Shown: piece by piece, positions 1 to 64,000 of the stretch
How positions within the stretch are numbered: the stretch's first letter is position 1
How the letters are laid out: the number at the start of each line of letters is the position of its first letter
Source of the DNA: Myrmaecium sp. VS I D KN 1
Taxonomy: Eukaryota > Ascomycota > Dothideomycetes > Valsariales > Valsariaceae
Direction of reading: 5' to 3'
Assembly (NCBI GenBank): GCA_019775845.1
Contig: JADQAV010000009.1
Location: 682,001 to 746,000, forward strand
DNA length: 64,000 nucleotides
Program-made: the position numbers and the translations under genes
Notes under the pieces: generated by a model
Database searches by the model: none
The model's input: the letters and a program-made list of their open reading frames with translations, nothing else
What the model was told of the DNA's origin: nothing

Positions 1-1067
1 ACTTGTCTGCAGCGAGGAAGTGATCTTCTCTCAATGAGGATTTGAAACGCCATATACCGCGCTCTGCTGTCACTCCTGCGGACGGATCTTGCTTGGTTCT
101 GAGGTCGGATCGGAAAAGCAGAGTTCATCATCACTTCACCGCCGAGGTCGAGACAAGCACTCCTCTACTGGAATGCGATCCACTCCCCTCCTTCCACCCG
201 CCGTCCAGAAGACTCGCCCTCCCGGGGCACCTTCCTGAGTGTTAGGATTCACCTGCGGTGCGGCCTCCCTGCATGATGTCAGACTGCCGTGTAACGCCTC
301 GTGGGTTCCGTCCCGACAGCAGACGGACAGCCTAGACAGATTGCCAACCAGTCAGGCCCAGCATATGCCGCTTGAGACCCCAGACCGAATGTCGAGGCAG
401 GGGTTCCGTTGCTTATCAGTGACTTCCGCGTGGGGCGTGGAGACTTCCGCGCGCAGGGCACACGATAGGTGGGCGCAACGGTACGTACCAACATCATCCG
501 TGCGAGTTGCTTGCGTTCACGCCCTGCCCTCCACATGCCGAGCCTCGATCCTTGCCGGAGCATACTGCAGCTTCGAGCCCACCCTCTTTCTGATCTCAGT
601 CACTGAACGGACTTGCTTGTCCAGCATCACCCTGCGAATCGCCGGGACCCCCGCTCTGCAACGATATGTATCTTCGGTACCTCCCCCACGGCACCTCCGA
701 CAGCAAGGAGTTCATCTCGCGGGGTCATATGCAGATTCTATTGGAGAGATGCCAGTTGCACAACCTTGGCCATGCCTGGCCACGGAATCGAGTTGGATCT
801 GTTGGGACGATACGGTTTTCCCTGTGCATGCACCGGAGTATATGAGGCAGTCGACCAGCTTTGCGAACCGTATGCTATACTGCTGGCTCCATTTGCGTCC
901 TTCATGCTCTCTGGCCATCAAAGAGACCTCCAACGACCGATATAAGGGTGGCGGTTCCGTCTTCGGGTTTGTCTACTGATCCAAGAGACCTCGCCAGACC
1001 ATATATACGTGCAGGACGTTATCCATCCCCCCGCCACTTAGTCGAATAGCCTCTTCATCTGGCTACC
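1..1067. other. Intergenic, upstream of permease
   Basis: I see no gene here. Open frames exist on both strands but lack ATG starts, splice sites or recognisable domains. The right end is the promoter and leader of the permease gene. Confidence 0.6.
1001..1008 (+). promoter_or_regulatory. TATA-like box of permease gene
   Basis: An ATATATAC run lies about 60 bp before the permease ATG. The position suits a core promoter, but it is a short AT match and is not proven. Confidence 0.35.
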
Positions 1068-2787
1068 ATGGACACGGAAAAGGAACCTACGAAGGCTACC
1101 CTTCCACTGAAACAGGCCGAAGTCGACGAAGATGCCTTAAAGCTGGCGGAAATGGGCTACAGTCAGGACCTTCGACGCAACTTTTCCGTCTGGTCCGTCC
1201 TGGGCGTTGGATTCTCCCTAACCAACTCGTGGTTCGGTATTTCCGCTGCGCTCATCACCGGCATAAACTCTGGCGGACCGTTGCTGATCATCTATGGCAT
1301 CATTCTCATCTTCCTCGTCAGTATATGCGTCGGCATCAGCTTGTCCGAGCTTGCGAGCGCCCTACCAAATGCAGGAGGTCAGTATTTTTGGGCTAACGAG
1401 CTGGCACCACGCCGTTATGCCAACTTTGCTAGCTACCTGACCGGCTGGTTCGCCTGGGCGGGCGCCATATTCACGTCCGCCAGCGTTGCGCTCGCCGTTG
1501 GCAGCGCACTGGTGGGATGCTGGCAGCTTACACATCCAGAACTGTAAGTGGAGCCCTCTCGATGCCTTCGGGGCCAGCTGGACCATTTTCACAGTTCTGA
1601 CATGGATCTCTTCATTTCCGCCCGCAGCGTTGTTCACCGCTGGCATGTCTTTCTTGCCTACCAGGCCACCAACGCCTTCGGCCTCCTCTTCAACCTGCAT
1701 GGACGCTTCCTCCCCACCATTTCCAAGCTCACGCTCTACATATCACTGCTCTCCCTGCTCACTTTGATCATCCTCATCCCTTCTCGAGCCCCGTCACCGC
1801 ATCAGAGTGCAAAGTTCGTCTTCGCAACCTTCATCAATAACACTGGATGGAGCCAGTCGGGGCTAGCGTTCATCCTCGGTCTCGTCAACACGAACTGGGC
1901 ATTCGCATGCCTCGACTGCGCAGTGCATCTGGCAGAGGAAGTCCACCGCCCGGAGAAGATGGTGCCTAAAGCCATCATGGGAACGGTGGGCATTGGCTTC
2001 GTGACCTCGTGGGCGTTTGGGATCGCGATGTTTTTCAGCATACAAGGGGACTTCAATGGGATCGCGGAGACGGCGACCGGGGTGCCTATCTTGGAGCTGT
2101 TTTACAGGGCGCTGAGGAGTAAGGGCGGTGCGATCGCAGCGGAGGGCTTGGTCATGGCGACGGGTGTGGGGTGCTTGGTCGCCAGTCACACCTGGCAGTG
2201 CCGCTTGCTGTGGAGCTTCGCAAGAGATGGTGGGGTGCCAGGCTGGCGGTGGTTAGGCAGAGTGGGCTGGAGGACTGGAGAGAAAGGAGGTACCGAAGCG
2301 GCAGTGCCCGTCAGGGCTCATCTGGTAAGTTGTATAGTCGTAGCGGTTGTGGGATGCTTATATTTGGCAAGTGCTACAGCTTTCAATAGGTGAGCTCCTC
2401 TTATCTTCTCGACCCTAATCTTCACCTGTGGGTTCTCTGAGCTGACGCAGATGTAGTATGGTCACGGCTTGTATTACCCTTCTGTATCTCTCCTACAGCA
2501 TCCCGGTCACGTTTCTCCTGATCCGAGGTCGCGGCTACATCACCCACGGGCCGTTCTGGCTGGGAAAATTTGGTCTGTTCTGTAACATCGTGCTGCTTGC
2601 CTGGACGATCTTCACCATCATCATGTACTCCTTCCCATACCAGAAACCTGTTCAACCAGACAATATGAATTACGTCTCTGTGGTATATGCAGTGGTAGTT
2701 CTAATCGTTGCGATCGACTGGATCGTCAGGGGGAGAAGAAGCTACAGAGGTGTGGACGAGAGACACGAAGCGGTACGAGGAAGCTAA
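1068..2787 (+). CDS. Choline/amino-acid permease (APC superfamily)
   Basis: Predicted plasma-membrane permease of 522 aa, of the fungal choline/GABA/amino-acid transporter group related to yeast Hnm1. Three exons are inferred: 1068-1543, 1628-2389 and 2457-2787. The introns are 84 and 67 nt, and both joins keep frame; the second restores the family segment FNSMVTACITLLYLSYSIPV. The N-terminus is hydrophilic, then a conserved first membrane block (VLGVGFSLTNSWFGIS) is followed by about twelve hydrophobic segments, including the family's NAGGQYFW and RWHVFLAYQ stretches. Length fits the family. The start is the first ATG that gives an acidic cytosolic N-terminus. Substrate cannot be read from sequence: choline, GABA or another amine are all possible. 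Confidence 0.9.
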
Positions 2788-3089
2788 TAAGTCAGCGGAG
2801 CGCAGCAATATTGAGGTCGTGGAGCTCACCGGTTTCAGAGCAGTGCTTGCCTTCGACGCCGAAACTCAATGGTGCCTGGTGAATGCTCATAACCGGACGG
2901 TAGTGGCAACCGGCCATGAAGCAGGAACGACCTCATCTTTAACTTTACCAAACCTAGATCCATATTCATGTACTGCGTCTCCCCGGACATACAGCCCCAC
3001 CGTCACAGTTCGTCCAGTGCAGTCTGAATGACCGATATCTTTTCGTGAGGTCAATTTAACCGTCACATTCATTATCCTTTTCCGCCATC

Positions 3090-5220
3090 ATGGGGGAACG
3101 GCATACCCCGTTCTTTCAGGACCTGTATTCCGGACGAGTTGCACGGGGGTATCTTGAACGTTTCCCGGATCTTCCCGGACATAGAACGTCGAGACGTCTA
3201 GCCGCCTACTTAAATCGGTATGTGCGTTGGCTGTGGCCGGATATTGAGCATGCTCTCCAAGGTTCTTTGGATCTCGACCAGCTAACAATCCAGTTACCGC
3301 CTCTGCTTCGACGGACCTTGGATCCGTTGGAGTCCTGAAGAAGTCGCACGGCTCGCGCGGCGCAACTTCTATCTCCGACCGCTGCCCCCGATTGACCCTG
3401 CTGCCTATTACGACCTCCTCAATGCTGCCCAAGCCTTCAACGACGCGTACGAAGCCGCCACTAAAAGACCGACGACGCCGAAAAACCAGAGGTTGGAAAG
3501 GGCGACAGGAGTGATGGAGGCGCTTTCGCAAGCGCTTTGGACAAATGAATCCGCCGTCGTGCGTTATTCGAACTGGCTCTTGCCGGAGAAGAATGCGGCG
3601 GTGGTGTCCACACTGCATGAGGCGCCGGACTCGCCCGATGCGAAATACGTTCGATTGTTCTTCCCCAAGAATCCGGATGAAGATCTTGACAAATTCTTTG
3701 CAGTACTAGAAGATCTGCTCACGTCCAATGCCGGATTCTGCCAACACGCAGCATTGCGGACCCGTGCTCTAGCACGAATGTACGTGGAGGACTATGACGG
3801 CGCCGTCACAGACCTGACTCGTGGGCTGCAGCTCTGCGACCGGCCCGAGCGAGATCCTTACTTGTACATCTTGCATAATCGGGATCTTGGGATTTCGTCC
3901 TTGCGAAAGCAGTTCCACTTCTATCGAGCCGAGGCCTACCTTCAGAAAGCGTGCCGCCACGTGGATGCCGCTTTAGACAGCGTGGCGCCATCCGTGGCTG
4001 CCGCGCTGCCGCTTTCTGAACAGCGGAAGGCTCGTCATAAACGCAAGAAAGCCCAACTAGCCGTACAGACTTATGCCGAAAAAGCGCTCGGCGATTACAT
4101 GGCATTTCTCTCCGACATTAGATATGCGCCAGGGGTCACAGTCAGAGACGCTGAGGAGTTCATTCGCAACGTATCCGCCGCCATCAGGCAGGAGGAGTCT
4201 GCTGAGTCCTCAGAAGACGTCCAGTACCCGGACTTTCCTCAGTCCGTCTGCATTCCAGTCTCCTCTCTGTTCGGGTCCCCGAGCCCTTCGATCGTACCGT
4301 TTCCCAGGACCGCACAGGTCTGGAGTTGCTCCCCACGGCCATTCGCAGAAAGGATCTCTTTCATGTCCGAGGGAGTGTCCTATCACCCCTTCCTCCCGGA
4401 CGTCCTGCACGCTGTCCTGCTCTGCCACCTGTTGCTCCGCACACCCGAGGCGGAATTCCGGCGGCACGGCAACGCCGTCGCTCGTTGCCTCAGCCTAACG
4501 AACCCGGTGCTCAGCTTTGCGGCCCCGGTCTGCCCCGCACGAGAAGAGTTGATCGCCATCCTAGTTGCACTCCACCAGCTCGATGAGAAGACGCAAGGGC
4601 AACCGGACGGCCAGGCCCGCGCCGACGAGGGTGCCACGATGCCCGAGGAGCCGCGAGCGTGGTTACCGAGGTTCTGGAACGGGGGGCAGTGGGCAAGCCT
4701 GTGCCTGCAACCCGGTCTCGGGCTCTTTATGAATTTCCGAGCGGCAATCCGCAAAGCGCCGGACAAGGAGGACGAAGATTGGCAGCAATTGCTCTGCTAC
4801 GCGGACATCTTGGAGGCCGTCTCCAAGCACAAGTGGCTGGCGTCGCGACGGTCCTTCCGAGAGACGCTGCAGAAGGTCCGCGCCCGGCAAGCAAAGTCCG
4901 AAGACCTTTCGGAGGAAGGAGGTAGGCGTGAGAAGGTATGGAAGACTCCGCTGTGGCATCTGGGTCATGTTGCAATGCGGGAACAGACACGTCATGAGTG
5001 TGATGAAGGTGTGAAAAGGCTGGCCAAGCAGGGGAGCGAGAGGGCTGAGAGCATTATGACGTGGATTATGAAATATAGAGGTAAATTCCACGGGTTGGAA
5101 GCGGTGGCGGAGCCGGAGCCGGAGCCGGAGGATTCGAGCGTCTCTTCTTCGGCGGCTACTGCTACGCTAGTGCTCGGCCTGCGGGAGAATCCTCCTGAGA
5201 CAGCTGAACGAGAAGTGTAA
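3090..5220 (+). CDS. Fungal helical-repeat (TPR-like) protein, function unknown
   Basis: Two exons (3090-3217 and 3294-5220, 76-nt intron) encode 684 aa. The join gives LNRYRLCFDGPWIRWSPEE across the splice site. The middle (roughly residues 190-330) has paired amphipathic helices with TPR-like spacing, including ALARMYVEDYDGAVTDLTRG and FHFYRAEAYLQKA. A later block, HPFLPDVLHAVLLCHLLLRT, is typical of a widespread but unnamed Pezizomycotina protein group. The C-terminus is low complexity, with an EPEPEPE stretch. There is no signal peptide, membrane segment or catalytic motif, so a scaffold role is plausible, but I do not recognise a function. It lies 302 bp downstream of the permease on the same strand. 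Confidence 0.8.
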
Positions 5221-5922
5221 GGAGGGCAGAGCATTCTCATCACATCAATGCTTTTTATGCGGTTCACTCGGCATGATCAGCCTGGGAAGACAAGACTAGG
5301 CGAGGGTCTGCCATGCCACTGTGGACCGAGTTTTGTGTCATGCTGCGGTTGTGGATTGACGACCAATGAATATTTCATTGATTACTAGAAGGGGGTTGAG
5401 TATAAGGATTCTCCACACGCGAGGGATTTACATATGATGTAGACATCCCGATCAAAGCGTCCGAGGGGCGTGCGAGAACGGCTGGGACATGCCAATACAC
5501 ACTTCGATCTCACATCAAGATGCACGTAAATTTTCCTATTTCCGTGTGACCTGATCAGTGATAACGAACAAAGAATTTTGCAGATCAATCCGGGAGAAAC
5601 GAAATGTAATCTTCCTGACACGTGGCTCAGACTTGCCTTTTGGCGGATCAACGACGCCCGCGTCTTCACGAATGAGCAGAACGCGCGAGCCGGGTCGTCG
5701 CTCGCTCCCGGTTACCGCTGCTGCTGCGGAGCGAAACCAGAGAGTGCGAGCGGGACCCCAGCCACGCCTCTGCCCAAGGGACCAAAGACACGGAGTCTCA
5801 CAAGTATCTGTATGGAACCAGGGGTTTGTTAAGCCCCAAGCTCCTCCTCATTGCCCGCAGGGAAGATGAATTTGGAGAAAGAAAAGAAAAAGATGGAAAG
5901 TTGCAGCTCACCTCCCATAGTA
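5221..5922. other. Convergent intergenic region
   Basis: Holds the 3' ends of the helical-repeat gene (+) and the asparagine synthetase-like gene (-). I see no further gene, repeat or RNA. Confidence 0.6.
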
Positions 5923-7751
5923 CTAGCTAATGACATGAGTCCCTTTGGTTCTGCCGACTTCCATCTTCGCGGTGCGAGCGCCAAATTGGATCTGGGCACA
6001 TGGTCAGCAGGGCCGAGCGTGACGTGCGTTTTGGGCAATGCGAGAGACTTACGGCACGTTTCTTCTCCGACGCGACCCCTTTCATCCCCAGCTTCCACGC
6101 CACCAGCCTAAGGACCTTCTTCCCGGGCTCCACCGTCGGGCCGTCAGGCGCATCGACTTGCCCGAATCCGCATTTCTGCCAGACAGGAGCATCCAACGCC
6201 CATTTCAGGAGATCTTCGTCGAGGTAAGGGAATCTAACCTCCCTTGCCCAGTTCGAGATTACCCGGTCGTCGCGACCGAGGTTGCGCTTGCCGAGGCGGT
6301 TGATGTCCAGGTCCAGCTCGTCCAGCAGGCCCTTGAAGCCGTGCCTTTCGAAAGCGGTGGCGTGTCTTTGATAGCCACCAAAGAGCTCATCCGCTCCGAG
6401 GCCAGATAGAAGGACACGAGCAGGTGTGGCGTAATCCACCGGTGCGCCTTCGGTGGATGTGAGCTTGCCAATGCCGCGAGACGCGAAATAAAGTGCGAAC
6501 GCTATCGACAGGTCCATTTCGGTATTGTGAGGGTGCATGAGTTCGATCACCTTGGTACGGTGCGCCAACGTCTCCGTGTATGGGACATTTACTTCTACGA
6601 ACCTCCAGGTACGACCAGAGCAGACATCCTGTAATTCCTTGAACGATTTTCTTCCGGTGATTCGGTCGGGACACAGTTCATATGGTGAGCTCTTGCCGTC
6701 CTCATCGCTAGATTTGTGAACACGTGGGTTTTGGAAGGCGACATTAAGCAGGTCAATGCTCTCCGAAGGTGGTAGAATATCGTGGCATAAACGTGCTAAT
6801 ACCGCACAGTCGAGGCCTCCGGAGAAGAGTATTGCAATATTCGCGCTGGATGTGCCATCGGACTCTTTTCCATGCAGAGCGGCATTGCCAAGGTGCAAGA
6901 TGCGTAGCTCAAGAGATGCACGTAAATGCCGCTCAAGCAGCGCTACCGAGGGAGGAAGGAGGCCGAGGGGTTCCTTAGCAGGCCCTGGAACCGCTTTGTT
7001 CAGGGGAGCCCAAGGTAATCGCTAGATCAAGATTAGACATGTAGGCAGATTAGAGCAATGTTCACGTACATACCAATGTCGATGCATCGTGGTCTGATGA
7101 AGAAGCATGCGAAGGAATGCGAACAACGCGGAAAGCGTTTCCATCCCCTTGGTGCAGCGGTGCTTGCGCCAACTCAACGACATAGATGCCGTCTGCCTCT
7201 ACTTCTGACCAATCTTCCCCTGTAGCATTCGTACATACACTAGAAATCAGGAAATCGTTAGAGGTCACGGTGGACTTGAGGAGAGACCTCCTACCCAGGC
7301 AATCTCTCCCATAGTAGATACGCTGGTGCGGAGCATCATAGAAGACAAAGGCGTAGGGCCCGGAGAGCAAGGAGATAGCCTCGATCATGCCCTGATAGGG
7401 TGAGACTCCGATACGACTCTTCGAGCAAGCATCCACAAATACTTTGAAGACAGACTCGGTATCATTCCCGTATACCGGGCGTCCGCGTATCTTCCACACG
7501 TCTCCATTCCAACAAAGGACTGAGCCGGTGGAAGAATCCACAAGAGGTTGTGCCACGACAGTCTCTCCTCGGAGAGAAAGAACAGTGGAAAAGAAGCTGA
7601 GATAGAGCGGACCCGTAGCCGGCTCACCTGGTCGAACCACTACATCATATTGCCTGGCACTGTCCGGTCCACGGCTCTCCAGCAGCTGTCTCGTGCCGTC
7701 AGATGGTGCTCGAAAGCCGCTGCGGCTCAATGAGAAGTGGATGCCGCACAT
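5923..7751 (-). CDS. Asparagine synthetase domain protein (ASNSD1/YML096W type)
   Basis: Three exons on the minus strand (7751-7074, 7021-6053, 5991-5923; introns 52 and 61 nt) encode 571 aa. The protein opens MCGIHFS, so after Met removal Cys2 is the N-terminal nucleophile of a class II glutamine amidotransferase. The second half is an asparagine synthetase-type ATP pyrophosphatase domain, with a SGGLDCAVL loop (usual form SGGLDS) and LLSGLGADELFGGYQRH. The last short exon restores the conserved basic tail KRAIQFGARTAKM. The split layout and weakly conserved glutaminase half match the ASNSD1/yeast YML096W group rather than canonical Asn1, so true asparagine synthesis is uncertain. It shares a 493-bp divergent promoter with the VPS9 gene. 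Confidence 0.9.
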
Positions 7752-8244
7752 ATACAGCACGGATGGGCAATCCTACCGAGCCCAGGCGGATCGCGCAGCC
7801 CCGAACCCAAGGCCCGCCTTCGGTGGTATGAGAGGCCACCGGTTCCACGTTACAGCCGTGATCACTGGATGGCCTTCCCGCGTGAAGATGGCGGAAGAGC
7901 ACGCAGAAAGTCCGTATGCAGGCAACTTGGAAGACTGGGAGGACGGGAAAACTCGAAGGAAGACGCCAACGGAACTGGCCCGACGTCAAAGATAAGATTG
8001 GGCGGATCAAAGTGGCACCGGCAGCCCTACCGGGCATCTCCCATCCAATCCCTAGGAGTACCGCAGCTCGGTCGTCATCCACATGCCAGCTTCGCCCCCC
8101 AAAAGCTTGGGTGCCAACTTCCCCGGTCGACAAGGTCCCGCTGTTTCGCTCGAGCTCTGTCCGCATCACAACAGACCTCATGGGTCCTGCCTTTCTTTGC
8201 TATCCTCTCTGCGCATAAAATCACCGCACGCTGGCTAACGGCCT
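7752..8244. other. Divergent promoter region
   Basis: Spacer between the asparagine synthetase-like gene (-) and VPS9 (+), expected to hold both promoters. No clear TATA box or repeat is seen. Confidence 0.55.
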
Positions 8245-10869
8245 ATGTCTTCGCCCACGCGTCCCGCCGATAACCCCGATGAAGCACCAAGACCTGGGAC
8301 AGATGATGTGAGCGTGATCGCAGGAGGAGAACAACCATCCTCTGGCCTACCACCGACCACACAGATGCCGAGTACAGCTTCAGAAGGCTCCGAGAATACA
8401 CAGAACTCGTCGGCGAGCGATGTAGAATACCAGCCGCCGGCTCACCACGAGCACGACAAGGTACAAGAGGGTGCCGATACGGGAAGTGCAGCGATAGCAG
8501 ACCCAGGCCCGCAGCCAGGACCGACTTTAGATTTGAGCGCACCTCAAGTAAAATCCGAAGTGACAGCGTCCTTGGAACAAGAGCATGGCGTCCCAGTACA
8601 AGGTTCGGCGGAGCAACTTCTCAAACAGACGGCGGAGCTGTCACTGAATGGCGAGGCAGCGTCACAAGACGCTGTAGAGAAGGAGAGAGTGAAGTCGCCA
8701 TCCCCACCACCCCCTCCTCCAAAGGACGAAAAGTACCTCAATGCTATCACGCCTACGCAGTCACAATTCCCCGCTCAGGATGTGGACGGTACGAAATCTG
8801 AGGATGAAAGAGACATGGAGTATGCGGAGAAATATGGTGTTGAGGAGACCAACGGTAACGCGGCGGTAGACGACTCACAATCCGAAATACAGAGCATCAT
8901 GGAACAGTTTGACAGTGACATGGGCGGTCCGGGAATGGATGAGATCATGTCTCCCCGCCTGGAGATCGCACATCCGCACTTCGGTTCACACGACCAACAT
9001 CCACCACGAAGATCCAGCCTGGAGCCTTTGTCACAAGAATCACCGGTGGAAGCAGGCCTCCCCGCTCAACCACCACCGCCGCGTACCTCGTCTCTCTCTG
9101 CTGCCAGTGGCAAGGCGCCTGCATCCGACGCTCCGGCTGCTTCGCCGAGCCCCGCGCAACTCATGTTTAAAGCTCCACCTCCACAGCCGGATCCAGAGCC
9201 TGATCTGCCGTTTGATTTCCATCGTTTCCTCGAGCAGTTACGACACCGAACCGCGGACCCTGTAGCGAAGTTCCTGCGGTCATTCTTGACCGAGTTCGGC
9301 AAGAAGCAGTGGATGGTGCATGAACAGGTCAAGATCATCAGTGACTTTCTCGAGTTCATCACCAAGAAAATGGCGCAGTGCGAGGTCTGGAGGACAGTGT
9401 CAGATACCGAGTTCGACAATGCGCGGGAAGGCATGGAAAAGCTAGTGATGAATCGCCTATATACGCAAACATTTTCTCCCGCCATACCACCTCCGCAACC
9501 ACTCCCGGATGGTAAGGGACGGCGAAAGGGAGGCCAAGCGTTAGGCCCGGGACGGCGAGGGCAACACCAAGAGGACGTTGAACGAGACGAGGTCTTAGCG
9601 CAGAAAATACGGATATACAAGTGGGTAAGAGAGGAGCATCTCGACATCAAGCCATTGGGCGAGAGAGGGAATAAATTCATATTACTGGCGCAGCAAGGTA
9701 ACCCATGCCCATCTTGCGTATTAAAGAACTGAACTTAACTTGCCCTTCCTCAGAGCTCCTGAAGATCAAGAGTTATCGCGCCCCGCGGGATAAGGTGATT
9801 TGCATCTTAAACTGCTGCAAAGTCATCTTCGGCTTCCTGCGCAGTGCGCAAGCCGACCAATCCGCCGACTCCTTCGTTCCGCTGCTCATCTACACCGTCC
9901 TCCAAGCGAACCCGGAACATCTGGTTTCCAACGTGCAATACATCCTGCGATTCCGGAATCAGGAAAAGCTCGCCGGCGAAGCGGGGTATTACATCTCGTC
10001 GCTCATGGGCGCGGTGCAGTTCATCGAGAACCTCGATCGCACCAGCCTCACCATTTCCGACGAAGAATACGAGAAGCACGTGGAGGCGGCCGTGTCGGAG
10101 ATCGCGGAGCGGCACTCCGCCGAGGAACAGGAGCAGTCGCGGCTCCAAAAGCAACGGGAACGGCTGGAGCCCGGCCCGTCGGACCACCGCCGCCGCCAGC
10201 CGTCCCCGCACATGCCCGTCGTGTCGGAGAAGTCCAGCATCAGCCGGCCGGAAGTGACACCGCGCAACTCGCTGGACGCCGAGCGGGCGGCCCCGCGCCG
10301 CAGCGCCGGCGCCGGCTCCGGCTCCGACGACGGCGAGGAGAACGCCGCGGTGGCCGGGCTCCTCCGCACCATCCAACGCCCCCTGACCACCATCGGCCGC
10401 ATGTTCTCCGACCCGGACACGGTCGCGGGCGGCGGCTACAACGGCCCGTCGTCGGGACCCGCCCTCACCCCGCGACCGGGCAGCGCGCCTCGCCCCTCGG
10501 CGGAACCGCGTCGGCAGAGCAGCGAGCGCGCGCGGCGGGTGCGGCAGATGAGCGAGGAGGACGCGGCGGCGCGGCAGGCGAGCGCGGAGGCGGAGGAGGC
10601 GCGTCGGATCCAGCGCCAGGAGCACGCCGTCGTCGTCGAGACGTTGGCCGGCATGTTCCCCCAGCTCGATCGCGACATCATCGATGATGTGGTGCGGATG
10701 AAGGAAGGAAGGTACGTTAGCGGCATGGGAGAAACCCCCCCTTCCCCCTTTCTTTATCATGATCCCTGATGTACGTTGTACACATGTATGTGTGTTTGGG
10801 GCTAACCATTCCCTTGGCAGGGTCGGTCTCGCTGTCGACGCGTGCCTCGCGCTGAGCAATCCGGAGTAA
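8245..10869 (+). CDS. Vps9 Rab5-family guanine nucleotide exchange factor
   Basis: Three exons (8245-9697, 9754-10711, 10821-10869; introns 56 and 109 nt) encode 819 aa. The first 310 or so residues are disordered and acidic. A helical bundle and VPS9 domain follow (about 320-590), with the hallmark SADSFVPLLIYTVLQANPEH, in which Asp523 is the expected catalytic acid, and GEAGYYISSLMGAVQFIENL. A basic, proline- and alanine-rich linker leads to a C-terminal CUE domain (about 770-815, MFPQLDRDIIDDV) completed by the small third exon. VPS9 plus CUE is the yeast Vps9 architecture: it activates Rab5/Vps21 on early endosomes and binds ubiquitin. The protein is nearly twice yeast length because of the disordered regions. 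Confidence 0.93.
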
Positions 10870-10980
10870 ATCGCGTTGGATGGGGGGACGCAGGGCCGAG
10901 GAGGGTCCGTTATCCTTGTTGGACGAAGTAAAGCAAAGGAGGGGTAGGAGGGCATGCAAACTCGGCCGAGCTGCGGGATT

Positions 10981-11016
10981 CATGAGCACGAGCATAAGCA
11001 CAAGCATGAGCACGAG
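10981..11016 (+). repeat. CAYRAG hexamer tandem repeat (6 copies)
   Basis: Six direct copies of a hexamer of form CAYRAG (CATGAG, CACGAG, CATAAG, CACAAG, CATGAG, CACGAG) lie just after the VPS9 stop. The frame encodes alternating His and Glu/Lys but no gene covers it. Confidence 0.85.
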
Positions 11017-11177
11017 AAATGGCGCCGTCGTTCGCCCACTTGCCTGATGATGGAAGGAGAGGAGAGAGAGAGGAGGGAGGAGGAGAGAGGGGGGTATCTC
11101 GTGCTATCCTTTCAAGCTATATATCATCAATATATGTCCTTTCAAGATCGGAGCGGGGTGAAGAAGCAAAAACAGGA

Positions 11178-11184
11178 TTTTTTT

Positions 11185-11230
<46 letters not shown>
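11178..11230 (+). repeat. T-tract followed by A-tract
   Basis: Eight T, a GA interruption, 31 T, then 12 A. The T/A junction can fold back. It lies between convergent genes and could reflect an inserted poly(A) tail, a Pol III-type stop or simple slippage. Confidence 0.85.
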
Positions 11231-11414
11231 CCCTCCTCGTCCAAACAAGGGGAAAAAAAGGAGAAAGAGGCCATGTTTGATTCCTGCCCCATCCCGCAAG
11301 AACTGATGAGAAGAGGTAATCAAATGCAGACCGATCGAAACACCGGTAGATCGACGGTCAGCCAACGCCGCGATTACGATCATGTCAAGAGCGACTGCAT
11401 TATTCTGGTTCTGA

Positions 11415-13875
11415 TCAAGAAAAACGCACGTTCATGCTACCACCGGGACGCGTCTCCCACGCGTAGCCCGTGTTGTAGTCACCCCGGGCCTGCGGCATCG
11501 GCGCACGGGTGTCATGCCTTCCTCCGCCCGCCTCAGGCGATCCGCCATCGAATGGCTGAGGAGGGGGAGGATAAGGGGAGCGGTTATATCCTGGTTGCTG
11601 TTGTCGGTATTGCACCGATTCCGGAGATCCGGTGCGGAGATCGTCTGGTGCCGTTGCAGACGGAGGGCTTCGATTCCAGGAGGCCGTCCCTGCGGCGGAT
11701 GATGTCTGCGGGTACGGAACCGATGCCGGCATTCGGACCGGGTAGGGCCGGTCGGCGGTCGAGGGGAGCGTAGGATATGGTGGTGTTCGTTGTTGCTGCT
11801 GCTGTTGCTGCGGCGCACTCGTTCGCGTGGTGGATGGATATGTCTGTTGAGAGCCCATTGTTGAAGGTGGACCGGACGTGGGAAGGAGGCGATGATAGAG
11901 CTGGGTAAGTAAGGCGGTGGACTCATGTTGGAACCGATCACGCCAATTGATGTAACCGAATCGAACTCCGAAGCGGGAGAGGATGCTCATGAAGTCGTTG
12001 ATGGCTTTGATGGCTCTGGACGTTGGGTCCGAATGTTCCTCCGGACCTGCTACAGGAGCGGGTAGTGGCGGCGGAGACACCTCGATGGGTGGAGATAAGG
12101 GATCCAATACTTCATCCAGGTCAGAAGGTTGAGTGTTCGCCGGCGGCGCAGGCGGAACGGGGTTCAATAGGACGTCCTGGTTGCGGATGAGCACGTCCAC
12201 AAACTGGCGTCCTGTCATGTACGTTCGCATCGCGTCACAGAAAGTCAAGGGCGGTTTGGTGTCGGCGGAAGTCGAAGTGATATAAGCCAGCATGTTGGTA
12301 GCGTAGGCGATGCAGTGCTCAAAGATCATACGCTGAGCATAGTTGCTGATCCTCGGGCATCGAGGGCTGGGGGAGAGCACATAAACGTAGCTATAAAGCA
12401 ATTCAAGCTCAAAGAACGCCCTAGTAGAGGGCAAAGTGGACTCCGGAATACTCTGAAACCATTCCGTCAAAGACTGGTAAGTCTTCCATAGGTACGGGTA
12501 AGGGTTCTCCCAAGCCTGGCGGCCCGACTGGAATAATCTTGTGTACCATTCTGACTGAAGCTCTCGTAGCTTGAAGAAAACCAGTGCTGCGTCGAAAGAT
12601 TGGAGCCACAAGTACGTTTTAGGCGACTTTTTGAGCGGCTGAATTGACTGCCCGAACGGCAAAGCTACGTTTGCAGAATCATCCGAGAAGGAAAATGCCC
12701 GCGTTTGAACTATTGCAGTAGATCTGCCTTGCGGTCAGCGGAATGCAACGACGAGCTCAGGGGGAGGCTAAACCTGTCAAGAGAATAAACACAATAGTAG
12801 ATTCTTCGCCGCAACTCAAGTTTGCTTTTGGATAGTCGAGCACTCTTTGACGGATCCTGATGCATGCCTAAGTCAACCATTGCTCGAGAAGCCGCCCCTA
12901 TCAGGGTCCAGCTATCAAAATGGTGGGGATCCATTGATGCATATTCGACAAGCAGCACGAGCGCTTGGATGCTGGAGACGAAGCCCGGATGCAACACGTC
13001 CTCAGCCTTCTCAAGCGCTGCGTTTAAATGGCCTACCGCATCCAGATAACGAGCGTCTCCCCTTTCGTCTGAAAGGGCAAGCGATGAGATGGCCAGAACC
13101 ATTCGCACTGTCCATATGTCGAAGGGAGATGCTTTGCTCGAGTCAGAGTGGTATACTGCATCTACGGAAGTATAGAGGCTAGCCTCTTCAAATATGGGTA
13201 AGAGAATAAATATGGTGTTTAAATAGTGCTGTATTAGTGGGGTTGCAGCGTAGCGTGGAGGCAGTGGCTTGGTCAGTCTGGCCGGGAGAGCTTCCTTGGA
13301 ACTCGCGGCAAGTATTAATCGGGCGTATGACATCTGTGACGTAAAGCCGTGGAAGTCTCTTGCAGTAGCATTGACGGCACTGAAGGTTGGCAGATCAGCA
13401 ACGTGAAGCGCAACAATATTGAGGCAACATACAGCAACCCAAAATCCGACACCAGATCATCGATTTCTGAGGCTTCTTTCCTTCTTTCCGCTCGTCTATT
13501 CTCTGGTGCCCTTCTGAGATCGGATGCAAGCGACGGTCGAGGGGCCATAGATATGTCCGCGTCGGTCATGATGGTGGAAGATAGCCGCCTTGATCTAGCC
13601 TCCGCCAGCTTTTTCTCGAGCCTCTCCACTCTCGTTTCCAGTGTCGTGACATAGCTTCGCTCCTTCCCACGTGCAAATTCATCGTTGGTGCTCAAGCATT
13701 CTGCTGCTCTGTTGGCCTTTTCACAGGCGGTACAAGCCGGCAGCTTGCCGTCACACTTGACTTTAGCAGACCGGCATCGCGAGCACGCAGCGACGGACCG
13801 GCTGACGCGTAGCAAAGGCGTCTCCAGCACCATCAGATCGCCTGCGAAGGGAAAAGAAAAGGGATCTGTTTCCAT
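11415..13875 (-). CDS. Zn2Cys6 transcription factor with fungal_trans domain
   Basis: Three exons (13875-13433, 13379-12774, 12723-11415; introns 53 and 50 nt) encode 785 aa. The zinc cluster uses Cys31, 34, 41, 48, 51 and 60 (spacing 2-6-6-2-8) and is followed by a coiled-coil heptad region (LETRVERLEKKLAEA) for dimerisation. Splicing restores two family segments: LLAVNATARDFHGFTSQMSY at the first join and SLDRSTAIVQTRAFSFSDD at the second. The middle is a fungal_trans regulatory domain. The C-terminal 150 residues are Pro/Ser/Gln-rich, with a Gln run, as in activation domains. Target genes are unknown. It is divergent from a second Zn2Cys6 gene across about 2 kb. Confidence 0.9.
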
Positions 13876-15918
13876 ATCTTCAGGTCAATAACTGTAATTC
13901 CAATGACTGCAGAACATGGTCCCTCAAGGTTGGGACAAGCGATGGCACAGTAGAGGGATCGGCGACGAAAAGCAGAATGAGAATGGCAGTGAAAGTAAGC
14001 AAACCCCATGGCACGGGAACAAGCAAACACCTGAGGCTGCGGCTGCGGCTGAGAAGCAATGGTAAGAGACTTGAATCAGCCTGAAGCCGAGGCAGCGTGA
14101 CATCATTGCCCTGCTCGCCGTCCAGACATAGGAGGAACGGTCACTCCAGCCAGGTTGAGATGGACGCCCGGGGACAGTGGTACTACGGCGACAAGGAAAA
14201 GGGGGACAGTTCACTCACCTTTCGACGTAGGCGGTCGCTCCTCGCGTCACCCACAGACGGGTGGGACGGTCAAAGGATGCTCACGGGCAGCGGAGCAACG
14301 CACACAAGCAGCGCAGGGCACGGGAGGAGAGAGACGGTCAGCCTCGAAACCCCCTTGTTCTTCGTCCCTTTGACCAGCTCGTATTGGCTTATGCGGGATG
14401 GGGTCCAGAGTTGGAGCAGAATGTCAGCAGAACCGCGCCGCTCAGCAAGCAGCTTTTGTCAGCGCAGCTGGGATTCGTTCGAAGACCGTCGCTCAGGGCA
14501 TTAACAGGCAGGAGATGGGGAGGTGAGGATGCTGCTAGAGATCCAAGTGAGGCAACCGTCGACCGACGACGACGAAGGACAAACCACAAACAGGAGGAGA
14601 GAGAGATTGATGGCGAGCGACACAGCGGATGGGAATGGATGTGTAGTGTACTCGTGCAGTGCGGCGCCAAAGTCGCTGTGGCTCCCCCGCCGCCTGTGTA
14701 ATCGGCCTGACAGAGGTCCTCGAGAGAGGTAAATTACTCTTTTGAGAGGAGGGCGGCAGGAGAGGCGGAAGGGAAGGCAGTTGTGGTTAGTCGGATTGCC
14801 CACCCGGTAGCGCAAACAGGCGGGTAGGGCAACGTTCGTAGTGTGAAGACAGTCGAAGCTTAGCGGTGAGCTCGGTCGTGGTGGACGCGGGGCGGGGCAT
14901 GGCGTGGCATGGCATGGGTCGAATAGCGCGGGCAGGGATGGGCGATCTCGAGTCCATCAGGTTCCCATTCAACTCTCCAGGGTAGGTAAATATTTACATA
15001 CCTATTCACAAACCTAGTGTCCCATTGAATATTGCCTTCAGGTACAAATCTGTATGGAGTACTAGGTGAGTACCACGTACACAGTACGTAATTACTACAC
15101 GAGTACTAATATGTAAGACTTGGCTATCCGGCTACAGTGATTGCGATACATTCCTACATACTACTGCAGGTAATCTAACAAATCCGCACGGGCGAGGCAG
15201 GACGGCAGGCATGGGCCGGCGGGCTCGGTCTCCTGTCGGTCTCGCCAGCGGTCGATCGGCCCAGCCCAGCAGCCCAGCAGCCCAGCGACTTTCAACCCCG
15301 CGCGCGCCCGGACACGGCACTACTGCTGTCGCGAAAGCACGAGCGTACCCGTAGAACTTGGACTCCTAGGAGTATGCCCGTATGGTAGTCCGGTATCGTA
15401 GCCTGCCAGTGCTTGCCCATCTCTCTCCCGCCCAAACTTCTGCATCTCCATTCTTTTTTTCTCGCCGGCCTCGGGCTCTGTCCCTCGCACTGGAGACCCT
15501 GCTTTTGGATTCGGTGACTGCCAATCCCCTCAGGCCGTAATGTGCTCCCCGCCAGAGGAGAACCTAATGCCGTCCGGTGTGGCCCTGTCATTCCTCCTGT
15601 AATCCTCCGCGACTGCCTGGCAGCGATCCCCCTCTCCCCTGTCTCCTCTCCCCGGGCTCGTGGCCTCTATCAGCACGCCCTTCCAACCTCAGGTAGACCG
15701 TCGTGCCCTCTTCTGTTTGTCTCCCGCGGCACCCCTTCCCCGACCTGTGCGACGTGAACCTCTTGGGTACTTCAACAGAGCTTGGCCTGGCCAATCCGCC
15801 GTTGCTTTTTCTTGGGCATGGATCATCGTGCGAGGCGGACCACCGCGCATCACACTCCCGCTCATCGCCGTCCCTTCTTCACTTGACCATCGTCTGGAAT
15901 CCCGCGGAGACCTTGACG
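13876..15918. other. 2-kb spacer between two divergent transcription factor genes
   Basis: Expected to carry both promoters and leaders. A C/T-rich leader precedes the right-hand gene, and a patch rich in GTAC/TAC words lies at about 15055-15175. Open frames at 14100-14700 overlap on several frames and show no domain, so I do not call a gene. Confidence 0.55.
15818..15886 (+). promoter_or_regulatory. Candidate upstream ORF of second Zn2Cys6 gene
   Basis: A 22-codon ATG-to-TGA reading frame ends 32 nt before the main ATG at 15919. If the transcript starts upstream, it could reduce translation of the regulator. Whether it lies in the leader is unknown. Confidence 0.35.
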
Positions 15919-18571
15919 ATGGACCCGTTCTCCCTGCGAAGACCAGCGACCCAGGTCAGACGAGAGGGGAGCACTCGCGCGTCGGAGGATCTAGCGCCTC
16001 CCCGCATTGCCCACACTCTGGCCGCGTGCACTCGTTGCAGAACTGTAAGCTCCCTTACGGTTGATGTGCTTGATGGCGCATTCGTCCATGTTCCGGGTGT
16101 TCTTTCCCCAGAGACTAACGACGAGCTCGCAGAGGAAGACAAGATGCGATCCCGGTCTCCCCCGGTGCACACCCTGTGAACGCACGAATTCCCACTGCGA
16201 GTACTTCGACCACGTCAAAAACCTCCATGTCCCAAGAAATTATGTCGTCCACCTCCAGCATCGGGTCCGAGATCTGGAGAGAGAGTTGGCAGAGCTGGAG
16301 AAGGACGAGCAGGAACCGGACGCGGAGGATGTCATGCGTGGAGCCGCGGCCGTGCGGATTCAGGAGAGCGACGAGTCGAAATTCCTTGGGCCGTCAAGCG
16401 GGATCGCCATTACACGACTCGTAATGCAGCTAGCGAAGCAGTTTACGGACACCCAGAAGATATCAGACATTGTGCCTGAGGCAAGGCAACGTCTCATCAA
16501 GGAGACTTTCGCGCAAGAAGAAGGAAAGCCGACGTCGAAGACGTACCCATTGATCAGTGACGTTCCGGCAGAGAACCTGCCAACCCCGGAGTTGACCAAT
16601 CTCCTCGTCCAGCTCTTTTATATGAAAGGTGCGTTGAATCCTTCGGACATCGAATGCCATCGTTCTGACCGACCTACAGTACATCCGATGTATCCCATCT
16701 TCCACGAACCCACCTTCTCACAGGATGTCAAGGACGTCTACGCTGGCTCAAGGGATCCGTATCAAAACTTCTGTCTTCGTATGGTAATCGCAATTAGTCT
16801 TCAAAGGATGGACACTCAGTATGCCGGGCTTGCGGACAGTTACTACTTAGCAGCATTGCAATTCCTCGAAGCGTCCGTGAAGCCTATGGATCTTCGAACT
16901 CTGCAATGCTTTGCCCTCATCGCCGGATATTCACTTCTCACTCCAACGAGGACTGCAGTGTATTACATCATAGGCATGGCTGTGAGACTTGTCCAAGCGC
17001 TGGGGCTGAACGAAGAAAAGACTATCATCTCCGCTGGGGGAGGCCAACGTGCCGATCCCTTGGAGGTTGACATGCGCCGGAGGATGTTCTGGATTGTATT
17101 GGTCATGGAATGCGGCTTGTCCCACAGTCTCGGTCGGCCATGCATGCTGGCCACGAAGCAAGAGCATATCGACGTCAAGTTTCATCAACTTGTAGATGAT
17201 GTCTACATCGCACGGGAAGGTATCTTACCTACTGCGCCGACCTCCTTGAAGAAGTGGATAGCCGTACACTTCTTCAAGATGAGGATGTTGCAGCTTGAGA
17301 TACGGAGAACACTGTATCAGAAGAAAAGGCCGATGCCGGTCGATGACTCTGACCCCTGGTTCAAGCAAATGGAGGCTAAAATGATCGAGTGGAGAGATAG
17401 CGGTCCGGAGACAGATGAAGGATCCGGACTGAACAAGATCTGGTATGGCCTCTTCCTCTGTTTGGGTTTTGAAAAAACCGCTACTAACAGTTCTTACAGG
17501 TTCATCGGCCGATACAATACCATGATCGTCTTCCTATTCCGGCCTTCTCCGCAGGTTCCGAGGCCTTCTCTTCGTGCCGCGACTCTCTGCTATGAAGCAT
17601 GCGAGTTTAACATCCACATGCAACGTGAGCAGATCCAGACTCGCTCCGTGGAGATGACTTGGATATTCACGCAATCCATCTTCATGTGCATCAACACAAT
17701 GCTGTGGACCTTGTCTTACTCGGAAGTTCGGCGTCAACATAGTCGCGACCAAGTGCAACGACATTTGTTGGTCGCTTTAGAAGCGATCAGGTTGGCATCT
17801 GAACGGTGGCCAGGGGTAGCTTCAGCCATAGAACTGTACCGGAACCTGATCGACGCTTGCATGAAGATATATGATAAGGACGGGGACATCAACATTGCGG
17901 CCGGCTCGCCTTCTGATATTGCCTCCATTTCTTCTTCTTCGAATCAGATGGACAATCTGAACAGGTCACGCACCACAAGTCCCACAACAATTTACTCGCC
18001 TTCTATGGTAACCCCGCCGGAGAGGCAAACCGGTCCTTTTGGCCACATCTCCCCTGATCGTCCTATATATTTCGACAGCCCCCAAAAGGCAACTCCTCAA
18101 TCACAGACAGCATCCCCAAACCAGGTTTCGGCCCCTCGGTTTCCACCCGTATCTGCTTCTGCACCAAGCACAGGCACAAATACCGCTGGCGCAGGGTATC
18201 GGAGTGCAGATCCAGCCATAAATCTCGCCTCAAGTGCCCAGTTCAACCCACTCCCTGCAACCTTCGCCGAACTTCCATCTTGGAGGCCGTCATTCTCATT
18301 ACCGCACCAGCAAGGCACATATGCCATGCCACCCGTCACGCAGGCACTCCAAAGCCCCGCCTTCAACGGTTTCCAGCCATGGTCCGGCGCCGACAACATC
18401 GAGACCATCCTCGCCGACCAGCCCCAATGGACATGCGATGTTCCGGAGATGAGGCTAAGCTACGAGCAGCAGCATGAGCTGATGCACGACCTGGAAACGA
18501 GCGGCACCAGCCAGATCCAAAACATGATCCAGCAGAGCATCTCCATCTTCGGCTCCCGGGGCAGCACATGA
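15919..18571 (+). CDS. Zn2Cys6 transcription factor with fungal_trans domain
   Basis: Four exons are inferred (15919-16044, 16133-16628, 16680-17442, 17500-18571), giving 818 aa. The first intron falls inside the zinc cluster; joining it gives Cys37, 40, 47, 54, 57 and 64 with 2-6-6-2-6 spacing. A leucine-rich coiled coil follows (VVHLQHRVRDLERELAELEK), then a fungal_trans domain, including HPMYPIFHEPTF and WFIGRYNTMIVFLFRPSPQ across two spliced joins. Introns 2 and 3 are 51 and 57 nt, both multiples of three without stops; intron 3 has a textbook CTACTAAC branch site. The Ser/Pro/Gln-rich C-terminus resembles an activation region. Targets are unknown, and it is not closely related to its divergent neighbour beyond the shared domains. 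Confidence 0.88.
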
Positions 18572-20191
18572 AGGATCGCGGATCGAATCCCATACAACCA
18601 AACTCCACGGCTGCGCTACAGGCACCACCGTTACGTTAGGGATTTCGCCGTAAGCCCTATTCAATTGCCAAGCCGTCAGCTCAATAAGGGGTTGGGGGGT
18701 CCAGATGCTTTAGCGCTTACCCAAGTCCTCGGCCGTGGGCAGGGGCTGCATGAAGGAAGTGATTGCTGACACCGACTCCAACCAATTGACTCCTCTAAGG
18801 ACGACACCGTATCTGCGGCGTGACGTCGAAAGCAACGGCCCCAACGGCGCTTCTTCAGGTCCAGCGATTGCGAACTGCGGTCAGGGGCCTCCCTCCTATC
18901 TGAGGCCTGGCCACCACACCCTTCCGGATCTCGTAAATGAATCCCGTCGGCGGGATGTCACCTCGAGGGGAGGCTCGTTTTCCTGCTATCCGCTCCACCG
19001 CCGTTGCTCGCTCGAATAGGCATTGGCCAGATGTGCTTGATGGCGCTCCCGTGAACAAGGCCGCTCGAAGGAGGCCGCTTGAGCTTTATTCCTATAACAC
19101 GCCCCGAGACCAGGGCCCTGGCTGTGCGCTTCGCGCGCGCGCCACCCGTCGTGTCACATTCACGAAGGCAGCGCTCGGTCTTGCGGGTCTTTCACCGTCA
19201 GTCCGCGCGTTAATCCTCCCGATGATTAATCGATTTTTCGCTTGGCTTTTCTTCGGTGGAAGAGGCATCCGCAACTTAGGTAGGATTTTGTAATATCCTA
19301 CGAAGATCCGAGGTCTTCATTTGGACGATCTGGGCCCATTGTTCACCCCTCCAGGGGCAGGGGGATTTCTTCTTTCTTCCCTCGGTTGTTCTTCTTGTCC
19401 GACCTTCACTACATCATGTATACGGGCACTCTTGTTTTACTAATAGCGGATCGTTGTGTAAGCTTGTTCCACTTCATTCCCCCTTCCCCATGGTTATGGG
19501 AAGGGCATATACCCCCAAACCATCACTCCCCCCAACCACCAGCACTGCTCGGTATACTATAGCTTGGAATCTCACAATGGTTATTCCACGTCGAAGGCAA
19601 TTCCATCTTCTACCTCCCTCCTACTCCCTTTCGATCTTCCTCATTCTCCGTTGAGTTTAGGTCACCCTGCATACTCGGTTCGCGGTGGAAGTAGCATTTG
19701 AGTACCTCCTCTAGCTCTCTTAATTCTCTTCCTCTGACTTGGTCGTAGGGGGCGTCCCTTTGAATATTTTGTTATATGGGAAGAAAATCTTTATATCCAT
19801 GCATCTTTAATTATTTATCTATCTTCGACTTTATTCTGATTGGACGATTGGATGGGATCATGGTGCATGTATTTATTTTGACCCGATCTATGTTGTAGGA
19901 ATAGCTCGTCTATACCTGAGAGAGAGCCCTGCTTAATAAGCAAGGTCGATGTCGGGACCTGCATCTACGCCACACGGATGGCTTCTTTTTCTCGCCACTG
20001 CACAGCCACCTTCCACCTCCCCGCAGATGGTTATAAGAAGAGCTCACGGAAGCCACCCTTTCCTCTAGCGCACTTCCAACACCTCACTGTCCTCACAGCC
20101 AACCTCATAACTTTCGAAAAACCTCCTCGTCTTAGCCAAAAAAAGTCAACCCAAAACTCCATCAATTCCTCCCGTCGAGACGTAATCCACG
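18572..20191. other. Intergenic region
   Basis: 3' region of the second Zn2Cys6 gene and 5' region of the small 66-aa gene. There is an alternating GC/CG patch at about 19125-19145 and CT-rich runs. A frame at 18937-19293 has no features of a real protein. No RNA gene is seen. Confidence 0.5.
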
Positions 20192-20392
20192 ATGCCTCTC
20201 TCCGCGTACTCCACCGAGCAGCAACAGCAGCAGTCTGCGAACGCCACCTCCACCTCCACCGCCACATCCAGTCAAACCACGACGACGGTGCCGTACGCGC
20301 AGCAGCCGAAGACGGAAGCTGAGCGCGAGGCCGAACGGTTGTATGAGGAGCGCATGGAGGAGGAATATGCCAAGCGGGAGGGTGGCGCGTAG
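20192..20392 (+). CDS. Small conserved-looking 66-aa protein
   Basis: A single exon of 66 aa. The first half is Gln/Ser/Thr-rich (a Q run at residues 10-14). The last 25 residues are strongly charged and helical (AEREAERLYEERMEEEYAKR, ending GGA). There is no signal peptide, membrane segment or known motif. I think similar short proteins with this acidic-basic tail occur across Pezizomycotina, but that is recollection, not a search. ATG context is good (CACGATGCC). Its 3' end faces the DUF4202 gene 266 bp away. Confidence 0.65.
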   Translation: MPLSAYSTEQQQQQSANATSTSTATSSQTTTTVPYAQQPKTEAEREAERLYEERMEEEYAKREGGA

Positions 20393-20658
20393 TGGCGCAT
20401 ATGAGATGGATGGATAGAGGGAGAGTGTGGAGCGCAGGTCGGGATAGGCAATAACGATGACGATGATGCGATACCCTTGGCTTTAAATTGGCTTTGTTGA
20501 TGAGAGGAAACGAAGTGAAAGAGGACCTGCGCTCCTCGCTTTTCGCTAGAATTCAATGGATATATGTTTCTTCTCATTTTGATTTTTCTTTTTTTCTTCG
20601 CGCCGTCAGAAGACGTAGACACTGTTTGCCTTCCTGCTTTTTCTTAACCACCACAACT

Positions 20659-21240
20659 TCACCCCGCCAAAGCTTTCTGAACGAGCTCCGCCGCCCGTCC
20701 GTCGAAGGGGATCTCGAGCGCCATGCTGTGCCCCCGCTCCGACATCTTCCCCCACGTCTTGCGCAGGATAGCAATGACCTTATCATCCTCATCCCGGTGC
20801 GCGTCAAGGAACGCATCGAACCGGTCGTCGAGGAAGACGAGGCAGGCGACGTCCTCGAGCGCCTGAACCTCCTCATCCCGCCTCAGATCCTCCTTACGGA
20901 TCAGAGCGGCGACGCGGTCCGCGTCCGGATCCGAGTAGCCGCTCTCGACACAGATCGCCCGCGCCTGCGCCGCCTGCCGCCGTTGGAGGGCGGTCCGCCA
21001 GGCGTGGTAACCGGGGCGGGTCATGGGGTACCTCGCGCGGGGGACCTCCCACCGGCGGAGGTGCTGGGCGCGGGCGGCGAGTCGCAGGGCCTCGGAGGCG
21101 TCGGGCGCGCGCCGGGCGAGGTAGGCGGTCATCTTGCGGGCGTAGTCCAGCTCGTCCGGGACGCCGGCCGCGGTCGTGGTCGGGTCGAGGGCGTGGGCGG
21201 CGTCGATGGCGGCCAGCGCTTGTTCAAACGGCGTGGACAT
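20659..21240 (-). CDS. DUF4202 domain protein
   Basis: An intronless 193-aa protein matching the DUF4202 family over nearly its whole length: WEVPRARYPMTRPGYHAWRT near residue 68, VESGYSDPDADRVAALIRKE, VQALEDVACLVFLDDRF and ILRKTWGKMSERGHSMAL. The family occurs in bacteria and fungi; several His/Asp/Glu positions recall an HD-like helical fold, but no reaction is established. The codons are very GC-rich. It is divergent from the C2H2 gene across 335 bp, so the two may share a promoter. Confidence 0.9.
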   Translation of the reverse strand: MSTPFEQALAAIDAAHALDPTTTAAGVPDELDYARKMTAYLARRAPDASEALRLAARAQHLRRWEVPRARYPMTRPGYHAWRTALQRRQAAQARAICVESGYSDPDADRVAALIRKEDLRRDEEVQALEDVACLVFLDDRFDAFLDAHRDEDDKVIAILRKTWGKMSERGHSMALEIPFDGRAAELVQKALAG

Positions 21241-21575
21241 TGTGTGGGCATGTTCATACAGGATCGTCAGGGCGCATCTTGTTCTTTATATTTTTTGCGC
21301 ATGTCATCAATTTTTGTGTCGAATGACAGAGCGTTGGACTGTCATCATCCCATAATCGAATCATCTGTCTCGGCGGAGAGGCGGGCATGCCAAGCCGGGA
21401 TCTTTCCTAGGAGCAGCAGTCCGGCAGCGAACGGGATTTCCCGCCAAGGGGCACCGCGCAGATCTCGAACTCCCCCGAACATCTCACGTCCTCCCCCCCA
21501 GCAGGACCTGTTAAACTACCACCACACTAACGCGAGAACCCCCCGAATACAACGCGAGCCCACGGCGTGATCACG
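21241..21575. other. Divergent promoter region
   Basis: Spacer between the DUF4202 gene (-) and the C2H2 gene (+). No distinct element is seen. Confidence 0.5.
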
Positions 21576-22978
21576 ATGGCCGCTTCGAGCTCCGGCCTGG
21601 CCTCGCCGCTGAACAATGTACCGCCGGACATCGCCCTTCACCGCGAGCGCCTGTTCACGCTCGAGGAGCCTGTCCACTTCACACCCGCCGTCTGGGACAA
21701 GTACTGGCCCTTCATCGACAACGTCTGGTGCGTCCACCAGCGCAACGACCGCGCGAACCCGAATGGCTTGACCAAGATCTACGGCGCCTGTCGCCTGCAC
21801 CGCAAGACCAACTTCCCCCTCCCGCCGGTCCATGAGAACAGCCGGCCGCGGGTGCGGCGCGAAGGGGGCACCTGCCACGCCAAAATCCGCGTCACCATCC
21901 TGCCCGACGGGCGCAAGTTCATCGAGCGGATGGGCGAGCCGCACACGCACGACCTCGACCACATCGACTCCATCAAGCGGCCGAGCGGCGTGCGGAACCT
22001 GGTCCTGGACGACTTCTTCAAGTCGTGGGAGCAGCCGGGTGCCATCCTAGCCTTCCTGAGGGATGATGCGACCCGGCGCGACGATGGCCGGGACGTGTTG
22101 CGGGAAGCGGGCGGGCGGTACCTGACGAAGCAGGAGATCAACAATATCATGAACAGCGCGTTGAAGCGGCTGTACCCCGGCGCGGACGTGTCCGAAGTCA
22201 AGTATGCTTCTTGCCCACCTTTGACCCAATCTGTCGCGAACTGCGCCTCTAACCGTGTGATAGGAAGACGTTGGACAAGTACAAAAACATGACGACGTGC
22301 AAGTACAAAGGTTGCGTTGCGCCGGCCTTTCCTGATGTGAAGGCGTTGATGGAGCACCGGAAGACGGTGCACGGGTTCGCCTCGCACGATCACAGCGACA
22401 AGCAGTACGCCTGTCCGGAGAAGACGTGCTGGAGAAGGAAGAAGTCGAAGGGCTTCGCGACGCTCCTGGGCCTGGAAGAGCACATGCGATCCGCTCACGG
22501 GAAAGATCCCGCTTCCCTCGAGGAGTCGTCCGTAAACATCGACCCGGAGCTCCAGCTCGATCTGCCGGACCTGCAAAATTCCATCACGCAGGATCCCATG
22601 ACGCCGGCGTCCAGCACGCCCGGCGCCGACTTCTCCGCGCTTTCGGGCGCGCTGAACTTTCAATCCACGCCTGCACAGCCGCAGCAGCCACAGCCGGTCG
22701 AACTGACGGAGCAGCAGAAGAGAAATTTGCACTATCGCATCTCGCGGCTGGAGATCGAACGGACCAAGCTTGACAACGAGATTGCACGGCTGAAGCGTCA
22801 GTTGCATGGAGAGCAACCTGGGGAGGCGTCCGCGCCCGCGTCCGGGGTCCCCGGTGGAGATCAAGAGGGAATGCAAGTGGTGGCTGGAGATCCTAATGGG
22901 GATCCATCTGAAGAGCAGCCTGGCAACCCGCTCGAAGAGACCCACCTCGACCTTGGGGAGCAGCAGATGACCGGTTGA
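21576..22978 (+). CDS. C2H2 zinc-finger protein with WRKY-GCM1/FAR1-like N-terminal domain
   Basis: Two exons (21576-22201, 22264-22978; 62-nt intron) encode 446 aa. Residues about 30-130 read like the N-terminal DNA-binding domain of Mutator-like transposases and FAR1 proteins (WRKY-GCM1 fold): WCVHQR, then GTCHAKIRV, then an HTH metal-ligand pair. The region after it (RNLVLDDFF, GAILAFLRD, LTKQEINNIMNSALK) recalls the helical segment before a MULE catalytic core. No transposase core follows. Instead there are two C2H2 fingers (about 221-245 with CKYKGC, about 262-292 with CPEKTC) and a coiled coil (ISRLEIERTKLDNEIARLKR). The likely role is nuclear DNA binding. Domestication from a transposase is an inference. 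Confidence 0.85.
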
Positions 22979-24340
22979 GATGGTCACTCAGCCTCCACAA
23001 CGGTCTCGACTTCTCGGTCAACATGAACTGGGGGATTTGCCTTGTTTTCAAGCATCATCGTTTCCAAGCATGATGGGATTACACGTGGATCCACCTGGGC
23101 AAGGAGCAACCGTCAGGCCGACTGTGGGTGTGGCTGGTTGGCTTTGGCTGGGTTGGGTCCCTTCGTCATATCCGTCCAAGTGTCGTAACGTCAGGGGGAA
23201 AAGGGGCCACACCGCGCTCCGAGGAGCGAGCGCATCACTACCCGAACGGGTATCGACTAGCGAGGGACGAGGAATGAGGTGGAGGACTTGGCACGTTCGA
23301 CATCAGCCACTCTAATTATTTTGCTTATTTTTTTGGGATCGCTGAGCAAACGCGCGGGCGCGGAAGGCTTAGCGAGATGATACCATGGTTGCAAGGACGT
23401 ATTGCGTTTTACTATAATATCGAATATTGAGCCACATATATTTTTCGCTTCTCCTTGAGGAATACAAGCACTGCAACACAGAGTCCTGCGGATCCAAATG
23501 ACGATGAACGACCGGCCGCGAACGGTCGATAGGTGGGGAGGGGAGTGTGTACATAAGGCTGGGTCATCCAGGATCGGATCGATGATTGGCCCACGCGGAT
23601 CGTGATCTGCTCGCCTATCCCGTTCACTAAAAAACAACGACCCCCCGGGAGCTTTGGGGGAGCAACAAGCAGTTGGACGATCTTGCTGATCTTGACTTCA
23701 TCATTCTTCCCAGCTCTCACCTGCTTGTCTGCTTTCGCCTGCTCTCCTCCTATCATGTTCGTTTGAAAAGAGGTTCTATTGTACACACACCCCTCCCCCT
23801 CCCCTGTTTCCTACGGAGCAGTGGAGCATGAGCAGATGTCTATGCTTCTCTCACTTTTAGCTTGCATTGTCTCACTGTCCACTTGGAGCTCGGTTCGATT
23901 CCCTGGAATGCGGATGCTCCCATATCTTGGACGGGGCGGGAGGGTCGATCGTGCGTTTGCATCATCGCTCACGATGTGACCTCACGCAGCACCGAGGGTG
24001 TGTGCTGTCATCGCTCTCTCTTTCTGTCTCTCACACTCTCTCTTACGATGACATCTCTTTTAAACGCCTTAAGAATAAAGAGTTCTACATATATTTCTAT
24101 CTCTTCCATTTCCTACTTTGTCTTTTTTCCAAATTTCCAAAAGAAAACGAAAATATTTTATTCCTCTTCGAACCCTCTGTTGTTGCATTGCCGGACAAGA
24201 TACCCAAGCTGAGGCGACCGGATCGGGCCTTTCCAATTGATACTACATCCTTCCTTTGCCGCAGCCATTGCTGGACGTTTTCCTCCCTTCCTTCCCAGTT
24301 TCTCTTCCGCCCGGTTTCCTACCCCCCCTCCTGACCGAAG
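22979..24340. other. Intergenic region
   Basis: Between the C2H2 gene and the GH43 gene, both on the plus strand. It has CT-rich and T-rich stretches near 24000-24150 and one isolated B-box-like 11-mer at about 23892. I find no gene. Confidence 0.55.
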
Positions 24341-25675
24341 ATGGACGACAAAGAGTTTAGTCCCGTCAAGCCGATCGCGCAGTCCTCACGCCCCACGGGG
24401 TTTTCACGATTCTTCAAGAGACCGGTGCGGAACGCGTCGGGCGGCCAGGCAGCCGAGTACCGGTTCTCATGGCGGTCCAAGGGATGCATTCTCCTGACCG
24501 TCAGCATCCTGCTCATCATTGCAATCGTCCTCGCCGCTGTCCTCGGAACGGTATTACCTCGAAAGTCCTCCTCCAGCAGCAGTAGCAGCAGTAGCAGCAG
24601 TAGCAGCAGCAGCAGCAGCAACAGCTCCGCTCCGTTCGAACACGCGCTCACCGACCTGTTCCCCGATCCCGCGCTCCTCCACTACAACGACACCTGGTAC
24701 GCGTACGGCACGAACGACGCGGAGAAGATGCTCGAGTCCGTCTGCGGGTCGGCGGACGAGGTGTTCAACAAGTCGCTGGTGCAGCTGGCCACCTCGACCG
24801 ACTACAAGACGTGGACGCTGCACGACGACGACACGGCCCCGACGCTGGAGCTGGGCAGCTGGGTCGCGCAAGGGTACTCGAACCCAGACAACCTCAATGC
24901 GACCGCGCTGAACGCGACGATCGCGGCGGGCAACTACAGCGCGGCAGGCACTCCGCGGGCGGACGTGTGGGCGCCGGAGATCCTGCAACGTCCCTCGGAC
25001 GACAAGTTCGTGCTGTACTACAGCGCCATCACCGCGAACCAGACGCGGAGCCACTGCGTGGGCGCGGCGGTCGGGGATTCCCCCCGGGGCCCCTTCCGCG
25101 GCCTGGCCGAGCCGCTCGCCTGCCCGACCTGGCGCAATGGCGCCATCGACCCGGCCCCGCTCGTCGACGCCGACGGCAGCCTCTACGTCGCCTACAAGAT
25201 CGACGGCAACAACCAGTCAAACTCGGTCTGCGGCAACTCGCACGCGCCTCTGAACCCGACGCCGATCATGCTGCAGCAGCTCGAGGCCGACGCCGTCACC
25301 CCGTCCGGCCCCGCCACCACCATCCTCGACCGCACCGACGACGATGGCCCCCTGGTGGAAGCCCCCTCCCTCCTCCGCTCCGACGCCGGCCGCTACTTCC
25401 TCTTCTTCAGCTCCGGCTGCACGTACCTCTCCAACTACACCGTCAAGTACGCCACCGCCGACGACATCACTGGCCCGTATACCCGCGCCGACGAACCTTT
25501 GCTCCAGACTGGCGACTGGAATCTCACCTCCCCCGGCAGTGCGTCTGTCAAGCGCGCGAGCACCACGGGCGATGACTGGCGCATCGCGTTCCATGCGAAG
25601 ATCGGCGACTCGCGTCAGCTTTATACTGCTGGCGTGAATATCACGAACAGCACCGCCAAGCTGTACGCTCTCTGA
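24341..25675 (+). CDS. Membrane-anchored GH43-like glycoside hydrolase
   Basis: An intronless 444-aa protein. The first 45 residues are cytosolic and basic. One hydrophobic segment (about 48-70, ILLTVSILLIIAIVLAAVL) predicts a type II membrane anchor, followed by a run of about 18 Ser (76-93) encoded by AGC/AGT repeats. The rest is a five-bladed GH43-like domain: Asp109 in FPDPALLHYND (base), Asp270 in IDPAPLVDADGSLYVAYK (pKa-tuning Asp) and Glu340 in LVEAPSLL (acid) occupy the usual catalytic positions. Family members act mainly on arabinans or arabinoxylans. Several N-glycosylation sites support an extracellular domain. Fungal GH43 enzymes are usually secreted, so surface display would be notable. 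Confidence 0.88.
   Translation: MDDKEFSPVKPIAQSSRPTGFSRFFKRPVRNASGGQAAEYRFSWRSKGCILLTVSILLIIAIVLAAVLGTVLPRKSSSSSSSSSSSSSSSSSSNSSAPFEHALTDLFPDPALLHYNDTWYAYGTNDAEKMLESVCGSADEVFNKSLVQLATSTDYKTWTLHDDDTAPTLELGSWVAQGYSNPDNLNATALNATIAAGNYSAAGTPRADVWAPEILQRPSDDKFVLYYSAITANQTRSHCVGAAVGDSPRGPFRGLAEPLACPTWRNGAIDPAPLVDADGSLYVAYKIDGNNQSNSVCGNSHAPLNPTPIMLQQLEADAVTPSGPATTILDRTDDDGPLVEAPSLLRSDAGRYFLFFSSGCTYLSNYTVKYATADDITGPYTRADEPLLQTGDWNLTSPGSASVKRASTTGDDWRIAFHAKIGDSRQLYTAGVNITNSTAKLYAL
24573..24625 (+). repeat. AGC/AGT microsatellite in GH43 coding region
   Basis: About 17 trinucleotide units of AGC with some AGT code for the poly-Ser linker. Mixed codons limit slippage, but length variation between strains would change the linker length without breaking frame. 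Confidence 0.9.
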
Positions 25676-26474
25676 CATGACTGAGCCTTTTTGTTCCTTT
25701 TCTCTCGCACGTTTTCTTTCCCATTCGGTTGCATTGGGAGCCTCGCAAGCATTTTCACGGCGTTCTGTCAGTCGGGAGCATCTTTGGAAGCCTTTTCTGT
25801 TCTCCTTTTCTCTTGTCATGTGCTGTCCGGTTTAGCGTGTGTACGATGTACGATAGATGATGAGTGCATGTGTATTTGTATGTATGCGTGACGAGCAATG
25901 AGTTTATACCCTTGGGGTTCTCTTTTAAAGATTCTAATTCCCGTTACATACATATTCATCTTTCCTCTCTTTCCATCGCGAAACCTGTATCTCATCTCCT
26001 GGGGCACCGTTCGGCGAACGGCATGTCAAAGTCTGCCTCCCCTCGTCAGCCTCGCCCCGGAGGCCAGGGACCCTTGTTTAGTCTTGCCCCCCTCTTTCCA
26101 TGCGTTCTCATTGGCTGTGTCTCCTCGGTGATCTTCAGAACAACCAAATGAACATGGCGGATCGGTGTGGCGCATCGATTTCGGTGTATCTGTGAATGTG
26201 CCCGTCGTGGCGATGGCTGCGAACGATCGGTCTGAACGACCTGGTAGCAGCATGACAGATAGCAGCTTCAGAGGCGGAGTAGGGTAGGGGAAATGCTCAA
26301 AAAAGCCCGGAGGGCATACATGCTTCTTCCTCTGCGCCAGCAACGTCGGTGAGGCGAGTTCGATCGGTTCCGCCGCGCCCGCACGTTCTCACTTCAACTT
26401 CCTGTTGGAGGCGGAGCGCAAGATCTACGCCAGGACATCGTCTACAGACATTCGTCTACAGGCATTGTCCCGGA
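25676..26474. other. Convergent intergenic region
   Basis: 3' ends of the GH43 gene (+) and GCP4 gene (-). I see nothing else. Confidence 0.55.
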
Positions 26475-28796
26475 TCAGAGCCCATCATCGCTCCCCTCAG
26501 CATCCTCACCCGCCGCCAGCCGTCCGAAATCCAGCTTCATCAACAAGCGATCTACCCCGCCTTCCCTCCACGGTTCAAAAGCCTCGCGCTCGCTGGGATA
26601 CACCGACGCCGACGCCAACGGCCCGCTGCCGCTCCTCTCGTTATCCAGCTCCCTCAGCCGGCCCACCAACGCCTTCATATCCGAGTCCACCTTCTTCCGC
26701 GCGCGGTCGAGCTGGAGGGCGACCTCGCGCTCCTCGTCGGCGTAGCTGGCCAGCGCGTCCACCACGCCCTCGTCCTCCTCCAGATCGAGGTTCGTCTGGA
26801 TGGACTGGAGACGGTAGATGAAGGCGATGAGCTGGTCGACGTTGGCGAAGAAGCTGCGCAGCGCCCGGGTGAAGGACATGTCTGTGAGCAACAGGGCGTG
26901 GGCGATCGCGGAGAGGAAGCTGCGGTGGGCGGACGCGAGCGTTTCCGGGTCGTGGGACTCGGGCGCCTTCGTCGATCCTTGGGGTGAACTGGAAGCGTCG
27001 GCGGCGCCGCCGCCGCCAGGTGAGCCGGGTCGTCGGAAGCCGTCCTCCTTGTCGCCAGCACGGTCTCTGTTCCCCAACACCCACGAACGGAAATGCTTGC
27101 AGGATTCACTGACCACCTCCCCCTCGAAGTATGCACCGCTTTCCGACAGCAGGAAGACCGCTGCGCCGCATGTGGCCCAAACCTTGCGCATCTCCAGACC
27201 TCTGGCAAGCGTGCGCTCTCTTCTAGTATTCGCCAGCCGTCGACCGATGGAACTGTTACCAAGAGGGGGTGCGGGATGATCTCGTCGGAGCGTACTTTGT
27301 TTCCACAGGCCCGTTAATCGCCAATGCGCCCGGCGCACGGCGAGCAGGTAAGCGTTGATGGCTGAATACAATTCGAGCTCTGATGGAGAGATGAAGAGAT
27401 CGATGGGCGACCGGAGATCCATTGCCAGTTTGATAGGGACAGACAACAGTAGATCGTTGAACACAACGGTAGAGATCTTAGGAAAGCCTTCCGACCTCTC
27501 CTTTGCCCGCCCAGGCGTCCCGGGACGATCCTCCGATGCTGGCGGGATCACTAGATGAACAATATCCCTTCCCAATTCAAGCGTACTGTCCCCGCCATCC
27601 TCATCGTCGTCCAGGTTGGCTAGCGACGACCAAGCCCTGTTCATGACCGTCGTCAATTCACCTTCTCTTATCAGCATGTTCCGCAGACCACCATCGCGCT
27701 GGGAACCTTGCAGGGGCTTCTTCAACCGAACTTGGCGCCACCTTTCTGCTTCCGATATCAGCGCGACTGCAAACTCGCCGCGGCCGAGCAAAAAGAAATC
27801 TTGGAGAACTTTCAAGGACTCCGCAATCTTCGGTAATGGCAGGAGATGGTGCAGCAGGTTCCGCGACAAGGAGAAGCGAATATTGGAGATAGCTTCCGCT
27901 AGCGTCGCGGAAGAGATGGGCATCTGGACCTTTGAGAGGTACTTCAGATGCGTTGGAAGCAGATCTAATTCCGAGGCTCGGGTGGACTGCAACCCTTGGC
28001 TTTCCGGCAATCGTTTTTGTGTGTATATATGGTTCAGCGACTTCCCAATGAATAGGATTGATGAGGCCGTCCGCTGAGACACAAACTTCGGCAGTAGTTT
28101 GCTCTCGATCCGAAACTCCGGGAATCCCTGTTCGCTGACCTCCTCGGCCTGTATGAAAAAGTCCGCGACGCTGAAGGCAGGCAGACGTCCGTAGAGGATC
28201 CAACTGGACAGTTGTCTAAGCCAAGTCGTCTCGGCCACCTTGCCCAATTCCACAGCCGCTTCCTCGATCTCCGGGAAGCCGGTTTGAGTTTCTAGACGCA
28301 GCTTATCGATGATCCCTGCGCCGGTCGAGATGCCCTTTGCATCAAACGTGGGCGCTGTGGTGTTGTGTTGCCCGTGAGGCCGCATGATAAACCGCGCCAG
28401 ATCCCAGAGCCATTCCATCAGTCTGGTCCAGTCCTCGAATTCAGTGACCACGGTTGCCAGCGGTACGATGTTATACGCCCCAACATACTTCGCATCCTTT
28501 TTCAGTATACCCGCTTCGACCTCGAGGATTTTCTGCTGAAACCTGGCCAAGTGTATTGACGATATCGCTGTAGCGACCGCCCGGCAGATGGTGGAAGGAT
28601 GAGTAGATGAGATCTGCGACGCATGCGCGCGTAGCAGTCGATGGAGCTGGGCCAGTCGCCGTAGGCCGGAAAGCAGCTCCGCCTCGGGATGGGACAATAG
28701 CGGGAATGATTTGGGGTTCAGATGTCCGTCGGCGTTCTCAGCGTCGAAGAGGGCGGAGGGATGGCCCGAGAGGGACAGGAGGATCTCGTGGAGCAT
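26475..28796 (-). CDS. Gamma-tubulin complex component 4 (GCP4)
   Basis: An intronless 773-aa Spc97/Spc98-family protein. The start is the ATG giving MLHEILLSLSGHPSALF, which matches the GCP4 N-terminus; the frame stays open upstream without another ATG. N-terminal GRIP1-type helices (FEDWTRLMEWLWDLARFI, SWILYGRL) and a C-terminal GRIP2 region with VPIKLAMDL, RRAHWRLTGLW and TRALRSFFANVDQLIAFIYR are present. A glycine- and serine-rich loop interrupts the C-terminal half. GCP4 sits in the gamma-tubulin ring at spindle pole bodies and binds gamma-tubulin through its C-terminal domain. Budding yeast lacks it; filamentous ascomycetes keep it. It is divergent from the amidotransferase gene across 770 bp. 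Confidence 0.9.
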   Translation of the reverse strand: MLHEILLSLSGHPSALFDAENADGHLNPKSFPLLSHPEAELLSGLRRLAQLHRLLRAHASQISSTHPSTICRAVATAISSIHLARFQQKILEVEAGILKKDAKYVGAYNIVPLATVVTEFEDWTRLMEWLWDLARFIMRPHGQHNTTAPTFDAKGISTGAGIIDKLRLETQTGFPEIEEAAVELGKVAETTWLRQLSSWILYGRLPAFSVADFFIQAEEVSEQGFPEFRIESKLLPKFVSQRTASSILFIGKSLNHIYTQKRLPESQGLQSTRASELDLLPTHLKYLSKVQMPISSATLAEAISNIRFSLSRNLLHHLLPLPKIAESLKVLQDFFLLGRGEFAVALISEAERWRQVRLKKPLQGSQRDGGLRNMLIREGELTTVMNRAWSSLANLDDDEDGGDSTLELGRDIVHLVIPPASEDRPGTPGRAKERSEGFPKISTVVFNDLLLSVPIKLAMDLRSPIDLFISPSELELYSAINAYLLAVRRAHWRLTGLWKQSTLRRDHPAPPLGNSSIGRRLANTRRERTLARGLEMRKVWATCGAAVFLLSESGAYFEGEVVSESCKHFRSWVLGNRDRAGDKEDGFRRPGSPGGGGAADASSSPQGSTKAPESHDPETLASAHRSFLSAIAHALLLTDMSFTRALRSFFANVDQLIAFIYRLQSIQTNLDLEEDEGVVDALASYADEEREVALQLDRARKKVDSDMKALVGRLRELDNERSGSGPLASASVYPSEREAFEPWREGGVDRLLMKLDFGRLAAGEDAEGSDDGL

Positions 28797-29566
28797 CGTT
28801 CGGGTCGGCGCGCTTCGAGCTGCAGACACAACACATTAGCGGAGGCTCAAGACGAACGGGACGAGCACTTCGGGGATGTGCACGTCCGAGCAATCCTCAC
28901 CCTTCTCGAGGTGGTTTCGCGCGCTTCTCGAGCAGTTCTTGGACGCATAAAATCAAAACGCTGAGGATCTCATATCTACACATTAGGTCGGCGCAGGCGC
29001 ATCATCAAAATCGCCCCCGAGCGTGGATTGTGAGGTTGGCGATCAGTATTCCGGGGGATTCGCGTGCACAGCAATCGGAGTGAGAGTGGTGGGGACGCGT
29101 CGGGGACAGGTCGTTTTGACTGACCGCCTTGGCAGCGGCGCGCAAGGCTTGACTGAAACTGACGGCCTGCCGGTGAGGAACAGTCGGACAAGCGAACGGA
29201 TCTATAAGTTATTATCAGGATTCTCAATGAATAGCGTTTCATTCAAGAGATAGCCATGTAGAGAATTATTCCTTTCTACACCATCTTATGCCACGCAACA
29301 GCTCCAAAGTTCAAGTTGTTACGTTACTGCAAGCTCGCTATCGTCTTTTAGCGAAGGTCTATCGGCTTCGCGATAACGGTGGAGCCGCGGGGCTCTACGA
29401 CAGTACCTTAGTACATAATAGGTAGAATGCGCCATTGTACAGTCATCACGGTTGTGTACTATTTGGCAACCATAACAGCGAGGAGTAGTTGACGCTTTCA
29501 AGACCATAGTACAGTTGCTGGTTCTTCGCATTTGCACATTTCGACTCCGCTTAACTCTGGTGCAAC
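28797..29566. other. Divergent promoter region
   Basis: Between GCP4 (-) and the amidotransferase gene (+). No gene or repeat is recognised. Confidence 0.5.
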
Positions 29567-30437
29567 ATGAAACTCCCGCTGCGGATAGCTGTCCTTGAGT
29601 GTGATACACCGCTGGAAGGTACACGAACTCAATATGGCGGCTACGGTGGCGTTTTCAAGTCACTGTTAGAGGCAGCGGCAGACGCTCTGAAAGTCCCAGG
29701 GCTCAGTTCCACAGAAGGACTCGAGATCACGAAGTGGGACGTGGAGAAGGAAGAGATTTATCCGAACCTGGACGATATCGATGCGATTCTAATCACTGGA
29801 TCTCGTGAGTCGTTTGCGCCTCGAACCGAGCATCCCCTCCTGGATGGTGACACTGATGGACATCAGGCCATAATGCCTTCGACAACACGCCTTGGATCGT
29901 CAAGCTCGTCGAATTCGTGAAGACGGTCCTTGCACAAAGCCGAGTCCGCGTTATCGGGGTATGTTTCGGTCACCAAATCGTCGGCCGTGCCCTCGGCGTG
30001 CGAGTGGATCGAGGCGAGAGCGGATGGGAAGTGTCAGTAACGCCTGTTGAACTGTCTGAAAAGGGAAAGGAATTGTTCAAGTTGGAGAAATTGGTATGTT
30101 TTCGACTCCGATGTCCTACCGCAATTCTTCTAACAAGGCCATGTAGAACATTTTCCAAATGCACAAGGACATTGTCTATGAACTACCTGAGGGTGTTGAA
30201 CGGCTAGGTTCGACAGACAAGTGCCAGAACCAAGGGATGTACGCAAAGGGAAGGTTGATCACAGTGCAAGGCCACCCGGAGTTCACCCAGAAGATTGTGA
30301 CTGAAATTGTCGAATCGCGACACAACCAAGGTATCTTTGACGACGGCATGTACAAAGATGCTCTGGAACGGGTTGGAAATTGTCATGACGGCGTCGCTGT
30401 GGCTCAAGCTTTCCTTCGTTTCTTGCTGGAGGACTAG
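29567..30437 (+). CDS. Class I glutamine amidotransferase-like protein
   Basis: Three exons (29567-29804, 29867-30093, 30147-30437; introns 62 and 53 nt) encode 251 aa. It has the GATase1 triad layout: ILITGSRHNAFDN at the oxyanion region, nucleophile Cys in VIGVCFGHQIVGRALG, and His-x-Glu in VQGHPEF near the C-terminus. It is a stand-alone domain with no synthetase partner, like yeast YLR126C and other GMP synthase-like amidotransferases. Such proteins may hydrolyse glutamine or gamma-glutamyl compounds; the true substrate is not evident. It is probably cytosolic. Confidence 0.9.
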
Positions 30438-31254
30438 GTAGAACAGAGCAGCAGTGGAGCGTTTGGTAATTTAGAGGAGACTAAGGTAGAATCATGCTTT
30501 CTTGTATCCGTACGAGGCAATATAGGGTTTCTACCAGCCAATCGCAGAAGGAGACACATGCTGCTAATGCATCACTTGCTACCATAGTCGTCGAGCGGCA
30601 GGTACATTCGAACTTCCGTTTCGTTTCCCAGCAAGAATTCTAGTTGAACGCGACGCTGCAGTCCGTGAGTGTGAGATTTCGACACAATCCGACAATGGTA
30701 TGATGTCATCCGTCTACCGGAACGGCTATGGTGAGCACATCTCCAGGTTGCACGTTCGTGCATGCACGACCCCAACGAACTTGCGAGTCAAAGAAGGGAG
30801 AAGCATCGCGCGGACATACCGGTACTGTACAAGTTTGACTTATCATCATCTTAAGGTTGATACCTTACGGTAATGCTGAACTGGCTTGCTGTCAAGTCCG
30901 AAAATAGCACATCTTGGCTTCCCCCGTCTGGAACCAGCTGGGTGGGAAACTCTATGCGCCACCGGAGACGCCCCCCGTCGTAATCCCCAGCATCTCGCGC
31001 CTTATCTCCCAATCTCCCCCAAACCCCATCTCTCTCCGTGTTACCACTTCACATGCATAGAACCTTTTACCTCACTTCCCCCCGCTCTTAGCTACACCAA
31101 CCCCCTTCCCTTCAAGTCGCTCGCTGCTTGTAAATCCTTGACACTCTCAAGAGATTTCTCGACCCTTTTATCCCGTCATGTTCCCTCGCTCCCTGCCGAC
31201 CTAAAATCTTCGCTGTTTTTCTGTTGATCTTAAACTGTTAACCTATCAACACCA
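30438..31254. other. Intergenic region with pyrimidine-rich leader
   Basis: Upstream of YND1. The last 250 bp is strongly C/T-rich (about 31000-31210), typical of promoters or leaders of highly expressed fungal genes. No other gene is seen. Confidence 0.55.
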
Positions 31255-33532
31255 ATGGGCAAGTGTATGTATAACTCTACGGTTCCCCTCAACATCGTGG
31301 CTAGTGCACTGACCCATGATTGTTACACAGGGCGATATGGAGTTATTCTCGATGCCGGCTCATCGGTAAATCCAACCCGCCTGACTATGCTGCGAGGCAG
31401 GCGCCGCTGACTTGCGAAGGGTACCCGTGTCCACATATATCGATGGCTGAACCCCGACAAAGCTCGCGCAAAGGCCGATGAGAAAGCTTTCAAAAGCCTT
31501 CCCGTCTTAAAAACGCACAAGAAATGGACGAAGAAGATCAAGCCAGGTATGCGCCATATACCGCCCTCCTGCTGATGACCACAATCTGATTTTGGCTCCT
31601 CTCCTAGGCGTATCGAGTTACGGCGAACACCCCGATAGAGTCGGACCAGATTACCTAGCCCCCCTTTTCGAGCATGCGCAAGAGATCGTCGACGACGAAG
31701 TAGAAAACACCCCTCTTTTCTTACTTGCGACAGCCGGGATGCGACTTTTGCCGGACGTCCAGCGGAAGGCCTTGCTCGGAGAAATCTGTGATTATGCGCA
31801 AAAGCATACGAAGTTCCAACTACCCGACTGCGGTCTACATATCCAGGTCATCCCCGGTGAGACCGAAGGCTTGTATGGATGGATAGCTGCGAATTACCTC
31901 CTGGGTGGCTTCGACCGAGCAGACGAACACTACCATGGCAAAGGGCATCATACTTACGGATTCCTGGATATGGGTGGCGCGTCCGCTCAAATCGCGTTCG
32001 CACCGAATGCGACGGAGGCCGAAAAACATGCTAATGACCTTACACTCGTGCGCATGAGAACGGTTGATGGCGATATCACGGAGTACAAAGTCTTTGTCAC
32101 CACTTGGCTGGAGTTTGGTGTCAATGAGGCACGCCGACGGTATATAGAGCACCTCCAAAATGAGAACCTCCCCGGCGCAACTGAGCTGCTGGACCCCTGC
32201 CTTCCACGTGGCCTAAAGCTTACTTTGAAGGGCGACCCCGTGGAGTCAGGCTCGCCAGAAGCAAAGGGCAACCGGCCGCACCTCCTTGGCACTGGAGACT
32301 TTCCACAGTGTGTACGGAAAGGATATCCGCTTCTGGACAAGGACGCGCCTTGCCCCGATGCACCATGTTTACTCCACGGTGTGCATACTCCGGCGATAGA
32401 TTTCTCGGTCAATCATTTCGTTGGTGTATCTGAATACTGGCACAGTACTCACGAGGTCTTTGAGATGGCCCAAAAGGACGAGGCGTCTTATAATTTCACC
32501 GCTTATCAAGAGAAGGCCAATGCTTTTTGTAACCAAGATTGGGATACTATAGTCCAGGGAATAAACAGCAAGAAATGGGGTTCTAAGGTTGACGAAGACA
32601 GCGCGCATGAGGTATGCTTCAAGGCCTCATGGCTTATCAATGTCCTCCACGATGGCATTGGTATTCCGCGTCAAGACGTGGATAAAGTCGGGCCGGGCAT
32701 GAATAAGACTACAAACACCAAGGAGTTTGTGGACCCTTTTCAAGCGGTAAACAAGATCGATGGCGTAGAGGTCAGCTGGACGCTCGGTAAAATGCTTCTT
32801 TACGCTTCCAGCCAGATCCCCGCGGACAAGAACCCGTTACCTGTCGGTTTCGGAAGCAATGAGCCCGGCATCCCTTCCGACTTCCAGTATCCCGGGGGAA
32901 AGTACGAGCGACTGCCTGACGATTTGGTGGAAGACGATGATGACGACTGGCATGACAAATTGTTCTCCGACTCGCCGCGACGTCTCCCGGGCTTAATTAT
33001 ATTTTTAATCATCTTATGCATGATATCGCTCTTGTTGTGCGGACGCGAGAGGAGGAGGGCAATGCATAACAAGATAATCGGGTTGTTTAGAGGCGGACCG
33101 ACTACCGGCAAGAGACGGAAGAAGTTTTTGGGCAAAATCTTCGGCCATACAAACCAGTCCGCCTACGAACGTGTGTTGGAGAGCGGTGAAGGTGTCGATG
33201 ACTTTGAGCTGGCGGATGTGGACTCGGAGAATGACCACTCGGACAGCAGTGAAGAGAGAGTCGGTCGATCTTCTGGTTGGGCAACGCCCCAATTGAAAGG
33301 TGCTTTCGATCATAGCCCCGGATACTTCGACAGTAAACCCTTCCATCAAGGAGCCAGCGTCGGGTTGGGGCCGCCTTCGGTTCTGGTCAACCCAATGGGT
33401 AGAGCTGGTCTGATGGCGAGAACGGATAGCCGCGAAAGACTACACGGTGGTGCCATCCCCCGCAGTCGGACCGGTAGCCCTTCGCGACTGAAGAGTGCAT
33501 TGATGACACCCCTGAAAGAATCCGTGGATTGA
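31255..33532 (+). CDS. Golgi apyrase Ynd1-type (GDA1/CD39 family)
   Basis: Four exons (31255-31264, 31331-31365, 31420-31546, 31608-33532) encode 698 aa. The first two are only 10 and 35 nt, but joining them yields MGKWRYGVILDAGSSGTRV, the first apyrase conserved region. Later regions are ATAGMRLL, PGETEGLYGWIAANYLLGG and GFLDMGGASAQIAFAP. One membrane segment (about 518-537, LPGLIIFLIILCMISLLLC) is followed by a basic, Ser-rich cytosolic tail of about 160 residues. This is the layout of yeast Ynd1, which hydrolyses nucleoside di- and triphosphates in the Golgi lumen to UMP/GMP for exchange against nucleotide sugars. No signal peptide is seen, as in yeast Ynd1. Confidence 0.92.
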
Positions 33533-33888
33533 TGCGTGGGTTAGGTTCGCATTGGAGTTGTGGCCTTTTCTTTTTTCTATGTTTGCTTGTTCTTGATTCC
33601 CCCTCGAGTATGGCTGGTTCGATGTCGTTGTGTTGTTGATATATCTCAGGTGGATTTGATGCTACATATATGGCTTTCCCAAATTATTTCCATTTGTATT
33701 TCAACGTTTGATAGAAGCTTTTTACATTGTAATTATTTAACCCGTCAATTATGAACCGCAGCGCCCTCAATTTATCACTAATGCAGGGTCGAGTACAGTC
33801 GCATGGCGGGGTGATGGTGGGGCATTGACGACTTGCCAAGGGTTCATTTGACCTCGCAAAAGTTGCTCTCCTCTCAGCACTTCATACA
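33533..33888. other. Short intergenic region
   Basis: 3' region of YND1 and promoter of UTR4, both on the plus strand. Nothing else is seen. Confidence 0.55.
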
Positions 33889-34590
33889 ATGGCGTCAACA
33901 ACCTACGACGGCGTCCTTCTGGACATTGAAGGCACCGTGTGCTCAATCAGCTTCGTGCATGATATCCTCTTCCCATATGCACTTTCTGCCCTGCCTGGAT
34001 TCCTCGATAAGAACTGGGACGCCGACTTCTTCCGACCGTATCGTGATGCCTTCCCGGAACAAGCGCAGCAGTCGCCCGAGGCCCTGCTGTCCTATGTGCG
34101 CGAGATGATGGCCAAGGACTCTAAGGTCGCCTGCCTGAAGCAGCTTCAGGGCCTTCTCTGGCGATCCGGCTACGAGGCTGGCGAGATCAGCGCGCCCATC
34201 TACCCGGACGTTCCGCCGGCGATCAAGCGATGGGTTTCGCAAGGAAAGCGCGTGGTCATCTACTCCTCGGGCTCCGTAGCGGCGCAGAAGATGCTGTTCG
34301 CGCATACCGATGCGGAGGAGAAGGACCTCACGAAGTATCTGAGCGGATACTTCGACACGGTGAACGCGGGCTATAAGCAGGAGGCGGAGAGCTATAGGAA
34401 GATCGCGGAGCAGGAGAAAATGGAGCCCGCGCGGTGGCTGTTTCTGAGCGACAACGTCAAGGAGGTGGAGGCGGCGAAGAGTGCGGGCATGGATGCTGTT
34501 ATCTTGGTCAGGCCGGGCAATGCTCCGTTGCCAGACGATGCAACGAGGACACACCGCGCAGTGAAGAGCTTTGATGAGCTCGGCTTCTAA
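33889..34590 (+). CDS. Enolase-phosphatase E1 (Utr4)
   Basis: An intronless 233-aa HAD-superfamily enzyme of the methionine salvage pathway. It converts 2,3-diketo-5-methylthiopentyl-1-phosphate to acireductone by enolisation and dephosphorylation. Motifs: LLDIEGTVCSISFVHDILFP (the HAD motif I acid plus the family's EGT), VVIYSSGSVAAQK (motif II Ser), a following Lys in NAGYKQEAESY, and WLFLSDNVKEVEAAKSAGM (motif IV acid). Length matches yeast Utr4 and human ENOPH1. It is probably cytosolic and nuclear. Confidence 0.95.
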   Translation: MASTTYDGVLLDIEGTVCSISFVHDILFPYALSALPGFLDKNWDADFFRPYRDAFPEQAQQSPEALLSYVREMMAKDSKVACLKQLQGLLWRSGYEAGEISAPIYPDVPPAIKRWVSQGKRVVIYSSGSVAAQKMLFAHTDAEEKDLTKYLSGYFDTVNAGYKQEAESYRKIAEQEKMEPARWLFLSDNVKEVEAAKSAGMDAVILVRPGNAPLPDDATRTHRAVKSFDELGF

Positions 34591-35668
34591 GAGGCGGAGG
34601 ACTTGGAGCGGCTTCGCGCGACGAAGCCAACATAAAAGTACCTTATAATAAGTCGATGAAAATCCCCCATCCATCCGTTCCCATCACGGCCGCCATACCG
34701 TACACAGCAGGAATCTCTGGCTACACTCCAGGCAACCTACCTAGGATCTTGATCCTTCCTAATTGTATGATTACGGTTCAGCAGTGCCTCTCTACTAGTA
34801 CTATGTATTCGGGGAACTATTACATGACATCCTTCCCATGGATATAGCATCTGCACTAGGAGGTTTCCTTCTATCACGAATCAACTCACTATCAAGAAAT
34901 TATGTCTCTTTATCCTTAGTGATAGTTTTCTGCTCAACAGCAGGTCTGGAATTTTGAAAAGAATGGTACATCATATGAGTTGAGCTCCAGAGTAAGCTGG
35001 CGGTAACATGCCATCTCGGATCAGGTTCAGGTAGCAATCTGGCAGTGCTTCGAATGCTGACTTTGCCCTAAGCGCAATCATATGACGTCGGCGTTTTTGC
35101 GGCAGATGACGACCTAGGAGCAGAGTGGCCGTGATGTCGGTATGGAAGATGCGGGCCGGATAACTTTCCTGTTTACACCTTACAGATGCGAAGTATGCAG
35201 TGACTCCCGATATGATTCACTCAGATATGTACTGTACTCAAAGTCAGTACAGTAGTAGTAGGATTCAGAGAGGTTTCCAAGCGTGAGGAACGCATTGGCT
35301 TAATAAGGCGGGGTTGTTGCTGCCAAGAGGGAAGGTGTACCTACTAGTGTGGCATCAGAGCTTCGAGTATAGAGTTCTATCGTATCATCAGTCAGCAACC
35401 TCAACTCCATCATCCGACTCCCGCCACCGCATATATTCTCTTTGTATCCACGCTTCGGGGGTTGCTGCATATCTCCTTATATACAAGCTTGGGGTCCTCT
35501 GCCCTTTTCTAATAGTGACAACCTCCCACCTCCCCTCCGCTAGAGCAGTCTTGTGGTAGGTAATTCTGCCACGATTTCGACATTTCTTCCAACATTACGG
35601 CGGAAGCAGGCAAGCTGGGGAAGAGGAAACATTCCCTAGAGGGCTCTCAAAGTCCAAACAAGAAATTC
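34591..35668. other. Intergenic region upstream of UBA1
   Basis: No coding signal until the UBA1 leader. A patch rich in GTAC and TAG/TAC words lies at about 35220-35275. The 400 bp before 35669 contain no ATG, which matters for the UBA1 start. Confidence 0.55.
35597..35668 (+). other. Candidate non-AUG N-terminal extension of UBA1
   Basis: The UBA1 frame is open from 35564 to the first ATG at 35669 and contains an ACG at 35597 with A at -3 and G at +4. From ACG it would add 24 residues: AEAGKLGKRKH and SQSPNKKF are two basic clusters about 10 residues apart, like a bipartite nuclear localisation signal. Human UBA1 also has a longer nuclear isoform with an N-terminal NLS. Translation here is an inference. 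Confidence 0.35.
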
Positions 35669-38600
35669 ATGTCGGTGAGTGACCTGGCGCCAGCTGTGTT
35701 CAAACGCCCCCCGAGGTCACCTGGGCAACTGGTTCTTCTTCTTCTACTACTTATTCTGCTCCTGGTGGGCGCGAGAACATGCGCTCCTCTCTATGAGACA
35801 TCTTTTATGACAGGATTCCCGCTGACACTTGGAAATTAGGACATCAACATGCAAGTCGACAGCCCTGCTGCCGCCGCCGAGCAGCTTCGTGCTGCGGAGG
35901 GCGAGATCGACGAGTCCTTGTACAGTAGACAGCTATACGTATTGGGGCACGAAGCCATGAAGCGCATGGGCTCCTCAAACATATTGGTAGTAGGCCTCAG
36001 AGGCCATGGTGTCGAGATCGCAAAGAACATCGCGCTTGCCGGTGTCAAGTCCTTGACTTTGTATGACCCTAGACCTGCGACCCTTTCAGACCTCTCTTCT
36101 CAGTTCTTCCTCCGCCCCGAAGACGTTGGAAAGCCTCGCGCTTCCGTAACAGTCCCCCGTGTTTCGGAGTTAAACCCTTATACCCCGGTCCGAGAACACT
36201 CCTCTGGCGACCTGACTTCCGACTTGAGCCAGTTGAAGCAGTACCAGGCTGTAGTCCTTACCGACACCCCTCTCCGCGACCAGATAAAGATTGCCGACTA
36301 TTGCCACGAGAACAAGATCTACGTAGTCATCACGGACGTCTTTGGCCTGTTCGGAACATTATTTACGGACTTCGGGAAGAACTTCACCGTTGGTGACACC
36401 ACGGGGGAGAATGTCACCAGTGGGATTGTCGCCGACATCAGCTCTGATGGTATAGTCACTGCGCTGGACGAGACACGGCATGGTCTTGAAGACGGTGATT
36501 TTGTCACGTTCAGCGAAGTCCAGGGAATGGAGGGGCTCAACGACTCCGCCCCGCGGAAGGTTTCCGTAAAAGGACCCTACACGTTCTCCATCGGCGATGT
36601 CTCCGGCTTGGGAGAGTACAAAAGGGGTGGACTCTTTACTCAGGTCAAGATGCCAAAGTTCATTGACTTTGAACCCCTTAGTGCTCAGCTCAAAAAGCCC
36701 GAACTCATGGTATCGGATTTCGCCAAGTTTGACCGCCCTCAGCAACTTCACATCGGTTTCCAGGCTCTCCATGCATTCGCGGAAAAACACAACGGCGAGT
36801 ACCCTAGGCCCCACAACGACGCTGATGCCGTGGAGGTTCTCAAGATTGCGCAAGACCTTGCCGGCGCCGGCGAGGAGAAGGTCGAACTGGACGAGAAGCT
36901 CATCCGCGAACTCAGCTACCAAGCACGTGGTGACCTCTCTCCGATGGCCGCTTTCTTCGGCGGCCTGGCTGCGCAAGAAGTGCTCAAGTCTGTCTCAGGA
37001 AAATTCCACCCAATTGTTCAGTGGCTTTACTTCGACTCCCTCGAGTCCCTTCCGACGTCCGTCAAGCGCTCTGAGGAGCTGTGCAAACCCATCGGCTCGC
37101 GTTACGATGGGCAGATCGCCGTATTCGGAAAGGAGTATCAAGAGAAGATTGCAAATATTAAGGAGTTCTTAGTTGGCGCTGGCGCCATCGGCTGCGAGAT
37201 GTTGAAGAATTGGGCCATGATGGGTGTAGCCACCGGTCCTGAAGGCAAGATTTGGGTCACAGATATGGACCAGATCGAGAAAAGCAACCTGAACCGCCAA
37301 TTCCTTTTCAGGCCGAAAGATGTTGGAAAGCTGAAGAGTGACTGTGCCGCGGAAGCTGTCCAGGCCATGAACCCTGATCTACGCGGAAAGATTGTTACCA
37401 TGAGGGAAAGGGTTGGTCCTGATACGGAGCATATCTTCAACGAAGACTTCTGGGAAAACTTGACTGCTGTCACGAACGCTCTGGACAATGTCGAGGCCCG
37501 TACGTATGTTGATCGCAAATGCGTCTTCTTCCGTAAACCACTTCTGGACAGCGGCACCCTCGGGACCAAGGGCAATACTCAAGTCGTGCTCCCTAATCTC
37601 ACGGAGTCATACTCGAGCTCTCAGGACCCGCCAGAACAATCTTTCCCCATGTGCACGCTCAGGAGTTTCCCTAACCGGATTGAGCACACAATCGCTTGGG
37701 CGAAAGATCTGTTCCATACCTATTTTGTCCAGCCTGCGGAAACTGTCAACCTGTACCTTACCCAACCAGACTACCTAGGAAGCGCTCTCAAGCAGTCTGG
37801 CAACGAGAAGCAGACCCTTGAGGTACTGCGCGATTTCTTGGTGACCGAGAAACCCTTGACTTTCGATGACTGCATTGTCTGGGCCCGCCAGCAGTTTGAA
37901 AAGCAATACAACAACGCTATTCAGCAGCTGCTCTTCAATTTCCCCAAGGATTCGACTACCTCCACAGGCCAGCCTTTCTGGTCCGGTCCAAAGCGGGCTC
38001 CTGACCCATTGAAGTTTGATCCCAATAACCCAACCCATTTCACCTTTATTGAGGCAGCAGCCAACCTTCACGCATTCAACTACAACATCAACCCGAAGGG
38101 TGTGACCAAGGAGCATTATCTCAAGGTTTTGGAAGATATGATTATTCCTGACTTTAAGCCTGACCCCGGCGTCAGAATCCAAGCGAGTGACAATGACCCC
38201 GATCCGAATGCTCAAAAGTCGGCTTTGGACGACAATGCGGAGCTGGATCGTCTTGTCAAGCAACTGCCTTCTCCTAAGTCTCTTGCCGGGTTCAAGCTAG
38301 AACCTGTGGAGTTCGAGAAAGACGATGACACAAACCACCACATTGATTTCATCACTGCTGCAAGCAACCTTCGGGCCGAAAACTACAAGATCCCGCAAGC
38401 CGACCGCCACAAGACCAAGTTCATCGCTGGCAAAATCATTCCGGCCATCGCCACCACAACCGCTCTGGTGACCGGTCTGGTCAACCTTGAGCTCTATAAG
38501 GTGGTCGATGGAAAGACCGACATCGAGCAATACAAGAATGGCTTTGTCAACCTTGCCCTGCCGTTCTTCGGATTCAGTGAGCCTATTGCAAGCCCAAAAG

Positions 38601-38997
38601 GGAAGTATCAGGGAACCACCGGTGAAGTGACCATCGACAAGCTCTGGGATCGATTCGAGGTGGACAATGTCACCTTGCAGGAATTCATTGATGATTTCAA
38701 GGCTAAGGGCCTCGATATAACCATGGTTAGCTCGGGTGTGAGTTTGCTCTACGCTAGCTTCTACCCGCCCTCCAAGCTGAAGGATAGGCTGCCACTCAAG
38801 TAAGTTCTCTTGCGTACTGACGTACTTCGCATGCATGCTGATATTTTCTTGTCTCTAGGCTTAGTGAATTGGTGGAAACAATCAGCAAGAAACCCATCCC
38901 TGAACATCAAAAGAACATCATCTTCGAAGTCACTGCTGAGGATCAGACTGAGGAGGACGTAGAGATCCCTTACGTAATGGTGAGGCTGAGGAAATGA
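35669..38997 (+). CDS. Ubiquitin-activating enzyme E1 (Uba1)
   Basis: Three exons (35669-35674, 35840-38799, 38859-38997) encode 1,034 aa. The first exon gives only Met-Ser; its 165-nt intron ends with a CTGAC branch site. If it is not used, translation could start at the ATG at 35849. The protein aligns end to end with yeast Uba1: [20 protein letters not shown], the inactive adenylation half, then [19 protein letters not shown] and [16 protein letters not shown] (active adenylation domain), catalytic Cys607 in [10 protein letters not shown], and a C-terminal ubiquitin-fold domain completed by the last exon. It forms ubiquitin adenylate and then a thioester that loads E2 enzymes. One odd residue pair: [10 protein letters not shown] where yeast has KGLGVEIAKN. 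Confidence 0.95.
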
Positions 38998-39528
38998 GGA
39001 ATTGTGATCGCTGCTCGCCGTTCATCGCTATCATCCGATAGATCCTTGCGGACATCAGAACTGTTGTTAATAGATTTGGGGCTGTGGACCACTGTCGTGG
39101 CCAACTGAAGTACAAACAACGATAATAAATCTTGAGAACAAGCATTATTTTCTTCAATGGTTTATTGCCTTCATCTTCCAAAAGCACCGGCATGCGACGG
39201 GTGAGGCACTTAACAAGTTGCTTTTCTCGGATGACTGATTGGGTGTTTGAAGTTACTAATTGTGAGTTTCTCTGATATACTCCGCACTACGGGTTGTATT
39301 ACATAATATGACCATCCAACCTTCCGCCAAGCCGGCCTCTCCACACCATCATTGCCATTGAACCCCGACTGCCCCAGACCATTGATATCAAACACACCCC
39401 CACCGGTTCCAGTCTTCCGCCTTCCTCACTTCTCCTGTGAAGCGGGATTCCAACTGCTACCCTGTTCGTCGCGCCTTTCGACCTGTACCGGCCCTTTCGA
39501 GTCTATTTGCTGCGTACTACGGAAAACA
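38998..39528. other. Intergenic region
   Basis: 3' region of UBA1 and promoter of the complex I gene. Nothing else is seen. Confidence 0.55.
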
Positions 39529-40046
39529 ATGGCCCTCGCCACCGCACCTCGGCGCTGCGTCCAGCGTGTCGTTCGCAGCAACCCGGTGTACGCCCGTCGC
39601 CAGCCCTTGTCCACATCCATGCCGAAGCGCTCTGCTTCTCATGAAGATCACTACGACCCCCCGTCCGGCTGGCTGTTTGGCGTCAAGCCCGGCGAGACTT
39701 ACAAGAGGGAAGGCTGGGAAAGGGTCTGGCATTGGGGATTCTTTGGCGGATTGGGTTTGGGAGCGGTTGCTTACGCTTTCAAGCCCGACACGAGGTACGT
39801 TCTGACGATGGGCTGGGGGTGGGGTATACAGGTTGGAAGGGTACAACGAACGCGCGGATGATGGGCGATGGGCGATGGGCGATGGGCGATGGTCATGCCC
39901 TTCGTTTGGTTTCGACTTGCATTGATGAACACGACTCTTCCACAAACCCGTGACTAACGACAAACAGTATACAGACATGGGCTCTCGAAGAGGCGCGTCG
40001 CCGGTTGGAAGCAGAGGGCATCCTCGAGGACCCTTCTAAGAAGTAA
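39529..40046 (+). CDS. Complex I ESSS subunit (NDUFB11 type)
   Basis: Two exons (39529-39794, 39968-40046; 173-nt intron) encode 114 aa. A basic N-terminus (ATAPRRCVQRVVRS) looks like a mitochondrial presequence. HYDPPSGWLFGVKPGE and one membrane helix (about 69-86, WGFFGGLGLGAVAYAF) precede the C-terminal motif IQTWALEEARRRLEAEGIL. This is the fungal ESSS/NDUFB11 pattern, an accessory subunit of the membrane arm of NADH:ubiquinone oxidoreductase. The intron carries a 7-bp tandem repeat. Confidence 0.88.
39860..39892 (+). repeat. GATGGGC heptamer repeat in intron
   Basis: Four exact GATGGGC units plus GATGG inside the NDUFB11-type intron. Because it lies within the intron, copy-number change should not alter the protein. 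Confidence 0.92.
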
Positions 40047-40672
40047 ACCCGGCCTCCCACGAATCGACGAACGGGTCAGACAAGCCGATAATCAACCAAG
40101 CGGGCACCATTAGCCCGTGGAACCGGGCGTTTTTTGGGTGTCATGCTGTATATATGCCGCGGGACGGAAGGTTTCTATTTATTTTTTGCCTCATGATCTT
40201 TATAGAATCGAATTTCGCCATCAGTTCGATTATCAGCGGGTTTTCTATATTTCAATCCAGCACTAATGCCTTTTACCACGGCCTTGCGTTGTGCTCACGC
40301 GGACCCTCTAAACCCGCGCAGCGGTCTGGGTGCAGTAAGCCCTGACCACGTCTCATACAGTTCGCCGATAGCGGCTGGCCTTGTTGCAAACTCAACCTCA
40401 GCAACACCCCTGTGGTTGTCTCCCTTGTGCAACCTATTGGATGTTATCTCTGAGAGCCTTGTTTGCATATTGGTTTGCGTTGCTTCTTTCTATGGTGCTG
40501 GCCAGTCTGACTTACTCATACTCCACGCCCTCACAGAAACACGGACAACGGCCGCTGAGGTTCAAGAATCCTGCTCAACTATAAGTGCATCCTCGTTATC
40601 GTTGTGGCACTCTAAGCTTAACTTCCTATCACGAGTTCAAAGCGAATAGGAAACCTTATCAAATACGGGACC
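40047..40672. other. Intergenic region
   Basis: Between the complex I gene and the PPxY orphan gene. Short frames only; nothing recognised. Confidence 0.5.
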
Positions 40673-41176
40673 ATGGCTTCCAGGGAAGATCGAGAGCGAT
40701 TCGCTTTTCAAATGCATGGCATCTGCACACCTTGCTGGAGACGTCTTTTCTACGTCGAAGATTTCATCGACAGTCTGCAGGATGCGATAGATGGCCTTGG
40801 TCCTCTGCGAGAGTACGGCTATCATAACCCTCTCCTGGATTTGGAGGAGGTGAATTTCGGTCTCATGAACTGCAAGCACATCGACCCACTGGGGCCCTTC
40901 TGGGAAGTGTTCATACCCACACTTCCAGCGGGGGCACACGACGACGCCGTCCCGATCGTCAGGAACATGCTGGTCGATGCTCTGGAAGTGGCTCGTCGAC
41001 GCAGAAGAGAGCTTAGGACGACCATCGAAAACGGCGTACGCTACAGAGACATCGAGACACAACAGGGTGGAGGACCTGCTCCTGTAGCTCATCAAGCGCC
41101 GCCGCAGGGAGCAGCAGCAGTGCGTTCCGAAGAGGATATACCTGATGAACCGCCACCACCGTATTCGGAGACTTAA
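40673..41176 (+). CDS. Orphan 167-aa protein ending in a PPxY motif
   Basis: A single exon of 167 aa that I do not recognise. Residues 1-120 look folded, with CTPC near the N-terminus, aromatic and acidic helices (VEDFIDSLQDAIDGL) and a conserved-looking HIDPLGPFWEVFIPTLP. A basic helix (ARRRRRELR) leads to a proline-rich tail ending DEPPPPYSET, which contains a perfect PPxY site for WW domains such as those of Rsp5/Nedd4 ligases. There is no signal peptide or membrane segment. ATG context is good (ACCATGG). Confidence 0.6.
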   Translation: MASREDRERFAFQMHGICTPCWRRLFYVEDFIDSLQDAIDGLGPLREYGYHNPLLDLEEVNFGLMNCKHIDPLGPFWEVFIPTLPAGAHDDAVPIVRNMLVDALEVARRRRRELRTTIENGVRYRDIETQQGGGPAPVAHQAPPQGAAAVRSEEDIPDEPPPPYSET

Positions 41177-41684
41177 GTTGCAGCGTGATGGGTTGCGGGT
41201 TGCATGTACAGGCTACGGCTGGCTCACTGTGATTTGTCGGTCGATGGAGGACTTTTATAGGAATCTCAAGGGGACTACGGACTCTTCTACACCAATTCCT
41301 TTTCCTTCCTGCCTTTCTGAAATGCCCGTTTTTGATGAGCCTCGGAACGTCGTAATGGCTCTTGCAATGCGCTTGCCTGAGGCAGGGAGGGGGGGTGGTC
41401 CCACCACGCTGCACCAACCACAACCGCTCCCCACAAGCATCCGGTGGGGATTTCTCCGCGAATCGGCACGGATCAGCCAACCCTATTTCGACCTCGACGA
41501 GCACCTTCTTCCGACATGCCGACAGCATCCGCCGGCGGAATGGCAGAGGATTGGACAACTCGACCCCTTTCAATGCGGTTGGGCTCCTTCACGAAGCCTG
41601 ACGCTACTACTTTACAGCGTCTGTTCCCTGGGTAAACTCCCTTCCCTCTCATGGTGCAGCAAGGTATCGGTTTTTTCGTCCGTC
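41177..41684. other. Intergenic region
   Basis: Between the orphan gene and the beta-xylosidase gene. The frame of the orphan gene does not continue. Nothing recognised. Confidence 0.5.
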
Positions 41685-43663
41685 ATGACAAAAAGCACAT
41701 ACACCAACCCCATCCTCGCCGGCTTCCATCCGGATCCCTCCATCATTCGCGTGGGGGACTCGTACTTCCTTGCAACCTCCTCCTTCGAATACTTCCCCGG
41801 CATCCCCATCTACCACTCGACCGACCTCATCAAGTGGACGCACATCGGGCACGCCCTCACCCGTCGCAGCCAGCTCGACGTTCGCACCCCAGAGCCGGGC
41901 GGGGGTGTGTGGGCGCCGACGCTTCGCTACCACGATGGCTGGTTCTATGTGACTGCCTGCTGTTTCGACCGCTATCGGCCGCAGCTTGATGAGAGGGTGT
42001 GGCCGCGGGGCTTCTACGTCAAGACGAGGGATATCTGGGACAGCTCCTCTTGGTCCGATCCTGTGTGGTTCGATCAGGTTGGCTTCGATCAGGATGTAGG
42101 TACTATGCTCCTGATTTCGTCCATGTTGCTTCTCGGTTTTTCCGTCCCGATTCTCTTTGACGTCTTGCTTTGCTCGCTCTATATCACAACTTCTCGCTCC
42201 TCGTTTATCAGTCAGTCGTTCTTCAGCTTCTTCTCACGGAATTTCTTGCATAATCCCTTTTGATGTGGACTGGACCAGCCCTGTCAAAGATGCCTTGTAT
42301 CCAGAGTCTGAGACGTTTGATAGCTATTCTGGGACCCTTTGAACAACGACCAATGTTATCTCTCAACCACACGGCGAATGCATCCTCGCACCCGCGTGGC
42401 GGCTGGTCAACCCCTTCTCAAAGACTTCGCCATTCACACTGTCCCTATAGACCTCGACACGGGCACATCACTTGCCGCTCCGCAGCTCCTGCGCTCTTCG
42501 CCCTCCGGTGTTGCAGAGGGTTCCCATCTTCTCTTCCATGCTCCGTATTACTATCTTCTCACCGCGGAAGGTGGCACCGAGTCCGGCCACTGCGAATATG
42601 TGTCTAGGAGCAAGGATGGTCCGTTGGGGCCCTGGGAGAGACAACCAACTCCTTTGTGGCGGACGGGAACGGGTGTTGATGACCAGGTGCAGAATACTGG
42701 GCATCTGGACATTGTGGAGGGGCCGGATGGGCACTGGTGGGGTGTATGCCTGGGCGTGAGGCCCAAATGGGGTAAACTCGCCGCGAGTGACCCTGCAACA
42801 GAGGGCTGGAGGAGGAGTGTGTTCGGGAGAGAGACATTCTTGGTGCCCATGATCTGGGTGGATGGCTGGCCTGTGGTCAACGGAGGCCGAGCTCTTAAAT
42901 TGGAGGGCTGGGGTGAAGGCAGGCCTGGTTTGTACGTCAAGGCCGACGAGGTTTATTGGAAAGACGACTTCGAAGCTGGACGTAGGGACCTGGCGTTGGG
43001 CTGGTACCGCAAGAGTGAGTGTGATATCTTGCTTGGAAAAAAGATTGTGACTGAGGCTCTTCAGACACGCCTGTAACCAAAGACTGGTCTCTCACGGAGC
43101 GTCCGGGATACCTTCGCATCCATGGATTGCCGTATAACCTCTCCACGCCCGCATGTCCTTCTGCCCTGTTTCGAAAGCAAACGCACCAGCCGGTGGTATG
43201 GCGCACACGAGTCTCTTTCCATCCGACTGTGGAGAATGTGGAGGCCGGCACAGTGATTTACTGGAATTACACCTCGTATGCCAGTATAGGGATCTGTAAG
43301 GCCGAGGGATCTAGACATGCCTGTACGGTGCGCCTCAGGAATCCTGACGGCACCCTCGTAGAGCAGCAGTTGGCGTCTGTGAAAACGGATGTTGTGCTTT
43401 TGGTGCGTTGTGGCGAACAAGATTACCGGTTCGGGTATCTCGAGGTCAACAAGGGCACTGTGGCGTTGGAAGAGAAGGAGCTTGCGGAGGGCCACAGCAT
43501 CATTTGGCTTGGCGAGGTTGACACTCAGGAACTCACGAAAGATCCACCGATCGGAGCGCCTTTCACCGGTATGATGCTGGGCTTGTATGCGTTTGGGGAA
43601 TCGGAGCCGTGCTTGGAGCCGGCAGACTTTCATTACGCAGAATTCAAGGCACTGGAGGCGTAG
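41685..43663 (+). CDS. GH43 beta-xylosidase/arabinosidase, intracellular type
   Basis: Three exons (41685-42095, 42324-43014, 43065-43663; introns 228 and 50 nt) encode 566 aa. The first join gives GFDQDLFWDPLNNDQCYLST, the expected region with the pKa-modulating Asp. The general base is the Asp in AGFHPDPSIIRVGDSY and the acid is the Glu in VAEGSHLLFHAPYYYLL. A C-terminal beta-sandwich of about 200 residues, beginning near SLTERPGYLRIHG, matches the GH43 accessory domain. There is no signal peptide (starts MTKSTYTNPI), so it probably cleaves imported xylo- or arabino-oligosaccharides in the cytosol. The first intron is the longest in any gene here. Confidence 0.88.
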
Positions 43664-44164
43664 ACGATCCGGTTATGACGCTCCGTTACCTGCCACCAGA
43701 TCTCTCGGTCACTGAAGGTTCTCCAGAAATTCCACTACTAGGTCGTCGCGCTGTCTATCTCCGGACTACACTTTCTTGCGCCGCCAGCGTCCGATGATTT
43801 GAAAGATTACAATGCTGCTGCTGGCTTCATATTGCTGCAGACTGTCTCCTATTCTTAAGTGTCATTCCTTCTTTCAGGCTGCTTCCTTCTCCTTCTTTTT
43901 CATCACCATCAGTCTCTTGCCGCGGTCGCGTTGTCCTTTCAGTCTTATTCGTACGGAATGTGAATTTCTTTTGGTTCAGTCTCTATGCAACGCCAGTCTG
44001 AAAATGGAATCGAATTCAAGGATTTTCTTCTCTCAACTACTTTTCATGATGATCGCGCTGCTTGTATTCGCGACCCCATGCGTCGATATCACTTCCGAAG
44101 GAAAAAACGAACAACGAGCCAGAGGAACTACCTATCAATAGGGTCAAGAAGGCTAAAAAGTCAG

Positions 44165-44410
44165 GGCCTTGGGCCCCTATAAACCAGCTGAACTGGTTTA
44201 CCCACTACGGCGTCCCGTAGTGTGCACCTACTTAGAGGACTTATAATAATAGTAGTAGTAGTATTATAATCCTCCGCCTTCCCGGGTTTCCCACATAAAT
44301 TCCCCTGCCTGGGTGGCGGGTACCGGATTCGAACGGGGGCGCCGGCGCCGGCTGGGGGGGTAGGGGTGTGAATTCGTGAGCGTGAACCGATCGACCAAGG
44401 AGCCGGGCCT
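44165..44410 (-). mobile_element. Putative tRNA-derived SINE-like element
   Basis: Read on the minus strand, GGCTCCTTGGTCGATCGG at the head resembles a tRNA 5' half with a Pol III A box, and GTTCGAATCC at 44330-44339 matches the B box. A body and a TAC/TAT-rich tail (44240-44270) follow. The sequence between does not fold as a working tRNA. Head, boxes and simple tail suggest a SINE or a decayed tRNA copy. Ends and target-site duplications are not defined. Confidence 0.4.
44181..44273. repeat. Array of three adjacent inverted repeats
   Basis: AAACCAG (44181-44187) pairs with CTGGTTT (44193-44199). CACTACGG (44203-44210) pairs with CCGTAGTG (44215-44222). AGGA+TTATAATA (44236-44248) pairs with TATTATAA+TCCT (44262-44273), with one bulge. 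All three are perfect or near-perfect stems within 93 bp. Confidence 0.88.
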
Positions 44411-45476
44411 GCTTGGTTAGTTAACAGAAGAACTGCAAGGCTGCTATATGAATCACAGCAGGCGGCTCCGGCCCGAGACCTCCTGGTCACCTGGCGAACC
44501 GAAGTCTGCGTTGCACGCTCTTCCGGACCCGCTACTTTATCGGTCAATTCACGCAACCGTCAATCTACGCTGAATTGCGAGAAACGAGCTCAGATCTCTC
44601 TGTCGCAGCTTCATACGGTTGAGGTTAGACCGCTATATATCTCATCGCAATGTCGTCTGGCAGCTCTGCTCTTCATATGTCCTCACGACATATTTTCAGT
44701 CAGTCTCTCGGCCAAACTACTCCCGGCTTCTTACCGCTAGGCGCGCTTTACCGTACACCTCTGTCTCATGCTCTTGAGACGCTGAATTCGCACATTTCCG
44801 ACGCGATTCTTGCAACACAAAATTCACGCACCTAATACTCCAAACCTTCTTCGATAATTTCTCCGTTAGCATTCCCCCTATCAGCAGATGCGAATATGTC
44901 CGGATTTAGGAATGGGATACCGATTACTCCGAATGATGCACGAAACAGAATCGATCTGTATGTTGAAGATCAAACCCTCGCCGGAATGATCATCCTCGGA
45001 AGTCCAGTTCTCTGTGCCATGACGGAGCCAACTTGAAATGGCACCCATACTCTACATTCTCGCTTATCTGAGATGAGGGATGTGCTTGTTGCTCTACGGC
45101 TACGCCGAGTACGGCGCGCTGCTCGGAGAAAGCGCGGTATTCTAGACCTCGGGCCTTTCAACGTTGGTAAAATAAAGAAACAGAGATGCATTGTAGCTGT
45201 GGAGAAGAGTGTACTATTCGATTTAATTGTCTTGAGTGTCTATGAGGACAACGGGGTTTGGGCCTACTAGTACTCACACAAAGCACGATATTGCGGGATC
45301 CCACCAACGCGAATCGGTTCCAGTTTGTGGATAGGGGCTTAAGCGATGTTCCTTACCTCGTCATTATAACACATATCCAATCATCACCGAGGTATGATTT
45401 CGTCCCGAAATCATCGGGCATATAGGTCGCTCTGATTGCCGCCAGATGTTTGATCATGGCGTACATACTCTCTCAG

Positions 45477-46871
45477 CTAGCTATCGATGGGGTTTAGGTC
45501 AAGCTCGCCATGCCCCGGAACCGTTTCGAAGTACACTCCAAAGGACTTCTCCCATGATAAACGGAGCAGGTTCTCCCCATCACACGTCTCCGTAGAGCCG
45601 AAGATATGGAAGTTATCCACGTAGCTTGGTGGATGCAAAACGGCGGTCACTTTACACAAGAGACCGTGGACGGTATCGGCGGGCCCGTGGCAGACCATGT
45701 CATTATAGACCCGAGGAAGGCCGGCAACCTCATCGTCGAAAGTGTAGAAAAGACGCGCATTCTCTGTGAAGACCCAGCCCATCCGGAGATGCTTGCATGA
45801 GAGCCCGTGTTTGACTGTGTTGAACACCGCTTCTGGAGACCCTGCGGACAAGTAGAGCTGACATAGTTCCAGCACCGCCAATGTAGAGCGGCGGCTCTTG
45901 AGAAAGAGCTGCCAAGATTCGGCTCCCACGGCGACACGGTGTAGGATAAGCACCTCGAGCTGCGGCAGACTAGCATTCCTATTCAACCCGCGTAAGATTG
46001 GCTCGAGATTCGACTCTCTACTCCGACGTTTGATGTCCTTCTTCTTGTTGAGGATATTCAGCAACTTCAGGTTAGGGGTGCAATTTAGGAACCTCAAGAA
46101 AGTCGATTTTTCCTCCTCCGCCTCGCTCGACATGCCCTCGGGGTATTCGAGCCGAGTCCTGAAGACCAGGTGACGAAGGTGTCGGAAGGCGGCAACCAAT
46201 GCGCTCGTATTGCACGGCGGCAGAAGGCCGAAGTCATTCTCCGTCAGTCTCCATCCGGTTCCAACCAGATGTAGCGAAATCTTTGCTTTCGAAAGGCGGT
46301 CATGACTGAGTGCCTCCAGCGCCTTTGGGATATTGAAGGTAGATGGAGGCCGATTGGGGACGCTGACCAGCGGGTCCCAGGCAGCATTGCCATGCTGAAA
46401 TGAGAGGCCGAGGTACTTTGGTGGAAAATCTCTGTTGGACGCCGCGATGATGATGCTTGTGCAGTTGCCTAGCTCACGAAGCTTGGGCGCCATCGAAGCG
46501 ATAAAGATGACTGCATTCAGCCGCTGGGCAGTTTGCTCCATGGTGAATTGCCTGAGGTCCGCCACCTTGACATGACGTGGTGGCTGTGTCCAGTAGGCAT
46601 CAAGGACCTGATCTGGCAGCCATATCTCCAAGATGACTTTTTTGACGTAACTGCGCAAAACCTCGTTCGAAGATATACAGAATAGCTTGTACATTCCAGA
46701 TGTGCAAAGCGGTATAGAGAGACACTCGAAGTATGCTCGGCCAAACGTACGCATGGAGTAATTGTTAAAAGTCTGACAAGTCTGACGCATACACATCAAG
46801 TCGTCTGGCAATAAGAATGTTGCGATGATCTCTCCCAGCTCGAGAGGTAACGATAGTGCTGGAGAAGCCAT
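45477..46871 (-). CDS. F-box protein, substrate unknown
   Basis: An intronless 464-aa protein. Residues about 5-45 (LSLPLELGEIIATFLLPDDLMCMRQTCQTFNNYS) fit a fungal F-box, which binds Skp1 in an SCF ubiquitin ligase. The remainder has scattered leucine-rich stretches (LRHLRHLVFRT, NLKLLNILN, LPQLEVLILHRVAV) that could form irregular leucine-rich repeats for substrate binding. No other domain is seen. Fungal F-box genes of this kind multiply rapidly and rarely have clear orthologues. Confidence 0.78.
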   Translation of the reverse strand: MASPALSLPLELGEIIATFLLPDDLMCMRQTCQTFNNYSMRTFGRAYFECLSIPLCTSGMYKLFCISSNEVLRSYVKKVILEIWLPDQVLDAYWTQPPRHVKVADLRQFTMEQTAQRLNAVIFIASMAPKLRELGNCTSIIIAASNRDFPPKYLGLSFQHGNAAWDPLVSVPNRPPSTFNIPKALEALSHDRLSKAKISLHLVGTGWRLTENDFGLLPPCNTSALVAAFRHLRHLVFRTRLEYPEGMSSEAEEEKSTFLRFLNCTPNLKLLNILNKKKDIKRRSRESNLEPILRGLNRNASLPQLEVLILHRVAVGAESWQLFLKSRRSTLAVLELCQLYLSAGSPEAVFNTVKHGLSCKHLRMGWVFTENARLFYTFDDEVAGLPRVYNDMVCHGPADTVHGLLCKVTAVLHPPSYVDNFHIFGSTETCDGENLLRLSWEKSFGVYFETVPGHGELDLNPIDS

Positions 46872-47831
46872 GTTTCGTGGCGACCAGGAGAAATCGACTT
46901 ATATTGCTGCTCTGCGGTACGGACGATTAATGTATAAGCTCTTTATCCTCTTGGAAGATATCGTTAAGGCAACTCAAAGCCCCGGAAACAGTGCAAGCAC
47001 CCAGGTCGCTAGAAGCCTTGTAGGAAAGCACTGAACCTCCCGAGAAATAAGGAAGTCAGTGCCTCAAGACATTGGCGACGGAAGGAATAAGATGAGGATG
47101 TAGTGAGTGAGGTAGTAGGTATTGCAGGTTAGCATGAACCGATGGCCGGGCTACAGCAACTACTACCTTAGGTAACCCTTAGCGAGTTGCCCGCATCCTG
47201 GTCAACGTCTTATTTTAGGTTCCGTCGGCTACGCCACCGTCATCTAATCTTCGCTTGCTCAACTTCATCCTCGACCACGGTAGGAGTAGAGCTGAGAATG
47301 TCTTCTCTGAATCAAGTACCACTTTCAACAGGCCTTGCGCCACCCGATGAGCTTGTTTCGGTCATCCCCGAATATGTCTGCTTAAGACCTGTCGATCCGA
47401 AACAGCCATGCAAAGTGCCTATCCGCTACGTCGACGGGAGCTTGCAGGGAGGCAATCCTCGTGGTGGAGACCTTGGCTCTAGCACTCGGCATTGCTACAG
47501 GTGAAGATCACCGGGAGGTCAACATCGGTTGAACCATGGCGACTGCCTGATTGACGACATTATGGACGGAGCGAATTGGCATTTAGAGCAGTTAGCTGAG
47601 CAAATCCTCGGGCGGAACGATCTCCATTGAGCACTTTTCGACAATCCTGAATTAACCCTGAGCATGGTCTGTATTACCCTTCCTTCGAGATCACCGCGAC
47701 CCATCATTATACCCGCTTTCTGAGTCAGATCCCCCTTCTAAAACCCTTCCATGACTTTCTTTGATATCTCTGGAACGAAAACAAGTCTATCTAATAGGAA
47801 AAGTACCGTAGGAGAGATCGGCTTGAATGGC
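46872..47831. other. Intergenic region
   Basis: 5' region of the F-box gene (-) and 3' region of the GH16 gene (-). The 68-codon frame at 47298-47504 is listed separately. TAC/TAG-rich words occur at 47100-47180. Confidence 0.5.
47298..47504 (+). CDS. Doubtful small ORF, 68 aa
   Basis: ATG to stop, 68 aa, rich in Pro and Val (SVIPEYVCLRPVDPKQPCKV). I recognise no domain. It could be the first exon of an unseen gene (a GTGAAG donor-like site follows at its end), a relic or chance. Confidence 0.2.
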   Translation: MSSLNQVPLSTGLAPPDELVSVIPEYVCLRPVDPKQPCKVPIRYVDGSLQGGNPRGGDLGSSTRHCYR

Positions 47832-49278
47832 TTACTTGATCCTACGGCCTTGTGTGCAACCATTGTACCCCTGCTGCTGCCACATCTTGACACTCTTGAC
47901 CACCATGTGGCCATTCTTCTCCCAGGTGGGATACCATTGATTACGCGCGTTCCAGAAGTCTTTCTTAGCAGTGGCACTGCCGTCCACCCAAGGTTTTCCC
48001 GAGCTGCCGTCTTCGAACCATCCGTTGGTGCCACCGACGGCGACATTGAGGATGAGATAGAAGTCCTGGTCAAAGGGCGTGGCAGAGTTGCCCGTCTGGC
48101 TCCAGGGGTCCTCAAGCCGTGTGCCATTGGAATCCGTGAGAGGGAAGTTTCCTCGTTTCCAGAAAGACTCGTCGAACTGGACGTACATGACCTGGAGCAG
48201 TCGTGAATCAATGTATGAGAAAATGTACTTCTCGGACCACTCCACACCAAACGTATGAAAGCCGGAGGAGTACGTCGTGTGGAGTGCCTTGCGCTTAACG
48301 TTGGAGCGCCACCAACCGTCGTTGGCGCTGTCCGGTCCCCAGTGCAGCGTGCTGCTGATGATGTTGTTTCCACCCTGAGGATAAGTGTGATTATTGCCGC
48401 GGCTTTCCATCAAATCGATCTCTCCGGACTGAGGCCAGGCTCCGTATTTGTTGTCTTTGGGAAGCATCCATATGGCAGGCCAAAGCCAGTCGCCCGCAGG
48501 GAGCTTTGCGGTGACCTCAACACGTCCATACTTGATGTTCGCACCAAGCTTCGTGTTGATACGAGCCGATTTCACCGGATTCACAATCGTCCCGTTAGTG
48601 GTATTGGTACTTGCGATGCAATTGGACCAGACTGAGGATGTGCAGGTCTTCTGAGCCGTAAGGTTGATGACTGTGTTCTTGTCTATCAGGCTTTCATCTT
48701 GGAGTGTCGGCTTGATGAAGAGCATGCCATCTTTTACGAAGGCATTCTCATCGTCATTTGTGGTCATTTCGAACTCTCCATTCCTTTCCGCCGCGTCAGT
48801 TTGGATGAAAGGATCAAAAAATTCGACAAGCTTACCCAAAACCACCAAGCTCTACCTCCTTCGTCCAGATGCTTGGCCTAAGACCTTGCGAGAAGTCTTC
48901 GATCAGGACCTCACAATAGTTGTGGTTGATGACGCTCCTCAGCCCATCCCATATCAAGACGGCGGAGACGGCAAGGCCTATGAATATCCCAATCAGAGGG
49001 ATGATCGTCACCCACTTTTCCCTTGGATCCTTCTTCTCGAGCCAAGGCCGCTCGACTGTGCCCTTCTTTGTTCGACGGGAGCGAAAATAACTCGCTTGGG
49101 AGGGCCCCAAATTCAGCGCGCTGGATGAAGCAGTCCTGGATGCAGGCGTGGAGCCATAAGGTGTTGCGAAGGGATTGAATGAGTGTGCATTCTGAGCAGT
49201 ATCGCTTTCCGGCGTGCCAGACCTGTCCGGGGTCGTCATGGTGGTGGTTGCTGCACTACTTTGCTGGATATTCGACAT
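47832..49278 (-). CDS. Membrane-anchored GH16 beta-glucanase-like enzyme
   Basis: Two exons (49278-48836, 48783-47832; 52-nt intron) encode 464 aa. A Ser/Thr-rich cytosolic N-terminus is followed by one membrane helix (about 89-110, WVTIIPLIGIFIGLAVSAVLIW), predicting type II topology. The catalytic domain has GEIDLMESRGNNHTYPQG; Glu269 and Glu274 are the expected nucleophile and acid/base of GH16. Flanking WLWPAIWMLPKDNKYG and NVAVGGTNGWFEDG match the laminarinase/beta-1,3-glucan-binding branch. It probably acts on beta-1,3- or mixed-linkage glucan at the cell surface. The start is the ATG giving MSNIQQ; the frame continues upstream without a better ATG. Confidence 0.88.
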
Positions 49279-52200
49279 GCTTGTGCAGGCGAAGGGAAGA
49301 CCACTGGCAATAGAACGTATAGGGGGAAGCAAAGATATCAGTTGCGCCACCAACAAGGACAAGACTCGAATCTAAAGCCGAAGGAAGGGAGGATGGGAGA
49401 CCAAGGCCTCGGTGATTTCTATCTTATGGCCTCCTTCAAGGCCAAAGCTACCTGGTCCAGGTTATATCAAGCCATGGGCTCGGCTTTCAGATGGAAATCG
49501 TCCTGTGATATATGCCACAACCGGATATAGACAAGATCATGGGTGGTAACACGCACTGTGTTCAGCACAGTAACGGAGACGGAAGACTGAGATTGGATTG
49601 ATGAGCACATTGAGCTGGCTGGAGCAATTACCGGGTGGTCGCGCAGGTAGCCACAGACATCTGTGCAGGATTGGCGTTCGCGTTTCACCTTATCGAGCGC
49701 GCACGGAGCGGGAACACAGCAGACAACGTGGCATAGCCGAGCTCTATCGGGACGTTGTACTCCGTGAATGATTCGCCCGGTTTGGCCTCCCTGCGAGGTC
49801 TCAACGAGGGGTACAGAGCAGAAGGCAGGTATCCGGATTGGCAGTCGGAAGTCAACCAAGATTCAAAAATATCTCCTGAAGAATGCAAGGAGAGCGCGCC
49901 TGGCGGGTTCAGCTTGTCAATATGACGCCTCGTCACCCCTGAATGGCACACGTCTACGGATAGCTGGGAAGATACCGGGATCAGATCTAGTCTTGCTTGG
50001 GCCTGCTCATGCAAAAGCACCGGGATGCGTTCGGTCGGTCCGAGGCGGACTTGCTGTAGCAAGGGCCAGGTTGCCATCGTCTTCGATGTCTTTGGAAGCC
50101 TAAAGTGAGGTTCCTATGCACAGTACTGATGCTGTACCGATCTGACTGGGAAGGCGCTCCTACAATGCCGGGTCAGCATATGTACTGCTACGTACAGAAC
50201 ATACAGTAGGTGGTATGCATATGGAAGGTAAGTGTTCACGCGAAACATTCCATATAGCGACGAATCAAATAACGCGAAACAGGCATGTACAAACAAGGTC
50301 CAACGTTCACTTACAGTATGTTAGTAGGTAGGCATATACTACCTACAGTACCAGGTAGGAGGGAAGGAGAAACCCCACGGAGGGCTCCGGGCCAACGCCA
50401 ACGCCTCCCCAACGCCCCGGGACCCCACGGGCCACGGTCAACTTCCAACTTCCAACTTCCAGCCGCCAACCGGCAACCGCCCGCCCTCCCCCCTCCACCA
50501 TCCGCCGCCATTATCGCCACTGGCTGTCAAAGCTGAGCTTGTTTTCAGCCCTTGTCCCCGAACGTTGGGCGTGGGCCTTCCCCGTCGCATGTCCTGAGGC
50601 TCATGCACGAGGCTTCTGCAGCCGTGCCGCACCTGTTATCGCTTCCCTGTACTTCTCTCTATCGCTTACTGGACGAAGGACCTGGCCGCTCTCCTTATCC
50701 AGAGCGACTACATACGGAGTACGCGGCTAGGAAACCAGGAAACCATTCCATCCGAGCAACTCTGCAAGCACTGTTCGCGCGCAGAACCCTTCGGAATATC
50801 GCAGTCTTACTTGCATTTCCCTCAGGTTATCGTTTATCTCTTGATCGTATTCCCGCTCACATCCTTCGCCCGTCACTGGACCGAGATTGCTACCCGTGCC
50901 GTCTATTCCATGACACCTGTCTGTGGCGTACAGATTCAAGCAGTGCAGCATGGTCTGCAAAGTCACAGAATGCGAGCGGCCGGATGCGCGCATCCAGCTG
51001 TCCGCCATCTCTGTCGGCCCTCGTTGCCACTCGTGCCATCCCCGGCTCGATCTTCGTCGTCGTTTCGATGAGCTGGAACCTGCGAGCGGTGACTCGCTTC
51101 TTGGGTGTGAGACCACAGCATTGTCTCGCGAGGCCTTCTTGCCGCATCTCCGATTTTGATTCTTGATCTTCGTGCATCGTCTCGTACGATTGGTTGCTAT
51201 GCGCATCGCTCTTCGTACTCAAATCATCTCAATTGGTTATTGTTCCTCTCCTTCGCAGCCATCGGCATTTTCAGATTCTCCTCAGACGGTGCGTTCACTG
51301 GTATTCATATGCCATTTCAAAGAGTATACTTTGTGGACGTATGGGCAAACGATTAGAAACTTCAAATCATCTCATAGAGGTATAGTCAAAGTGCTTGAGC
51401 CTTTCCAGTAACTATATGTGTAGGCTGACCTATCGCAGATGCCTCTGAGATTCATCATTGGGGGAATATGCTTTTACCTCAGGCCCCCAACTCTACTCGG
51501 CTGCATGATACCAAGCTACGAGGAATAAACAAGTAATGGGAGTTCGCTATGACCTAATCATTCCACAGCCTTGTGCTACCCCCCGGAAGTCGGAGCCCAT
51601 GCATCCTGAGGCCCCCTTGTCGGCAGGCAATAAGCCAGGGTAAGTTGTTGTGTACGAACTTCCGTCTGTGCAGGTTTCTGATATTCGATAAAGACCAATT
51701 CTCCTAGCCGCCGACGGATTATCACCGCCGTGGGGTTGTATCTCTGTCCGTACAAGTCCTTTGGCTGACCGAGATGATCGTGCAGCAAGGTCCTCCTGTC
51801 GATGCTCAGCCAAAAGTCTTTCAGTGGCTGAAAGTTACTTCAAGCTACACTGAGACAGGATGGTCACCAAATCAAGCATTGCAACACGTGTCGGAGATTT
51901 AACCTAGTTTGAAGGCTTTCCGGATTGGTTGAGCTGCCATGCTTAAGCAAGGCATCGAGGCTCATCAATCAGTGGTAGCTGGAAATAGCAAGTGGCGTAT
52001 TTTCACTGAGCTGTTGAGGCCTTACGTGGGAGCCTATGGCAGGACATTGTCAGTATACCGGGTGCTGAATACTACATCCGCTCATGGAGATCGTCTTGAT
52101 GCAGCTGGCTCGTACTGATAGCGAGCTAGAAACATTGTTGTCTATCGCGGGTTTGACACAGCCAGCCTCAATCAGACCGGCATGCAGGTCGTGGTCGGTC

Positions 52201-52889
52201 GAGTATTCCACTTCATCGATTCGGAAAATGGATCAAACCCCTAAACAACCCCGGCCTGCTGGCTCAGCGTGCATTAGGGGCAACAGCTGCTGGTCGGACT
52301 TGCTTGAACTGGACTTTAGCACGGCGAGAGGATCATGGCCTGCGTGGAACCATACAAGGCGTCCCAAGCCATGCTCTGGCCGGAAATAGGTACGGACCGG
52401 ACCTGGCAATTCTCAAGCTTAGAGAACATGTGCTCCGGACCTTGTTGTCGGCATCGTTCTCGTGGTTATATGCTTCCAGACACCCGGAGCATATCGGTGT
52501 CGTTTTACTATCACGTTCTAGCGTCTAGCATATCTGGACCTCCTGTCGCTTCTTTTCGAAAAGGACCCGTCTCACGACTTGTCTCCGTTCGTTTGCAGTC
52601 GTTGGCCTTTTCATACACTCACTTTGACGTGACCCTAGCAGTCTCTGTCGCTCACGATATCTTCGGAAGAGCTTTGTGTATAACACTAATGCTACTCTAG
52701 ACGTACACCGTCGTAACCGTGAGTGACACTTGAATCAACTGGCCTTGTTGCACTGTCTGACGTCTGCAAGCAGCGGGCCGTGTATTGCACCATCTTCCCA
52801 AAAAATTATAGAGGTCGTAAGACTTTCGTGTACCATTTCTGGTCGTTCATTTTTCTCCGTTCGACTCCAAGCCCGGTTCCGCTTCAGCC
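49279..52889. other. 3.6-kb divergent spacer
   Basis: The largest gene-free stretch, between GH16 (-) and GT2 (+). A patch rich in GTA/TAC words lies at about 50165-50360, and a C-rich run with three CAACTTC units at about 50439-50459. Short frames exist on all strands but none carries domains or convincing splice sites. The middle (51400-52600) could be old repeat remains, but I can identify no family. Confidence 0.45.
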
Positions 52890-55747
52890 ATGGGCCTCTT
52901 CAGCAAAGCTGTCCCTCCTCTAGCTGAGAAGGGACCAGTGGAAAAGCAACAAAATCACCGAGAAGAGCCTACCATGGACCAATTCTCCCCAGTCCCCCCA
53001 TCTCTATTCCTTGATGCAGTCGATTCTCAAACACCAGCGACTCAATCAAAGTCACCATCCATCAATGGCTCCATACAGAGCAGTTTCATGGACGACATCA
53101 AGCATGAGGTGATGGTCAACTACCTCTTCCAGCAACAATGCAGCCGCCTGTGGGTCAGTGACGGTAGCGGTGAGGTTGAAGGTGTTCTCCTCAGGAAGAG
53201 TAGAGGAAACTATATGGCCTGCCCTCCGCAATTGGCCCATTCAACGTTTGCGCAATACATCAGTATGATGAATATCCAAGTGAGTTCACTGAAACAAACG
53301 TCTCTCTCCTCTCTAGTTGGCTAAGAGTACTTACTCAGGATTACAGGTCGCCATGACAGTAAACTCGAGGATCATCAAGACATACCTGCAGTGGTCACCG
53401 GAAGCTGTCGATGTGCCCCTAACAAACGGTCTCCGGGTCCAAATTCTACCCACAATCGATGACCTTCCAAGGGCACGGAAAAACCAGTTTGCTGCGTTCA
53501 TCGCGTCGGAGGCAATGTTGGTTGTCTGGGACGACGAAGCCATGAACATTATCGCTCGTGCAAAATCAATTGAGTCGGAGCTTATGGAGCTGGTCTGGAA
53601 GTCCGGAGGAGCGGAGGAGGACGAAGATGCTCCTTCTAAGAAGGGACCTGGTGTTGTCGCTGCCGAAGTGGACGAAGAAAGCGGTGAAATCAAGCCGGAG
53701 GTCAGGCCCACCCACATGATGAACAGTGTTCTTGTGTGTATTACCTTGATCATCGTCGTCGTTATGCTCGGCGCTGGTTTTCGAGAGATCGCTATTGAGA
53801 TAGGGGTAGATGAAGGGTACGCAAGACTTGCGTTTCTCTCGCTCGTCCCCATCCAGATATTCTTCACATTGGTGAGTCCGTGGCCCACGTCCTGATAAGC
53901 ATCCGCTGACTATCGAGCAGTTCTTCGCCCAGGTCATTGTGGGCTGCCTAGCACAGTGTGTCGGTCCAGTGCGGCAAATGACCACAAACTCTCGTTATTA
54001 TTCAGCTTTGCTCCCTCGCCGCATCGTCGGCAATGCCCTTCCACATGTTACTATACAGTGTCCGGTGTACAAGGAAGGGTTAGCTTCGGTCATTGCACCC
54101 ACCGTGAAGTCCATCAAGCAAGCCATGTCAACATACGAGCTCCAAGGTGGATCTGCCAACATGTTCATCAACGACGATGGTCTTCAGCTCCTCAGCGAAG
54201 AGGAACGACAAGCAAGAATTGACTTCTACGCTGATCATGGTATCGGCTGGACGGCCCGGCCTAAGCATGGAGAACAAGGATTTGTGCGGAAGGGGAAATT
54301 CAAGAAGGCTTCTAACATGAATTTTGGCCTCATGCTGTCGAACAATGTGGAGGAGAAGCTAGCCCAGGTCTCCCGACCTCAAGGTTGGACGCAGGCCGAT
54401 GAGGCAAGAGAATACGACCGGTGTTTGAAGGAGGTCTTACAAGAGAACCCGCGGGCGTGGGCTGACGGGAACATCCGTGTTGGAGATTATATCCTCCTCA
54501 GTAAGCCAAAGTTGGTCAATTCAACCTTCCTTCCGCTAATGCTCCCTTTCAGTTGATTCCGACACCCGTGTTCCGGCAGACTGCCTCCTGGATGCAGCAA
54601 GCGAGATGGAGCAATCCCCCGAGGTCGGGATCATGCAGTTCTCTTCTGGTGTGATGCAGGTCGTGCATACTTACTTCGAGAATGGGTACGTAACCGTCAT
54701 CTGCCGCGTGCAACGGCCCGAGCTAACACGATCTCTAGTATCACGTTCTTCACCAACCTCATCTACACTGCCATCCGGTACACCGTCTCGAACGGGGACG
54801 TCGCACCTTTTGTCGGGCATAACGCGATCTTGCGGTGGTCTGCCATTCAACAGGTTTCCTTTTCCGACGAAGATGGTTACGAGAAATTCTGGTCGGAGTC
54901 ACACGTGTCAGAGGACTTTGACATGTCGCTTCGCCTTCAGGTCAACGGGTACATCATCAGACTCGCCGCTTGGGCCGGTGATGGTTTCAAGGAAGGTGTC
55001 TCCCTGACTGTCTACGATGAGCTCGCCCGCTGGGAGAAGTACGCGTACGGCTGCAACGAGCTACTGTTCCACCCGATACGTTTTTGGCCTGTCCGTGGAC
55101 CGTTTACCCGACTTTTCCGTCAGTTCCTTTTCAGCAATATCCGTTTCACCTCGAAGATCACGATCATATCATACATCGGAACGTACTATGCAATTGGAGC
55201 TGCCTGGATCATGACCACTGCCAATTATTTCGCTGTCGGCTGGTTCAACGGATACTTGGATAAGTACTACATCGACTCTTGGAAAGTCTGGTTCTCCATC
55301 GTCGTCGTCTTCAACGGCCTTGGAAACGTCGCGCTTGCCGTGATGCGCTACCGCATCGGCGATCGAAGCTTCTTCGGTGCCTTGATGGAGAACTTCAAAT
55401 GGGTCCTCATGCTCGCGATCTTCCTCGGAGGCTTGTCTCTCCACGTGTCCCAGGCGATTCTGGCGCACATGTTCGAGGTGAACATGACCTGGGGAGCGAC
55501 GTCCAAAGAAGCCGAGTTCTCCAACTTCTTCCTCGAAGTTCCTAAGGTGCTGAAGCGCTTCAAGTTTAGCATCGCGTTCGCGCTGCTGGGAATCGTCGCC
55601 ATGATCGTTCTGTCGACGGCCGCGTTCGTGCCGTACGACTGGAAGATTACGGATTTCGTCGCGATCTTGCCCATGGCTACCGTCACCGTCAGCCATCTCC
55701 TCCTCCCTATTGCCTTGAACCCGGCCCTCATGACTTTCTCTTGGTAG
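52890..55747 (+). CDS. GT2 family processive polysaccharide synthase
   Basis: Five exons (52890-53279, 53347-53871, 53921-54500, 54553-54685, 54739-55747) encode 878 aa. A conserved N-terminal region precedes two membrane segments (about 254-275 and 290-315). The cytosolic GT2 domain has TIQCPVYKE, NDDG near 389, a DSD metal-binding motif at 500-502, SED at 600-602 (acceptor/base) and DELARWEKYAYG at 636, the counterpart of QxxRW. Several membrane helices close the protein. This is cellulose/hyaluronan-synthase-like architecture. Fungal relatives include mixed-linkage glucan synthase candidates and GT2 enzymes needed for hyphal growth on surfaces; which product is made cannot be told. It is divergent from GH16 and upstream of CHS5. 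Confidence 0.9.
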
Positions 55748-56288
55748 CCTTTCTTCTTCATGTTGTTCTTCGCCGGTTAGATGGTCTGCGAGTCCATTAG
55801 GCACACTTATTGGATTTCGGGTAGATTTGCTTCTTTTAAATATACGCAGTCGATGGATCTCGACGATGTTGTCTGTTAATAGATTTAATTTTAATTGAAG
55901 AGACACACTTGGCAATTCCCTGGGATGCTGTAGGAGGGGAGGGAATGGAGGTGAGAAATTAAAGAGCCGATCTGATTAATACTATGGCATAAGAATGCCC
56001 ATCGCACGCACAAGTCGACGGATCACAACATGAGTGAGGTCGTTTTGTCTCGATAGAAGCCATCATTTCAAGGTATTATCCCAGAGTCGGCCGTGGTTCA
56101 CGCTTCATGAGCTGTAGGAATGCCTGGGTGATGGCGGGGGGGTCCACCCCCGGAAAAAGTCTGGGCCCGGGGCACCGAGATGGCGTCGTGTCCACGCCGG
56201 GCTGTCCCTTCAGCAGGGCAGCTCGGCACCTGCAGTCAACCGACCATCGTTTACCTTCACCTCCAACACCCGAAATCACAACGCCAAC
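55748..56288. other. Intergenic region
   Basis: 3' region of the GT2 gene and promoter of CHS5. Nothing else is seen. Confidence 0.5.
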
Positions 56289-57574
56289 ATGCTCGTGTCC
56301 CTCACAGTAGGGAAGGTCGACGCCGGCGTCGCAGTCTTGTTGACCGAAGACAGACGACTCGTACGCCCTCGCCAATTCTTCCCCTAACACCCCCAATGCC
56401 TGCTGGCGCGGCCCATCTAAGCTAACACTCGACGTCGCGGTCTCAGATCGAATTCCCTTCCATCCTTCTACCGCCGGATATCACGAGCGGCAGCATCGTA
56501 GATATCAACGTCAGCCGCAACCACAAGTCCGAAAACGACGCCGCGGCCGCCTTTCGCGAGCTCCAAACGACGATCTTCCACACCTTCGGCCAGCGTTCCC
56601 CCAGCCCCCCGGTCCTGCGCTGTCGCAACGCTACCCAGACATCCGTGGTGCTCGAATGGGACCCCGTCGACCTTGCGACCGCGTCGCTCCGTAGTCTCTC
56701 CCTCTACCGCAACGGTTCGAAGGCGGGCAGCATTCCTCGGCCGACGGAGGTCACTTCCACGAAGATCTCCGGGCTGGCGGTCGACACCGAATATGTGTTC
56801 CACCTGGTGCTCCGCACCTCCGCGGGGACGTATTCCAGCGAGAAACTCACCGTACGCACGCACAAGATGACCGAGCTGTCTGGGATCACCATCACGCTGG
56901 GCATCATGCCGCCCGCAATCCGGGAAAGCTTGGAGGCGACGGTCCAGCGGATCGGGGCGAAGATCGTGGACCAAGTTCGCATCGACACGACGCACTTCGT
57001 CTGCACCGAAGGCCGGGGGGCGGCATGGGAGAAGGCGATGGAGATGAACGTGCCGGTCGTGGTACCGGACTGGGTCAAGGGTTGCGAAAGGGAAGGGAGG
57101 ATCGTGGGCGTAAGAGGTTATTATCTGAATGCGGACCCGAGGTTGAGGCAGGTCGGCCCCGGGATGGCTTCACAGCAACAACAGCAGCAAGGCCACGCCA
57201 ATGGGGCTAGAGGAAGCGTGAGCTCTCAGGGCCCGGTGGTAAGCCCACGAACCGAGATCACCCCGCCAACGCCAGAACGGGAAAGAGAGACGAAGAGGCA
57301 TGAGGAAGAGAAAGAAGATGAAACTCCGCCACCGCCGCCGCCTAAAGAGAGCTCGGACGGTTCGGAACGAACTCCCGTTGCCAAAGAGGATGCGAGCGAA
57401 GCCGAGGAACCAACAGAGGATAAGAGCGAGGAAGCGCCAGAGGAGGACAAGGAGTATGGAGGCAACGGGGAGGAGTCGAACGGTTCGGAGACGGAGCTCC
57501 CCATAATAGAGAAAGAGACGGAAGCTCGTACCCCGGATGATGATCCAAGCAAGATGGAGGATATTGACCTCTGA
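56289..57574 (+). CDS. Exomer core subunit Chs5
   Basis: Two exons (56289-56360, 56447-57574; 86-nt intron) encode 399 aa. The N-terminus (MLVSLTVGKVDAGVAVLLTE, then EFPSILLPPDITSGSIV) matches the Chs5 dimerisation/ChAP-binding segment. An FN3 domain (about 79-165) and a BRCT domain (about 168-250, VDQVRIDTTHFVC and VPDWVKGCEREGRIVGVRGYYL) form the FBE module that binds Arf1. The C-terminal 140 residues are acidic and disordered with a Gln run. In yeast, exomer carries chitin synthase Chs3 and other cargo from the trans-Golgi to the plasma membrane. The tail is shorter than in yeast. Confidence 0.95.
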
Positions 57575-58074
57575 CCCTGGGGGTAGGGAGTGGAGCTGAA
57601 CGAAGCACAGCGCGATCGATGTCTAATACTCGGATTTCCGCACCTGCTCGTTGGCTGACGGATTATCACTGTGACTTTATCGCATGCGAACATATTTTAG
57701 ATCGTGGCTTCTCTGGGAGCAGGAAACTCGGACAGTTTGACTCCATGATGGTGAAAGAAAGGTTTCCCGCAACACGGTGTTGTCTTTGTGGGCGTCTGTA
57801 ATCCTCTTTTCTTTGTTTGTCCTCTTACGGTCGCGACCGAAGCTGAAGCGTGGTTTTCTGATGACTTTCTCACTTTCTCGTCAACATTATGGCAAGGAAT
57901 TGCAAGAGCTCATGGTATTTGCGAGATCCTCATTCCTACAACATCACAATGGACAATTGCTTCTCCTTCACGTGTTATTACAATGTTCAACTCCGATGGA
58001 AGTGTTCAGGTATCTCATGATATTATTATTTTGTTGAACCTTCCGCTCTCTATCTACACTGCATCCCTGGTTGC
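57575..58074. other. Convergent intergenic region
   Basis: 3' ends of CHS5 (+) and the cupin gene (-). Nothing else is seen. Confidence 0.55.
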
Positions 58075-58499
58075 TCACGCTTCACCAGGCTTCCGCTGCC
58101 CGCAGAAGAAGCCGAGGCCGTAGTCGTCGGTGGTGAAGGTGATCTTGGCGCCCTTGGGGAAGTAGAAGACGTCGCCGGGGACGGCGTGGACGGTGGTGCC
58201 GGCGTCGTCGGCGATGTCGAAGGAGCCCTCGACGATGATCTTCATCTCGTCGTACGTGTACGTGTAGACGAGCGGGGTGCCCTTCTCGAGCCGGTAGAAG
58301 CCCGCGGTGATGGGCTTGTCGGGGTTGTCGTCGGCGCTGGTGGTACCATGGTTAGCTTTCTGGAAGTGATCTTCCTCTTTGTTTCTTTCTGGATGTACCT
58401 TGTTACGATGTCGCCGAGGAAGGCGTTCTCGTTTGCGATCAGGGGAGGCTTGTAGGTGCTTTGTGCCTTGGGGAAGTGCTTGAGGGCGACGGGGGCCAT
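58075..58499 (-). CDS. EutQ-like cupin protein
   Basis: Two exons (58499-58399, 58336-58075; 62-nt intron) encode 120 aa. The opening APVALKHFPKAQSTYKPPLI is followed by a single cupin barrel: GFYRLEKGTPLVYTYTYDEM, IIVEGSFDIADDAG, VPGDVFYFPKGAKITFTT. The pattern fits the EutQ/ethanolamine-utilisation cupin family, common as small stand-alone proteins in fungi. Metal-binding His residues are few (Tyr, Asp and Glu occupy the usual positions), so catalysis is uncertain. Exon 2 is unusually GC-rich with strong codon bias, suggesting high expression. A TATA box lies about 65 bp upstream. Confidence 0.88.
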
Positions 58500-60026
58500 T
58501 GTGCTGATGCTGCTACTTTTGCTGCTGAGAGAAGAAAGGCGAGAGGATAGATGGATGGGCTATTTATATCTGTAATAGGGTTGTTAATCCTGCTCCTCCT
58601 ATGGGATGGGGACGGTTGGAGGCCCTTTCGAGTGCCTGGTGGGAGTGCATGGTGGTGACTTACTTTCGCGGAGCAGCACTTCTTGTAAGAGGGAATTGGC
58701 GTGAGATGTTACTCTATTCGCAAGCGGCATCATGCTCTATTATATACGCTGATGGTTCTGCTTATCGCGCCCGGCGCCTTTAGCAAGCCTCGGATGCATA
58801 TCTCTCAACAAGGCTACAGTATTGCTCTGCTAAGGTACAGTAGCTGAGGTACTCACATCCTACCCCGCTATGCCCCTCACCGGGGAGAGCTCATCAGGGT
58901 CCCCCGAAGGCCGCGGTGACCCGGCGCGGTAACTTAGCGGCGGATTCCCCTGGGGCGGGGGGGGACTCTTTTACCAGATCCAGCAAAAAAAGGATGCCCT
59001 GGCACTGGGACAGTGAGGGGGACCCTGACTGATCGCCGGGTAGCCCGGGGAGGGGAAGGACGAGCTCGAGCTGATGACGGGACTCGAGCTTCCAGATTGT
59101 GAGCGGGGAAGGGCGGGTTTCCTTATCGTTTCATCCGCTCCTCGGCATCCGTTTATCTCAGTCTGTGGATTCACCTACAGTGAGTGCTGCTGTGTATACC
59201 GGACAGGACTATAGTACTTACAGTAGTGAAGGGGACTTGAATCCCGGCGAAAGACTGTGCAGATATGGGACTTGCTTGTCTTTACTCCAATCCACTGTAT
59301 TCGAATAGATCTACTAGTAGACACTCTGGAGCACGTCAGTCAATGAGAAGGAAGGGTGATGAAGCCCTTGCCGAATCGAGTAAGCATTTCCCTCCCAGGC
59401 TGAGTCAGCCATCATCTCCCTCCCTATCCGCCGGACACTCCCATCTCGTTCTCCTCCATACTTATCTTCATCGTCGACTCCCGCCGTGACTGTCAGACAT
59501 TTCGCTTGCAGTCAGGATGAGCCATACACCTGTTCCAGTTTGCCGTCTCAGATCGTTCGCTGGTGTAGGACCTGCGTTTCCCACTCACTTCTCTTAAGAC
59601 ATACCATTTTCAAGTCGTATACGATGTTCACATGTCCCTTCTCGCAATGTTATTTATCGAAAGAGCACGGCTTCTACTTTCACTGTCAAATGAACTTATG
59701 CATCTGTTGTGTTTTATCGTTCAGCAGTTCACGTTGCGAGTTCAAGGTGACGTTGCGACCAGTGTGACCAAACCGCGCCCGTTGTTGTAAGAGAGGACAA
59801 AATGGGCAGTGTCGAGTTACGTCTCTTGCCCTGTCACACGGCTCTGTGACGGCGCTAGCCCCAGCCCTACATATATTCTGGCCGGCCATGGGTCTTCGAA
59901 GACTTACTGATCACAACAAATTCCCATCGCCGTGGACGGTCGGATTCTCCTTCGATCTGCTCTCGGTTCCCTTCCATCTTATCGTCTACAACCCAGCTTC
60001 CTCCAAAACCACAGTATCCGCAAGCT
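58500..60026. other. Divergent spacer
   Basis: Promoters of the cupin gene (-) and the 688-aa gene (+). GTAC/TAC-rich words occur at about 58800-58865 and 59185-59330, with a G-rich run near 58950. No gene is supported. Confidence 0.5.
58561..58568 (-). promoter_or_regulatory. TATA box of cupin gene
   Basis: TATAAATA on the minus strand, 62-69 bp before the cupin ATG, a near-consensus core element at a fitting distance. Confidence 0.55.
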
Positions 60027-62093
60027 ATGGCGCAGGGTCAAGGGCCTTCCAGTGAGATGACTGAGTTTGCACGTCTACACCTCGACAAACGCGGTCTCCA
60101 GTTGTGTGCTGTCCCGACCAGCTACTACCCATCTACTCTAGAATTCCGACCCTCGGTGGTCGACGACTTAGAGGGGTTGCAGCTGGCGACAGCGAGTCTA
60201 GCGACCGCGAACCGCCGTCCTTTCCCACGGACCTCGGATGCCTCCACGGAAACCTCCCTAGAGTGTTTTCTTTACTCTTTTATGGCGGATCATGTCTGTC
60301 GTTTGCGAACCGATGCTGAGCTATCAGCTTCTAGGAGTCTCGACCGCACCCTACGCGATCAGGTTTGTGCGCAGGTCGACGTGTTTGAGGCTCTCCTGGC
60401 TTGGGATGTAGCCGTTTTTAACGGCGCTCTCCAAGACCGCGTCTATGTGGCTTGGGTCGTCGCTCAGGAAGACTTCACCGGCAGTGTGGAGCGCCTCTGC
60501 GACCCGCTTGACTCAAACACCCCGTTGGATCGAGTATGCATATTGCTAAACACAAATTGTTTTTCTGGAACCTTGCAGGAGTTTTGGGGCATGGTATTTC
60601 ACCTACTTGTGCACGCCTTCGAAATCATCTCCTTCGATCTGAAAGGGGAACAATGTACCCTAGCACCTGATCGGTCTGCACATCAGGATCGTTTCTACCA
60701 CCTGATGGCAGTATGCAAAATATCCCTGAGAGACGCAGTGCAACTCCTTGACGAAGACAAGCCCTCCGTGGACAAGCTCCTAGCGGAGTTCTGGGAGGCT
60801 TACGGGGATGGAGACTCTGAAGATGTCGTCAAATCTCCAGTTGACCGTTCCATACCCGATACGGAAGGCGCCAAAAAGACGAATGAAGAACCAACATCTG
60901 TACAACCGCAAACTCTTTTCGAGCCCATTGTCCCGCCTCAGCCTCTCGGACTTTTAAGAAGCCCAAATACTGATACCAAAGACTCACGGAACGCCCCTCA
61001 AAACGTTCCCACTCAGCCCTCAACAAAGCTGATAAATATCGATGATGATGAGGCTGGAGGAGCTGTGGGTGGTACAGTGCGCGAGTACAATCGGCTACCT
61101 GGTCAACTGACTGATCTCCTGACTCCAACTTCACCTGTGAAGACCGCACGGAACCCAGGCTTGCAGAGGCCTTTGAGTCCCATCAGAGGGCATTCGGAGT
61201 TCCACGGGAATATCGAGTATTTCTACCCGGACGACGAGGAGGAGGAATCGTTCGTGTCGGGATGGAAAAATCCAAGCACCTTGACCAGGTATGGCCATGC
61301 CACCGAAGCGCTCAGTCTACAGCAACAGCACAACGGCCAGCCTCGTCGAGAAGAGACTAAAGCTGTAGCAGGCTCTGATCGGGCTTTCCAATCGGCTGGT
61401 CATTCAGTCGACATGGTAGAACTCCACAACGAAGTCACCGCGAGTCGCGATTTTGCCTTAGGGGAAATCCAAGATGCTCAAACTCGCACGCATCTCGTCC
61501 CGGGGTTAGACGACAGTGATGCAGTTCCCGTGATCGGTCTTGCGCCCGATCAGAGTCATGGGCAGCCCGCTGGATTGAGGTGGCGTGTGATGGGGCTTCC
61601 TCCGAGCCCCTACGCTCACCACATCCCTCTGGCACAGGTTCCATTGAGTTCCGAGGAGAAAGAGATGTTGGTAGCTTGCGTCCAGGAGAGCACGGAGGCG
61701 GCCTACGATCTTATTGCGACTGTTTCGGATCGAGACACCGAGCTAATGTGCGAGCTGGAGAAGGTCTATCAGGCTGGACTAGAGGGGAACAATGGTATGA
61801 ATGGGGAGCACGACTCGACATCTGCTTCTAAGGGACATGTCGTCCGTGCCCAGAGTCCGATCACACATCTAGAGCTCTCAAAAGGACGGAAGGATTGTTC
61901 TGGGTCACGGGTACAGCACGGTGCGGTTGCGACAACAGAAGAGGGTCCGCAGCCGAATGAGCCCGAAGGGATCGTTACCGAATTCCGGAAGCTGATGCGC
62001 GAGCTGGGCGGGGTGAATGCTGCTCTGCCTTGGCTGCTGTCTCTGCTCGTTATCCGCATGGTCCTCGAGGCTGTTGGTCTCCATACTTCTTAG
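60027..62093 (+). CDS. 688-aa protein with degenerate SprT-like N-terminal domain
   Basis: A single exon of 688 aa. Residues about 115-215 resemble fungal SprT-like zinc peptidases: VFNGALQDRVYVAWV, then DRVCILLNTNC, then VFHLLVHAFEII. The last should be HExxH; here residues 192-196 are HLLVH, so the catalytic Glu is gone and the domain is probably inactive. The middle (270-480) is disordered and acidic. The C-terminus has a hydrophobic stretch (LPWLLSLLVIRMVLEAVGL) that could be a tail anchor or a buried helix. I assign no function; the peptidase link rests on motif resemblance alone. Confidence 0.65.
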   Translation: MAQGQGPSSEMTEFARLHLDKRGLQLCAVPTSYYPSTLEFRPSVVDDLEGLQLATASLATANRRPFPRTSDASTETSLECFLYSFMADHVCRLRTDAELSASRSLDRTLRDQVCAQVDVFEALLAWDVAVFNGALQDRVYVAWVVAQEDFTGSVERLCDPLDSNTPLDRVCILLNTNCFSGTLQEFWGMVFHLLVHAFEIISFDLKGEQCTLAPDRSAHQDRFYHLMAVCKISLRDAVQLLDEDKPSVDKLLAEFWEAYGDGDSEDVVKSPVDRSIPDTEGAKKTNEEPTSVQPQTLFEPIVPPQPLGLLRSPNTDTKDSRNAPQNVPTQPSTKLINIDDDEAGGAVGGTVREYNRLPGQLTDLLTPTSPVKTARNPGLQRPLSPIRGHSEFHGNIEYFYPDDEEEESFVSGWKNPSTLTRYGHATEALSLQQQHNGQPRREETKAVAGSDRAFQSAGHSVDMVELHNEVTASRDFALGEIQDAQTRTHLVPGLDDSDAVPVIGLAPDQSHGQPAGLRWRVMGLPPSPYAHHIPLAQVPLSSEEKEMLVACVQESTEAAYDLIATVSDRDTELMCELEKVYQAGLEGNNGMNGEHDSTSASKGHVVRAQSPITHLELSKGRKDCSGSRVQHGAVATTEEGPQPNEPEGIVTEFRKLMRELGGVNAALPWLLSLLVIRMVLEAVGLHTS

Positions 62094-62572
62094 ACGTACT
62101 TTGAATGGAAGTCTTGGGAGTTTATGGATGAGAAGGAGATCTTCGCGTCCACAGAGGACACTCTTACCACGATCATCGGTCCGTATGTAGTAGGTATACA
62201 GAGTCACTATACAGAGTCGTCACCGTAGAAACTCTACTGCCATAGTTGCTAAGAAGTGTATAATAGCAGCAATCCATCTCTCCATACAGTTTACAATTCG
62301 CACAACGTGATACATTGTCCCTTTTCCCCAGAAACTACACGCTCATGATAGCCTTCCCAGTCGGCTTCACCACCTTATGGGATGATGAGCGAGAGAGAGG
62401 CAGTGGGGATCCGGCCATAGTTCGGCCACGCTATAGGGGTGGGGTGGGTGGGTGGAGTAATGGACGATAGAAATCAACAAACACAATCACCTATTCACTA
62501 GTATACAAACAACAATGCAACATGAACGCTTTGTGTCTAACCAATCCGATGGCACACATCTCCTCACAATTG
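62094..62572. other. Intergenic region upstream of tRNA gene
   Basis: 3' region of the 688-aa gene. It carries a G-quadruplex motif at 62436-62452. No gene is seen. Confidence 0.55.
62436..62452 (+). other. G-quadruplex-forming motif
   Basis: Four G runs (4, 4, 3, 3) separated by single T bases, an ideal one-nucleotide-loop quadruplex, 120 bp upstream of the tRNA-Ala gene. Confidence 0.7.
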
Positions 62573-62715
62573 GGGCGTGTAGTAAGTTTCACTCACACAG
62601 GAATTGAGTATTCCCTTGTCCGTCTGAGACTGACTCTCTTCTTCTTCATCAGGCTCAGTGGTAGAGCGCCCGCTTTGCATGCGGGAGGTCCAGGATTCGA
62701 TCTCCTGCCCGTCCA
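62573..62715 (+). tRNA. tRNA-Ala (TGC anticodon) interrupted by a GT-AG segment
   Basis: Bases 62653-62715 form tRNA positions 10-73: D arm GCTC/GAGC, anticodon loop TTTGCAT (anticodon TGC, alanine), variable loop AGGTC, T arm CAGGA-TTCGATC-TCCTG and acceptor CCCGTCC plus A73. The matching 5' acceptor GGGCGTG and bases TA (positions 1-9) lie at 62573-62581. Between them is a 71-bp segment, 62582-62652, beginning GTAAGT and ending in a C/T tract plus CAG. Joined, the tRNA is 72 nt, with G1-C72, G2-C71, G3:U70 (the alanine identity pair), C4-G69, G5-C68, one U6/C67 mismatch and G7-C66. Nuclear tRNA introns normally sit at 37/38. It may be functional after unusual splicing, or be a disrupted pseudogene. 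Confidence 0.75.
62582..62652 (+). other. Intron-like insertion in tRNA-Ala
   Basis: A 71-bp segment with a perfect GTAAGT donor, a CTGAC branch-like site at about 62630, a polypyrimidine run and a CAG acceptor. It resembles the spliceosomal introns of protein genes in this window, not a tRNA intron. Confidence 0.6.
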
Positions 62716-62723
62716 GTCCTCTC

Positions 62724-62733
62724 TTTTTTTTTT
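62724..62733 (+). terminator. RNA polymerase III terminator
   Basis: A run of ten T starts 9 bp after the tRNA 3' end, a standard strong Pol III stop. Confidence 0.8.
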
Positions 62734-63482
62734 GTCTCTCTCTCAACCTCTTGTAGAGGTTGATTTTTTTCTCGATCGACGGTTCTTCCCTCTTGTCTTG
62801 GTCGTGCGACAGTATGTTTGTGGGTTTTCTTGTCGTCCTTTCCATTGCATTTTTTGTCTCTTCGTTTTTTTTTCTCTCTTTCTTTTTGGTTAAGAGTTTT
62901 TTCTTTCTGTGCTGTCAGCTTCAATTGAGAGATCAAGTCAATAAGTAAGTGAGTGAGTGTTTCGAGAGTAGAGCCCAACTGCCATCTTCCTCTCACTTCT
63001 TACTTCAAGGAAATCAAAGAAAACTGGACGTTATAGATAGAAGGCAGGTTAATCGTTTCTCAGTGAGCACACGAGTTAGCTCTCTAGCTCAGGTTGACAC
63101 TGCGATGTGAAACCTCTTCCAGGCTGTGTGTGTATGAACAAGTCGCTTTCATGCGCCGATATAATGTGAATTGGAGTCTGCTAGGCCAGGCCGTCATGGT
63201 TGCTGTTTACGTGAAGTGCCGACGAGGCCATATACGATCCTACTTCACAGTCGCATGGTTTCACGGTCTGGTCGCTCGCCACATGGGTGCGTATCTAATT
63301 TCACCGCGACACCGCCTTTTTGGATTCTTACATACATGGCTACCTAAGCATATAAAAGGCCATCGAAACATCATTTTCGGGGAAATCAACAGAACACATC
63401 ATTCCTTTTGCGGATCTCTTTTTCTTGAAGTTAAAAGGGAAGTGCCTACTCACGTTTTAGTTCTTTGTTTACGCAAAGCGAG
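62734..63482. other. Intergenic region
   Basis: Between the tRNA gene and the right-edge gene, with long T- and C/T-rich runs up to about 62920. No gene is seen. Confidence 0.5.
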
Positions 63483-64000
63483 ATGGCGGTGCTTTCCACG
63501 CTCCGGCCTGTGGTCGAACCCTTGTGGTTTGGCATCGGCGCCGCCACGACCATCGCCTGCGATGCGCTGTTCGTCACGAGCCTTCTCCTCGTCGCCGAGG
63601 CGGCGGGACAGAGACTGGGGTGGTATACGCCTGCGGAGCACGAGAACGAGACCGAGGACGCGCACGCGGCTGGCGATGGCGGCAGAGTCGGTAAGCAAAC
63701 CTGGGAGAGGCGGGTGAAGGCTTGGTTGGAGGAGCAACAGCAGCAGCAGGAGGAAGCCCTGACGGGTGTCGCGGATGCAGATGGTTCGGAAGAGGATGCT
63801 GGCTCTGAACAGCAGCACTGCGAGGGTGAAGAAGAGCAGAAAGAACAGCAGGAGCAGCCGGAGGCGACGAAAGAGCACCACGAAGCAGAATCCGACCGGG
63901 AGCAAGTGCATCAGGAACAGCCCAAGCTGCAGCAGGAGACCGAGGAGCATTCCGAACGGAAGCAGGACCATCATGAGGAACCTGAACGGAAGGAAACGGC
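63483..64000 (+). CDS. Partial gene: membrane-segment protein with Glu/Gln-rich repeats
   Basis: Open from ATG 63483 to the window edge (172 codons, no stop). The first 45 residues contain one or two hydrophobic segments (LWFGIGAATTIACDALF, VTSLLLVAEAAG). From about residue 60 the chain is dominated by Glu, Gln, Asp and His with an irregular repeat (EEQQQQQEE, EEEQKEQQEQPE, DREQVHQEQP). A possible donor GTAAGC lies at 63690. I do not recognise the family; a membrane-tethered protein with a long acidic tail fits what is seen. Confidence 0.55.
   Translation, partial: MAVLSTLRPVVEPLWFGIGAATTIACDALFVTSLLLVAEAAGQRLGWYTPAEHENETEDAHAAGDGGRVGKQTWERRVKAWLEEQQQQQEEALTGVADADGSEEDAGSEQQHCEGEEEQKEQQEQPEATKEHHEAESDREQVHQEQPKLQQETEEHSERKQDHHEEPERKET

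Follow-up and report, generated by a model that had tools for sequence, protein, structure and literature searches.

The genome of Myrmaecium sp. VS I D KN 1 contains a tRNA-Ala(UGC) gene that is divided into two exons by 71 nt bearing the signals of a spliceosomal intron. We think it somewhat probable, judging from the sequence, that this locus is a nuclear tRNA-Ala(UGC) gene with a 71-nt spliceosomal GT-AG intron of the U2 type at position 9/10 and that the intron would be removed from the tRNA precursor. The locus lies in a stretch of 64,000 nt of one contig, which we call the window. Joined to each other, its two exons form a 72-nt tRNA-Ala(UGC) (Table 1). The interruption is at 9/10 and hence is not at 37/38, the canonical site of eukaryotic tRNA introns; exon 2 of the window copy has no intron at 37/38. 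An earlier note on this DNA had described a layout of 9, 71, and 63 nt, and its coordinates, lengths, and borders all stand.

Table 1. The split tRNA-Ala(UGC) gene, the signals of its insert, and the intact sister gene (positions are those of the window except for the last line)
Feature	Position	Strand	Basis or remark
tRNA-Ala(UGC) exon 1, nt 1-9 (GGGCGTGTA)	62573..62581	+	Same sequence as nt 1-9 of the intact gene on C19
Candidate spliceosomal intron, 71 nt, GTAAGT...CAG	62582..62652	+	Donor, branch, and acceptor signals together
5' splice site GTAAGT	62582..62587	+	Sequence
Branch-point motif CTGAC (branch A 19 nt upstream of the insert's last base)	62630..62634	+	Sequence
Pyrimidine-rich stretch and CAG acceptor, without a T4 run	62635..62652	+	Sequence
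tRNA-Ala(UGC) exon 2, nt 10-72, anticodon TGC	62653..62715	+	Same sequence as nt 10-72 of the C19 gene once spliced
B-box-like GATTCGATC	Inside exon 2 (62653..62715)	+	Sequence
T10 run, Pol III terminator-like	62724..62733	+	8 nt past the end of the tRNA
Intact sister gene for tRNA-Ala(UGC); 24-nt intron at 37/38	L002 1444-1539 = C19:554081-554176		Own-genome search

The two exons fit together as one tRNA. With the 71 nt removed, ARAGORN calls a tRNA-Ala(tgc) with a 72-nt cloverleaf, a UGC anticodon, and the G3:U70 pair. The native window sequence yields no ARAGORN call at the split locus, and the Rfam family RF00005 recognizes just part of a tRNA in the native DNA, from model position 9 to 63 of 71, with 41 bits at 62652-62707. 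Six of the seven positions of the acceptor stem are paired, G3:U70 included, which agrees with the earlier note and can be read directly from the sequence. The mismatch in this stem, U6/C67, is found in the window copy and in an intact sister gene on contig C19 alike, and so is not decay of the window copy. The borders of the insert are ambiguous by one base, after nt 9 or after nt 10, and only the break after nt 9 gives GT-AG. This leaves A as the last base of exon 1, where the usual base before a donor is G.

How readily would such an arrangement arise by chance? The GTAAGT start, the pyrimidine tract, and the CAG end that had been pointed out before are all present, and a CTGAC branch-point motif can be added to them. 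A loose set of signals (a GTRNGY donor, a CTRAY motif whose A lies 13-40 nt before the end, and a YAG acceptor) occurs in 1 of the 127,858 71-mers on both strands of the window, and that 71-mer is the insert. A Markov simulation placed the loose set at 27 of 3,000,000 positions, and at 2 when GTAAGT was required. A random 9-mer would agree with nt 1-9 of the C19 gene, as exon 1 does, with a chance of about 4^-9. The earlier claim that the borders fit a tRNA beyond chance is thus upheld by the 9-nt identity and the simulation: the structure is real, and its fit is well beyond chance. When length is left free, intron-like patterns are barely more frequent in the window than expected (GTRNGY form, 42 observed versus 41 expected; GTRAGT form, 10 observed versus 4.9 expected, with 10 also the highest count of 30 simulations), and therefore the argument rests on the exact match to the tRNA borders. 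T runs in the insert reach 3 at most. The absence of T4 is uninformative, since 838 of 1,229 71-mers around the locus also lack it, as do five introns that we modeled in neighboring genes.

Judged by its signals, the insert would pass as an ordinary intron of the host genome. A GT donor, a branch point, and an AG acceptor of the U2 type are all found in it, and the comparison is with the five modeled introns of two neighboring genes. These have the donors GTGAGT, GTGAGT, GTAAGC, GTACGT, and GTACGC, lengths of 49-86 nt, CAG or TAG ends, and CTRAY in four of the five, a likeness that is partly built in because the exon-joining script requires GTR and YAG and favors such signals. Codon statistics yielded no introns fit for use, and the two genes were modeled instead by exon joining, with a check against Pfam. 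Three of the five introns (67, 53, and 86 nt) are well inside the Pfam domains DUF7928, Glyco_trans_2_3, and CHS5_N, each of which the joined protein matches over nearly its full length; this gives those three models independent support. One of the two genes, at 52890-55747, encodes a DUF7928 and GT2 glycosyltransferase protein and was modeled with four introns of 49-67 nt. The neighboring Chs5 protein has CHS5_N, fn3, and BRCT domains, with Chs5p/CHS5 as its best PDB matches. Both the Chs5 and the DUF7928/GT2 families are fungal, and by these genes the host is a fungus.

The earlier note had suggested searching the genome for other tRNA-Ala(TGC) genes, and this search turned up an intact one on contig C19, the sole other tRNA-Ala(UGC) found in the genome. 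The C19 gene is unbroken at 9/10 and carries a 24-nt intron in the anticodon loop that is absent from the window copy; the exons of the two genes are identical at 72 of 72 positions. Their flanks tell a different story. For the 5' flanks the alignment score lies at the 95% level of 200 shuffles; for the 3' flanks it is below the shuffle mean. Since the flanks align no better than shuffles, the two loci do not resemble a recent segmental duplicate. The exons have nonetheless undergone no drift. An intact gene of this kind is one of the two things that the earlier note had named together as counting against its reading, and the existence of the C19 gene also means that the split copy is not the sole source of tRNA-Ala(UGC); it is dispensable and could be dead.

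Is the insert one of a family? Introner-like elements are new spliceosomal introns gained in fungi and are multi-copy by definition. We searched the genome (25.66 Mb in 66 contigs) for a second copy of the 71 nt and found none in the 25.7 Mb at E up to 10, the sole match being the insert itself; the search skips very common words and scores only first-look candidates, of which there was one, such that a strongly diverged copy could escape it. An introner or introner-like element calls for many near-identical copies, and with one copy found this reading is not supported. The earlier note had proposed a new intron, for example an introner-like element, that landed in a tRNA gene. The part about an intron in a tRNA gene is supported by the break at 9/10 with its full signals and gains from the intact sister with identical exons and from the likeness to the introns modeled nearby, while the introner part is not borne out. 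The alternative in the earlier note, an unusual pseudogene, may still hold.

The genome was also surveyed for tRNA genes and further split cases. ARAGORN found at least 76 non-redundant tRNA genes on the loci covered, a lower bound because the family search scored 63 of 614 candidates and such finders miss split genes. Among the 62 Rfam tRNA matches listed, 61 cover model positions 1-71, and the window locus is the only partial one among them. One of the 76 genes is on contig C50, has AT-rich flanks, and is perhaps mitochondrial; the first 10 kb of this contig contain no complete open frame of at least 150 aa under code 4. A 44-bit tRNA match on the minus strand at L064 201-271 (C1:70996-71066) contains two N, has no ARAGORN gene, and is untyped. 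Strict patterns for a split tRNA, with a GTAAGT, GTGAGT, or GTATGT donor, 42-72 nt, YAG, and a conserved D arm, matched at 35 places (11, 14, and 10 by donor), which is fewer than in backward controls (23, 26, and 22). At the 34 places other than the window locus, Rfam at E up to 1 (and ARAGORN for the first 10) revealed no split tRNA. Three Rfam matches at the pattern places are below their gathering scores. One of these places has an intact tRNA-Ile on the opposite strand, some 300 nt away, and a 5S rRNA gene, L095 7-126 (C17:613706-613825), overlaps the start of another. No split-gene pattern turned up in scans of viral contigs and prokaryotic genomes, which is what one expects for a fungus.

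Could the split gene be expressed? The A box is now in exon 2, at about 62651-62661 and with one base changed, and the insert separates exon 1 from it. Under established Pol III rules, an A box in this place would make transcription begin within the intron, and the RNA would lack exon 1. Among 75 tRNA leaders, some of which are one base out of register, the leader that precedes exon 1 ranks at the 11th percentile, and against the background it ranks at the 61st; it scores no better than an alternative anchored in the intron. The displaced A box and this unremarkable leader stand seriously in the way of simple Pol III expression. The start would have to be set by an upstream element, or else a Pol II transcript would have to span the locus. 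The 3' end appears ordinary: 59 of the 75 other tRNA genes have T4 or longer within about 40 nt, at 0-36 nt, and the T10 run at 8 nt puts the presumed terminator in the normal place. A same-strand open frame of 744 codons (59859-62093) ends 480 nt upstream of the gene and has no Pfam match at E 0.001, and a second same-strand frame starts about 0.8 kb downstream. CCAAT- and TATA-like words can be seen by eye upstream of exon 1.

What else could the locus be? It could be a dead tRNA gene that was interrupted recently, when a spare copy took up an intron or DNA that resembles one, with exons that are still identical for lack of time. We hold this to be possible but unlikely. The intact sister on C19, the displaced A box with its unremarkable leader, and an insert and a case each found once all speak for such an end, but the flanks indicate that the duplication is not fresh, the search found no source copy of the insert, and the exons match at every one of 72 positions. 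Less probable again is a spliced Pol II RNA, the 5' UTR or read-through of a same-strand neighbor, in which the tRNA would be a passenger, possibly freed by RNase P and RNase Z. Borders that leave a perfect tRNA go unexplained here unless the intron was gained inside the tRNA gene, and the T10 Pol III terminator has been retained. Same-strand open frames do flank the locus, CCAAT- and TATA-like words precede exon 1, and spliceosomes act mainly on Pol II RNA according to the available part of PMC8527467.

The remaining explanations have far less to recommend them. It is very improbable that the insert is an ectopic tRNA intron cut by the tRNA-splicing endonuclease at a bulge-helix-bulge (BHB), in the way known from red algae and archaea. 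The one geometry tried yields a partial BHB, with 3 of 4 central and 3 of 3 outer pairs, but 22% of 20,000 random inserts reach at least 3 of 4 central pairs, no BHB is seen in the MFE fold, and the full spliceosomal signals would be a coincidence. Chance juxtaposition or an assembly error strikes us as barely credible. The source is a single assembly, but the locus is on a contig of 1.7 Mb, and exon identity to the C19 gene and the joint rarity of the signals argue against an accident of either kind.

If the window copy is instead a tRNA gene with a spliceosomal intron, as we prefer to read it, its expression may proceed as follows. A precursor starting upstream of 62573, either a Pol III product or a portion of some Pol II transcript, would hold both exons. 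The spliceosome would join 62581 to 62653, and RNase P and RNase Z would trim an ordinary cloverleaf equal to the tRNA of the C19 gene. The product would then be used as a tRNA.

How might a tRNA gene have come by such an intron? We speculate that it arose through RNA: an intron could have been reverse-spliced into a tRNA whose 37/38 intron had already been spliced out, and the product could then have been copied back into DNA. An origin of this kind would account for the missing anticodon-loop intron in the window copy. When tRNA genes are grouped by a shared D-arm stretch, the members of each of the 16 groups agree in having or lacking a 37/38 intron, with gene length taken as the measure; some of these groups are one family divided by a one-base trim. 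By contrast, the two Ala(UGC) genes, whose exons are identical, differ in their 37/38-intron status. This difference, set against the uniform groups, fits copying through RNA. However, the genes for Thr(CGT) and Arg(CCT) have the same anticodon, non-identical exons, and mixed 37/38-intron status, and plain intron loss or gain therefore fits as well. 37/38 introns are frequent among the 76 tRNA genes, and their length varies between sister genes. The complete scenario, in which a working and spliceosome-dependent tRNA gene owes its intron to reverse splicing into a mature tRNA free of its endonuclease intron and to copying back into DNA, is one that we put forward tentatively and regard as rather doubtful on present sequence grounds.

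Splicing of tRNA and splicing of mRNA are regarded as separate worlds with separate enzymes. If our reading is true, a tRNA gene that needs the spliceosome breaks this separation, and the spliceosome is able to act on a tRNA precursor. It would also mean that an intron gain has been captured with its target and product known to the base. Among the titles and abstract openings listed by full-text searches, with few subscription papers among them, none described a spliceosomal intron within a nuclear tRNA gene, and the available part of PMC11782384 does not mention one in a tRNA.

Several known systems share features with this locus. Ectopic or permuted tRNA introns outside 37/38 are described for Cyanidioschyzon merolae, the Guillardia theta nucleomorph, and archaea, by a BHB and endonuclease route, and many G. 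theta tRNA introns have no defined BHB (PMC3978253 and PMC8450103, in the parts available). These introns resemble the window insert in being at positions other than 37/38, whereas GT-AG, a branch point, and a pyrimidine tract go unmentioned in the same parts of both papers. Introner-like elements differ from the insert, of which one copy was found, in being multi-copy. U6 snRNA genes of fission yeast carry mRNA-type introns (Tani and Ohshima 1989, 1991, cited in the available part of PMC10484740), for which the same part of that paper gives reverse splicing as a proposed origin. Like the window insert, they are spliceosomal introns in a short, non-coding Pol III RNA gene of a fungus. However, U6 is a component of the spliceosome, and its place close to the catalytic site accounts for its exposure; a tRNA has no such place. 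The U6 snRNA of the host genome, a single match, is uninterrupted, unlike that of fission yeast, and this, like the absence of a second split tRNA among the places scanned, counts against our reading. Nuclear rDNA of lichen fungi contains spliceosomal introns that are removed from Pol I rRNA in yeast (PMC8527467, in the part available, and Bhattacharya et al. 2000 cited there). These too are spliceosomal introns in a structural RNA that is not made by Pol II, but the RNA is an rRNA, made by Pol I from multicopy genes. As far as the available portions of these sources go, the introns of U6 snRNA and of rDNA are the nearest precedents for a spliceosomal intron in a tRNA gene.
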